Assembly: GCF_965363235.1 (NCBI RefSeq)
Contig: NC_134838.1
Coordinates: 20,012,441 to 20,076,440 of the forward strand
Length of the DNA stretch: 64,000 nt
Direction of reading: 5' to 3'
Source of the DNA: Mytilus galloprovincialis
Taxonomy: Eukaryota > Mollusca > Bivalvia > Mytilida > Mytilidae
Below the pieces are notes generated by a model, which made no database searches, was not told where the DNA came from, and saw only the letters and a list, made by a program, of their open reading frames with translations. Both the position numbers and the translations under genes were made by a program. This document shows, in pieces, positions 1 through 64,000 of this stretch; position 1 is the first letter of the stretch; every line of letters begins with the position of its first letter.

Positions 1-2084
1 CGTGTGGTTTTTTTTTTATTTTGAAATTGCCTTGGTATTTTTGTTGTCATTTGTTTTTTATTACACAGCTGGTTATATCAAAATAAGAGGATGTTAAATG
101 TTTTTAAATGAGGAAACTCTCATCCAGACACCAAATTGGCGTGTTAAGGATTTAATCTTCTGACGTTTTAGTCTCGTTGAAATCTCGTTCTGTAATTATT
201 TCCAAAACATGTGATACATGTGAAAAATATTAATGAATTTTAAAAATATTATAATCAAACATAACTCTTTGAAAAATGGTGTATTAACTGTGGATAGTTA
301 TTGAGTAATCAAGTTTTCAAATTTTATGACTATCCAACTCAGTCGTTTAAGTCAAAATTTTAAGAAAATGTGTTTGGGGCACAAAAATGATGTTAAAAGA
401 ATCATGTACATCCCATATCATTTTTGTCTTTTCAAATTTCTTAGATATGTATTTTTTTCAATCAATTATAATTAAAAAGTTTAAATAATATGCATTTTGT
501 TCTTAAAATTGCGAAAATTCACCAATTTACAAAAATGGTAGCATGGTAAAATTGACACAAAAAAAGCATCAAAATATGACAAAACTTTCTTATATTAACA
601 CCTATCTATAGTTTTTTTTTAAGTTAAATGTTTTCAGGTTGGTCTACTACACCTTTATTGAAAGTATGAAAAAAAAAGGTTTAATTGTGGAACTGTGATA
701 TTTTTCGTGATAATAGCCCAAAAATAGGTAAAAATTGATGAAAAATGGGAAAATCATCAAAATAGGGACGTAGCAAAAAAAGAAGTGCACCACCATATGA
801 TTTTGTTTTCATCAATTATTTTTTTACAGTCATATAAACCCAAAAATCAGCTTAAGAAAAAAGTTTAATTCTAGAAATTTTTGGCTCCTCAGAGGAGGTG
901 TACATCCTTAAGCTATATCAGGAATCAAAATATCAAACGAAAATCAAACGAGAAACGTAGGGCTTGATTCATAAACAAAACAATAACCTAAGAACAGATA
1001 TGATAAACATCAACAAACGACATACCTTGAACTGTGAATAACAGGCTTCGACTTTAAACCAAACATTGGTATAACAGCACAGCATTAGAACAAGTCATAA
1101 AAAGGTAGATAAGGGCTAAACGCATCAGATCGATACAAATATGTATCTTTTACCTATTATTCAATTGGATTTTAGTTAAATTTCAAATCACTATTTCTAA
1201 GGAATATGATTTTTAAATATCTGCTGTGAATTTAGTAATGACAAAACATTGCTGGCACATATAATGTTCATCAAAATTATGCATATCAAATGCAAAAAGG
1301 TCAATTTTTGTTCAATATATAAAAATGTGTTATATAAATATATATATTCAAAAATAACTTTACAAATATGTTTCCTCATTTTGACCAACATATAATAATC
1401 ACATGGTTCATTTAATATGTACGTTTATACAAAAACAAAATTTTACAACAAAAGCGACAATGTTATACTTAATAGCATCTTGAACTATTGTAATAAACAT
1501 CCATAATATCTAATAAAATTTGTAGATTTAGATAACAAAGTCCTAATATTTGTATAAAGTAACATTTGTTTATAGTGGAAAATTGTTTTATCGTTAAATA
1601 AGCTACAATAAAAAAAAAATACTAGCCCCTTCTGTGATTAATGTTAGATAACTCTTGTTATTTTCCCAATCATTCTATCATTATGGGAGATAAATAATTC
1701 GGTTTTCATTTATAGTCTTTTTAAAAAAGATGAAAAAATGATTTAAGTAGGTTCAAATTTAAATCAGAAACATATACTTATTTATAAAATAATGAGCCTG
1801 GTCAAGGGAGCCAATACTCGCATAACTTAGATTGACTTTTTCGGATCGGAACATTATACAAAGGAATGTCACTCTTGCATACAAATGACATATCAATATT
1901 AACTTCCTATTCGTGCTCCACTTTCAATGAAGATTCTAAATTATAAAAACAACCAAAAGTTGTTAATCTATAGGATAATGAAGACTAATGAATGATAACC
2001 CACTGTAAAAATTATTTCTTTGAAAATTTTTAAAACTTACTCTGAAAAATGCCCTAGTCACATGACTTTCATAGCTCATAATTA

Positions 2085-2230
2085 ACGTTTTTTTATAGTT
2101 CACTATACGGTATGGGCTTTGCTCATTGTTGAAGGCCGTACGGTGACCTATAGTTGTTTATGTCTGTGTCATTTTGGTCTTTTGTGGATAGTTGTCTCCT
2201 AGGCAATCATACCACATCCTCTGTTTTATA
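2085..2230 (+). repeat. SINE-like dispersed repeat, family M (3' half)
   Basis: The block reads through words such as GAAGGCCGTACGGTGACC, CTATAGTTGTT and a tail of the type CAATCATACCACATC. The same words recur at 10240-10885 (two near full-length copies), 25330-25650, 27010-27150, 30580-30635 and, inverted, at 13540-13690 and 49505-49660. No ORF is shared between copies, so it is a short non-coding element. 'Family M' is a label for this window only. Confidence 0.75.
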
Positions 2231-2734
2231 TTTACACAATATTTTAATAAAACAAAGTTAAAGATTATTTGCTTCTCAAAGTGTAAGACGCAATGCAGAT
2301 CGTATGCTTGCATCAACTTACCAAAATACGGATTTAATTAAGTCCCGAACATTTCGACATTGTTTGTTTATTTTTATCAATACCGGTTTGTAAACAAATC
2401 ACAATTACATGTTAAGATCCGACTAAATACCTATATCGCGATATCGTCATGTAAATACGCTATATCCTAACCAAAGATCATTCTTATCGGTGAATAGCCA
2501 AAGATAACATACTGATGTTTCGTTATTACTTCTACTCTGTCAGCTTCAGCCGTCACTTGATTTAAACATTACCACAACTATCAGGTGTTTTTATCTATAA
2601 CATGACTAATATAAGATTTGATTGACCGCGGTAATTTGCAAGTACGAAAAAAAAATTAGAGCGATAAACAGTTTTCAGGAAATTAATTTTCTGTAGGAAA
2701 AACAAAACGAAATGACCAAGACTCATTATAACAA

Positions 2735-3262
2735 ATACAATGGTACAATAAAGGCAACAGTAGTATACCGCTGTTCAAAACTCATAAATCCATGGACAAA
2801 AAACAAAATCGGGGTAACAAACCAAAACCGAGCGAAACGCATTAAATATAAGAGGAGAACAACGACACAACATCGAAACGCAACACACACAGAAACAGAC
2901 CAATCATCAGACAAAACACCACGAGAATAACAAATGTAACATGAAAACCAAATACATGAATTTGGGATAGACAAGTACCGTGCCACGTCTTATCTCAATA
3001 TCTCAAAAATAAGAGAAAACACAAACGACTCAACGTTAAAATGCAACACAAAGAGAAACGAACAATATATAACAATGACCATCTTCCTGACTTGGTACAG
3101 GACACTTTTAAAGGGGAATAAAAGTGGTGGGTTGAACCTGGTTTTAAGGCATGCCAAACCTCGCACTTTAATGGCAAAGTTAAATATAACATTGAAATGA
3201 CAACATAATATTACAGGACTACAATACAAATAAATAGGAGAACATATTAGACACAGAAAAAC
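2735..3262 (+). repeat. Dispersed repeat family R1, near full-length copy
   Basis: Begins near GGCAACAGTAGTATACCG, passes through CTGACTTGGTACAGGACA and ends after a tract reading TTGAACCTGGTTTTAAGGC and AATGACAACATAATATTAC. Partial copies recur at 4240-4330, 7265-7500 and 12160-12410. Copies differ by internal deletions and share no open frame. The short ORFs it creates on both strands are chance. Confidence 0.75.
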
Positions 3263-3344
3263 ATGATTAATAGATAACAAAAAGCATCAGGTTTAAAATT
3301 CAATACGCCAAAAACGCGCCTTGCCCACACAAGACTCACCAGTG

Positions 3345-3826
3345 ACGCCCAGATATAAAAGATCGAAAGTGAAAAAAGTACAAAGTTGTACAGCACTGAA
3401 GATCAAAAGTTGAAAAGGTTTCGCAAAATGCGGCATTGTTTTTATGCCCGGGATAAGAACATTCTTATTATATAGAACAATTCATGCTATTGCAAACAGT
3501 AAATTTTATCAAATGAATATGAAAGAGATATACACAAGGAAACTAAAGTATTAACTAATTACAGAAAACTAAACCTGAATACATAACGCCTAGATATAAA
3601 AGATCGAACGTGAAAAAGGTACAAAGTTGTACAGCACTGAAGATTAAAAGTTGAAAAGGTTTTGACAAATACGGCATTGTTTTTATGCACGGGATAAGAA
3701 CATCCTTATTATATAGAATACTTAATGCTATTGCAAACAGTAAATGTTAACAAATGAATATGAAAGAGAAATACATAATGAAACTGAAATATTAACTAAT
3801 AACAGAAAACTAAACCCAAGTTTATC
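3345..3826 (+). repeat. Two-unit direct tandem repeat of about 241 bp
   Basis: The unit beginning AGATATAAAAGATCGAA is present twice head to tail (about 3345-3585 and 3586-3826). Both units contain TACAAAGTTGTACAGCACTG, GGATAAGAACAT and ATGCTATTGCAAACAGTAAA in the same order with scattered differences. The first unit is preceded by a piece of the family F repeat (ACTCACCAGTGACGCC). Confidence 0.85.
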
Positions 3827-3879
3827 ACAAAATAGACACACATCCGAATCAGTAAGCGTCAACGTAATTAAAAAAATTG

Positions 3880-3966
3880 TGACGTCACATACGATGGCGA
3901 AAAGGCAGAAACGTTATGCCACATTTGAATTTATGAAATTTAGAAACAGCATGACGTCACATATGA
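3880..3966. repeat. Repeat fragment with two TGACGTCACATA motifs
   Basis: TGACGTCACATA occurs at 3880 and again TGACGTCACATATG at 3952, about 72 bases apart, around an AT-rich piece reading AAAAGGCAGAAACG. TGACGTCA is the CREB/ATF palindrome, but the context is a dispersed repeat, so a regulatory role is only a possibility. Confidence 0.4.
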
Positions 3967-4239
3967 AAAACTATCATTCAAAAATGAGATAGAATTAGGA
4001 TTGATTTAGAACTAAATACTGATAATTCATTTAAACAAAATGCATATTGCAATACTTATTAATAGCAATTAACTGTAATATATATATGTCCAGTTTGTTA
4101 TGAATCCAACTTCAAACGTAAATAATCGTACAAAATTTAATATAATTAATAAAGAGGAGGTGGTTAATTTTTCTATACGTCATACCTAAATATATAATAA
4201 GAAGACGTCAACACATTTGACAAAATCTGATGAGAATTA

Positions 4240-4570
4240 CAAATATAACATTAAACATGTAAACTAAATACATGAATTTGGGATAAACAAGTACAGAAAC
4301 ACGTCTTATAGTAATGCGAATTCAAATTCAGCAAAACGGTCACAATCGGGAATAAGTCACGTTTGGTAATTAAAAGATTAGACGACATAATGACAAACCA
4401 CAATCTACCATGTGGTAAAAATGTCCTTAGCTAGTTTGGTTAAAGAGACATTATATGGATCAACCAATTCGTGATGGTGTCCATAAAATTTACGGAGTGT
4501 CAATTTTAATCTGTCCTCCTCATAACTTTGTTGGAGCAGTTTCTGCGTAAGGAGCACACTCCTGTATATG
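4240..4570. repeat. Fragments of dispersed repeats (R1 tail; G-associated tail)
   Basis: 4240-4330 repeats the R1 words AATACATGAATTTGGGATA and ACACGTCTTAT seen at 2950-2990. 4465-4570 (TCGTGATGGTGTCC, AAATTTACGGAGTG) resembles sequence that follows family G copies elsewhere in the window. They lie just upstream of the first exon. Confidence 0.5.
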
Positions 4571-4629
4571 AAGTCATTTCATGATTGTAATGTTTAACAA
4601 ATTGCTACATTTGAATATCTCTATTTCAG

Positions 4630-4703
4630 ATGAACAAGCCAAAAGTCAGTTACAAAATATGGCAAATCAGACCTTACATGATCCGTCCTATGGACCTAAA
4701 CAA
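4630..4703 (+). CDS. CACHD1: CACHD1-like exon a
   Basis: Acceptor CTATTTCAG, donor CAA|GTATGT. The exon opens with the last two bases of a split codon, then encodes EQAKSQLQNMANQTLHDPSY and GPKQ (fragment residues 1-24). It leads into the first Cache domain. It is the weakest exon on its own but its end phase fits the next one. Confidence 0.75.
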
Positions 4704-7700
4704 GTATGTTTTAATAACATTTGAATTTGCGAATATGGTCTTGAGGAAACGATGATAGTCCGTCGGAAGGGGATGATAAATGACTTACCCGTGTTAAGAG
4801 AGAGCCATATCTCTTGCACGTTAAAGACACCCTTGTAGATTTCGAAAAAAACCAGACTAATGCCGCTTCAAGGCAGCACTCCCACCCGCAAAGTGGAAAG
4901 GGATTAATATAGGTTGCAAAACTTCGTTTCCCATTTCACTATAAATAAATATGTTTAAACTTAACATTTGAGTTAATAACGGAATAAGAGCGATATTATA
5001 AAGCATCAATTCAAACAAAATAAATCGAAAATAAATATGTTATCTTATAGTTCGTTTTTCTGTTTGTTACATTTTAGTGTTTCTGTTGTGTCGTTGTTCT
5101 CGTCTTATATTTGATGTGTTAGTTCAGTTTTAGTTTTAGTTTGTAACCCGGATTTGTTTTTCTCAATCGATTTATGAATTTCGAACGTCGGTATACTACT
5201 GTTGACTTTATCTATACTAATTGATACTTAACATTGATGTGCTATGGGAAAACAAGATATATCAATTAGATGATTTTGACTAGCTTTTAGTAACTGTGGG
5301 TACTCTGAGTCAATCGTTTTTATGTGATATATTTAGATATTTTGTGCTTGGTGCAGATGTGATGAGAAAACCCAACTGAGTTTACGGTTAGGTGGTATGT
5401 CGGTGCTAGGACAAAACTTTAAAGTTAAGGGAGAGTTGAAAGGTCACAAGCAAGTTTAATGTACAACATGTATTACGCCACGAGCCTACCATGCTGTTAT
5501 TGTCATTTGCTGTTGTCTGTTATATTTGTTTTTTTGTTAACTGTTTTGTCTTAAACCTCACCGGTGATTTTGTCATTTTTGTTATTTTGTCGTGCTGGAG
5601 CCTTTTTTAGTTGTATTCATAGATTCGGTGTTGGTTTTTTTCCAAAAACCGTACAATATCTTATAGTTACTTATATAAAAGTCATTTGTGTTTGTATTAT
5701 CGTTCATTTTTTGCTGGTGTGTTTTGTATATTCATTTTTTGTGTTTCTTTGGTACTTATAACGTTACTCTGTATTTTAAAAGATCCCGTCAGTAAATTAT
5801 TGTTCTATAATATTTCATTATGATTTATTTCTATTATGAATTAAAAAATACGTTGAACCACAAACATCAAAATTATTCAATCGCGTAGCTATACATAGTT
5901 GAATAAACTATTTGTGGATTCTTATAAATTCTATAGAACTTTTGGACTATTTTAAATCTCGGTCTATTTCTGACATTAATTCTTACATCCTTTTGATTTT
6001 TTAATCCTGTATGCTAACATTGTCCATGTGAAATTTTAAAATTGTTTGTATAAAGATTGAACAACAAAAATATGTGACGTATAAAATTTTCTGACATCAG
6101 ACACGCGAATCAATGAATGTGTTTGTAGATAGATGTTTTTGTGTTCTGTTAAATTGTTCCCTTTAAAATTGTTAAACGATGATGACTGCTGTACCCATAT
6201 TTTGACTATTTTATTTATTATATCTGTTTAGTTCACGCATCATTGTAAATATAACGAAATTTGATGAGACTGTCAAAAAAGTGAGAGGTTTAGCGCTATA
6301 AAACCAGGCTTAATCCACCATTTTCTACATTTGAAAATGTCTGTACCAAGTCAGGAATATGACAGTTCTTGTCCATTCGTTTTCTATGTGTTTTGTCATT
6401 TGATTTTGCCATGTGATTATGGACTTTCCGATTTGATTTTCCTCTGAGTTCAGTTTTTTTGTGAATTAACTTTTTGGACCCTCGCAGATGGTACGAGAAA
6501 AGTGGAAAGAATACCACATCCCTTAATTTTGTACATACATGTATGTTGGTTGGTTTTTTTTTTTTAAACATTTTTGTAGTTTTTGCATCCTGTATCTGTT
6601 TTCTCAAACCTTCATTCTAGGAACTGCTAAATGTAAGTTGATAGCAAACGTATGTTGTATGAACTATTACACAAATAAAAATTTATATTGCGTGTACATT
6701 CAATCGAACATTTATTTTCAGATAGGACATTTCGAGCACTTTCCTCTATCCACACAGAAGTTACTTTCTGTCAAGTTAGCCACGTTTTATGAACATCTCT
6801 CTGCCAAAAGTCAATCCGACCAGTCAACCTTTACATCACCATACGTTGATCCATATTCTGGAATAGGTACGGGAGAGTTTAAAGTTATTAACATTATATT
6901 CTTTTTGAATTTTAACATGCTCTTTTATAAGTGAATAATTGAAGAAAGAAGACAAACAGAACAACTTTTCTATGACAGCTGAGGAAAATAAGTATTTACT
7001 GTAAATATTTCTGGTTTATTATATCAAGTTTATAAGTCAAGGCTTTATTGCTTCAAAATATTAGAGAATCACTGAAGCGACATGCATGGTTTGAATGCAC
7101 ATCATCTAGTGTAATAAAATTGTTGTCGCTAATGCTTGTACTCCCATTCATATTCTTATAAGACATCTGGTAGCACAATCGTTTTTGGTAAGACTGTGGC
7201 CTTTATTTTTATAGCAATAACCATGATAACTAATTTAAAAAAAAATGCCTTTTTGAAATTCAATGTAAATGAAGGCAACAATAGTATACCGGTGTTCAAT
7301 AGTCATACATCGATTGATAGAAAAACAAATATCCGGGTTAAAAACTAAAACCGATGGAAACACATCATCAATAATAGGAAAACAAAGGAACAATAGGAAC
7401 ACTGAAGTACAACAAAAACAAACGCCAATTTACATAGAAACGAACTATTTTATATTCCTGAATTGGAACAGGACATATAAATATACAGTGTTAATTTCCA
7501 TTGCTTAACGCGAGCGAACATTTTAAATGAATAAATTGAATGAAAACTGTTTCCTTATTTGTGCATTGTTATTTAAAATTCGTTATCATTACTTTCATTT
7601 GTTTACAACTCTGTCTTGTATTGTTCTGGTTGTACTATTGCAAATATTAAATTTCATGACTGTATCATGTGTTCCATCCGTTTACCATAGAACTATCACA

Positions 7701-10700
7701 TGGTTAGCTTTGAAATTAATGGTAAACCCTAGTTTTTAGTGCTTACCGTTTTGCTTTATTGACATAAACTGCACGATTCGATTCTCAATTGATAGTGGTA
7801 AGATAATCGTTGCAAAGAATCCTGTTAAACTTTTGTGAAAGACGGTTTTAATTTTGCAGTGTTGCGAGAATTTATGTTCTATTTTGAAGGCAATTTCTAG
7901 TGACCTGTAATACAGGTACCGTTCCATTGAGTTTTGTTATATGTCTTGTGTTTCTGTCTCTGACCTAGGTTTTCTGTATTTGGCAGGTGTAGTGCATCAT
8001 GACATAAGACATTGTTACGTGTACCATGATAAACTTTCGTGCATGACTGCTGTGTATATTTTTGACATGGAACTATTGACCAGAATATGAATTTTTGACT
8101 CCTGACCTATGCACGTTGGGTGTGTCATCAGGATACAGTGTGTATATGACCTTGACCTCAAAATATAATTTTCAATTGACCTTGCTTCTGAATATATGGC
8201 ATGTAGATGTATTGTAAGTTGGTGAGTCTAGTGGCAATAGAAACTTCATGTGAGCTTGACCTTTGGCCTCAATGTACAACTTGTATATTTTGTTTGAATT
8301 AAATGAGGAATTGTCGATTGGCACTCATACCACATCTTATTATATCTATTTTAGATATAAAGATATATTTGTTAGTTTTGTGTAGCACGACTACGCTTTC
8401 CTCAAAATCTGCTTTGTGTTTTTTTGATAAGGAACTCTTGACCAGACTATGACTTTTTGACTCTTTACCTCTGCATATTGGGTGTGTCTCGTGTGTCTCT
8501 TGGTATGATTACCTTGACAACAAGTCAGGAGTCTCTGTTTTTGTTGATCTTGTATGTTTTTAATTGTAAGTTCAGTTTTATGTTTTGGAGTTTGAACTAG
8601 TACACACTTTGTTTAGGGGCCATCTAAAGCCCGCCTCCGGTCGAGGGATTTTCACGCTTTGTTGAAGACCCATTTGGGGACTTTCGACTGCTTTCTGCTC
8701 TTTTGTCATTTTACTGTCTCTTTTACACATTCCATATTTTCGTTCTCAATTTTTAAGAATGTTAGGTTCAAATGAAAACTGAATCCTTTAATTTCCGTGA
8801 AAAATTTGGGTGGGTCTCATTTAGGTCTAAGCGTGACGCGGGATTGTTGACTTTTTGTAAGCCTTAAACGTGAAAGTCAAATTATTGTGTCGTGAAAACG
8901 GGAATTGAAGTCTACGGTAGCAATAAACAGTTAGGAAAAAATATTAAAATTTGCCCTTATAAATTTTACCATCCCCTTTTCATTGCTTTCTTGCAATATC
9001 AAGATTACTGTTTGTGTCATGTATGGGCATATGTATGTAATCAGAATCTTCCATAGATTTTATATCCAGTATATAAAATGGTAAAATAAAAAAAATAATT
9101 TCTGGACGGATGGCCGGTCTAGCTATGAAAATACGGATTGTCAAACAGAAAACAGCCCATAAAACATGCAAAAAATAATCTTGATGCTCTTATAAACCAT
9201 CTTTGAATGCTAAATTAGCACTCAGCTGTCTAAAAATGAATTTTATTACACAATAACTTTCCTATTTGAAAAATCCACAGGGGCCAAAATGCGAAACTAA
9301 ACTCCTAACTGTGTATTGCTACCTTAATAGTAAATATTTTTTTCCAATTCTCCCTTTTAACTTATTTTCTGTGTTCTGCTAGCTAAATCGAGCAAAATGG
9401 CCTTTTATTTTTGAAAATTGGTTGAGTAATGAATATTTTATGAAGGTTAGCAGTTGACACTGAAACGCGACAAAAACTGATTTTAAAGAAATTGCCAAGT
9501 CATAGTGTAAAATCTTGTCTCTACCTCAATTTTTAGCAAAATCTTAAAAACTATACCTCTTTTGTCAGTTTTTTAATGTTGAAAATCTTAATAAGATCTC
9601 TGATGATGCAAAATAGTACAAAATTAAGCAATTTCAAGCATAAAAATGTTAATCTTTATGCTTATTGCATACCAAAGACTTGATTAACACTTGGTGATAG
9701 GGAATCACTTTCTTACTTCTGATTTAACTATACATTTAAAATTTGCCAAAATGTAACATGAAATCTTGATTAAAACAATAATTTGATATATTCGCAAGAA
9801 AAAAACCAACGCGTTCAGTACTTAGGCTACTACATGCACCCCAATCAATGAGAAGCAAGAGTTAAGCCGATAGAGTACAAATATAAGATTTGTGTCAAAA
9901 TGTCTAATTTTGGTTGCTAAGGACTGTAAACAATAAAAATAACATGTATTGTAATTCTTAAACACTTAATTTCCTCAGAAGTAAGGCATACTTACCAAGC
10001 TCAGAATTGTATAATTTAAGACTTTTCATGCCACAAATCTATTGATATTTAGATTCTAAATCAACTTCTGAGGAAATTAAGTGTTTAAGAATTACAATAC
10101 ATGTTATTTTTATTGTTTACAGTCCTTAGCAACCAAAATAAGACATTTTGACACAAATCTTATAGACACGAATTCTCATAAACGGTAAAAGTGACGCTAC
10201 CAAATTTAAAATTTTATTTTGTGTTGTGTGGTAATAAGCATTGTCCCAGGTTAGGGGGATGGTGGGGATTCCACCTTTTTCGGTATGTATGTGCCTGTCG
10301 CATGTCAGGAACCTGTAATTCAGTGTTTGTCGTTTGTTTATGTGTTACATATTTGTTTTTCGTTCATTTTTTGTTCATAAATTTGTCCGTTTCTATTCTC
10401 GTTTGAATTGTTTTACATTGTCATTTCAGTGCCTTTTATAAGTGACTATGAGGTATGACCTTTGCTCATTATTGAAGACCGTACTGTGACCTATAGTTGT
10501 TAATTCCTGTGTCATCTGATCTCTTGTGGAGATTTCCCATTGGCACTCAAGCCATATTAGGCAAAGGGTGGGGATCCCGTTAACAAATTTAACCCCGCCT
10601 TATTCTGTATGTATGTGCCTGTCCCAAGTCAGGAGCCTGTAATTCAGTGATTTTAGTTTGTTTATGTGTAACATATTTGTTTTTTTTGTACATAAATTAG

Positions 10701-13700
10701 GCCGTTAGTTCTCTCGTTTGAATTGTTTTGCATTGTCATTTCGTAGCCTTTTATAGCTGACTATTGTGTATGGACTTTGCTCATTTTTGAAGGTCGTATG
10801 GTGACATATAGTTGTTAATTTCTGAGTCATTTGGTCTCTTGTGGAGAGTTCTCATTGACACTCATGCCACATTTTCTTTTTTATATTGTGTATAAGTTTT
10901 GTAGTATTTCCCAATATTGGTTGAGGCAAACTAAAGTTAGAAGAACGGAACTCTTTTTTGGGATGTTCGGGAAGGACGGACTAGGGTAACACCTTATGCC
11001 TCTCCACTATGGCACCAACACAGAAGTTCTGACTATTGTGCTGGTAATACTCATCCCCTTAGCACTGTCATTAACACACATACACACAATTTTATTATAA
11101 AAATATTTAATCTTAATTTTTATTTCTTTTTTTTTGGGGGGGGGGCGAATGATTATATGCATTCCCTTCAGAAGGAGTCTCAAATTTGACAAATTTATTG
11201 TTGTAATATTTTATAACTTATTTGTCAACTAATTTTAAAGCTTACAAACTTAAATTGATCATCTCTTTCTTTTTATATGTCTTTTAACATTTTTTTTAAC
11301 AAAACGATTTGTTACATATACTTCAATTGTATTTCTATCAAATCTAGCATTATTATAAAGACAATTAAATACAATTCAGTCGAACTTGAAGACAAATATA
11401 CTATCATTCAAGTATATATGCAAGTCGTTAACTGGTCAAGTGGCTAGATGCACATATCTTCGGCCAATTGAACGACATGTCGTTTTAAAACTTCTAGAAA
11501 TATTAACCGAAATAAGGGATGAGTAAAGAAAAATAAATGAAAACAGAACGACTGAATTAAATAAAAGGATGTTCGATATACTGTATATTTCGGTTTATTT
11601 TTAAAATCTTTACGATGCTTTATTTATTTATATAGTTGCCTAATGAAAATAATTAAAAGAGAAGATAAATACCTTACAGCTTCCTTTAACGCCGATGCTG
11701 AAATGTTTAATGTTATAAAACAATTTTAGCGTCTTTGACCTACTTTATCTTTTTATTCGGATACTTGCGGTTATCTTCTCCAAGTTCAACGGGAACATAA
11801 GAATGATCTAGAATAGAACCCAGATGGAACCAAGAAGTTGGGTTGCTATAACCAAACAACCCGGATGTTGAACCAGTTACCATGGTTTCGAACCAGAGAA
11901 CCAAGGTTCAGAACCAAAAAAAACAGATGGAACCAAGGTTTAGAACCAGAGTGCCCGAATATAACCTAATTGCATTCAGAATTCTCTTGACTTTTTATAC
12001 CTTCAACGTATTTTCCAAATCATTTATCTATTTAGTATATTTATATATAATTATGGTATCGATATTGGTAAAACTTGGTCAAGCATACCAACTTCTCTTA
12101 AGTATAAGCTCTTATAATCACGAAAAGGAATACATTCGTAGAGTTTTAAACTATACGAAATAAAGGCAACAGTAGTATACCACTAAAACTGAGGGAAGCG
12201 CATCAAATATAAGTGGAGAACTACGACACAAAAGAAACACAATATTAAAATTTAGCACACACATTAACAAACTATAATATAACAACGGCCATTTTTCTGA
12301 CTTGGTACAGGACATTTTAAGAAAAAATGGTGGGTTAAACCTGATTTTGTGGCATGTCTAACCTTTTGCTTTAATTGCAATGTTGAATATAGCATTAAAA
12401 TGACAACATGTTGTTCCCAAATAGGTTAAATTTTATATTATGAAGACATGTCAAAATAACATGCTAATATAATCTTTATTCTATTTTATAATAATTACAG
12501 GATTGATTACATCTCTCTGTCGCACAGTTAAAGTTGCCGCAGGGTTTCACGGAGTTATGTGTACTGATGTGAAAATTAGTGAACTACTGTCTGAAATAGA
12601 GTACTTCTCTGAAGAAGAATATTCCTACGGATTTATGATAGATGGAACTGGGAGAGTCGTAATGCATCCACTGTTGCCAAATGCCGCGTTTGTCAATTAT
12701 AACGAAGATCCTGTATTAGTTGATATAAAAGTTCTTGAACGTGCACCGGCAGCGCATAACGTTATTGAATCAATGAAGAGGTATGAAAAGTGAAATAACA
12801 AAAATACCGAACTCCAAGGAGAACTTTAAAACGGAAAGTCCTTAATCAAACGACAAAATCAAAAGCTCAAACACACCAAACAAATGGATAACAACTGTCA
12901 TATTCCTGACTTGGTACAGGCATTTTCTTATGTAGACAACGGTGGATTAAACCTGGTTTTATAGTTGAATACAGATCGATGTATCTAAAATCTAGAATTA
13001 ATGTAATGAGTTCAGACGTAAATAAAATGAAAACTTAATGTTTTAACTATTTTAAAAAATATCACGGTAATTTAATCTGTTGATCTCCTGTATATGGCAT
13101 ATCACTCATACATGAAATATAATTGTACTTACTGAAATTGAATTTTTGGAAAATGTATTCATAATTAAGGATGAACATGTTTTAGAATAACAATGAACTT
13201 TATTACAAAAACTGTCAAAGATGCTGGACAGAAATTGTAAAAAAATAATCTGCTGAAATCACAATGAGAAAATATAATACAAATGTGTCGAAAACAAATG
13301 CAAAGATTTGAAAAGTAGGCTTGATATGATCTTCCCCGATTAATGATACAATCGGGTAAGATGAAAATGTGTACAAACTGACATGTTAACTTAGCATATT
13401 AAATTCTTGTAATGATATGGATGATATAGAACTTTTGACGCGCAAAATTGAAACTGCAAATTGGAAAACAGAAGGATGTTCATTGCGTCGACTGCTGCAA
13501 GTTTTTTCCTTACTGACAAGAAATTCAAATGCAAAGGAACATAGATATAGGAAAGTGTGGTATGAGTGCTAATGAGATAACTTTCCATCCAAATAACAAT
13601 TTATACAATTTAACCATTATAAGTAAAGGTACGGCCTTCAACACAGAGCCTTGGTTCACACCGAACAACAAGCTATAAAGGGCCAGAAAATTACTAGTGT

Positions 13701-16700
13701 AAAACCATTCAAACAGGAAAACCAACGGTCATATATATATATTATATATATATATATATATATAACTCGTGTAAACATCATCCCAACAATGTTAGATCTG
13801 TAAATTTGCTTTCGCAAATATTTTGTTCTTCCCTCGCCGGGATTCGAACCCATGCTACCGAGATATCGTGACACCTAATCGCCTGCACTGTAGCCGTCCC
13901 ACTAGACCACACGACCACCTGGGCTTCAAAATAAAGCTTTCAGTGGCCGTGTGTTACCTTTCCTCGTCAGTTTTAATCTAGCGTCGTACTATGATATATA
14001 AGGCATGAAGATGTTATTGTTACAGATCAGCTCAATTATCTATAGTAAAGGATCCTACAAATTAATGCAATATACAATCACAGAAAATAATTATATTTAT
14101 TTTATAAGTACGTCTGAGTCAGTGACAACTCTACAACAGATTTATCCATCGGATCACCAGCAATGATGGTGATACATGGCTGTGCACATTATGAATATAC
14201 AACTCGTCTAAACATCAACCCAACAATGTTAGATCTGTTAATTTGCTTTCGCAAAATTTTTTGTTCTTCCCTCGCTGGGATTCGAACCCATACTACTGAG
14301 ATATCGTGACACCTAATCGCCTGCACTGTAGCCCTCTTGCTAGACCATACGACCACCTGAGCATCAAAATAAAGCTTTCAGTGGCCGTGTGTTACCTTTC
14401 CTCGTCAGTTTTAGGACTTAGGACAGGTTCAAACATTTGCCACGGGATTTAACGTTTTAATAATATCAAACCTTCTCCCGTTTCCTAAAACAATAGTATA
14501 ACAAAAACATGCATGAACTAAACATATAAATGTAAAAAATCTGACGTTCCTTATCACAGCAAGTTTCAACATGGGCAAGAGTGCTAAAATAGGACTCAGA
14601 TTAATAATAACATAAATTTTAAATTACATTTGATTGAATGTTTACAATTTATGCATCTAACTGTAATATTATTAATATGTGCAACTGTATGAATGTTTTT
14701 TTCCGAATTCATCCATATGCTCCAAATACATATATGGTCTAACCCGTTCTAGACCGGACGAGCGTATTGATACGGTCCGACCGTACGAGTATACGTATAC
14801 GGTCAAAAAACCACAAACCAAATAAACACAGCTAAAATAGTTTGATACAATGCAGAATATGATTGCAAGACAAAGGCAACTTTGATAGATAATACACATT
14901 TAAGAATTAAAATTAGTTAACTGGTGAATAAAGATCAAATATTTTACAGGTTTTGTCGTTTAGAAATCTATATTTTTTAATTCTGACCAAAAAAGGACCA
15001 GGTAAAACTATCAATCCACTAGAAAAAGTAAGAGAATGTCATTGGGTAACTTTGAATATGTATACAGTTTTGTTTTATTCTAATAAACTGTTGAACGGAT
15101 AACCTTTAATTATTTAGTATATAATCATGGAATAGTTCTATCATTTCAGTGGTGGTTCTGGATTTAAAAACTTTACCAAGGTGTTCACAAAGCCGCGTGG
15201 CAAGCTTATTAATGACGGCAGTAAGGATGTTGTTCTAAATGCCAATTTTTTCTGGGGTCCAGTAAGTAAAGATAAATTTTCTATATTAAAAAGTAAGATA
15301 CTGTAAAAATATGAAAATGCACACTAAGTTGCTTATATTGAATAAATGATCGGAAATGACATGTGCAATAATATTGGCTTATAACATGACCATTTTCGTA
15401 TTAGCCCTGGTATCGCCCCCAAGACTCCCATATAGGCCCGAGGTTAAAATTTGAAAAACCAAATTTTTATGAAATTCGCATATGGTCGAGCAAATTATAA
15501 CATTATTATTATAATGATATATTACTTCTAAATGCAAACCCTTATAGTTTACTAAGATATCATATTAAGTTGATAAACTCATCATAGATACCAGGATTAA
15601 AATTTTATATTTACACCAGACAAGCGTCTCGTCTATAAAAGACTCTCGAATGAAAAAAAAAACAATATAAGAGCCATATAAAGCACGAAGTTAAATGCAA
15701 GCAACGTTTTAAACAGTATATTTTTTAAAATATTAAAAATACCGGTGTATAACAACTTCTTAAAGACTCTGGACGAAATAGAGCTTGGTCAAATTTATAA
15801 TAATTCTAATTGACGTGTACTTCACATCTTATTTTCGTATCAAAATTAACTATTCTAGTCAGCAAAAGTAACGATACACAAGTTTGAACTGTAATTTATC
15901 ATAGAATATGATAAATAAGAATAATCTGTTATCCAATGAAAAGCATTGATTAGCAAGACAAATACATTTGATTAAAAGAATCTGACCGATTTGTAAAGTG
16001 AGAAAAAAAGTTCTCATATCGTTTTGGGAAATGTTTTGTGAAAATATGATTTTTGAAATAACAAAAACAGCAAAACAAATTCGTTTATAAGTCGTAAATC
16101 AATGATAAGAAAATATTCCTCGGTTAGACCTGTTTGGCAATTGTTTACCTTGGTACAATGTATCTAATTCCATTGTATGTGGGAAAACACATTGCCTAGT
16201 ACAATGAATCCTATTTTTTATTGTTAACTAGTAGATTAGATTTTTCGAAGAAAATGAGTTTTAATGTTGGAATGATTCAAATAATATTGGTTAAACATTC
16301 GTATTCTAAATTATACGTTTTTTTACTTATCCTTGAGTTACATAACCGTAAAAAAAGCCTTATCTGTTTCGGCCCCTTAACGTTTAATCCTCTTTAATGC
16401 TCACCCTTTTTGTCTTTCTTCTTGCCAAAATTTGTCTTAAAACTTGAAGAAGAATGTTTCAGAATCACGTTTCGTGAAAAATGAAAAAAATATATAGGCT
16501 ATCTTGTCATTTATGAAATATGATATAAAAGAGGGGAGATAATTTGAATTGATATTTTTACAGGTTCCTCGGAGTAACTTTTCTTTGTGTATTGTACTTG
16601 TGGACGAATCTTACTCTGAAATCGATGAAAAACAGTTTCAGCCCAGCAGCACAGATATAAAAAATATGTTTATGTTCCATGATCGCAGTCTTTTGAAGGA

Positions 16701-19700
16701 TGACTTTCAAAATTGTAAATTCTATAGAAGACGAGCTACATTGGGTAAGTAACATATAGTCAAAGCGGCATTCGAATCTAAACAAGACAAGGTATAGTTA
16801 TATTTATGAAGACAGATTTATGAAATATATATTTAATGCTTGGTGTAGCAAATAACTCTCTCAGACAATTAAATTCAAGCGAAGAATAACACATTTTGCA
16901 GTATATTCTCGTTGGGTTATTTTTTATACCCAAATGCGTAGATACTGCTAGAATGTTGTTACATAGCAATTGAAACTTTACAAGACAAAAGTTAGATGAG
17001 ATAAAATATTTATGTTTCAAAATTCAACATACGTAAGTTACGTTTTTCGTATTAGCACTTTTTAAATTTTTAAATATTAAAACGTAGACATAAAAGGTCA
17101 ATAATAATACCGGTATTCCTCGATCTAGTTTTAAAAGTACCTGTGCATGCAATGATCAAACCAAATCATCGACGCTATCATAGATGCATAAAAGATATAG
17201 AAACGGTTGGAAAAACATGATGTAAAGAAAAAGAAATAAAATAGGCAAATGCATATTTGGTCAAATGAGTGAGCTGGAACCTTAGTTTCTTTTTAAAAAA
17301 ACATGTTTATTTGACACATATTTTGAACAGTATGTTATAAATTATAAAGTATCGATTACTGAGCTCATGAAACCCTAGGGACTAACAATCCACCAACAGT
17401 GATGTCGACCTGGTGCTATATAATTTAAATAAGACAATAAATCTCCAACATTCGCAGCAAGTTTCCTGATCTTCGATTAGCTTTGTAATACAATGTAACA
17501 CTATGTTGCACGTTTCTGCAAAAGATCATTAAGCCTGCAATTGCTATTTAAAGTTTGATTGATTCCATAAACGCTTCGATTATCTTTCAATTTTACTGTT
17601 CAGATCACAGTTCTGTCAAGTTCACGCAATCTGCTTTCCAAAATCCATTTCAATTCATAGACAGCGATGAAACAGCCGAGGATGTCAGCAAATATACAAA
17701 CTTTATCACATCAACGGGGAGTAATCCAGGGTTTAAGGTCAGATATATATGGAATATATGTGAATGATAATTAAAATATCAGTAAGAAAAAAAGGGTCGT
17801 AGCACATATTAGACACTATCTCAAGAAATCAGACGTCACAAATATGAAAATATCAGAGCATATGTATATCACGCACCAAGACATATTTTGACTGAGCAAA
17901 TCAAGTCATGACACTAAACCGCTATAAGATTTAATTTTTGTCCAGACATCAAAATAAACTTTGTAAAGTCTAAATATAAAAATAGATGATATACTGAATT
18001 GTAAGACTTTTTCAAAATGATTGATATAAGTATAAAACGGTGGACAATGTTCGGATGGTTAATGATATGAAGTAATTTCTTATATTATATTATAGAACTA
18101 CTTTGAAATGGAAAATTAATCATAAGAAAAGCATGCGACAATAGCCGACACATTTACTCTATAAATAATACATAACATAATGCATCTTTATTTGTTTCAA
18201 CCGTCTTTATATCTTTATGATTTTATCGTATTATATATTTTGCATTTTAAGAAAGAAATCTGTATCAACAGTTATTTTCAACATTATTACTTTACGATTA
18301 CTTTTTCATACTTTATATTAAAAATGTTTTGATTGTTCTTCTTCTAAAACCATATTTATAGTCAACTGTACGTTCATCTGTCTGGGCTACTTATAAAGCT
18401 GAACAGTTTTGGAAGCAAAATCCTGTCAGTTATGTATCATGGCGGTACATTGGTACAAAATCAGGAATCATGAGAACTTATCCGGGAATTCTGATGCATA
18501 AAAACTTTGACCATGAAAAAAGACCTTGGTGAGAAAGATTTACTTTGTATGTCGAAAATTAATTCGGAAATAGTTCTATTAAGCTTCAATCTAAGGTTAT
18601 GAATAAAAAGTATAACAGTAACCGCACGGAAAATCTATCAAATATTTCAAATCATCGCTTAGTTTCTATATTATCAACTCTACACCTTTGGATTATTTTG
18701 TTTTAAAAACGCACATATTCTAAATTTATATATATTTTTTTTTCAAATCGGACATACAACTAGTTAGGTTTCAGAAAAGCTCTTCGGAAACATGAAATTC
18801 ATAGAGTACCGTTTTCTTTTTTTCATCGGGATAGTTCATTTAATTACATCTTTCTGTTGTATAAAATATTTTTTGACAGTTTATTTACCAATGGATATTA
18901 AAGAAATTTTCAATTTAAGGTGGCGCCAGGCTTTAGGACATCCAAATACTATGTATCTAACAACACCGTATGTTGATGGCTGGGGATCCGGTATAGTTCT
19001 GACATTTATACATACACTACATAAAGCTAAGTAATTAGTTTTATTTAGCTTTTTTGGCTAAAATATTATAAAAAAAAACTTTTGTATAAAAGAAGGAAAC
19101 AACTCATTCGCAAGAATGAGGCTTAACATTGCAATATAAATTCACCGTTTTATGAATTTTCTAGCTATAAAAGGGAGTCAATAGTTATTAAAGGTATAAG
19201 GATTATAATTTCGTACGCCAGACGCGCGTTTCGTCTACATAAGACCCATCAGTGACGCTCATATCAAAATAGTTATAAACCAAACAAATACAAAGTTGAA
19301 GAGCATTGAGGATCCAAAATTCCAAAAAGTTGGCAAAAGATTTCACAGAATTATTCGAGCTAATAAGTTGAAAATGTACTGACAACGCCATGGCAAAAAA
19401 CGAAAAGGAGCAAAAGACAAAGAACAGTTTACAAAACAAAATAAAGAAAACTAAAGACAGAGCGACGCAGACCCCAACAAAAACCAGGGTTGATCTCAGA
19501 TGTTCCTGAAGGATAAGTTCATTCATGTGATAACCATCTTGCTGCTTATGTACAAACAAAACCGATGATAAGTCTAATCAGTTAGGTCACATTCGAGACA
19601 AAAGGTCAGGAATCGTATCAACTTGAGATACATTATTAATTTGCGGGTGCTGCTAGAATTTTGCTACAAATACATTAAAGGTTCACCGTTGCGAAACTTA

Positions 19701-22700
19701 AATCATCTCTTTTGATGAGTTTATTGAAAGCCTATCTAATGTTATTTTTTTAACAATTTGTGTATAAAAAAAATGAGGGTATGAGCAAGTCAAGTATTAA
19801 TAGTCTCACACAGCCGTAAAAAACATCAAAGCGAAGTTGTATAGTATTTCAAGCAAAACAATCCTCAAAATTGTGTCCAATATGATTTTAGCCACCTATG
19901 CCTTGAGTAGAAACCTTAGTCTTTTATAACCATTATTTTATGAGAAAGATAAAAGGAAAAGGTCTTGTGATTAATATTTCATGTCGACAAATTGTTTTCT
20001 TAAATCAAAGTTTAACAGAGAAATCGGGTTTCTCATGATGTCTTTCAAAACATTGCACTGATATTGACTGGTGTCTCTTTTGAATACGATGCAGATTTGA
20101 AACATCTCGAACGGTATTCCTTTTGAGGAAAGAACCCAGACGGTACCAAATTTCAATGAAGTGTGTTTCATGGCATTAAATAATATCCTATCATGTAAGG
20201 TCATTCTCAACTTACAAAAATGTCAATTGGAGTATTACTGTACATTCTTCCATCTTCGAAAGTCTTTTAAGGTTTAAATATGTGTAGTCAGAAAAGACAC
20301 TCAGTTTAGTAGATGTATTAGGCTAAAACACCAGAAAACGGCTTTAACGCATAGTTTCGAAACGAAAAATGGGAAGTTCTGTTAATTTATCGCTACAATA
20401 TATGAGCAGAACATGAGATAATCTTGACAATGAAACACTTTACATGTATGTAGGTGGTCCATGTTTGTAGCCAATGGAATTAAGTTTGACACAACAACTA
20501 TAAAGTTTAGCCGACAAATCAATCAAAGTAGCGAATTTCAATAATCTGTAACATTTTCAGTCTTTTTATTGTGATCGTGAAAGGTTTTAAACTTTAAATT
20601 ATTAGACTGATAATTTTAATTCGGTGCTCGTGAAAAAATATTTCGCCACCACCAATCACAAAAAGGACAGTAAGGTTAACAATTGGAAATCTTCGAATAA
20701 GGCATTAAAAGACATTTATAAAACTTTATGTAGAATGTATAAATCAGACATGTTCGAGTACTGCAATTATCCTTTAAAAGTAAATATTCTGTAAATTGCA
20801 TTTGCTAACTCTTATTGCTTTGACATATTTTAGTTCCAGTGCAGTAACTGCAACTGTTGCTGCTGATTTTCCATTACAGTATTTCAATTGGTTCATTAGT
20901 AAGATATATCCTTCCTGCGAAGACGGGAACAGGTAATCTATAATAATGCATTTGAAAAACATTGATAACACATTGATATACACTAATCTCTGTGTACCGA
21001 ATGAAATATTGTATTGCTATCAACATAAACAATATGGATTTATAGCAGTTTATAATGATAATTAGAACTACATCAATGATAAATTATGTTAACACAGTCA
21101 GAATGTATGGTTTCATTTCAATAATAAAACTTACGTTTCTTGCCTTCCTTAATGGTTAGCTTTTAGTACACCCATAATCATAATAAGAGCTATGTTTCGA
21201 TGAATTTTTAAACAGTGGTTAATTTCATTTTTATCCGTTCAGTTGTTTTAAAAATTATGTGCATTCCCTTTTTACAGGTCCTCCCAAACAGAATTTCTCA
21301 TATTGTACGAGCAGCGTTCCAGTGATATAGTGTTGCGTAAGAGCCTTTGACTTTCTACGAAACACAGAACAGGACGACTCAACTTTTGGTCATCACCTTA
21401 CTTGTTTGATGAGCTGTAACTTAAAAGCGCTTTTCTTATATATCAATCAGATATCTTGAGTAAAAAGTAGGGGATGCAAAGTACAAAATTTGTAGTGCTT
21501 GTGTGGCTATTCAATTTGGAAAGAAAGCCGGGATTATCAGTAAATCTTATTTAAGCCTGGTCGTATCGTCGATCGATGGTTTCATGAATGATTGTTGACT
21601 CTTATTTTAAGATTCATACTATGTTTCATTTCAGATGCATTATTTTGGACAATAGTGGGTTTATTGTGATGCACCCTAGACTTAAAGACACTACAGATGA
21701 ATCTGACTTTCATGAACCGAAACATATTACTGTCGAGGTATTTTTAAAATAAACATATGTGTTAGGTACATAGGCAACTTGGTGTTATTTGATAACCCGT
21801 TATTTTAGGGAAACTTAATATGTAAATTATTCAGATAAACACTTTTATATTTCTCATTGTTTTATATGAGGAAATTATAAATATGTCAATCATCTACAGA
21901 GTACTTTATAATTTCAACATCATTTCGGATATCTCAATATCATTTTATCTCTAGATATAAAAATATGATGTAAATCTCTTCCGCCCTTCACTTCTTTACT
22001 TGAACTTCTAATCATCTAAAATGGCTACATCGTAGCATTAACACAACAAACCCCTAAACGGACGCATTATTTTGTAGGAGCCTGGTTTCGCAGAAATATT
22101 GAAGATTAAATTGGTGCTGAATTTCAAAGAATGCCAAGATTTCTCTGAGAACATAAATCTTCGATCATTTAGGGTACTAACATTAACGGTACCAATTTTC
22201 CTGCACCAGATGCGCATTTCGACAACATCATATTATCTAATACCAACACCGAAATATACATGTGCCAATTTTTTCAGTATTAGTCTATAGTTTTGTAACG
22301 AAAATTACGAGTAACAAACACAGATACATGCACCTCGTTTTAAAAAGTAGAAAATGCAAAATTTGGTAGATTTGCATCGATTATAATTATTGTTTCATAT
22401 GTTTAGTTTCAAATAACGCTAATATGTTTCTCAAATTATCAAAATTATTATCAAAAATTATTAGTCAATCATTATCTATTTCAAAATTTCCTTTTTTGGT
22501 TCTTGAAGTATTAACATCAGGGTTTTTTTTTATAATTAAATACATTTTTGTTATTTTTTTATGCATTGACAGGTTAAAAATGTTGCTTGAATAAAGATTA
22601 CCCAAGGCAAAAATACTGAAAGTATCATTGGAAAACTTGAAAAAGGTGTTTTGTTTTTTTGGGAATAAAAAATAGCCGAGAGTTTCCTTAAGAAAAGTGT

Positions 22701-25700
22701 GTCTTATAAGTATAAGACACTCCGTCTTTTAAGTATTGCTTATCAAAAGTAGATATGATTAGTATCCTCAAGAATCAAGCTAAATTTACATTGGTTGTAT
22801 CAGCTGAAATGAATAATAAAGTTTGAAATAAATAAAGGAGTGAAAAAGAAACCATTTATGAGCATTCCAGATGTATGGACATACAATCAGCATCGGTATT
22901 TAAAACTCGGATAATGGCAGAAATTAATCTAAGCATAAACTACAAAATCGCATCAAATATGATGTGTCAAATAAGGGCTAACAATAAATCAAATAAGATT
23001 TTCTTCTATTATTATGCACTTTATTGCTAAATTTGTAAAACACTAGAACTGTTTTATTCGTATTAATCAATTTTTAATTGTTTTATTCATATAAATCAAT
23101 TTTTTATTGTTTTATTCATATGAATCATTTTTTGTATCACTGTTGTTTAATATATTACCAGTTATAATTATTTTAACATAATTTTTACAATCAGAAGATT
23201 TTACAGAAAGGTTTCTCTTTTCTGTTTTCTTCTGAAAACGCTTTACTTGATCATTCAAAGGTGACCATGCCATCAGGATTTTCAAGTGGATTGGATTTTA
23301 AGGATACGGATGACAAATTTGAGATAAGACCAATTGCTGAGAGTAACTTGTTTATCATAAGATTCAAAGCGAAACCATCAAGCACATGTTCTTGTGTAAG
23401 TTCAGATAAAAAAAGACTTGATGATATTAATTTTACTGCTCCCGATGCGCATTATTAAATATATGTCTCATAAGAGATGCTCGAGGACAAAATATGTGAA
23501 ATTTTAAAACTTGTGATAAAATTGAAGAGCAAGTAAAACAAAAAGGACAAAAGGTTAAGCCAAATCCGGGCAAGGAACTAAAAATATGCAGAAAGGAGAT
23601 ACATTCTTTATTTCTTGTTTGAGTTACGACTGCATATTGCAAATTAGTTGTACCTTCAAATTGTTCGTAAACTAATTGCACAGCTACGATTTAATTTGTT
23701 GATATGGTGTAGAGATATTGACTATTGTTTTATCTATATTTTGAAATATAACTTTTCAGAAGACCTTACTAAATCATTATGAAAAAAATGTATTACATTG
23801 TACAATAAGTACCGTGCCGTTGTAAGTAACTAATCCATTTCCATTCTCAATTTTATTATATCCAATAACCTCCATAATGACACACTGAGCAAGACCAGTA
23901 TGCTTATTATCAAAAGTATACAAAAAAACGTCGTTGAAAACTCTAGATATGCACAAAAGTAAAAACTTATATCTTTTTTTAGAAATAAAAGCGAAACTGG
24001 TTAAAATTGCTGCCCTACTTCACTGGTTACTATGTATTTTATATTGTATATATTAGGAATGTTTATGGACTTTTATCCTGCATTTCGATGACGACTTTAA
24101 AACATTTACATTTTTATTTGCTATTGTATCTTTGGTTTTTAAATGTACATCTCAAACAATTCACATTATTTGAAATGAAATCGCAAACATAACCTCAAAA
24201 TTATCAGTGTTTAAATATTAATTTTCGTGTAAAAGATGGACGAAAGATACCAGAGGGACAGTTAGACTCATAAATCGACAATAAACATGGCTAAAAATGA
24301 AAAGGACAAACAGGCAAACAGTAGTTCACACGACACAACATAGAAAACTAAAGAATAATCAACAAGAACCCCACCAAAAACTAGGGGTGATCTCAGGTGC
24401 TTATGTTCCTCAAAATAAAAAAACACGCTATATTTGATAAAAGTGCAAATATAGCATACAAATTTAACACACCTGTTGTTAATGATAGTTGGATGATTGC
24501 AGAAGAACAGAGACTATTCGTTAGTTCCGAATCAGTTATGACATAAAAGGGAGTGAAAATTTTCATTTTTGACCATGCCACATCAGCAACCGTGCTTAAA
24601 TCTAATATTTGGCTATCAAAATCGGTGACATATGGTAGGTTATGAGCAAATAGAATTAACACTTGCATCTATTTTATTCATTAACATATAATCTTATAGG
24701 AATCCAAGAGCTATGTTGTGAAAGAAACTGCATATAAACGTGCTAAATATTAAGCTTCCCATTACAGCATTTTGAAATATTGTTTAATTCCTGAGACTAT
24801 TTACAGCAGAACAGCAGGTCTAACAATTCGATGTTTGATTATAAAAATACGATAAACTTGTACCATTTTTTATTTTAAAGTCTTTTTTTCTATTTCGTGA
24901 ATTTAGGATGGATCAAAGTCACCTGATGTCGTTAAATGCCAAGGTCCCTGTCAATGTTTGTGTCATATGCCAATTATCTTTGACGTTTGCGCAAACAGAT
25001 ATAACACCGAGTATGTTTATACTACATTTATTTATGTTACATATTATGATACATACATGCACAGAAACCACCATCTCCGGATTTAATTCATAAGTATACT
25101 TTACTCGCAAACCTTCTTTCCAGCACATAAATTATATTTTATGAGACATTAAGAAGACTTTGTGCGTGCTTTTCGCATTTTATTAATCAATGTTCAGCTC
25201 AATTAAGGCTTATATACTTTTCTATGTATTGAGTTACGCCTGCCAATTGATATTTTATAGTGTGTTTGTCTATGTTGTGATGTTATGCTATTTTTTCAGA
25301 AAAAAAGGAGAAGGTTTGGATCCATTAAAACGTTTTATCCCGCTGCAAATGTTTGCACCTGTCCTAAGTCAGGAATCTGATGTACAGTAGTTGTCGATTG
25401 TTTATGTAATTTATACGTGGTTCTCGTTTCTCGTTTTTTTTATTTTATATAGATTAGACCGTTGGTTTTCCCGTTTGAATAGTTTTACACTAGTAATTTG
25501 GGGTCCTTTATAGCTTGTTGTTCGGTGTGAGCCAAGGCTCCGTGTTAAAGGCCGTACATTTACCTATAATGGTTTACTTTTTTAAAACTGTTGTTTGGAT
25601 GGAGAGTTGTCTCATTGGCACTCACACCACATCTTCCTATATCTATAGTATTTATGTCAAAGCAAGATTTACGCCATCAATTGTAGCAAACGAAATATAT

Positions 25701-28700
25701 GAATATGCCGAGGGCCATACCTGTATCTGAACTTTTGTGGGTATATTTTGAATCGACTGAATACGTATTTACAGGATCTCATGTTTCATCTGATAAAAGA
25801 TATCTTTGTTACATTTCATGCACTTTGAGTTCATAGTAAGCTTTTCTTTTAAAATGATTGTGTTTTAAAGGAGAAAAGCTTATAGAACAACAACGACTTG
25901 TTTTCAGTAGTAGCAATAATTTTTGTCTCTAACTTCTACATTTCTATTTTAAGATCTGCCAGTTCACCATGTAGTGCTAGAATTCCAGATACATCTGGTA
26001 AAAACAAGCCTGATGATACTGATAACCTTAAAGCATGCTATGCACCAATTTGTTATCAGAAAACAACAAAACAGTAAGATTTAGACACATAAAACGCTAT
26101 AGTTATCTTGTGTGATGCTCCCCCTTAAAAATAATGTCGAATATTTGACATTTAAGAGCATGAAAATTGTCATAATAATTGTGCCAAGTTCGGTTCAGGC
26201 AGTTTTTTGTCTCTGGGTTTACAAGTCTTAGCGTTTCAAACAATTCAATATTTTAGAAACAGTAAGGTAACAGTTAAACAGTAGGTAATAACCTCGGATG
26301 GTAAAAATCCGCCAAAAAGGGAGGCATTACTAAAAAAGTTTCACTGAAAAAGTTTCAAGTGCCTTTGGCCTTTTATATGTCGAAAACGGTTCAAAATATA
26401 AAAATGGCGAGATTTAAATGAAAGCACTCTGAAAACGAATTTCAAGAAATGTCCACTTGGAATAATAAAAACGTGACTAATTTCAACAATACAATATCAG
26501 TATGTCCATTACTGTGGTACTGGCTACTGAGTTGATTATATCATCAGGATCTAGGCGTTTACTGGCAGAAGTATTGATCCAGTAGTGGTCATAAAATTGA
26601 TGTTACCTATTTTAGTGCATCAAATAGACATTTTGAAAAGTTATTTCTCTTCATTTGTACTAGAACCAAACACATTTGAAAATCAAAAGGTTTTGATAAA
26701 AAATTATGGAATGATAAAACTTAAAAAGGATTAGAACAAAAGGCGAAACATGAACTTGAATTCAGAGCTATGCTTAAGAAAGATAATTATTTAGTTTTCA
26801 AAGATTTATAACGTCAAATCTTAAATAGTTTTCTTTGAATACCTTTTGAAAAAAATATACTCTGAATGGAATTGTTATTTAAATACTCTTCTAGACTAAA
26901 ATCTACACGTTTCTCAGTTTATTATTGCAGAATGCATAATGAAATGTGTACTATGTAGGGGTGTATAAATGAGTGTTTTTTTAATAGTTCATTCCAAATT
27001 ATGTTCCTATCGTACATTTATAAAGTATGGGTTTTCATTATTGTTTGTTGAAGGCCGCAGAGGGACCTGTAGTTATTAACTTCTGTGTCATTTTGTCTCT
27101 AGTTGTTGAGTGTTGGCTCATTGCCAATAATACCGCAACTTCTTATTTTCATATGTTTATTTGAAAGAAAATGTTGTCAAATTATCGACGTTTTGTTTTA
27201 GAGACTGTTATAGCGAAGCTGAGTGCACGTGGTGCGAGTATACTGACCTTGGACAACAAATTGCTACGCCATGTTGTAGACTGAAAGAAGATTGTTATTT
27301 CGGTAAAACAAAGCCTGAAAAAAGAGATACATGTGGTAAGTGTTATATTTGACTTTGAAGTCAGATATTAATGCAAACGCTGACACAATGACATATTTAA
27401 GCCAAAAAAGTAGAAAAACACGTTTGGAGCTTTATGACGACGGGGAACTTACTTACAAATTATTATAAAGTGAGAAATGTAAACTTGGAAATAAATACAA
27501 GGCTTTGATTTTGTAAATTAGACGCAATATTTGTTTACATAAGGCTCATCAGTGGCGCTCATATATTAGTTGGAAGTAAACTGATTGCTAGTAAGAGATC
27601 TTAAAATTTAAACACACGAGAAATTGAAATCGAAAACATGTACAGCCTTCTACCATGATCAAACATATATACAGTAGGATGTTTTATACCCCATTGACAT
27701 ATGTTTAGTCTTTACTTTTCTATGTTGTGTCTGTTGTACCATTATTTTGATGTTTGTCTTTTTTATTTTTTATTCATGGCGTTGGCAGTTTATTTTTATT
27801 CTATGAGTGTGACTGTCCCTCTTGTATTTTTCGCCCCTCTTTTAGTAGTGATACACAAATGAGCTGAAACTGTTCAGTGTCATTCATGTCCAGATAAATA
27901 TTGGCAAAAAAGCAAATCCGATTCAACAAGCCCTTGTTCACACGCAATTTAATATTATTATTTCTAAATCATCAAAGTTACCATTTAAGAACAATTCAAC
28001 AGTTCTTTTCTTTTTCTGTATGAATACAACACTTAGTTTTTGATTGATATAATTATACAGTCAAGGTTTTCGTAGAATATCAAAATATAGATTGTATTTG
28101 TATAAGTACAATGGGCAATAGAAGTGGGTGGTTTGTATTTACATCTTAGGGTTAAGAGTTTATAGCTCCTATTTGGGGTTGAAAATGTTTGATAAATAGA
28201 TATATGAAATGACAGGTGTAGTTTTATTTATATAGTAACCAGGTATCGTTTTTCGGATAGATTTTAGATGGAAAACATTGCAGATATTGGTAGCATCTTA
28301 ACCCTAATAAGCAAACAATGTGTCATATAAATTAAGATCAATGTCCTGTTCTGAATTTGATCATTATGTGTGATTGCATCTCTTTTGAAAGTAAAAAAAA
28401 GACATGAATATTAGGACTAATATGTTATAACTGCCGTAAACAATATCCCGTCCTCTTTTTTCGAATGTGATCTACCGATTAACATGTAACGCCTTATTTG
28501 TACGTATATGAGCAACACGACGGTTATTCAAATGTTGAGCAGTATCCTTTTCCCTTTCAGGAGCCCCTGAGATTAACCCGGGTTTTAAATAAATCTCGTT
28601 TTATTCTGTCTTTAGTTTGTTTTTATTTTTATAATATTGATAACTTCTCATTTTTTTGCCATGCGTTGTTGTCAGTTTGTTTTCGGATTATGACTCTCTT

Positions 28701-30200
28701 TTGCAAAGTGTTTGGGGTGAATGTACATTTGATCAAAATGATAATCTCCTAATGTCCTACTGGTGTCATCCCTCTAAAAACTTTCATACAAAAGATGAAT
28801 TAAATGAAACATCAATCTCATTCATGATACAACTACTAGGTCGCTCCTTTATCCAAACCAAAGTAGTTGGTTTTGAACTCATTCTCAGGAAAATTGCCAA
28901 TCAACCATATATTATTTTTTTCAAATCAGTGTAATATAATTCATTGCTTGACATTGCATCTGGCGTACTAAATTATAGTCCTGGTACCTTTGATAACTAT
29001 TGACACTAAAATGACTATATGTAAACCAGGAGAAGCTAGGTATCTTTCATATAGCTCAGAAGTAAATAGATATAATTGGAATCAGTAAAAAATGAACAAA
29101 TTATCTGTCACTGGCAGTGAAATTGTATAACTGGAAGTTACTTATTTCCTTTATTTCTAATGATAATATGTAAAGCAGTAGAGAATAATTGTCAACTTAC
29201 CAATCATTAATTATCGGAGATTTATTTTTCAAACTTTAAATTTATTGAATCGCTCAAAGGTAAGCTATCTTCAGAAATCCTAAAATTTTATCATAAAGTT
29301 ACTTTATTTTGCATCATTTCCATATTTGTTAATTATCATATGAACAATTCAAAGATGAAAAAAAAATGACTTGTTTTGTGAATTTTTTTTTTTTTTTCTT
29401 CATTATATTTCTTAACCGATTTATTCATAAATGCAGTTGTACAAATTAAGTTCAAAATGGCAATTGAAAGGTTTATCTGAAAAAGATGACACATATTTAT
29501 GTTTTTGATGCCCTCTATTTCCCCTAATGCACAAGAATAGTCCCAAAATGCTTTAACCTCACCGCGGTAGAATAAATTAAAAAATAAACATGTTTTAAAG
29601 ATATTACGAATTCATTTTTTTTTTCTGACGTTCTCCAGTAGTCATTTTAACAAACTGTGGATATGAATGATTGGACAAGGTAAAGCTCCAAATACAACCA
29701 TATCTATGTATTAAAATAAAGCCCTAAAAGTAATTGTTAGAACATTTGAGATGCTGTCGAAACCTATTATTTATTCATAAAATGTCATATAGGCATAAAC
29801 AATGTTTGTGTGGTATCGTTTTGTAAACAAGAAATGACCCATAGAAATGCTTGTTCGATACGGATTTAAAGTATTTAGATTTCGAAACTATTCATTTTTG
29901 CGAAAAATATAATTTGTATGTTTTTCAGCGCCACTTTCGAAAGCAAACGAGCCTAATGGAAAAGATTCATATACAATAATTGGGATAGTTAGTGGATCAG
30001 TGGTTGCTGGAATAATACTAGCTCTTGTTGTGTTTGGTGCGGTAAAGTATTTCAAAATTTGTAATAGAACAGATGTGATTGATCCATACATAGATGCTAT
30101 TGATGATGTTGAACTCCCTCAATACACAGAAAAACAAGAAAGTAAAGGTTCCGAATGTATGGGCAAGACTAATCGAAACTTTTACGATGACTTCAAGTAA
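4630..30200 (+). CDS. CACHD1: VWFA and Cache domain-containing protein, CACHD1-like (3' part, 16 exons)
   Basis: Partial gene; the coding sequence is the join of the 16 exons listed below (2279 coding bases plus stop, 759 full codons). Every junction is GT-AG and every phase matches, which is strong evidence. Fragment residues 25-165 form a first Cache-like domain with SPYVDPYSGIG and FMIDGTGRVVMHP. Residues 318-431 form a second, with RPWWRQAL, TTPYVDGWGSG and CIILDNSGFIVMHP. Residues about 546-670 are cysteine-rich. Residues about 685-707 are a membrane helix, followed by an acidic cytoplasmic tail of about 50 residues. Known family: CACHD1 and alpha2delta proteins are surface modulators of voltage-gated calcium channels with VWA plus Cache domains. 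A true helix with a cytoplasmic tail favours CACHD1 over GPI-anchored alpha2delta. The signal peptide and VWA domain are not in the window. A lineage-specific paralogue cannot be excluded. Confidence 0.85.
4720..4945 (+). repeat. SINE-like dispersed element
   Basis: Contains GAGAGAGCCATATCTCTTGC, ACGTTAAAGACACCCTTG and CTTCAAGGCAGCACTCCCAC, followed by AAGTGGAAAGGGATTAATA. I recognise this composition from bivalve short interspersed elements; the exact class needs a search. It sits 17 bases after the exon a donor. Confidence 0.6.
6175..6480 (+). repeat. Dispersed repeat family B
   Basis: Words GTGAGAGGTTTAGC, ATAAAACCAGG, TCCACCATTTTCTACAT and TACCAAGTCAGGAATATGAC occur here, at 61495-61790 in the same orientation, and inverted at 12800-12965. 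No shared ORF. Confidence 0.75.
6722..6866 (+). CDS. CACHD1: CACHD1-like exon b (first Cache domain)
   Basis: Acceptor TTATTTTCAG, donor ATAG|GTACGG, ends in phase 1. Encodes residues 25-72 including KLATFYEHLSAK and SPYVDPYSGIG. The P-Y-x-D segment is the strand entering the Cache fold. Confidence 0.9.
7265..7500 (+). repeat. Repeat family R1, partial copy
   Basis: Opens with GGCAACAATAGTATACCG and contains TTCCTGAATTGGAACAGGAC, the diverged counterparts of the copy at 2735-3262. It lacks the central and 3' parts of that copy. Confidence 0.65.
8040..8490 (+). repeat. Pair of direct repeats about 80 bp long
   Basis: TTTTTGACATGGAACTATTG then ACCAGAATATG and TTGGGTGTGTC at about 8058-8130 recur as TTTTTTGATAAGGAACTCTT, ACCAGACTATG and TTGGGTGTGTC at about 8418-8488. 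The sequence between them carries a short family M tail (8290-8345). Confidence 0.6.
8560..8720 (+). repeat. Dispersed repeat family E
   Basis: Contains CCCGCCTCCGGTCGAGGGAT, TTTTCACGC and TGAAGACCCATT. A second diverged copy at 32815-32995 reads GGTCCACCTCCGGGTGTGCG and TTAAGACCCATT. Non-coding. Confidence 0.6.
8916..9323. mobile_element. Small non-autonomous element with 21-bp terminal inverted repeats
   Basis: The left end GGTAGCAATAAACAGTTAGG (8916-8936) is inverted at the right end, 9303-9323, with one mismatch in 21 bases. The 366 bases between are AT-rich and carry no credible protein, so this resembles a MITE. No clear target-site duplication is visible next to the ends, so the class is open. 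Confidence 0.6.
9883..10163. repeat. 100-bp inverted repeat with 81-bp loop
   Basis: Bases 9883-9982 are the near-perfect reverse complement of 10064-10163 (one clear mismatch in the ATTTTGG region). Transcription of the intron would give a long hairpin RNA. No ORF is present. Confidence 0.92.
10240..10885 (+). repeat. Two head-to-tail copies of SINE-like family M
   Basis: Copy 1 (about 10240-10560) and copy 2 (about 10562-10885) both contain the order CAGGAACCTGTAATTCAGTG or CAGGAGCCTGTAATTCAGTG, CCTTTTATA, GACCTATAGTTG or GACATATAGTTG, and a terminal GGCACTCA/GACACTCA followed by GCCA. These are the fullest M copies in the window. Confidence 0.8.
11815..11955 (+). repeat. GAACCA-rich cryptic repeat
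   Basis: AGATGGAACCAAG, GAACCAGAGAACCAAGGTT, CAGAACCAAAA and AGATGGAACCAAGGTTTAG follow one another, built from the word GAACCA. An overlapping ORF simply reads through it. Confidence 0.6.
12160..12410 (+). repeat. Repeat family R1, internally deleted copy
   Basis: Starts at GGCAACAGTAGTATACCA, then jumps to words from the middle and 3' part: TCTGACTTGGTACAGGACAT, GGTGGGTTAAACCTG and ATTAAAATGACAACATG. It ends about 90 bases before the next exon. Confidence 0.7.
12501..12780 (+). CDS. CACHD1: CACHD1-like exon c (first Cache domain)
   Basis: Acceptor ATAATTACAG, donor AAGAG|GTATGA. The largest exon. Encodes residues 74-165 with VAAGFHGVMCTDVKISELL and YGFMIDGTGRVVMHPLLP. The D-x-x-G-R-V-V-M-H-P motif is typical of Cache domains of this family. 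Confidence 0.93.
12800..12965 (-). repeat. Repeat family B, minus orientation
   Basis: Reads AACTGTCATATTCCTGACTT, GGTACAGGCATTTTC and GGATTAAACCTGGTTTTAT, the reverse complement of the copies at 6175-6480 and 61495-61790. It lies about 20 bases downstream of the exon c donor. Confidence 0.75.
13540..13690 (-). repeat. SINE-like family M, minus orientation
   Basis: GTGGTATGAGTGCTAATGAG, GGTACGGCCTTCAACAC and AAGCTATAAAGGGCC are the reverse complement of family M. It is followed by an (AT)n tract at 13727-13764. Confidence 0.7.
13735..13975 (-). repeat. tRNA-derived SINE, copy 1
   Basis: Read on the minus strand there is an A-box-like TGGTCTAGTGG and, 48 bases later, a B-box-like GGTTCGAATCC, as in RNA polymerase III promoters of tRNA-derived SINEs. 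The stretch then continues into GCGAGGGAAGAACAAAATA. A second copy with the same flanking sequence lies at 14190-14418. Confidence 0.75.
14190..14418 (-). repeat. tRNA-derived SINE, copy 2
   Basis: Same minus-strand layout as copy 1: A-box-like TGGTCTAGCAA..., B-box-like GGTTCGAATCC, then GCGAGGGAAGAACAAAAA. Homology continues on the other side through AAAGCTTTCAGTGGCCGTGT. Copies differ at scattered sites and lie about 440 bases apart. Confidence 0.75.
15150..15261 (+). CDS. CACHD1: CACHD1-like exon d
   Basis: Acceptor TCATTTCAG, donor CCA|GTAAGT. Completes serine 166 and encodes residues 167-203: GGSGFKNFTKVFTKPRGKLI ending NANFFWGP. It closes the first Cache module; the G-x-G-x-K segment fits its last strands. 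Confidence 0.88.
15262..16563 (+). other. Intron
   Basis: AT-rich. An inverted family F fragment lies at 15570-15650 (CATAGATACCAGGATTAAAA, AGACAAGCGTCTCGTCTATA). Nothing else is recognisable. Confidence 0.7.
16564..16744 (+). CDS. CACHD1: CACHD1-like exon e
   Basis: Acceptor ATTTTTACAG, donor TTGG|GTAAGT, ends in phase 1. Encodes residues 204-263, beginning VPRSNFSLCIVLVDESYSEI and ending CKFYRRRATL. It forms the start of the linker between the Cache halves. Confidence 0.9.
16745..17603 (+). other. Intron
   Basis: AT-rich sequence without a recognisable repeat or second exon. Confidence 0.65.
17604..17737 (+). CDS. CACHD1: CACHD1-like exon f
   Basis: Acceptor TTACTGTTCAG, donor AAG|GTCAGA. 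Encodes residues 265-308, beginning HSSVKFTQSAFQNPFQFIDS and ending STGSNPGFK. Phase 0 end. Confidence 0.88.
17738..18361 (+). other. Intron
   Basis: AT-rich, no features seen. Confidence 0.65.
18362..18528 (+). CDS. CACHD1: CACHD1-like exon g (second Cache domain)
   Basis: Acceptor ATATTTATAG, donor CTTG|GTGAGA. Encodes residues 309-363: STVRSSVWATYKAEQFWKQN, then SYVSWRYIGTKSGIMRTYPG, ending FDHEKRP. The R-x-Y-P-G-x-x-x-x-K-x-[FY]-D-x-x-x-R-P-W signature is the second Cache/PAS-like half of CACHD1/alpha2delta proteins. Confidence 0.93.
18920..18990 (+). CDS. CACHD1: CACHD1-like exon h (second Cache domain)
   Basis: Acceptor CAATTTAAG, donor ATCCG|GTATAG. The first base completes W364, giving RPWWRQALGHP across the junction. 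Then comes TMYLTTPYVDGWGSG. A 71-base exon; the phase match and the motif continuity support the weak AAG acceptor. Confidence 0.9.
19195..19335 (-). repeat. Dispersed repeat family F, minus orientation
   Basis: ACGCCAGACGCGCGTTTCGT followed by CTACATAAGACCCATCAGTG and AGTTGAAGAGCATTGAGGAT. The same words, in either orientation, occur at 3300-3345, 15570-15650, 35990-36350 and 58565-58985. Confidence 0.8.
19370..19600 (-). repeat. Dispersed repeat family G, minus orientation
   Basis: TGACAACGCCATGGCAAAAA, CCCCAACAAAAACCAGGGTT and GATCTCAGATGTTCCTGAAG are the reverse complement of family G copies such as 40830-41170. Short ORFs over it are chance. Confidence 0.8.
20845..20932 (+). CDS. CACHD1: CACHD1-like exon i (second Cache domain)
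   Basis: Acceptor TTCCAGTGCAG, donor ACAG|GTAATC. Completes V388 and encodes TATVAADFPLQYFNWFISKI and YPSCEDGN. Two earlier AG dinucleotides (20833, 20839) would put a stop in frame, so the acceptor at 20844 is chosen. Confidence 0.85.
20933..21634 (+). other. Intron
   Basis: AT-rich with no recognisable element. An acceptor-like site at 21279 is not used (see rejected items). Confidence 0.65.
21635..21737 (+). CDS. CACHD1: CACHD1-like exon j (second Cache domain)
   Basis: Acceptor TTTCATTTCAG, donor GAG|GTATTT. Completes R417 and encodes CIILDNSGFIVMHPRLKD and ESDFHEPKHITVE. The D-N-S-G-F-I-V-M-H-P motif parallels D-G-T-G-R-V-V-M-H-P of the first Cache half. Confidence 0.94.
21738..22077 (+). 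other. Short intron
   Basis: 340 bases of AT-rich sequence, no features. Confidence 0.65.
22078..22173 (+). CDS. CACHD1: CACHD1-like exon k
   Basis: Acceptor TTTGTAG, donor AGG|GTACTA (less typical). Exactly 32 codons: EPGFAEILKIKLVLNFKECQ then DFSENINLRSFR. Its phase 0 at both ends keeps the frame. A repeat begins a few bases beyond the donor. Confidence 0.8.
22174..23194 (+). other. Intron with short tandem repeat
   Basis: Starts with a short piece of repeat family H (ACCAGATGCGCATTTCGACA at about 22206). It contains a three-unit tandem repeat at 23048-23141. Otherwise AT-rich. Confidence 0.65.
23048..23141 (+). repeat. Three-unit tandem repeat of about 36 bp
   Basis: TGTTTTATTCGTATTAATCA, TGTTTTATTCATATAAATCA and TGTTTTATTCATATGAATCA follow each other at a spacing of about 36 bases, joined by ATTTTT tracts. 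Confidence 0.8.
23195..23395 (+). CDS. CACHD1: CACHD1-like exon l
   Basis: Acceptor TTTTTACAATCAG, donor TGT|GTAAGT. 67 codons: KILQKGFSFLFSSENALLDH, then SGLDFKDTDDKFEIRPIAES, ending KAKPSSTCSC. An alternative acceptor 12 bases later (after TTTTACAG) is also in frame and would drop four residues. The F-E-I-R-P-I-x-x-[ST]-N-L-F segment fits the end of the second Cache module; the cysteine-rich part starts here. Confidence 0.88.
23428..23580 (+). repeat. Dispersed repeat family H
   Basis: CTGCTCCCGATGCGCATT, ATATATGTCTCATAAGAGAT and GCTCGAGGACAAAATATGTG. It resembles the short piece at 22190-22215. I recognise similar sequence as a mussel repeat, but only these two pieces are present here. 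Confidence 0.5.
24230..24425 (-). repeat. Repeat family G, minus orientation
   Basis: AAAGATACCAGAGGGACAGT, AACATGGCTAAAAATGAAAA, CCCCACCAAAAACTAGGGGT and GATCTCAGGTGC match the reverse complement of other G copies. Confidence 0.8.
24907..25010 (+). CDS. CACHD1: CACHD1-like exon m (cysteine-rich)
   Basis: Acceptor GTGAATTTAG, donor ACCGA|GTATGT. Encodes DGSKSPDVVKCQGPCQCLCH then MPIIFDVCANRYNT. Five cysteines in 34 residues; extracellular juxtamembrane region. Confidence 0.85.
25011..25953 (+). other. Intron with SINE-like family M
   Basis: Most of 25330-25650 is a plus-strand family M copy; the rest is AT-rich. Confidence 0.65.
25330..25650 (+). repeat. SINE-like family M
   Basis: CCTGTCCTAAGTCAGGAATC, CGTTTGAATAGTTTTACACT, CCTTTATAGCTTG, AAAGGCCGTACATTTACC and GAGTTGTCTCATTGGCACTC occur in family M order. 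Confidence 0.75.
25954..26073 (+). CDS. CACHD1: CACHD1-like exon n (cysteine-rich)
   Basis: Acceptor CTATTTTAAG, donor AAACA|GTAAGA. Completes E585 and encodes SASSPCSARIPDTSGKNKPD then NLKACYAPICYQKTTK. Confidence 0.85.
26074..27201 (+). other. Intron with a short family M copy
   Basis: 27010-27150 (TTGAAGGCCGCAGAGGGACC, CTGTAGTTATTAACTTCTGT) is a diverged family M 3' half. The rest is AT-rich. Confidence 0.65.
27202..27335 (+). CDS. CACHD1: CACHD1-like exon o (cysteine-rich)
   Basis: Acceptor TTTTGTTTTAG, donor ATGTG|GTAAGT. Completes Q625 and encodes DCYSEAECTWCEYTDLGQQI, then CCRLKEDCYFG and KRDTC. Seven cysteines; a small disulfide-bonded module before the membrane. Confidence 0.9.
27336..29928 (+). 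other. Last intron with G and F repeats
   Basis: Fragments of family G at 27690-27860 and 28490-28715, a family F tail at 28950-29000 (GGCGTACTAAATTATAGTCC), and AT-rich filler with T-runs near 29385. Confidence 0.65.
28490..28715 (+). repeat. Repeat family G, plus orientation
   Basis: AGCAACACGACGG, AGCCCCTGAGATTAACCCGG and GCCATGCGTTGTTGTCAGTT match family G with internal deletions. ORFs over it are chance. Confidence 0.7.
29929..30200 (+). CDS. CACHD1: CACHD1-like terminal exon p (membrane helix and tail)
   Basis: Acceptor TTTTTCAG; stop TAA at 30198-30200. Encodes PLSKANEPNGKDSY, then the helix TIIGIVSGSVVAGIILALVV followed by FGAVKYFK. The tail includes IDPYIDAIDDVELPQY and ends NRNFYDDFK. 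Basic residues just after the helix put the tail in the cytoplasm. Confidence 0.92.
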
Positions 30201-30311
30201 TGATATATTCCGTATATTGTAGTTAACCGTTTTATATATAATGTGTATCTCTTTATTGGGAACCACACTGTAATATACCTATTTTGTTTCACGTTAAAGC
30301 TCTTCAATAGC

Positions 30312-30362
30312 AATAAATGAATGAGTGTGTATTACCCCGTTTTGTATTAGAATGGAAATAAA
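30312..30362 (+). terminator. Two poly(A) signals of the CACHD1-like gene
   Basis: AATAAA at 30312-30317 and again at 30357-30362, 112 and 157 bases past the stop codon. These mark the likely 3' end of the transcript. Confidence 0.75.
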
Positions 30363-31565
30363 AGAGTCCAATATTTAAAACAGCAATAGATAATTCTTCC
30401 AAATGATTAAATTATTATGCCAAAAACACAGAAAAAAACGAATTATGCAGTTACTAATAACATTGTAATTAATCATTATATTATATTGTAAATCTATATA
30501 TTCAATTTGTTTTCTCTCTCTCTCTCTCTCTCGATGTGATGTTTGATTTATGTCAAATGTTAACTTTTTATACATTGTAGCATGGATGAATAGTTGTCTC
30601 ATTGCCACTCATACCACATCTACTTCTTTATATTATTATTTGTTTTGTTTGATAGTGTGATTGAGTACTGCAATTTTATAAGTATTTTACTTCAGTTATA
30701 AGCGATGTTTTTGGTGTCTTATTGTTCTATTTAGTATTATGAGTTGATGAGTATTTCACTAAATGTATAACTGAAAGTGTCCCAGTTATTTTAAAAAATC
30801 TTTGCAAATTAAGACTATATATGTATGTTATCTTTATGTTGTTAGCTATTTTGAAATGTGCTATCACTTAAAAAAGTTTACAGTATAATGTTTGATTATG
30901 TGTAATTTGTTTTGCTTAGTGTCATATGACTATCGACACAAACAATATATTTTTTATGTGATCTTACATTACTTTCAAACACATTATTTTAAATTCTGCT
31001 AGGAATGATAGGAATTTCAATTTACGGAAACTAGTGAAAAAAGATGTTAAAATTCAGTTCAAGACAAGTCCGAGTCTGATGTCAGAAGATGTAACCAAAG
31101 AAAATAAACAAAATGACAATAATACATAAATAACTGCAGACTACTAGCAGTTAACTGACATGCCAGCTCCAGACTTCAATTAAACTGATTGAAAGATTAT
31201 GATTTCATCATATGAATATCACGCACAATCCTTCCCGTTAGGGCTTTAGTATCATACCAACATATATGAGAAGAACATAACCCGTGTCATGCCAACAACT
31301 GGTTTTTTTTATTAAATGTGTTTAGTTCCGATGCAAAGACCCGATAATTGAATCAATATTAACGCCAAAATATGCAATCTTTAATGACCTGACAACATTA
31401 TCATAACTATATATATATAACTATCATAAAGAAATTTTCCATAAAAAATTGGATGTGAACATATAAGAAGTCTGCATGTTGAGCTATAATACGAATGATG
31501 TCCTTATACCGATGATAAAATTTAGTAAATGTTTTGACTAGTTTGTGATATCGAAAACCCTGGTG
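30363..31565. other. Intergenic AT-rich DNA
   Basis: Holds a (TC)10 microsatellite at 30513-30532 and a family M tail at 30580-30635. No gene is visible. Confidence 0.7.
30513..30532. repeat. (TC)10 microsatellite
   Basis: Ten consecutive TC units directly before CGATGTGATG. Confidence 0.95.
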
Positions 31566-32640
31566 TTATAATTTTTCAGTAATACATAACTTTCTCTCAT
31601 TAAAATCTAAAACATTGCTACATACACGAGCGAATCGTACAAGTTGAGATATATAAACACCGTGAGATAGTGACAAGGGAACGTCACCATCTAACAATGG
31701 ATAATTAATGAAAAGAAATGAAAAATCATCTCTTTTATCATACATTTTAGTATTAAGCTTTCCGTTAGTGATATAGATATCAAGATCGAGGAAAGGACAG
31801 TGGTAATTGTCAGTATTAGCTTTATTAAAAGTAAGTTCAACAGGATAAATTTCTTTAGTATACATACTGAAGTCGTTATTATTGAGACCCAAAATATCAT
31901 CCAAATATCTAAAAGTATTATTAAATTTCTTTATCAGATGTTGTTTCGATGGGTCTTTGCTGATTTTTGTCATAAATTGTAACTCATAGCAATACAAAAG
32001 CAGGTCCGCAATAAATGGTGCACAGTTAGTCCCATTGAAATTATGATAACCTGATGATGTACGGAATCTCCGAAGCGAACAAAAATGTTATCTAGTAAAA
32101 ATTCAAGGGCAGATATAGTATCAAAGCATGTCTAATTGACATAGTTTTTTTTTGTTTATTGCTACTAAAAAATGACCTAAAAGAGTTTGAACATATATAT
32201 TCACATTCTGACTTTTTAAATGGCCATTTAATTAGGTGTGTAATTTTTTCAAAATCACCAATATAGGCATGCAATTTATCAAGTACTTTCAACTAAAAAA
32301 TGACCTAAAAGAGTTTGAACATATATATTCACATTCTGACTTTTTAAATGGCCATTTAATTAGGTGTGTAATTTTTTCAAAATCACCAATATAGGCATGC
32401 AATTTATCAAGTACTTTCAACGAGTTCTTGACACTCCAAAAGTAATTAATTCCACTATTTTCGAAGTCCTTTTTTGAACAATTTATTTTCAGGTTTTCGA
32501 GTGTACCAAGTGTATTGGTAAGAAGAATAGACAATTCAGTAATGAAACAATGGCTTGAAGACGAAATGAATCTATATTTGTAAGGTGATTTGTGTAGCTT
32601 CTGAAGCCAATACATAGTTGGGACTTTCATTGTATTAGTT
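31566..32640 (-). pseudogene. Decayed reverse transcriptase of a retroelement
   Basis: Read on the minus strand, 32630 downward gives MYWLQKLHKSPYKYRFISSS then SLKVLDKLHAYIGDF and ITHLIKWPFKK. After a broken stretch, 32060 downward gives NFNGTNCAPFIADLLLYCYE, then FRYLDDILGLNNNDFSMYTK, FLDLDIYITNG and KMYDKRDDFSF. YLDD is the YxDD catalytic box (motif C) and NGTNCAPFIADLLL matches the preceding RT motif. It is disrupted by a 128-bp tandem duplication that shifts the frame, by a stop-rich gap at 32061-32160, and by loss of the segment carrying motif A. I recognise the lineage from animal retroelements but cannot assign it (Penelope-like, LINE or other). Confidence 0.8.
32165..32420. repeat. 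Perfect 128-bp tandem duplication inside the RT remnant
   Basis: 32165-32292 and 32293-32420 are identical by eye, both starting CTAAAAAATGACCTAAAAGA and ending AAGTACTTTCAA. 128 is not a multiple of three, so the duplication shifts the reading frame. Confidence 0.93.
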
Positions 32641-32814
32641 TATTTAAGTTGTTCAAACTCATTATCTATGATGCAAGTCTTATATTTTTTTGAAATTTTG
32701 AAAAATAAATCGTCATTCACACGTATGAGACATTTTACTGGCGTCAAAAGAACGAATAAAGAATCAAATAATAGATACACTAATCAGTCCCAAGACAGAA
32801 ACCTTTATTAATCT

Positions 32815-32995
32815 TGTATGTGTTGTTTTTTAATTTTAGTTCATTTATATGTTGCTGAGTATATATAGTTTGACGTCCATTTTCACTAAACTAGTAAACA
32901 TTTTTGTTCGGGGCCAGCTGAGGTCCACCTCCGGGTGTGCGGCATTTTCTCACTGCATTGTCTTAAGACCCATTCTAGTTAATTACATTCAATGA
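32815..32995 (+). repeat. Dispersed repeat family E
   Basis: TTTTAGTTCATTTATATGTT, CGGGGCCAGCTGAGGTCC and ACCTCCGGGTGTGCGGCATT. Diverged relative of 8560-8720. It ends about 45 bases before the foldback element. Confidence 0.6.
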
Positions 32996-33036
32996 TTCAA
33001 GAAATGATTTTTTCATTGTCAACCGAATAGTATATG

Positions 33037-34168
33037 TAGGACTCTAAAGTGCGATGGGGACGCTAAAGAACGATGTTCACGCTAGAGTGCGATGGTCTAC
33101 GCTAAAGTACGTGGTTCCATACGCTAAAGTGCGATGGTCCAGAAAAATATAGACGTAAAAACGTAGTTCGATAATAACGTTAACAGTTGTTTATACAAAC
33201 TAAAAATGAGCATACCGGTAAATATATTAGGAATATTTGATTAACAATTTTTACACCATATGTCCATGACTTACGAGTAATTGATTGAATTTAACCGTTC
33301 TTTGTCGGCTGAATCACAATGTTTATTTTTTTTTTTTCGAGTGCTGGAAAAAGGACTTGTATCCTACAGTCGACCATTTTACTGTATAAATACAAAACTG
33401 TATATGCATAATTGTCCTGCTTCTATTTGAAGCGAACGGATACATTCGAATCATTATTTATGTGGCAGTTTACTTTGTGATCCCCGTTAAAATGACGTCG
33501 ATTTTTAATGAAAAGTAACGTCGGTATAATAGAGACACATCTTTTCATGCGTTAACTATAAATTGTCCTCTAAAACATAAGTTCGTAGTGTATTTTGTAG
33601 AAAAATATGCAAAAGGAGAAAGCTCGGCGAACATTGCATTTCTCTCGTATTTAGATTTAAGCTTATGTACATATTCCGACAATGAACGAATTAGAGATTT
33701 TTAATTTTCAGACAAATGTAATAGGAGGTAGGTTGTAACATTAGAGTGAACGGCAATCTACACCAATTATCCAAATATTCAATACCCTCCGAATTTTTAA
33801 AAATTCATTTTACATGAAATATAATATTAGCAAAACACAAATTACCTTTATAGCAAATTATTACTTGGTCGGAAAAATTTAGAAACAATTACTTCCGCCT
33901 ACCGGTAAATTGTAAAGCCTATCACATATGTTATACCTTAGCATAATATAGCATAATAGCTTTTGCAAAAAGACTTTTTAAACCTCGATATTTTAATACT
34001 TCGAATCTTACCCTTTGGACCATCACACTTTAGCGTGATACACCATCGTACTTAAGCGAACAAACAGCCAACGCGCTTTAGCGTGAGACACCATCGTACT
34101 TTAGCGTAGACCATCGCACTTTAGCGTGACCATCGCACTTTAGAATACCATCGCACTTTAGAGTCCTA
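33037..34168. mobile_element. 1.13-kb foldback element with iterated terminal repeats
   Basis: The left end reads TA GGACTCTAAAGTGCGATGG (33037 onward) and the right end is its inverse, CCATCGCACTTTAGAGTCC TA (ending 34168). Inward, the left arm repeats CGCTAAAGTGCGATGGT-like words about five times (33039-33140). The right arm repeats ACCATCGCACTTTAGCG-like words about six times (34018-34160). Flanking TA on both sides fits a TA target-site duplication. The 0.9-kb centre is AT-rich and has no credible ORF, so it is non-autonomous. Confidence 0.88.
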
Positions 34169-34587
34169 TATATATATATATTAATTTACCAATATTCTGC
34201 TGCAATGACCTAAATAGATTACTTGAATAATAAAATCTAATTTCAAAATCATGCAAGAACTAATTTTAATACGAAAATTACGCCAAGTTTAAACGTTATC
34301 AAATATATAAATTTAGCCAACTATTGTAAAAATGACAGGTATACAAATAATTTTTTGCTTTATTTGTACATGTACAAATAAAGTCTCCTTTTAAACCTCA
34401 TGTTGAGCAAGCAGTTATATGAATATTTCTGTTCTCGAACCAGTTCATTTTGGGGTCCTCGTCGCGGTTCGCGTTTCAACTATGTCGATTTCTTTGAGAA
34501 ATAAGAGACAATGATTTAGATTTTAATTTACATTTTCAAGTGTTAGGAGGTATTTGAGGATAAACACAATATATGCATGTTTTATAT

Positions 34588-35177
34588 TTATTGCAAAAAA
34601 GTGAAACCCGGACGGATTAAAATGCAAACATAATATACACAAGTGACAAGAAACGTAATACATATAATGGTAAGTATAACCAACACCAGTGTCATGTGTT
34701 TTAGAAAGTAGTCTTTAGTTATTATTTTAATTATTCCAAAGCTATACTCTGTGAGAAAAACAATCTTTATTTTTCTTACAATACCAATAACAAAGAGCAA
34801 ATTTGTAATTATAAAGGCCATGTTTACCAATTTCGTTAAAAGGTCTGTTTGATTCATGCACTTGCGCATAACTAAGTAATTCCACAAATAATCATAAACA
34901 AACAGTTCTTGTAACGTTGAAATCGTTATCAAATAAATCGTTAAGCTAGTTTTTTGATGATACGCATTTCAATTCTTTTGATTTTATCATGATGAATAAA
35001 ATAATTTCATGCTTAAAATGATACCTCCAAAATAGCACTAACGGTTGCGTTACGTATCGACCGTAGCTGATACGATTCAAATCGGGGAAACCTCTAGTAT
35101 GACGTGCTTCTTTCGCTTTGTGAAAAAATTCATGCTCTAAATCCAATAGAATGAGTTTGCAAATGCGTATATTGACC
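34588..35177 (-). pseudogene. Possible terminal exon of a multi-pass membrane protein, frame broken once
   Basis: On the minus strand an acceptor TTATTATTCTGCAG (just above 35177) opens a frame including LDLEHEFFHKAKEARHTRGF, PDLNRISYGRYVTQPLVLFW and RYHFKHEIILFIMI (to about 34965). Shifted by one base, the next frame continues from about 34962 to 34588. It contains LQELFVYDYLWNYLVM, DLLTKLVNMAFIITNLLFVI and HMTLVLVILTIICITFLVTC, ending IRPGFTFLQ and a stop that overlaps AATAAA. About four hydrophobic spans can be drawn. I do not recognise the family. It may be a pseudogene, an exon with an assembly or sequencing error, or chance. Confidence 0.4.
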
Positions 35178-35179
35178 AC

Positions 35180-35630
35180 TGCAGAATAATAAATTTTATC
35201 AAATTGTCATGCATTTAATATATTTCATGTTTTGCAACTCGAAATTGACATATTTGACATTAATACGACAACCTTTCATGCTTGCTGTTAAAAACTCTGC
35301 CCTCTGACAAATCACATCGCCAGTCGTTTGCTTGTTTGCAAACAAAAAAAGGGAGGGAGGTTCATGGAAGAACATACACAAACGCTCAACACTTATACAC
35401 ATTGGACATAAAAACCACCTTTAATGTCCTAATCAGAATCAAAATAATTGATGCACCATTGCTCGGGCAAAAATAATCACGAATATAATACCTACCCATA
35501 TTAAAACTACATTAAAGTATAGCTTGAATCAATGATTTCTTAATTCTGAAATGTATGTTTCACATATAAAGATGGATATGTTTTTATTATCGTGACTACT
35601 ATCCTGTCCCCGTTTCCCAAAATGTAACCT
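35180..35630. other. Intergenic DNA, nothing recognised
   Basis: AT-rich sequence between the possible membrane-protein exon and the start of the duplicated block. If the minus-strand exon is real this is its intron. Confidence 0.5.
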
Positions 35631-35900
35631 ATCGAATTATACTTATCCCAGTGTTTATACTTATGAGAGCAACACGACAGGTGCCAGATGTGAAGGATGT
35701 GCTTACATTTCAACACTTCCAGATTTTGGTTGGGTTCATGTTGCTCAGTCTTAAATGTTCAATGGAGTGTTTTTGTAATGTTGCGTGTCTGTTGATCATT
35801 TTATTTTTTTTATTATGGTGTCGTCATTTTAATTTCGACTAATGATTTATAATGTCCCTTTTGTATCTTTTGCCACTTTTTAAAAATTATATCTGATCTG
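35630..35900 (+). repeat. Repeat family G, plus orientation
   Basis: CCTATCGAATTATACTTATC, AGAGCAACACGACAGGTGCC, TCAATGGAGTGTTTTTGTAA and AATGTCCCTTTTGTATC. Its 3' half is the left edge of the segmental duplication (counterpart 54425-54580). Confidence 0.65.
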
Positions 35901-35989
35901 AATCCTTAGGTTCGAGTAGAGATTCGAACTATTCATTTTACCTACAAAAAGGAAGTTTCTATTAAATGACATTGTTATACTACCAAGAC

Positions 35990-36350
35990 ACTCAACAATG
36001 ACTATTTGCAAACGACCTTGATGATGAGTCCCTGTATTGCAATATCCAGCCCAATAGTCAGCACTTCTGTGTTGACTTAAGTTATCATCGATATGTTCAT
36101 AATTATAAATTAACTGTTTACAAAACTTTGAATTTTGTAAAACTAAGGCTTTCTACCTCAAGAATAGATTACCTTAGCTGTATTTTGGCAAAACTTTTAG
36201 GAATTTTTGGTCCTCAATGCTCTTCAACTTCTTACTTTATTTGGCCCTTTAAACATTTTTTTATTCGAGCGCCACTGATGAGTCCTGTGTAGACGAAATG
36301 CGCGTCTAGCGTAAATATAAAAATTTAATCCTGGTATCTATGATGAGTTT
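35990..36350 (+). repeat. Dispersed repeat family F, long copy
   Basis: Contains GATGATGAGTCCCTGTATTG, TAGTCAGCACTTCTGTGTTG, CTCAATGCTCTTCAAC, CGCCACTGATGAGTCCTGTG and AGACGAAATGCGCGTCTAGC, ending TCCTGGTATCTATGATGAG. Copy B of the duplication lacks it at the matching place, so it inserted after the duplication or was lost there. Confidence 0.8.
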
Positions 36351-36989
36351 ATTCATACAACGAGGTAAAATTCATCCTTTTTTTAATGTTTGTTTACTAT
36401 CAAATATGCATGCTTATTTCAATTGTATATATAACTTAAAGATGTTCATCAATAAATAATAATAAAATAAACAATAAATCTGTGATAAAATTAGAACATC
36501 GTGGTGCTCATCCTTGCTCCTCTGTCAGCACCCGCATGTATTGCTATGACTTTTGAAATTGTAAAACTAAATATGTGATGTCAACGGATATAGAAGATGT
36601 TGTTTTATTAAAGACCATAATATTATCTTCTATTTGAAACATTCTGTTTAAATTATAAATTCGTATTCATCAGATTACGTCAGAGATTGTTTTCTATAGA
36701 AGGCAGTGAAATGTGCAGATTTAAAAGACAGACCTATTCAGTTAACCAAGAAATCTAAATTGTATGTCATCAAAATTTTGGAAGGTTACAGTTGAGAGAG
36801 TTTGAGTTTTCCTTGACATATTCATTTCTGAAACAATCTTGACATAAATATCCGGAAATATATCACGTTACTATAGTGTTTAACCTAAAGAACTGGGTTT
36901 TTTTTTAATTATACCCGTACTCTGCATTATATGTCGGTCCGATGCACATTTAAAGATTCTAAAAATAAGTTAACATAATTAGGATTTTG

Positions 36990-37032
36990 TATAATAAGTT
37001 TTGTTCATTTACATTATTAGCAGTCACCCAAG
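36990..37032 (+). promoter_or_regulatory. Candidate promoter and first-exon end, copy A
   Basis: TATAATAAG at 36990, then about 30 bases later CAGTCACCCAAG followed by the strong donor GTAAGT (37033). The block 36965-37045 is nearly identical in copy B (55500-55575), more so than its surroundings. It could be a TATA box plus a short first exon, or a 9-base microexon (TCACCCAAG between CAG and GTAAGT). No protein is predicted. Confidence 0.35.
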
Positions 37033-38539
37033 GTAAGTCAATTTTTTATTTTGTCTTTTTAGAGTGATTAATTATCAATACATTCATAAGAATCTGTAAT
37101 TGAAAATATCAAAAGTTTGGTTCAGATAACTATCTATTAATATTAACATTAATTTCTAGTTTGGTAGGTAGTTATTTAAGTAATTAGAGCGTATTTATAC
37201 ATTGATTGTGTTTCCTTCACACTGAGTAATAGACATGGGCACAAATGAAATATCGTAATTCTTAGAAATATTTTATGGATGGGTGTCGTTCTGTTTCTGA
37301 CAGTACATGTAATAAATAATAAATATTATTTTTGAATGATCATTTTGTATGGTAAAGGAACTAGTGTTTTGTTATCTTTAAAAGTTTTAAAACATTGTCT
37401 CCATATTGTGAGATTATTGTAGGTTTTTGATTTTCTTTATTTTAACATACCAACTGTTTGAATGATGTAAACAAAATGTTTGAAACGCATTGGTGGGTCC
37501 TCGAATCAAAGGGTATTGAACCTCTTTTTTTAGTTTTTAATGTTGTTTTCAATTGTCTATTCCTTTAACCTGTAGCACATTTCATAGTGTTCCGAGGTTG
37601 GGACCCATTTTTCAAAATGACCGGATCCGCGCTTGGATACGTGTAATATAATATGTATATCCATAGCTTTTAACTTAGTTTATCTCTCTGAAGGTAGCTC
37701 GTCTCCAGCAGATATCGAATGAGAAAACTTATTTTCTCAAAACTTTCATGTCTTAATGCAGGGACTGCGTTTTGATATAATGATTTATATTACAAGAAAA
37801 TTAAATACATTTATACACATAAAACAAAACAAAATCGAAAACATATATCAATAAATCTTCGTTCATAATGTACAACGTACTGAAATTTATTGAAAACAAA
37901 CCTTTAAAGGAATGATAACATAAACAGTATCAAGCTGTTGGTCCGATTTAATGTACTTTTTTCATAAATCAAAAGCTTTTGATTGATAAAATTAACATAG
38001 CATATTTTCTGAATTATATAATTGCTATACGCAGTGGTGTCTGAATATTTAAAATAGTCGAAAAGTTTCGTGTTTAATACAATGCCACATGTCCTTTGCC
38101 TCATATTGCTATTGCTTAAAACGTGCTATCAACATTTAATTTTAGCACAAACCTTTTTTACAGATATAGAAAATCTCTTCTCATAATCTTTTTCTCATGC
38201 TAATATTTCTTATCAACAAACTCATCATGAAAATGTACCTTGGAGGTAGACTCAATATATTATTTTTTTTACAATTAATAAGAATTAACTTTCAGACAGC
38301 ATTGGTTATAAATTGTAAAAGCTTGAAATAAAAGCTAAGATTTTACATCTTATCATATGTGTAAGCCATATTCTGTAAAACAAACTTCAATGTTATTTTC
38401 TCTCATTGTATTGTTAGAGAGGAGCAATGCTCCTTTAAAAATCAAAAGAAGGCTTTTCTACAAGTTGCTTGTCATAAAGGAGAGGTTAAAGATAGCAAAT
38501 GGTATTTTAACGCACAAGTTTACTGTAAAAAAAAAACGA

Positions 38540-38790
38540 GTACTCAATGGCCATGGCTAAAAATACCAAAAGTCAAATAACATCTATAAAACAAAACATA
38601 GAAAACTTTAGACTTACAACACGAACTCCACTAAAACATGGGTGATTCTATGTGTTCTGGAAGGGCAATTAGATCCTGTTACACATATGGCATCCGCCGT
38701 GTTGCTCATTTTAGTACAAACCTAATGATATGTCTATTTCGGAAGAGGTCTATTTCGGGGGAAAGGAGAGCTGAATTGTGGTTACGACGA
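38540..38790 (-). repeat. Repeat family G, minus orientation
   Basis: AATGGCCATGGCTAAAAATA, AACACGAACTCCACTAAAAC, ATGGGTGATTCTATGTGTTC and GGCATCCGCCGTGTTGCTCA. Present at the same place in copy B (56880-57060), so it predates the duplication. Confidence 0.75.
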
Positions 38791-40596
38791 TAGGAACATA
38801 TTTGTCGTCACCTGTAAAACTGATATTCCGTAACAGTAACTAACTTGTGATGACCTCTGTTAATTTTCATAGGAATGAATTCAACCTCACCACTTGGGAA
38901 GTGTCGTTTTCGACCAACACCAACACTCATTGTCAATTTTAAGTAGCTAATTTTCAATACTATAAGGTTTATAATTTGTTACTTCTTTATTTTGCATATG
39001 TAAATGTTATTTCCTCATTTGTATCCTTGCATAAAGGAAATAAACTGGTAGAAAATATTCAAGTAAATGTTGTTTATTTCGGTCAAGCAACTGATAGCTT
39101 TTGTAATCGCTATAACACCCTAACTATTGCCTTAATACCGTATCATAGAATGAATGAGTTGAAAGTAAGCTTACATGACTTTAGTTTTTTTTTAACGGGA
39201 ACTCTAAAATCGGACATGTCTTTATTGTATAATACATTGATCTCACGTGTACACAATTTCAAAGTAGAAATACATAACGAACATTTTTGTTCTGTTTCAA
39301 ACTAAATATTAGAGAATTGACGATCATCCGAAAAAAAAACACAAACGCTTTAAACGAACAACACTAATATAGTTATCCATTTAAACAAATCTTATAATCC
39401 AAAACTTTTAAAGCTGAGCAAATGCATAGGAAATGTGGAGTATACTTCTGTATTCAGGATTTTTGTCAGACAAATATTTTGCAGTAAATGGTGTGGCTAC
39501 TTTATGATATCTGTACAACTGCTGTAAAGTGTTAGTTTTTTTCAGATGTGTTAATAATTAAAACCTAATCCACTTTTAAAAAACAAATTTTTGAATCAGA
39601 AGGCGGCTATTTGTGATCTTAACCTTCCTTATTATTCGGATTTTGAATAATTTATTTTAAAAGAAAGACGATACTTAAGAGGCAATTCAATTTAATGTAT
39701 ACTATATTAATAATTGTATTTTGATCCAGCGCCAACTTTTAAATACTTGGTAAACAAAAAAAATTAGTTATCATGGAAAAACTTTTTAGAAGACGTTGTT
39801 GCAGTTACCTTGTTACTTGAAAATAATAGGTAATGGACGAAACATTGTATTTTTACGGAAAACAGAGCAGTGTGTGCTGCACTTATAAGGTATAGACTTG
39901 AATGCACAAGAGCTGAATTTGGGATCCTGAAAATAATAATATCAAATAAATGAAAAAACTAGTTACTCAGTTATTTATGACCATAAAAGAAAATGTATAT
40001 ATCTTCGATCAAACAAAACAACGATTTTTTTTAATATGAAACCAGAACAACGGCACCTGACGATATCCCTGATTTAACACTTACACATAAACATGTTGTT
40101 TTGTTCAATTTTGATGTGAGCAATTCTTTTTGTTATTATCATCAAACAAAAAAATCATATTCTATTTACTACATCTACAGAATACTTTGACACGACTTAA
40201 CAAAAAGGTACAAGTACAAACAAATAAATTAAACAATGCCCGGAGTAGCTACAAAACGACTTAACAAATACAGTCGTTTTGTATGAAACATATTCTTTTA
40301 GTATTGATTAAAGTCAAAATAGTTAATGACTTGTATGTTGACTTGCTGTGTATTTATGATGAGTTATCATAAAGTGATAACGGGATGTAAGACTTATGTC
40401 GACGTAGCATAAGTCAGATTAATGGCAGTCTGAATAAAGTGAAATGCTGATCTGAATCAAGTAAAACGTTTGTCAACAAAATAAAACGTAAAATATGGGT
40501 TGCTATGCGCATGACACATGTTTCATGAGTAACCTTAAACATATGTACCCGAGATCAAAAGTTTGGAAAATTAAGTTAGGAGCCTTATCATTATAG

Positions 40597-40645
40597 AGAC
40601 AATCGAGATCAGATACCTTATAATGGTCCCTGTTCTCGATTGTCT
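40597..40645. repeat. Small hairpin with 11-bp arms
   Basis: AGACAATCGAG (40597-40607) is inverted exactly as CTCGATTGTCT (40635-40645) with a 27-base loop. A T-run follows. Confidence 0.8.
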
Positions 40646-40829
40646 TTTTTATATCTCCGTGTGATTTTTTTAAATAGATTTTGGTCTTGATTGCCGATCT
40701 AATAATATGATAGATAGTCGATTAAAATCAGTCTTTATTATTTCGACTCGGACCTATTCATAACTTGAAGATTGTATGTTGACCTCCAAATATTTGATTT
40801 CTCACTTGACAGATGATATCGGATATGTT

Positions 40830-41170
40830 CCTTATGTCGTAACTACAATTCCCTTCCCTTTTCAAGAATATAAACTACCGAATTATACTATATATGGGAT
40901 TTGTAATAACATAAGCAATACGACGGGTGCCACATGTGGAGAAGAATCTGCTTACCGTTCCGGAGCAACTGAGATCACCCCCAGTTTTTTGTGGGGTTCG
41001 TATTGTTTGGTCTTTAGTTTTCTATGTTGTGTCCTTTGTACTATTATTTGTCTGTTTGTCTTTTTCTTTATTAGCCATTGCATTGTCAGTTTATTTTCAA
41101 TCATCGAGTTTTACTGTTCATTTGGTATCTTTCGACCCTCTTTTACGTATCAAATTAGGGTATCACATTT
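40830..41170 (+). repeat. Repeat family G, long plus-strand copy
   Basis: TACCGAATTATACTATATAT, AATACGACGGGTGCCACATG, AACTGAGATCACCCCCAG, TTCTATGTTGTGTCC and AGCCATTGCATTGTCAGTTT. Two overlapping ORFs of 112 and 145 codons are artefacts of this repeat. Copy B carries a truncated version (59425-59565). Confidence 0.8.
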
Positions 41171-42146
41171 GTATTTTTTCCTATTCTTATTTTTATTTCT
41201 TAAGTTACAGTGATGTGAGGGCCGTCTTGTTCCTTGTTGAAGGCCTCACTGTGATTTTGAGATGAAGAACAGCAATAAAAGCTGTTGATTTTGCTGTTCA
41301 TGCACTGATTTTGTCTCATGAATGGATACCCATTTGGGTAACGGATAACTTGTGGTTTTTTTTTGTTTTTTTTTTTATTCTAAATACCTTGCTTACATCT
41401 ACACTGTTTCTCTCTGTTCAATAGTTGTCTAATTGGTAGTTGGCAGTTTGTCAATTTTCCTTATTTTCGTAGATCCAAAATAAATTTATTTCACTATTTT
41501 GAATCCTTAAAACAGTCCGTAAAGGGTGTTTTTGGAAAAGGCTACAAATATTATTCTTATCGAAGAAAAATTCTTTATAATTAACCATTTAGTTTTCAAA
41601 TAGTTCAATTGATTAGCTCCATTCAATTAAGCGAGACGAAGCGTTTGTCACCTGGCATGAATCTATAAAATCTAGATATACTAAGATAATATCAGATTGA
41701 TTATAAATACTTTAAATAGATCGTCAAATTGTTATGTCTTATAAATAAAGCGTAAAATAAATATTATAGTAATTTAAGTAATCAAATATTCGTTCAGAAG
41801 AGTAATTCATCCAGCATCAAATTATTGTTTGTTTTTTTTAAATTTGTTCGTTTTTATTTTTTATGACATATCATAGCTGTACGATTCATTCAGATAGAAA
41901 AATTTACCAAAAACAATAAATTACAAAATCATAGTTGTCGGATAAAACTTTCAATCTTAAATGTGTTTTATGCATTTACATGTAACTGTGACAAAATAGT
42001 ATTCGTTTGTTAAAATCATGAACTAATAGATTGTACAATAAATGTAAAGTGCAGTTCTTAAAATCAAACGACATTGACCCAAATAAATCACATTCCTCAA
42101 AATATAATGACCACTTTTAATTTTTTGTCAACACATTTGTATTTAG

Positions 42147-42263
42147 CCACGCAGTTTGACATACTTCCTTATAAAAGATGGAAAATCCATTACTAATATG
42201 AAACATATGGAAATCATTTCAGTTAACAATGTTTATAAAGTAAAAATCCAGGCTACTAATTAG
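42147..42263 (+). CDS. Candidate exon in duplication copy A
   Basis: After the acceptor-like TTTGTATTTAG, 38 codons read PRSLTYFLIKDGKSITNMKH and SVNNVYKVKIQATN before TAG. The same frame in copy B (60212) reads PRNLTYFLVRDGKSITNRTH and SLNNVYKVKP. There are no insertions or deletions over 33 codons, 24 of the 33 residues are identical, and several changes are conservative. This suggests a coding exon or a recently lost one. No family is recognised; an Ig-like strand pattern is possible. The start is set by the acceptor, not by ATG. No convincing donor is shared. Confidence 0.35.
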   Translation, partial: PRSLTYFLIKDGKSITNMKHMEIISVNNVYKVKIQATN

Positions 42264-42289
42264 ACATTTGCGAAAACTTTCATACACCT

Positions 42290-43950
42290 ATGATTAGGAT
42301 GACAATTACACTTACAGGTAGCATTTAAATTTAGGGCTTTCTCAAAGTGTAAAAATAAACCGTCGATCCAAAACAATGTAACGATAGAGAATTTTTTTTC
42401 AAATATATTTTCCAATAATGTGTTATCATTAATTATTGCATAGGGTGTTATTCAAGGTTAAAAATGCTGCAATTGTACGAAGTCTGATAGAATGAACTAA
42501 CATTATTTTAGAAATAAATTTAACATGAGACACACAAAATATCGCAATTATCGTTGCAGTTGAAAGATTGTGACAAGTGCTGAAAAAATTTAACAATACT
42601 TTGTTATAGCTTAAGAAAGGTTCAATCAACCATTGAGCATGTTTATGCTTAGACATACTTTCTATCTTTTATTTTGTTTTAAAGAGAACGAGGAAATACA
42701 GCGGACGGGTGTTTTTGAGATATTTACTCTTCATAAAATTTCACTTGCCGTTAGGTATAATTTTGAAATCTTTTATTTTTCCTGAACAGGACAAACACTT
42801 TTGTCTACGTTTTTAGTTTCAATTGAAAAAAAACACAACTATTCAAGGAAAAAAAAAAAAAAAAGCAGTTATCGACGAACTTTTCTGTGTCGGAAATATA
42901 TTTTATACTGTTTGGCAGACTCAGTTGAAATGTAAAATAGCTGTACTCAAATAGTTAAAACTTTGATATCTATGTTATCAACAGCAACACACAGAAAATG
43001 ACAAACGAGTTTCAAGTTGTTTTTTTTTCATGCAATTATTATAAAAAGATCTCTGGAATCATTAATTATGGAGGGTTTTTTTTTGCGGTGTCGATAATTA
43101 TCCTCCATGAACATAGGTGGAACTGGTATGCTCGAAACATTAAGTAAATTTAACCCCTGTTCCGAGACTGTTACAATTTTCATGGAATTGTAATATAGAG
43201 TGTACTGACGACGTAGAGGCTGATCCAGCTATTTTCCAAAGAGGATTCCAACACAAGATAAAAAAAGGGGGTCGACCATATGTTCCTAATCAAAAACATA
43301 GATTGGCAAGAAAAGGGGTGTTCCAACCCTCAGAACAGTACGTTTATACGCAAATCTATTCAATTGATTGTTAGGGATAAAACATCCAAAATAGTAGCAT
43401 GCGAGAAGAAATTATTAAAAATAAATCACAATCTATTTAAATAGGCAACGCAACAGTTGCGGATACAAAGTTGTAATCGTGCAGTTGAGTATCATCTGAA
43501 CAATATTTTTGCTGGTTTTCGTATACTTACCATTGCAATAAAAGAACCCTGTTTCGCGGAGAAAGTCTATTTCTCTTGCTGATCATAGCATACATCTATC
43601 TATACGTTCGGACCTTAAAAATCCCTGACATCAAATATTCGTCTTTGTGTGATCCTGATGGTAAATTCAGTAAAGCGCTCTCGGACAAATGATTTTTTTT
43701 TTTCATAGAAGACACCATTTGCTATTTTTAGTCATAATATGTATTGTTGGTTTGTTTTTGTATTTTGAGATGACCCCTTGTTTTTGATACCTGTAATCGT
43801 AAGTCTAAAGTGTAATCGTAGAGTTTCCGCAAATGTCCAATAATAGGGTATATTTAGATATGAATAGAGATATCAAATCCGTTCGAATTATATTTTTGTT
43901 CTTTAGTTACCTTTTTCAAATTTTGATACGAGTGTTTCATTTCATTTTAA
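42290..43950. other. Copy A-specific DNA
   Basis: No counterpart in copy B. 43070-43340 (AGGCTGATCCAGCTATTTTC, AAGGGGTGTTCCAACCCTCA) resembles part of a GC-richer dispersed repeat. The rest is AT-rich. Confidence 0.5.
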
Positions 43951-45318
43951 GAATTTTAATATTTTGCATTTAAAGAAAAGTTAATTATTTTTGGGAAACA
44001 ATTTGTTTAAATTTTGATCACTTCCAGGTAATACACAGGTCATGCTTGATAAAATAAAAAAAAAATGTTAAATATGTATGTTTACCTTTGAAACTCTCTT
44101 CCAGGAAAAATATTGATAAGTACTTCTAGACCAAAATATTCAACAGAATGTTTTAATCATATCAAAGACGAGAGTGTATCAATCACGTGTATCATTTTTT
44201 GTCCTTTTATACCCGCTTTTTCATGATAAAAACCAGTCTACATTTAGTTGCATTTCGTAGTGTCAATTTGCTTATGGTAGGTTAACACGAAGTTGCTATA
44301 ATAAAGATTTTTAAATTTCTTTGTACAAATGAACATTTGATGGATATCAAAAACTTGAGCAGTTTCGATTTAAGTCTTTTTTCTAAATAACCCTTCTGGA
44401 AGGAAATTTTTGTTTAACACCTGTTAATGAAGTCCATGTAATGTACCAAATTGAATACACAAATTATGTCATTAAAAGAGAGATATGCTATGTTACATGT
44501 TACACAAACAATTCATAGGTATACTATCACACTGTAATGTGCCAGTTCTAACATAACTGTACCCGTTTTAAGCTATTTTTATAATTTATATCATATTATA
44601 AAGTTGTATCAACGTGTTCACGTTGCAATTCGAAATATTGCAAACAAATCAAATTTTTATGAAATATTTCAATTTTATTGAATGACTTCACTAATTCATA
44701 TATTGTGTGTTTTGCTTGCAAATAGATAATTATGTAATTGTTAATGTATAAAGAGGGGGCAAGGGGTTTAACTGTTATGCTGTTATGGGGCAATTTAATT
44801 CTTTGTTATCTGTTATTTTGAAAATATATTTGCTGTTAGCTGTTATTGTCTTATTCTTTGTTAGCTGTTATTGGGCTTTTAGTTTTTTGTTATCTGTTAT
44901 TGTGATAATGTATTTGCTGTTAACTGTTATTGAAAATTGGAATGTTAGCATTTTATTTTGACAGTCAATATTCGGTATAAATTGAAGATCATTGGACATT
45001 GGGGTCTGCCACTACTAATATGTTTGTCCCGTATTCAGAGAAGGATTCAATTAACATATACCCATCTCAGAAGTGAGGTCCAGGACAATTCAAGTATATC
45101 TTATGATTATCCTTTGTAATAAATTCCATTTATTTATGAATGTGTATTTAGAATTATCTTAAGTTTTTGTATGAGAATAATGTTCCTTGTTTCCCGTACG
45201 AACATATTAAATTAAAACAATTCTTAATATGACAAATAGGAAAACATATGGCCAGGAATATCTGACAAGGATCTCAATTAAGGACTAGGTCCTATAACCA
45301 CTTAACCTTTTATAAAAC

Positions 45319-45770
45319 ATGGTACATAGACTCAACTCTGTGATTCTGTTCAAAGCAGAACCAAATGCATTGTACAATGAAAGTTCCAACCATGTACTTA
45401 GGTCCGAAGCTGCACATAACTCATTACAAACAAAGATTTATTTCGTTTCAAGCCATTGTTTCCCTACTAAACTATGTATTCTACTTACTAGTACACGTGG
45501 TACAATCAAGAACCTCAGCTGATAAAAAAATGTTCAAATAAGGCCTTTGAAAATAGCGGAATAAATTGTTTTGGGAGTGTCAAAATTCGTTCGAAGTACT
45601 TGATAAGTTGCATGCTTATAATTGGTGCTTTTGATTTTTCTACCCTATATACCACTTTGCCTCATAGTCTTATTAAGAAAAATTCACACATCTCATTAAA
45701 TGGTCATTTAGAAAAAGTCAGAATATTCAAACTCATTGCATTTTTTTTTTATAAGCAACAAAGGGAGCTT
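45319..45770 (+). pseudogene. Degenerate reverse transcriptase fragment
   Basis: Related to the minus-strand RT at 31566-32640. Across several frames it reads RTKIYFVSSHCFPT-like and SFEVLDKLHAY, then FDFSTLYTTLPHSLIKK and THLIKWSF. FDFSTLYTTLPH is the motif A region (catalytic aspartate) of such RTs and is exactly what the other remnant lacks. It has multiple frameshifts and stops and is dead. Confidence 0.75.
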
Positions 45771-45774
45771 CAGT

Positions 45775-46290
45775 CAATATATATAAACAATACACCAACG
45801 TTTCATGAGAACTGCTGAAAGCATTTTTGAGTTATTTTTGAAAACTAGAAAATACCACCTTTTTCTAAGGAATAAAATCCCTTAACTCAATAACATAAAA
45901 TCTAAAATTAATAAAAATTGAAAAATAGATATAAACATTTCAGCAAAGTTTCATGAGAACTGCTGAAAACATTTTTTGTGTTAATGTCTGAAAACTGAAA
46001 AATCCCCCCTTTTTAATTAATAAAACCCGTTAACTTGGAAACGTAAAATCTAAAATTTATAAAAATTGAAAGTGACCTCATGTTAATAGATATAAACAAT
46101 TCACCAAAATTCCTTGCTTTGTGAAAGCATTTTTGAGATATTATCAGAAAACTGAAAAAAAACACCAATTTTATTGAATAAAAACCCATTACCCAGAAAC
46201 TTAAAATCTAAAATTTATAAAAAAAAAAAAAAAAAAAAAAGAGCTCACGTCAATAGATATAAACAATTTCCCAAAGTTTAATGCAAATTG
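45775..46290 (+). repeat. Imperfect tandem repeat, about 150-165 bp units
   Basis: Units start with ATATAAACAATACACCAACG (45780), AGATATAAACATTTCAGCAA (about 45926), AGATATAAACAATTCACCAA (about 46087) and AGATATAAACAATTTCCCAA (about 46255). Each is followed by a TTCATGAGAACTGCTG-like piece and AAATCTAAAATT. Confidence 0.75.
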
Positions 46291-46809
46291 GTTAAAGAGA
46301 TTTTGAGTTAATGTCCGACATGTTGACAACAGACGGACAACAGTATACTATAATACGTTCCGTAAACGAGCGTATAAAAAATATTATAAAATATTGAATA
46401 GTAATTTAAACACATTCTAGATACATAAATTAACACTAAAAACAAAGTCATAGAAAATGGAATGCATTACATCCGTAATAAGAAATACTGATTTGTCAAA
46501 GACCGAATTATTTTAATATTTCATTTACTGTTATCTGTTTTTGTCCATTTTAATTCCTTGTTATCTGTTATGAGCCAAATCAATTTGCTGTTTTCCTGTT
46601 ATTGGGACCCCCCTTGCCCTCCTCTATAATTGTTATCATATTGTACATCCAAATGTGTGTTTAAGTTGGAGTAACTTGTCTTTTCTTTCTTGTCTTGCAT
46701 ATAGATATAAATATAAGAAATGTGTTTTAGCTAGTTTTAAATTCAGTTGGAGATATGAGATGCAAAATCTTACTAAAATGTGACTTACCGAATTAGAATC
46801 ATCACCTGG

Positions 46810-46950
46810 TTTGTACATACACGAGCAACACAACATGTGCCATATGTGCTGCAGTTTTAAGTTTGGTTTGTGTTTCTGAGTGTTACGATAGGGGGAAAGG
46901 ATACCAGAGAGAAATTCACACTCATAGATAAAAATAAAAATAACAATGCC
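46810..46950. repeat. Family G fragments in opposite orientation
   Basis: ACGAGCAACACAACATGTGC (plus) is followed by AAAGGATACCAGAGAG and AACAATGCCATG (minus form of the same family). It ends at the border of the large foldback element. Confidence 0.5.
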
Positions 46951-47461
46951 ATGTCTACACCGGTGTCAACATGATGATAGTAACTGCGATTACGATCATC
47001 CCAATATGGCGGACACAAATTTAGAGAAATTTTAGGAGGTCGATGTATCCACTTTAACAGCTTATTTTCATATTTTTTTAAATCAAAAAAATCTTTATAA
47101 GCATTGCCATCAATGCGTTCTCAACTAAAATTTCAAATTCTCATGTACAGTTTTTTTCATACATTCCGTGAAATAACTAGGAAATAGCATATGTCAATGA
47201 AAAGATGCTAATTTTGAATAATTTGTCAAAGTATTTCTCAATTTTTTAATTGCTTTCATATTTTGTATAAGGTAGCATCTTTTTATAGTACATATGCTGT
47301 CTGTTTGATTTTATATTCTTCCAGCATTTAAATTTGATGTAGATGCTGTTGTTAAAATAATAATGTACTGGAGCATCTTACTTTTACTAGGATGCTAGTT
47401 TTGCATATATTTTTTTTTTAAACATTTTTTTATTTTTTGGGGATGCTGGATTTCCTATATA

Positions 47462-47760
47462 TTGAAATGCTGGCATCCAGTCATATTGGGATGGTGGCAT
47501 CCCGTTTTACCGAGATGCTGGCATCCAGTCATATTGGGATGCTGGCATCCCATTTTATTGAGATGCTGGCATCCCGTTTTATTGGGATGCTGGCATCCAG
47601 TCATATTGGGATGCTGGCATCCCGTTTTATTGAGATGCTGGCATCCCGTTTTATTGGGATGCTGGCATCCCGTTATATTGGGATGCTGGCATCCCGTTTT
47701 ATTGGGATGCTGGCATCCCGAAAAAGCTGGATGCTGGCATCCAAAACTGTAGGAGTGCAG
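47462..47760 (+). repeat. 24-bp minisatellite, left arm
   Basis: About 12 units of a 24-base repeat: the near-palindrome GGATGCTGGCATCC plus a 10-base spacer such as CGTTTTATTG or AGTCATATTG. The repeat length is divisible by three, so long repetitive ORFs (MLASRFIG and others) appear in several frames on both strands. They are not evidence of a protein. Confidence 0.95.
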
Positions 47761-48149
47761 ACATCGCAAAATATCCGAATGCAGTAATCCTAAAAGTTCT
47801 GTTTGATATACTGTTGGCCGAATTTCTATAGATGTACTCCAATGCATAATTTTGTGTAATGCAAAAAACAAAACAACAACAAAAATCCGTTTGTTGTTTT
47901 CCTCCCAACATTTTATCTAATGACGTCAGGGATATTATGACGTAAGAGGTGTTTTACCATCATGCGTAGAGATTCATGCAGAGACAGTAAACATGATAAG
48001 AAATCAAATCTCACGAATCACTTATACCGATGTAAATATTTTTTGAAAAGTAATTAAAACAGGTAACCCTTTTAATATTCTCTTATTTATTAGTTTTTCT
48101 TATGTTTAATACTGAAAGCGCTTGCACTATTTTTCTACGCTAATTGCGG

Positions 48150-48308
48150 CAAATCCCACCCGCATGACGTCATGTAAAAAGAATGTTAAAAATCGGCGAA
48201 ATGGACGCAAGGGGAAGGACGAAACACACTTCTTTGGCCAGTATGCCGCAATTTATTATCATTTTGATATAACAGAAACATATACGCAATAGAACGCTAC
48301 TCATACAG
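48150..48308 (+). ncRNA. Candidate promoter and first exon of a non-coding transcript
   Basis: Three CRE-like sites lie upstream: TGACGTCA (about 47921), TGACGTAA (about 47938) and TGACGTCATG (48165). A GC-richer stretch then ends at CATACAG|GTAAGA (48308). The nearest good acceptor is at 50439. There is no long ORF. This is inference from signals only. Confidence 0.25.
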
Positions 48309-48475
48309 GTAAGACAAAGTAGATTTTCTTATATTTTACATGCACTTCGTAGTCCTAGATTTCTCAGATTTAGCCATTCATAAGGAATATCCTACTCAAC
48401 TCGACAACTGTATGTCTGTAATGGTTTCATATACATATTATCAGATGTCTAATTTTTCTATAGGAGACGATTTGA

Positions 48476-49510
48476 CTTGTGCCCGTCCGAGATTTATACT
48501 CTGACGTCCTACGCTCATGGGCCTACATGTAGCTTGTCTTGAAAACAGCTGTTTGAAGTCCGAGCAATATCGGACGCATTTTCAGTGACTTGATACGCCA
48601 GCCAGATAATATAATTCTGATTACTTCCAGAGGGAAAACTACAGGCTTAAATGGTTTGGCAACAATGATTAATGTCAGTCGCCAGATTTTCCCATGTCGT
48701 CGGGGAGGGATGCACTTCGATCCGTTTGTGGTAGCCAATGGTGATTCCAGAACATTCTATAAATGGGATTTGGGGGGGGGGGGGGTGGGGGGGTCACTGA
48801 CTGCCATAACAAAGGGACCCGCTAAAGTCATCTTTTAGTGTTTACTTGTATAATAAACCAAATTTTTTCACACGAAAAAGGAGGGGGGCTGGATCCGCCT
48901 ATGGTAGCGATGAGCCTCCAAGACAGACATACTTTAATATGACTATGAGAGTTTTTACCTTTTTTTACATCGAGTCTATGAGAGAGAAATTATGACTGTG
49001 ACAGTGCTTGGTGCTAAATTACCAAAAAACTTGAAGGAAGACTAGCTATTTCTATATTAGGGTAGGTATGGAAATAGGAAATACACATATATTCTTTTTA
49101 TTTTGCTTTACAGAAATATGTACTTTTTCATGAAGTTATGAATAGTTTTGACAAAAATATGATCGACATAAACCCCACCGAGACGATTAACCACCATCAA
49201 TATGGCCATGGCCAGTAAAAATATTGGGTCCGCAAAATTAATTTGTTTACCCCTATAGACAACCTATAAGAAAACCATTAAAATGCATCACTGGTAAGAG
49301 TCCTTTGAGTTTAAGAAAAATAAAGTATGAAAAACTTAATTTCAGATTAATTTTTGGTCTAGAAAATTGAATGGGTTGATTGCCTTTTTTTTGCAAGGGT
49401 CTAAAACCAGTTAACTTGTGCCCGTCCGAGATTACTCTGAGTCTTGACTTCCTACGCTCATGGGCCTAGCTTGTCTTGCAAAACAGCCGTTTGAAGTCCG
49501 AGTAATATCT
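48476..49510 (+). repeat. Pair of direct repeats about 95 bp long, 939 bp apart
   Basis: 48476-48572 and 49415-49508 share CTTGTGCCCGTCCGAGAT, CCTACGCTCATGGGCCTA and CAGCTGTTTGAAGTCCGAG / CAGCCGTTTGAAGTCCGAG. The tract between includes a G-rich run (48772-48793). Confidence 0.85.
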
Positions 49511-49660
49511 GAGTAATGGTATGATTGCTAATGAGACAACTCTCCACCGGACTGAGACCAAATAATATAGCACTAATATGACTAAGCAGTTTACAATTAA
49601 ATGTCAGCATATGGCCTCCAACAATGAACAAAACTCATACTGCATAGTCATATATGAATT
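49505..49660 (-). repeat. SINE-like family M inserted in the large element
   Basis: GGTATGATTGCTAATGAGAC, AACTCTCCACC, ATATGGCCTCCAACAATGAA and CATACTGCATAGTCATATA are reverse complement of family M. Confidence 0.75.
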
Positions 49661-50439
49661 AGATTGAATGTAAAATTTGAAATACTATGTTTTAAAAGAA
49701 AGAAACGCTTATCCTACATAACAGATTTGCCGATTTCAAAATAAATTTACTAATATATATACATTTTGTACTTAGCTTACTGGCAAGAATTAATAATAAT
49801 AGTTTACATGTATAGTTTTATGGGTCAAGCTAGTCTTACAAATATGCCTCGGAGTCATCTTTTCATAAATAATTTTAAGCTGATATTTTCGTGATTTATT
49901 TCTTTTTTTTTTAAACGAAGCTCGGGGGAAGCTTGATAATAAAAGCAATGCATATATATAGCAAATTTGCAAAATGAATGAAAAGAAAATACGAAAATTA
50001 AGGAAACTGTAAATATCGCTACAAGAGTTTTGTGTTCCAGGACTAGGCTAAAATTTAAAAAAAAAAAACACACACACAAATTTAAAAAAGGTGTTAACCG
50101 AATACACCCTTAGATGGGAACTAAAGTTCACGAAAGTCGCTAAATACATGTAGGATGTAATTCTAAAAAAAACCCACTTTTCTCCCTTTCATAATGTACA
50201 GTATAGACCTGGATGTTGTTCCATAAAAAAATCAATTGAACTAGTGGTTCATATGTCAAATGTATGTGTTTTGAATATTAACAACAGGCATATATTGGTG
50301 TGGAAAACTTAATTTAAAAGAAGTTTAAATGAAGGTTTTCTTCGAATAATAATGCGTTTTCTCGTTCCCTAGTGTTGTGATGTTACAACGAAAATTTATT
50401 GTTGAAAATCTTTCATATAATTATTATTTCTCTTTTCAG

Positions 50440-50727
50440 CATTTGTAAAGAAGTGGCTTCACCTTTCTGGTTACTATTCATGTGTTGTGTATTAATGTAT
50501 CGCAACACTTTATAGTTATTGGACAGGTTAAACTCAGACGACGAATCATCCAAACAGCACCAGATCATTTGTGATTCCAGCTGATTTCAGATTACTAGCA
50601 ATACATGATAATAGAAAGTTTGAAAGTTCCAGTTCGTGTAACTGATTTGATTAAATGATTAACAAATACCGGTATTGAAATATTAAAATACAGAAAAAGA
50701 TACAAGTTTAATAATGATTGTAATAAA
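50440..50727 (+). ncRNA. Candidate last exon of a non-coding transcript
   Basis: Strong acceptor ATTTCTCTTTTCAG (ending 50439), no long ORF, and AATAAA at 50722-50727. It pairs with the possible first exon ending at 48308. A donor-like ACAG|GTTAAA at about 50527 could split it further. Confidence 0.22.
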
Positions 50728-51764
50728 GAAAATGTAAGTTTTGTTAATAAAATGAAAGGCTCAAGTACTAGAAGATCCTGACATGATGTACTGACTCATT
50801 GGAAGATGTATACAGCAAGTCCAGAGATACTGACAATATCCAGTATGTACAGATCATAGACACTGTGCACTAGTATCAATAATAGATTATTTTTAAATAT
50901 TGCATTATGGTACACGTTTTATTGTATACAGGCAATTGCGGGAAACAAATCTCCTTAATTTATACATTGGATGCCAATGGGGTTTCTCATAGACACAAAA
51001 CAAAAATTATTATGCAGGTTTAAATATAACGCACCTCATATTTAGCATTTTAATAAAGGTACAGTCACCAATCCGTTTTGTAGAGTGTTTGTCCTGGATG
51101 ACTTAGTTAATCAGACATTCCCAAGGTTGATGGTCATTGGGCAAATTCATTTGATTGATAAAATGCCATACAAAATTAGCAGCATTTTTTTTTAATTTTG
51201 TCCAGTTGATTTCTGAAAGCCTTGGGAACTACTAAACTTGATATGATTTCAGCTGGCAATTGCATTAAGCTTATTAAAAAAAAAATTCTATGAACATTCG
51301 AAACATGAGCATATCAGATTTGAAAATTATAGTCCTGATGTCATCATATATAAATGTATCGTCTCGAGACCACAATAGTCAATAACATGTATACATCATG
51401 TCTTACATAATGGTAATCAAATTCAGAAAAATAACATTAAAATTGGCTAATTATTGGAAACTTACCGGTAGTACATTGACATAGTTTTATAAATATCAAA
51501 TTGTTGACATCAGCATTCACATGGTCAACTAGCACTTTACAATTCAGACTCAGTTTGTTGGTCAAGTATACATTTCACACTCTTACCTATGATGTCACAT
51601 TCTCAATATGCATTAAACTGGAAATGTACTAGGTGTTATATTGGTGGATTAATACTAAAATCCAATTGATTAGGAAGCAGCATTTAAATTCGTATGTCAT
51701 AATGAAAAATGGTACATGTCTGCAAGGTTGTGATGCCAGAATCCCTATATTTTGGTATGTCAGC

Positions 51765-52085
51765 ATCCAGATATATTGAGATGCTAGCATCCGGATATTT
51801 TGGGATGCCAGCATCCGGATATTTTGGGATGCCAGCATCCGGATATATTGAGATGCCAGCATCCGGATATTTTGGGATGCCAGCATCCGGATGTTTTGGG
51901 ATGCCAGCATCCAGATATATTGGGATGCCAGCATCCGGATATTTTGGGATGCCAGCATCCAGATATATTGGGATGCCAGCATCCGGATATTTTGGGATGC
52001 CAGCATCCAGATATGTTGGGATGTCAGTTTCCGGATATGATGGGATGCCAGAATCTATAAATAATTGGAAGCCAGCATCCAAACG
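51765..52085 (+). repeat. 24-bp minisatellite, right arm
   Basis: About 12-13 units: the near-palindrome GGATGCCAGCATCC plus 10-base spacers GGATATTTTG or AGATATATTG. The core is the reverse complement of the left-arm core GGATGCTGGCATCC. Repetitive ORFs (GMPASGYF and others) are artefacts. Confidence 0.95.
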
Positions 52086-53024
52086 TTGAGGTATTCAATA
52101 TGAAATTAAAAGAATTACATCAGCATCTATCAAAGGTGAAGATGCAATTTTAATCTTTTTCGTCATTATCTGCAGATACTTTTTTGAAATATGCTATGTA
52201 CAGAAATAAGAAGTGCTTTTTATACAAAACAATTTCACAACTACAAAAGTTATTAATATAATCGAGAGAGCATCCATAATCTTTAAGACCCAATAAAATT
52301 CATTATGTAGCATCTACTATTCATAGAAATAAATGAATCAGTATGATTTTTGGTAAAATGAGCATATATTGATACTTAAACAAATGCAATATAGTAGAAA
52401 TATTCCGAATATGGAACATGGCCGTAACATTTTCTCTGGACATTGAAAAATTTAGTAGAATACAACATAATTTTACCTTAAAAATTCAAAAATTGTCAAA
52501 AAATTCTCTTTAAGCATATGAGAATTACAAATTTTAGTTGAGAACACATTCATCGAATGTGTTTTTCCTAGATAATAGAAAAACAATCAGAAGAACAAAA
52601 ATCGAGATTTAAAAAAACACGATGATGATCGTAACTTCGTCTATGGATGATCGTAACTTGGACTAGTTTTTATAAAATGATGATCGTAACTCAAAATTTA
52701 CGATGTTGTTTTTTCTTTAAATGAACATCATATTTAGCAGTCACGATATATTGGTCTTACTGAAAATAGTATGATTTTACAACTAAACAAAATGAGCGTT
52801 AATGAACAGCGACATTTGTCAAAAAGAAATGACATAAGGGGAAATTAGCAAGCTTATATGAAAATGTCCTAAATATTTATTTCTTATAAGTAATTTAGTT
52901 AACATTTAAAATGGAATACGTTTATATGAAGTAAATATAAATATCATCATCATGATACAGTTTAAGAATACAGGCCAAAACGTTCACTGAATATTTTAGA
53001 AATGGCTATTAAGTAATGGTAGGC

Positions 53025-53200
53025 ATGAAGATGCGGATTTAGAGGGAGGGACAGGGTGCCTGCATCCACTTTTTGTAGAAAAAAGTTTTGTTGGTTATAT
53101 AGGGAACCAGTGAAACATGACCTGTAGCGGGCCTACTCTTAGACAGCCAGTCGCCACCCCCTTTATAAGAATTTCTGATCCGCCACTGCACTTCTGTTAC
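53025..53200. mobile_element. Short MITE-like element with CGGATC-type ends
   Basis: GATGCGGATTTAGAGGGAGG at the left and GAATTTCTGATCCGCCACTG at the right are roughly inverted. The centre holds GCCAGTCGCCACCCCC. A related fragment GGCTGGATCCGCCTATGGTA is at about 48888. Confidence 0.5.
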
Positions 53201-54116
53201 CTATATTTACCATGGATTAGTTATTTATTCAAAGAAGGAAAAGCTGAAATAGATGGTATACACGTTCATATTAGATTCCATGTTTTTTCAACCTAAAAAA
53301 CCTTACCCTTTCGGTATATGACATGTTTTATTGACGTAAGTATAGAAGAAGTTGTATAAGCCAAAAATATCCATAAGAAAGCTACCATTTGATTTTATAG
53401 GGAAAGAGGGGGTGAAATTTGTAAAAAAGGCAAAACCGGAGTTTTAATAAAAAAAGGTCGGACGAACAACAAAAAGGAAGGAAGAGACAATTTAGGTAAA
53501 AAAAATCAGGATAAACTAATGAAAAAGGCAGGACCGAATAGAGCGAAAAATAAAAACGCGGGATAGATATTTCAACTAAAAAAACTGTAGGACAATATTT
53601 TTTATCTTAGCCCCTCCCCCAATAAAAATTCAGACATTAGCTCCCTTTATTGATTGTTTCATTGTTTTTTTTCTCCATTTAACAGATATTGTTACATTTC
53701 ATAATGCTATAGTTTTTCAACCTCTCCTTAAAAAATCCTATATATGTTTATAAAAAAATAATAAAGTTTGAATTCCTAAAAAAACAAACAGATTCTCGAA
53801 AGGTACTGTTACAAAATGCAGGGGAAAAAAAGAAATAAAATCTCCAATTTTACCAAACTGGCTATTAATATGAAATGTCCAATACCTTATTTATATAAAA
53901 TATATGTAATCAATATAAAGTTTTTTACCCCCAATGCAATTTAATATTAAACTAGATGGCGGGGTGGTGGGGGGATAGGATCTCGCGAAATCAAAACAAA
54001 ATGTGCACATACCCCTCAGTGATCGTTCCTCATTACTATTTCAATATTAGCTGATAATCAGTGTACACTTTTTCGCATACCTGACAGCTTTATTTATCAG
54101 AAAATGCTTCGTTGGA
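53200..54116. other. AT-rich DNA, nothing recognised
   Basis: A-rich and pyrimidine-rich runs without ORF or repeat that I can name. It separates the large element from its short relative. Confidence 0.6.
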
Positions 54117-54411
54117 ACAGACAGTTACGATCATCATAAAAAAAAGTTACGATCATCGTTGATAAAAATAAATACAAGTTACAATCATCATCGAGATTTT
54201 TTGTATCTCGATTTTCATTCTTCTTGTTGCTTTTCCATCATGTACGAAAACATATTTCAATGGCAATGCTTATAAAGATGTTTCTTGACATAATGCAAAT
54301 CTAAAAATAAGCTGTCAAAGTGGAGAAATCAGACTTCTAAAATTTCTATAAATTTGTGTCCGCCATATTGGGATGATCGTAATTGCAGTTACGATCATCA
54401 CGTTGACACAA
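54117..54411 (-). mobile_element. Short deletion derivative of the large foldback element
   Basis: Read in reverse complement it begins GTGTCAACGTGATGATCGTA, continues CCAATATGGCGGACACAAAT and GCATTGCCAT (left end of the large element, 46962-47118). It then passes directly into AAAATCGAGAT and GATGATCGTAACT words (right end, about 52570-52690). It lacks the roughly 5.4 kb between and lies in opposite orientation. Confidence 0.8.
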
Positions 54412-55519
54412 GTGATGTCTAAATGTTCCATGTTGTGATTTGTGTTATTTTGTTTGTCTGTTGGTCTTTGTTTACCATGGCGTTAACATTTAATCTATGA
54501 CTTATGAGTTAGAATGTCCCATTTGTATATTTAGCCTCTCTTTCACAAATTATATCAGATCTGAGTCTTTAAGTACGAGTAGAGCTTAGGAAACACACAT
54601 TATTTTGATAGTCAATGTCACTAACAGAAAAGAAGTCTCTTTTATATCACTATGTTATAAAACATAGATACTTGCAAAAACTCTTGATTGCCATTGCCGA
54701 TTTTCATACAACAAGCTAAAAATCATTTCTTTTTTGTTTGTTTACTATCAAACATGCATGCTGATTTCAACATCAAATATTACTTTGAGATGGTCATCAT
54801 TGCAAAACTACGTACGCCGTGAACATCTTCAACATCCACATAATAACAAAACATGCTGCATTATAGAGATTTTGGAGAATCGAATTACGTGGTGACGTAA
54901 AAGAGAGCTCATGGAAATATATACAAGAATCTGAATATTCTAAAACTTAAAACCTAATAACTATAAAAGGGAAGAAAAACAGACCTTCCTAAAAACAGAA
55001 CGAAAGTCAAACAAAAAGAAATCAGTGTTAACATTAGAAAATCATGGTGCATATCCTGCTCCTCTGTCAGCATGTATTTCTATGGCTTTTAAAATTGTAA
55101 AATAAAATATTTGATGTCAACGGATATGGAAGATGTTGTTTTATTAAAGACAAAAATAATATCTTCTATTTAAAACATTCTCTTTAAAATATAAATTCGT
55201 ATTCATCAGATTACGTCAGAGATTTTTTTTTATAGAAGGCAGTGAAATGTGTTGATTTAATAGACAGACCTATTCAGTGAACCATGAGATTTAAATTGTA
55301 TATCATCAAAATCTTGGAAGGTTACAGAAGAGAAAATTTGGGTTTTCCTTGGCATATTCATTTCCTAAACAATCTTGACATGAATAGTCGGAAATAAAAA
55401 TCACTATAGCGTTTAACCTATGGAACTATTTTTTTTTAAATTACCCGTACTCTACATTATATTTCGGTCCGATGCACATACAAAGATTTTAAAAATAAGT
55501 TAACATAATTATGATTTTG

Positions 55520-55562
55520 TATAATAAGTTTTGTTCATTTACATTATTTACAGTCACCCAAG
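55520..55562 (+). promoter_or_regulatory. Candidate promoter and first-exon end, copy B
   Basis: TATAATAAG at 55520 and CAGTCACCCAAG|GTAAGT with the donor at 55563, matching 36990-37032 base for base apart from a few changes (GATTTTGTATAATAAG, TTGTTCATTTACATTATT). Confidence 0.35.
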
Positions 55563-56819
55563 GTAAGTCAATGTTTTATTTTGATTTTTTAGAGTGCTTG
55601 ATTATCAACAAATTCATAAGAATCTGTATTGAAAAATATCAAAAGTTTGGTTAGACAACTACCTTTTAATATTAACATCAACTTCTAGTTTGGTAAGCAG
55701 TTATTTAAGTAATTAGAGCATATTAATATAATGATTGTGTTTCATTCATACTGAGTAATAAGAATGCAAAATAGACATGGGTACAAATTAAATATCTTAA
55801 TTCTTTAGAAATGTTTTATGGATTCTGTTTCTGACAGTACATGTATGATGGTCGTGTTTGGTTTTTCTTTTTTTTTTGTGTGTGTGAAATATTCTTTTTG
55901 AATGATGGTTTTCTATGACATAAACTCGGTGTTGTGTAAGTGTAATTCACGCATAAACTAAACACAATTACGTTCCCATTGGTAAAACGCAATTTTTACA
56001 TGTAGTTTAAATCATGTTTTGTCTACACGCAGTCGATATTCAATGTAGGCCTTGTGTAGATTAAGTGTACACAAAACAAGGTATTTAAAACATGCATTTT
56101 ACAATGTACATTTAAAGAAGAAACTTTAATTTTCAATAAAAATGATATTTATAACAATTATTTATGTAGTTGTTTTACCGAATTATTTCTAAACTCGATA
56201 TACAAATCAGTTTGTTATAATAAAAAAATCTTTTACGTAGCCTTACAAGGGAGCAACCATTTAACCACATGCGGGAAGGGGGTTATGGTTTTTACGTTCA
56301 CCATATAATTTTTTTTCGCGCTCAGCACGAATAATTTTATTTGTTTTTTAAAGCCTTCAATCAAATACTTTTGTTCAAATTAGAACACTATAAGGTATTG
56401 GAAAAATCTGGATTCAGAATTTTTTTTCCTCATTGAACAGAATATTTTTTCATCAATTTTAGAATCAGAATATTTTTTACACAGAAATATTTGCCACTGG
56501 TCTTAACTCAATCAACGATTAACTCATAAATGAATTACTAAAACACCCTAAACATTTCAATCCTTCTTCTTCGTTTGTAAACACACTGCTGCAGCCTACG
56601 TGATTTATTGTGTAATAAGTTGCAGATTAAGATGGGGGCGGGTAAACTAATTGTAAACATGTTTACTGTACATGACGTTTGGTGTGTACACGAACTAAGT
56701 GTTAACCATATTCCTGTAAAACAACTTTTTATGCAAGTTGCTCTCATTGTATTGCTCGAGAGGGGCAATGCTACTTAAAACAATAATAGAAGAAATTTCA
56801 AAATAATCATTTTTTGTGT

Positions 56820-57110
56820 CATAGACGGGAGGTGAGAGAAACCAAAAGATTATTGAAAAGCACAAATCGAAAATAAACTGACAACGCCATGGCTAAAAAC
56901 GGAAAATAGCGAAAAACAAATAACACATTCATAACTGAACATAGAAGACTAAAGACTAAGCAACACGAACCCCACCAATCATTTTGGTGATGTATGTGCT
57001 CCGAAAAAGTAATCAGATCCTACTCCACATGTGGCATCCATTGTGTTGCTCTTATTAGTTCAAACCCGATGATAAGTCTATTTCGGTAGGTCATATTCGG
57101 GGAAAAGGAG
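56820..57110 (-). repeat. Repeat family G, minus orientation
   Basis: TGACAACGCCATGGCTAAAA, CACGAACCCCACCAATC, ATGTGGCATCCATTGTGTTG and CTATTTCGGTAGGTCATATT. Counterpart of 38540-38790 in copy A. Confidence 0.75.
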
Positions 57111-58564
57111 AGCGGAATTGCGGTTACTACGATTGGAACATCCGTCATCATCTGTGAAACAGATATTCCGTTAAAGTAACTAAAATGTGATGCCATCCGT
57201 TAATTTGCGATAGATTGAAAACAACCACACCACTTGTAAAATTTTATTCTCGACCAACCCTCTATTTCAAGAAGCTAGTTTTTAGGTTTAGAATTTGTTT
57301 CTTCTTTATTTTGCTATGGAATATAGTAATGTAATTTCCTCATTTGTATCCTTGCATAAAGAAAATAAACGTGATGGAAAATATCGAAGTAAATGTTATT
57401 CCTTTCGGTCAAGCAACTCGTAACTTTTGTAACTTCTTTTGCGCCCTTAACTATTAGTATTGACTTATTATTATTAATATATTTAACTTAACTAAAAGGA
57501 AATACGGTGTTAATGTTAATCATACAGACATACGACGACATGAGAGACATAAATAAGGTCAACAGACGGTTTTCATAGATATTTGTCTATACAATCCCGT
57601 ATCATAGAATGATCGGAGGAATTGAAAGTAAGCTTACATGACCGAATCTGCAGAAATGTAAATATTCAACGGGAACTTTTATCGCGGCAGCTTTTCTTCT
57701 TGTAAAATGCAATGGTCAAAGTAGAAATGTATAACGAACATTTTTGTTCTGTTTCAAACTATATATACGCGAATTGACGATCATGCGAAAAACCGATTCA
57801 CAAACGCTTTAAACGAACAACACTAATATAGTTATCCATATAAACAATTCTAATAATCCAAAACTTTAAAAGCTGAGTAAACGCATAGGAAATGTGGCGT
57901 AAACTGCAATGTGACACCAACCGAAGATAGACATACAGGATAATATGCAGTCTTCAAAAATGAATAGGTGTTTATACAATAGTCCATTGATAATAATACT
58001 TTATAAATGCGGAACGTCTGCTGCGCTGTTCTGGATTACTCAACTTTGTTAGGTTTATAAATACTAAAACGGTCAAAAACTGAGTGTAAAAAAGTAGTTA
58101 CAAATATATTGAACTCCAAGGTAAATTCAAAAACTGCACTAAATCAAACCCTTGCAATATCTTTCATATTCTTTGATTTCCACAATAAATTCTGTGTACA
58201 GGATATTTGTGAGACAAATATTTTGGAGTAAATGGTGTGACTTCTGTACGATATTTGTACAACTGCTGTATATGTTAGGTTTTTTTTTCAGATGTGTTAA
58301 TATTAAATTAATTTGAACCTAATCCACTTTTGAACCAAATTTGTAAATCAGAAGACGGATATTTTTAAATCAGAAGGCGGATATTTTTTATCTTCACCTT
58401 CCTTATATTTTCGTATTTGAATAATTGATTTAAAAAGAAAGGCGATAGAACAGAGGCAATGAAATTTAATGTATACTTTATTGAAAATTGTATTTTGATC
58501 CAGCGCCAACTTATAAATACGTAGTAAACAAACTAAATAAGAATTCCTGGAAACACTTTATAGA

Positions 58565-58985
58565 ATAACTTCATCATAGATACCAGGATTAAATTTGTAT
58601 TTACGCTAGACGCGCGTTTCGTCTACAGAAGACTCATCAGGACGCTAGAATCCAACAAAGTTTAAAAGGTCAAATAAAGTACGAGGTTGAAGAGCATTGA
58701 AAACCAAAATTCCTAAAAGTTTTGCCAAATATCGCTAAGGTAATCTATTCCTGAGGTAGAAAAGCCTTAGTATTTAAAAACATCTAAAGTTTTGTAAATA
58801 GATAATTTTATAAATATGACCATATCAATGATAAATCATGTCAGCACAGAAGTGCTGACTACTGGGATGGTGATACCCTCGGGAAATTAAAACTCCACCA
58901 ACAGTGGCATCGACCCAGTGGTTGTAAATAAACTCCTCACATATACCAGAATTAAATTTGTATTTACGCCAGACGTAAGATGATG
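58565..58985 (-). repeat. Repeat family F, minus orientation, long copy
   Basis: TCATAGATACCAGGATTAAA, GCTAGACGCGCGTTTCGTCT, GAGGTTGAAGAGCATTGAAA, ATGTCAGCACAGAAGTGCTG and a second start AGACGTAAGATG. Absent from the matching point of copy A (about 39790), so it is an insertion specific to copy B. Confidence 0.8.
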
Positions 58986-59424
58986 CTGTTGAAGTTACCT
59001 TGTTACTTATTACTTAATAGGTAATGGACGAAAAATTGTGTTGTTTATTGCACTTGTATACGTGAATGAAAAAGAGCTGAATTTGGGATCCTAACGATAA
59101 TAATATCAAAGAAATAAAACAAAATAGTTACTTAGTTATTTATGAATACGAAACAAAATGTAAATACCTTCAATAAAACAAAACAACGATTTTTTTTAAT
59201 ATGAAACCAGAATAACGGCAACTGATGATATCCCTGACTTAACACTTACAAATAAACATGTTGTTTTGTTAAATTTTTATGTCAGCAGTTCTCCCCCAAA
59301 TGTTCCAGACAAAACAACAGTAAGAATTTAGTTAAAAACTGAAAACAACACTTTTAGTCCAATAGTCAGCGGTAACAACAAAGAACTGTTAGAAGAATTT
59401 GTTTTTATTATCATTATTATTTGT

Positions 59425-59565
59425 AATAACATAAGCAACACGAAGGGTGCCACATGTGGATCATGATCTGCTTATCCTTTTGGAGTACCTGAGATCACCC
59501 CCAGTTTTTGTTGGGGTTCGTATTGCTTAGTCTTTGGTTTTCTATGTTGTGTCTTTCACTAATTG
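59425..59565 (+). repeat. Repeat family G, truncated
   Basis: AATAACATAAGCAACACGAA, GAGTACCTGAGATCACCCCC and TTTTCTATGTTGTGTC. It stops where copy A still has 460 more bases. Confidence 0.75.
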
Positions 59566-60211
59566 GAATCCTTAAAACAGCCAGTAAAAGGGTGTTTTGG
59601 GAAAAGGCGACAAATATTACGTATTAAAGGAAAACTTCTTTATGATTAAACAAATAGTTTTCAAATAGTTCAATTGATTAGCTCCATACAATTAAGCGAG
59701 ACGAAGCGTTTGTCACCTGGCATGAATCTATAAAATCTAGATATACTAAGATGATATCAGATTGATTATAAATACTTCAAATAGATAGTAAATTGTTATG
59801 TCTTATAAATAAACCGTTAACTAAATTTTATAGTAATTTAAATAATCAAATACCCGTTTAGAAGAGTAATTAATCCAGCGTCAAATTATTGTTTGTTTTT
59901 AAATTTGTAAGTTTGTAGTTGTTTGCCTTGACATTTCAGAGCTGTACGATTCACTCAGCTAACAATAAATTCACTAAAACAATAAATAACAAAACCATAG
60001 TTGTTAGACAAAACTTTAAATCTAAAATGTGTGCTATACATGTACATGTAACTGTGACAAAATAGTATTCGTTGTTAAAATCGTGGACTAATAGATTGTA
60101 CGATAAACGCAAAGTGCAGTTCTTAAAATCAAACGACATTGACCCAAATAAATCGAATTCTTCAAAATATATTGACCACTTTTATTTTTCTGGCAACACA
60201 TTTGTATTCAG

Positions 60212-60427
60212 CCACGCAATTTGACATACTTCCTTGTAAGAGATGGAAAATCCATTACTAATAGGACACATATTGAACTCACTTCACTAAACAATGTTTA
60301 CAAAGTAAAGCCCAGGCTTCCAATACAAGGGTATATTCAGATATTAAAAGAGGTATTTAAACAGTTCAAATTAGACTATTTCGATATTTTGATAGGTTTG
60401 CTAGGTTATTTATATAAAACAAAATGA
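60212..60427 (+). CDS. Candidate exon in duplication copy B
   Basis: After the acceptor-like TTTGTATTCAG the frame reads PRNLTYFLVRDGKSITNRTH, then IELTSLNNVYKVKPRLPIQ, and stays open to TGA at 60425-60427 (GYIQILKEVFKQFKLDYFDI). Only the first 33-36 codons are matched in copy A (42147). A GGGTATAT donor near 60330 is possible. Function unknown. Confidence 0.35.
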   Translation, partial: PRNLTYFLVRDGKSITNRTHIELTSLNNVYKVKPRLPIQGYIQILKEVFKQFKLDYFDILIGLLGYLYKTK

Positions 60428-60559
60428 TATGAGTGTTTAATTTCTTTGAAAGACATTATTCTTTTGTATTTAAAAAAAAGGGAATTAGTTTGTTGAAACA
60501 TTTTTTTTTCAATTTTCCTAAAATACACACGTCACGCTCGATGAAATTAAAAACATTGC

Positions 60560-61130
60560 AAATAAGATAAAACGTATAAAGGAATAATCGTGGCAGAGAA
60601 AAGCATTTATTATTGCATAAGAATAAACATTTTATTGTAAAAGCGGAAATATTTAAATTCAGAAAAGATATGACTTTAATACCTACGTACATGCATGTAT
60701 TCCATGTTTATAAAATCAATGAAACTATGTGAATGGGAGTACATAATTATTAAGCATTTCTATCGGGCGTAGATATATAGTATGAAATGTAACAATCATT
60801 ATAATGCCTTGTTTTGAATGTAAACTTATTCTATGTTTACATTATGACTTCCTTATATTTTTAGCGTTGTTCAGTTCTGCTTTGTTTATAATTGGTTAAT
60901 TATACGAACTATTAGTATGTCGAATCATTGTCTTTTGAATCTAATATAATAGTCCTATTCGACTTGTTATTCGGATGTCACGAGAAAACAATTAAATCAT
61001 TTATTTATCCCAGTTACATTTTCCTTATTGTCATTCTGTTCGAAATAATAAGGAATTCATCAATTTAGGTTAAATCTCTTTCTTTTAGTACTTCAACTTA
61101 ATTTTGATTAACATGTGTTTACTATTTTTC
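60560..61130. other. AT-rich intergenic DNA
   Basis: No repeat, exon or RNA gene that I can support. Confidence 0.6.
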
Positions 61131-61132
61131 TG

Positions 61133-61325
61133 TTAAGTCTGTTTTTTTGTGATATACATTTGACATAACTCTGTACATATGTATCCCGTCATACTTTGTA
61201 CCACACAATTATTTTATTTATTATTATTACTTTTACTGTTAACTGTTTTTTTTTTTTTTGTTATATCTACTTTACCTGACTCTGTATTTATGTATACCGT
61301 CATACTTTGAACGACAAAATTATTT
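61133..61325 (+). repeat. Two-unit direct tandem repeat, about 107 bp
   Basis: CTCTGTACATATGTATCCCG then TCATACTTTGTACC recurs as CTCTGTATTTATGTATACCG then TCATACTTTGAACG; both are followed by AATTATTTTAT. Confidence 0.8.
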
Positions 61326-61494
61326 TATGTCTACCTGTGAGAATTTCAAACGCGCAGTTTTACACCAGTACTGAAAACCTTCCCTCCTTTATGGGTGGAT
61401 TTGACATAGATAAATAAAATCGTATAATATAAGCAAAATGAGGATGATAAATTTGATGTATGACTTTTTATGCTTCTTCGTTAAATTTGTTGTT

Positions 61495-61790
61495 TTTATA
61501 GTGATTAAGATGATGACACAATGTTGACTGCTGTACCCCTATTTTTGACATTTATACCTATTGTGTCTGGGTTTTTTTCATGCATCGTTGACAATGTAAT
61601 GGTATTTGATGCGACTGTCATACAAGTGAGAGGTTTAGCTAGCTATAAAACCAGGTTCAATCCACCATTTTCTACATAAGAAAATGCCTGTACCAAGTCA
61701 GGAATATGACAGTTGTTATCCATTTGTTTGATGTGTTTGAACTTTTGAATTTGCCATTTGATTGGGACTTTCCCTTTTAAAGTTTCCTCG
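61495..61790 (+). repeat. Repeat family B, plus orientation
   Basis: ACTGCTGTACCCCTATTTTT, GTGAGAGGTTTAGC, TCAATCCACCATTTTCTACA and TACCAAGTCAGGAATATGAC as at 6175-6480. Confidence 0.75.
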
Positions 61791-64000
61791 GAGTTCAGTA
61801 TTTTTGTGTTTTTACTTTTTATATAAAATTAATAAAATGAAATGTTTGCAGCAACAGACTCATAAATACCTAAAACTAATACATACATTTCCAAGGTCAA
61901 CCTTTCATTTTTACAATTTCAAATTTATCAACTGCTTATTAAAGAAATCAAATTATAAGTGTTTGCATCTACAGAGCTGTTTCGTGCCCTAGATATATGT
62001 TTTAACAATTGCTTTAATAATATTTGCAAACATTAATTAGTGTCCAAATTTAAATGTTTTTCAAACTGTTTTCTTGTCGTCAATTCCATGTTTTACATGT
62101 ACTGCAGTTTTCCAAACTAATAAGTTTGGCAGTACTTCCACATCCTTATTATGAACAGAAATCATAAATGTTTTTTTCTTTTGTACTGCTTTATAAAGAG
62201 GGTCAAAACATCATATACTGTCATGACATTGAATACGACTTTAGTTACTTGCTTTTAAAACACACAATCAACATCAGTCACCTATTATCATAAATCAAAG
62301 AAAAATTGGTCATACAATATGACATAAGTCAAACGACACAAATGTCAAAAGACATCTAGGTGTTCGAATACGGTCTTCAAAAACAAATGGTTGCTTTAAA
62401 AATATGTCAAGACGTTGATAGTATCGAGTTGTAACCAAAAACTCTATCAACACCATAATTCCCGAAATGACAAAATTAAAAACAAAAACATGAGTGTATT
62501 CGGGCTGATTTGTCATCTCGTTGTGTCATAGAAAGCTCGAAAGTTACTCGATATCAATCTCAAAGTACTTTGCTTGTTGATATCAAATTATTCTGCGGCA
62601 TTTATATAGAGACGAAGTCCCCAATTATGGTAGAAAAATCAATAAGAAAAAAAAGGAAAAAAATCGGGAAAATTTCCCGAATTTTTCATCCTACTAATGA
62701 ACTAAAAATCGTTAACTTTTTTTTCAGATCTACTTCCTGTTCCGGTTTTCCCCGCATTCGCGCAGAGATCTACTTTTTTTCCGGTCTTGTTTTCATGAGA
62801 CTTTAAATAACATATATAGTTATCAGTCTAGTAAAATATAAGATTGGGACTCAATACAAATTCATTTTTAATAATTGTTTGATATGAAAAAAACGTTACC
62901 TGATGAAAGCGTTTCTTGTGTTTACATTGAATATGACGTCATAATTTAAGGAACGTCACAGCTAAATCCCTTACAACAGAACCAAAATCGGGAACTTTAC
63001 GGTATTTCTTTTATCAACATGTTTGAATTAAAAAAAATAATACATACAGACTTCGTCCCCATTCACAGGTTATGCCTGCCTCATATTAAAATAGATGGTT
63101 GTACTTCAGAGCAGAATTTCAGCACATGCATCACAATCAGTACAATTATACTCAACACATGATTTGAATTCTAAAAATAATTACATTTTAGTTCTTCCTC
63201 AGCTTCAAAACACATCTTTGCGATTTGATGAGTATTCGAGAAAACAACAAGACGCTATGATTGAATATAACAGTTTGAACAAAAAAAACATTTCAAGTAA
63301 AACTTAATTGAGGAAAAGTAGCGGCCGCATGATCAAGGCTAAAAACAAAAAAGGAAAACGTCAAGGCAGACAGCAACCAACCATAATCTAAGAGTTGCAG
63401 TTCCTACATACATAATATTGCAAAGTTATTCATGTTTGTTAACATTCAACCCTCTCTAACTTTATCCAGTATGTATTAGTGCAACCATCGATCAAACATT
63501 AAACGGAGCCCTATCGATAAGATCGATAAAAATGACACAAGAAAATGACAAAATATTTTAAGGTTGACCTTCTTGGAGGGCTTGCTACTAAAGATTCAGA
63601 AAACAGAAATAGGTGTGTTAAATACCATGTTGTAAATAATTAAATATAGCTTTACGAAACATCAATGGAGTAGACAACAGTGGATTCGAAATACAGCGGA
63701 AGATCTCAACGGGGTGTCATATCTTAAAAAAAAAGAGTTAAATACCGTGTGTTATATTTTAAAACGTATATAGGTAAACAATTTTTCAGGGACAAGTGCA
63801 TGTGGGTTAAGCGCTTGATTTTGTTCCGTATTGCTCAGTACTGAAGCTTTGTTTATCTAAACATATATTTTGATTTACAAATGATATCTATAATACTAAA
63901 ATAACGAGGTCCAATTTGTCAGCCGTCACGGGGTAAAAATGACAAATCCAAGAAATCAACTTTATATATAGCTAATATAGGACAATGATATTGATTAAAA
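61790..64000. other. Intergenic DNA with few features
   Basis: AT-rich. Around 62611-63058 GACGAAGTCCCC and GACTTCGTCCCC lie about 440 bases apart as possible short inverted ends of a repeat that includes ATCGGGAAAATTTCCCGAAT (62662) and TGACGTCATAATTT (62935). No gene is supported; the ORFs of 98 codons or fewer lack any family resemblance. Confidence 0.5.

Follow-up and report, generated by a model that had tools for sequence, protein, structure and literature searches.

Two arrays of a 24-bp minisatellite, mirrored about a central region, lie in a 64,000-nt stretch of the Mytilus galloprovincialis genome (contig NC_134838.1; hereafter the window), and raise the question of whether they belong to one mobile element, where such an element ends and how it moves. 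An earlier interpretation made from the letters alone (the sequence-only reading) proposed that positions 46962-52690 form a single large foldback-type element with GATGATCGTAAC-type ends. Genomic comparisons reveal that a real element does lie inside this interval, but that the outer parts of the interval are the repeat into which it jumped. We propose, with a probability of roughly 0.8, that positions 47112-52550 are one copy of a recently active, non-autonomous family of terminal inverted repeat (TIR) elements residing in an unrelated older repeat, and that its arrays are amplified transposase sites. Coordinates of all features are collected in Table 1.

Table 1. Layout of the element and its insertion site, in window coordinates.
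Feature	Position	Strand	Basis
Target repeat, left part; holds the 'left end' of the sequence-only reading	46958..47111	+	Older dispersed repeat, genomic matches, empty site
Left target-site duplication, CATC	47108..47111	.	Flank reading, copy-wide TSD test, empty site
Whole non-autonomous TIR element, 5439 bp	47112..52550	+	Shared copy ends, empty site, 4-bp TSD
Left TIR, 33 nt, AATGCGTTCTCAACTAAAATTTCAAATTCTCAT	47112..47144	+	Inverted pair of 36 nt including flanking bases, 89%
Left unique arm with scattered GATGCT/AGCATC	47145..47439	+	Motif count; left-arm genomic matches
Left minisatellite, 24-bp unit, core GGATGCTGGCATCC, 12.6 copies	47440..47742	+	TRF
Centre without recognized coding content or GATGCT	47745..51724	.	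ORF, Pfam and motif counts
Right minisatellite, 24-bp unit, core GGATGCCAGCATCC (left core on minus strand), 13.7 copies	51728..52055	-	TRF
Right unique arm with scattered GATGC motifs	52061..52517	-	Motif count; right-arm genomic matches
Right TIR, 33 nt	52518..52550	-	Same inverted pair; right-arm match ends; genome-wide TIR pattern
Right target-site duplication, CATC	52551..52554	.	Flank reading, copy-wide TSD test, empty site
Target repeat, right part; holds the 'right end' of the sequence-only reading	52551..53030	+	Genomic matches, empty site

Element boundaries and insertion site

The ends of the element were set by its genomic copies, an empty site and a 4-bp target-site duplication (TSD). 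All 40 left-arm matches scored out of 58 candidates start at 47112, and 52550 is the exact end of 32 of the 40 right-arm matches scored out of 68 candidates. Copies elsewhere have flanks that differ from those in the window. Sequences at 46962-47110 and 52551-52720 are two parts of one other dispersed repeat, which starts at 46958 and runs past 53000, with similarity continuing in pieces beyond 53030 to approximately 53400, the end of the compared stretch. The empty-site junction is contiguous and lacks the element in 26 of 26 loci of this repeat (two loci overlap). The GATGATCGTAAC sequences are part of this separate dispersed repeat, the target of the element's jump; the host repeat is older than the element and unrelated to it. 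A large foldback element ending in GATGATCGTAAC sequences at 46962 and 52690 agrees with the position of both sequences on either side of the arrays in the window, but can be virtually discounted given the 26 junctions crossed without the element and the other flanks on copies elsewhere. A genome-wide search with the proposed ends did find them at other loci, but joined without the element in every locus compared, and the empty-site comparison, set beforehand as the refuting test, ran against them.

The TIRs start AATGYGTTCTCAACTAAAATTT and, by direct reading, match at 30 of 33 positions. Genome-wide, the TIR pattern gave 114 matches versus 12 for a reversed control. Among the 100 matches listed of these 114, 66 face one another as 33 pairs, and in 30 of these pairs the spacing is 5.0-6.7 kb. 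A perfect 4-bp TSD was present in 26 of the 34 copies with both flanks read, and at least three of four bases matched in 33 of 34, whereas mispaired flanks used as a control matched perfectly over 4 bp in 20 of 1122. No perfect duplication of 5-9 bp was found in the same 34 copies. A+T makes up 84% of the 26 perfect TSDs, which share no fixed motif. Inverted ends on dispersed copies, a TSD of fixed length and an empty site in related sequence, by which TIR transposons are recognized, are thus all present.

These data also bear on the possibility of a non-autonomous Helitron or Helentron (HINE, pearl-like) with tandem repeats, as in bivalves. According to PMC7492417, the Cg_HINE and pearl non-autonomous Helentrons of oysters carry tandem-repeat arrays, and share with the present element mobility, lack of an own enzyme and the arrays themselves. 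The same text describes Cg_HINE as of Helitron type, with no TSD and with arrays as central repeats. Here, in contrast, most copies with both flanks read have a perfect TSD where Helitrons and Helentrons have none, TIRs are present at both ends and one array lies on each side, rendering this interpretation highly improbable.

Genomic copies, coding content and the search for a partner

Six near-complete copies display pairwise identities of 97.1-99.5% with arrays and gaps excluded; in gapped BLAST alignments, the long pieces of the other five are 93-97% identical to the window. Scored left-arm (47112-47440) and right-arm matches are each 92-100% identical. Pieces of the centre found elsewhere in the genome fall to 76% identity, with one short piece at 70%. 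Judged by these identities, the family has been recently active, and its copies are not all young.

No transposase-like ORF was detected in the six near-complete copies, in agreement with the sequence-only reading of the centre. Long stop-to-stop frames in these copies pass through the arrays, the longest non-array frame is 152 aa, and six non-array frames had no Pfam match above a curated cut-off. The two CRE-like TGACGTCA sites previously noted in the centre occupy corresponding places in six of six copies, and the centre additionally contains an imperfect direct repeat of ~100 bp (about 48467-48574 and 49406-49512). Collectively, the ends, TSDs, near-identical copies and lack of a transposase-like ORF lead us to conclude that the element is a recently active, non-autonomous cut-and-paste transposon, moved in trans.

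No coding member or transposase partner was found in one assembly when two long TIR pairs were read together with ten unpaired or variant ends and a further ten weaker matches, mostly over 1.5-1.9 kb each. The two long pairs come from the 100 TIR matches listed of 114, and pairs of 11.8 kb (C9:33.03) and 8.3 kb (C6:38.17) were read at their ends only. The two longest pairs among the matches listed proved to be the same element with sequence nested inside: a 17.1-kb pair at C3:91.29-91.31 Mb carries an insertion that we take, from its protein motifs, to be an LTR retroelement, and an 18.8-kb pair at C4:32.39-32.41 Mb carries another repeat. The ten unpaired or variant ends, read over 1.5-1.9 kb each and extended only at C11:36.73 Mb (by 7.0 kb) and C9:67.87 Mb (by 5.0 kb), are either chance matches or arms (left or right) from incomplete or diverged copies. 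One weaker match is an arm fragment, the inner part of which is another high-copy repeat, and the other nine have no match to the arms. A PIF1-like helicase fragment (PF05970) lies beyond a left arm at C11:36.73 Mb. We read it as an unrelated neighbor because the 1.1 kb around its start matched at no further copy of the family (42 matches from the 40 scored out of 1595 candidates).

Mirrored arrays and unique arms

TRF recovered both minisatellites described by the sequence-only reading, with cores that are mutual reverse complements and spacers that differ. The unit is near-palindromic (GGATGC-TG-GCATCC). Array length varies on each side among the six near-complete copies, with 8-12 exact cores per array on the left and 9-19 on the right, and changes independently on the two sides, as the earlier proposal of separate expansion would have it; these lengths come from one assembly, and assembly error could affect them. 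A double-core pattern had 804 matches genome-wide and none in the control. The 100 matches listed of these 804, reaching 105.87 Mb on C1, all fall inside five family members, and in each of these five C1 elements the core changes strand between the left and the right array. Inverted and direct duplication as origins of the arrays were compared by local alignment (score 216 inverted, 200 direct), by array edges and by spacers (direct 5.5 versus inverted 4.6 of 10), in all of which the near-palindromic core blurs orientation. Eight Rfam matches with E up to 0.5, all under the gathering score and all within the arrays, are read as chance products of hairpin-forming repeats.

The GATGCT-rich zones reported on both sides are borne out by motif counts: GATGCT/AGCATC occurs nine times in 819 bp of arms, both of which are enriched, versus 17 times in 58 kb of outside window, and is absent from the 3981-bp centre. 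Conservation of GATGC arm sites relative to random 5-mers was not significant, either in all copies (random fraction as conserved 0.257 right, 0.29 left) or in diverged copies (0.13 right, 0.26 left), with some rows being poorly aligned, truncated copies. There was no significant inverted match between the unique arms next to the arrays. Because the inverted repeats outside the arrays are the outermost 33-nt tips only, the element is not a strict foldback element. Long inverted repeats forming most of each arm are lacking, and the 'foldback-type' label is apt only for the tandem repeats within both mirrored ends.

We think that the near-palindromic units are amplified putative transposase-binding sites, as has been reported for Galileo. 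The transposase would come in trans from a partner not seen here, cut at AATG...CATT and stagger the target by 4 bp. The same enzyme is predicted to recognize GGATGC-type sites scattered through both arms, a site that the near-palindromic unit would offer twice. Tandem amplification of the unit by slippage or unequal exchange would generate a large putative binding-site array at each end, and big site arrays may help the element compete for transposase. Alternatively, the arrays of the same transposon could be passive, the palindromic 24-bp unit having spread by slippage in both arms with no role in transposition. We regard this as possible, though not favored: array length differs between copies, arm motif conservation is not significant and 120-nt array pieces score well in single-stranded DNA folding (z -7.5 for the left array, -3.8 for the right), which could promote slippage, yet GATGCT is also scattered in both unique arms while absent from the centre, mirrored polarity holds in all five elements listed and, among the matches listed, arrays occur only in this element.

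Relationship to known elements and implications

The statement that no named element has this layout was too strong, as Tetris and a Galileo copy carry tandem repeats inside both inverted ends (PMC4079207 and PMC4168063). Tetris, a foldback transposon of Drosophila virilis, resembles the present element in being apparently non-autonomous, in having no conserved ORF and in carrying tandem repeats inside its TIRs; its authors, following Galileo, suggested that internal repeats add transposase sites (PMC4079207). However, Tetris has 8-10-bp TSDs, ~220-bp repeats and satellite arrays also outside the element, whereas here the TSD is 4 bp, the near-palindromic repeats 24 bp and the TIR 33 nt, and none of the 100 array matches listed lies outside the family. 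In Galileo, a P superfamily element of Drosophila, THAP-domain binding sites sit in tandem repeats inside the TIRs (PMC3688188), and some copies share with our element tandem repeats in both ends. Galileo differs in its 7-8-bp TSDs with a GTATTAC-like consensus and in its long TIRs, with ~140-bp repeats in one D. willistoni copy (PMC4168063). More generally, the 4-bp TSD departs from the 7-10 bp of P superfamily or Mutator-type foldback elements. Amoebozoan Sola2 elements have 4-bp A+T-rich TSDs and short TIRs of 12-21 bp (PMC3627910); the likeness to the present element lies in TSD length and composition only. A 4-bp A+T-rich TSD, as found here, is not specific to Sola2. Overlapping TSD lengths occur in Sola1, Academ, Chapaev and Ginger.

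No published description of the family was recognized by title or abstract start among open-license papers, and a literature search with core and TIR strings gave none on transposons or molluscs by title among the matches listed. The element appears to be a new family within a familiar class of elements, not something new in kind. A bolder and improbable extension is that the family gives a first view of a DNA-transposon superfamily not yet described, which has AATGNGTTCTCAACT termini and a TSD of 4 bp and whose transposase would assemble on arrays of a palindromic site that are long, polar and mirrored. If true, array length would set how well a copy transposes and would itself be under selection.

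The annotation of this locus is now corrected, two unrelated repeats having been taken for one element, and exact ends, target duplication and empty site are given for a recently active transposon family. Because arrays differ among otherwise near-identical copies, and C1 arrays among the matches listed occur only in the element, the family is a clean system in which to ask whether amplifying its transposase-binding sites benefits a transposon, as has been asked of Galileo and Tetris.

The element and the repeat that holds it

The sequence-only reading had taken GATGATCGTAAC-type sequences as the ends of the element, and had called for a genome-wide search with them and an empty-site comparison. 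Both were run with this assembly (1.385 Gb, 331 contigs, C1–C14 measuring 73 to 133 Mb each; the window lies on C1). The left query (window 46962-47118; 40 scored of 303 candidates) and the right query (52466-52720; 40 scored of 213) each have many genomic copies. Matches mostly stop at about base 149 of the left query and begin at about base 86 of the right, and the two sets adjoin each other in many cases. For the empty-site comparison, the window flanks were joined with a single CATC and aligned to 26 loci from both searches, of which L007 and L024 overlap and from which the window's own two loci were excluded. The junction aligned unbroken in 26/26, crossing it without the element; therefore the GATGATCGTAAC sequences are two parts of one older repeat into which the element is inserted, and the proposed ends must be given up. 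Right-arm matches stop precisely at window 52550 in 32 of 40 scored (68 candidates), and all 40 scored left-arm matches (58 candidates) begin at 47112.

The tips carry a 33-nt inverted repeat with 30/33 positions matching by direct reading (36 nt at 89% by inverted-repeat search, flanking bases included). A 22-base terminal inverted repeat (TIR) pattern allowing up to 2 mismatches gave 114 genome matches versus 12 for the reversed control. Of the 100 matches listed, 66 fall into 33 pairs that face each other. In 30 of these pairs the two matches lie 5.0-6.7 kb apart; the others span 8.3, 17.1 and 18.8 kb, the two longest with nested insertions. Target duplications were counted in 34 copies with both flanks read, a sample that omits single-ended copies and some whose second flank was unfetched (e.g., C1:66.5, C1:88.2, C8:35.0). 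A perfect 4-bp duplication flanks 26/34 copies, at least 3 of 4 bases agree in 33/34, and perfect duplications of 5-9 bp occur in 0/34; pairing flanks across different copies gave 20/1122 perfect. A+T makes up 84% of the 26 perfect duplications, which share no fixed motif. Two copies that both scored 3 of 4, C9:69223413-69229025 and C9:69459306-69464918, lie 236 kb apart yet have identical flanks over 12 bases; they probably go back to a single insertion in a segment that was later duplicated, rather than to two insertions.

Features of the element and its surroundings (window coordinates unless a locus is named)
Feature	Position	Description
Target repeat	46958 to past 53000	holds the element
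Element	47112-52550	CATC duplication
Left array	47440-47742	24-bp unit, core GGATGCTGGCATCC
Right array	51728-52055	24-bp unit, core GGATGCCAGCATCC, reverse complement of left core
Direct repeat in centre	48467-48574; 49406-49512	about 100 bp, imperfect, spacing 940 bp
Stretch missing from four copies	about 48893-49405	stops at start of second direct-repeat copy
Second target-repeat copy	54145-54409	GTTACGATCATC type, inverted, without element, 1.6 kb rightward
Second, shorter element	33035-34168	mirrored ~19-bp minisatellites (CTAAAGTGCGATGG type), inverted ends about 100 bp
Nested repeat, copy at C4:32.39-32.41 Mb	L057:3314-6498; L058:4509-7192	two arrays of 328-bp satellite

Copies and their contents

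Six near-complete copies (window, L049, L050, L051, L053 and L054) were compared; a seventh, L052, fetched without its left end, was excluded. Identity is 97.1-99.5% with arrays and gaps excluded, and by BLAST with gaps the other five match the window copy at 93-97% over long pieces. Diverged members also exist: centre pieces go as low as 76%, besides one short 70% piece, and L064 has a right arm with 76% identity. Long stop-to-stop frames pass through the arrays, and the longest non-array frame in the six copies is 152 aa. The absence of a transposase had been claimed, and none of six frames outside the arrays, taken from four copies, matched a Pfam entry above a curated cut-off. A 1.1-kb centre query (40 scored of 286 candidates) hit 39 places besides the window, all at family copies already located by the right-arm, left-arm or TIR-pattern searches, with no separate source of the centre among them. 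Two TGACGTCA sites occupy equivalent positions in 6/6 copies. The centre segment near the direct repeat is possibly a small nested element; the copies with the missing stretch are C11:81.10, C8:35.00, C4:84.63 and C1:66.49. The satellite arrays on C4 comprise 9.7 and 8.2 copies, with units that are reverse complements, and enclose an interior that bears RT-like ORF fragments.

Mirrored arrays and putative binding sites

The mirrored minisatellites and GATGCT-rich zones first noted from the sequence alone are borne out: GATGCT occurs 9 times in 819 bp of both arms, versus 17 times in 58 kb outside and 0 in the 3981-bp centre. Across the six copies the left array holds 8-12 exact cores and the right array 9-19, and the two counts vary without changing together. 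A double-core pattern of exact cores gave 804 genome matches versus 0 in the reversed control. The 100 listed, reaching 105.87 Mb on C1 (133 Mb), all fall inside five family members, with no free-standing array of the unit among them. Core strand is opposite on the two sides in each of the five, and thus mirrored polarity is constant in the copies seen. On the origin of the mirror the signals are mixed: aligned to each other, the arrays score 216 inverted versus 200 direct; their edges favour the inverted arrangement (30 and 24 versus 22 and 18), and their spacers the direct (5.5 versus 4.6 of 10). As single-stranded DNA, 120-nt array pieces fold well (z -7.5 and -3.8).

A genome search with the shorter element (40 scored of 1497 candidates) gave 133 matches, among which 24, window copy included, span >1080 of 1136 bases at 81-100%. 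Thus a similar layout recurs in the genome with different sequence.

Most likely, a putative transposase acting in trans cuts at the tips and inserts with a 4-bp stagger, the length of the observed duplication. Each arm contains dispersed GGATGC half-sites, and every 24-bp unit carries the half-site twice; these are, we think, the subterminal binding sites of the enzyme, which tandem growth of the unit would multiply. Galileo of Drosophila offers a precedent: its long TIRs include tandem repeats, and sites of its THAP domain lie within these (PMC3688188). In conservation, however, the arm motifs do not significantly exceed random 5-mers. This is the main result against binding sites, and because of it passive expansion of the arrays remains a serious rival.

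Classification

The element is not foldback in the strict sense, since outside the arrays its inverted repeats are limited to the 33-nt tips. Several superfamilies besides Sola2 make 4-bp duplications. For Sola2 this length, the same as here, is reported in PMC3627910. Helitrons are ruled out by the presence of a duplication, as they produce none (PMC7492417). The length of 4 bp also rules out P- or Mutator-type foldback elements; it differs from the 7-8 bp of Galileo (PMC4168063) and the 8-10 bp of Tetris (PMC4079207). Academ and Sola elements are reported from bivalves (PMC10294476), and these superfamilies are candidates only. Among the TIR pairs and ends read in this one assembly, no coding relative was found. 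Collectively, the family, itself not recognised in the open-licence papers searched, belongs to a known kind of transposon and consists of real, recently active, well-delimited, large non-autonomous TIR transposons.
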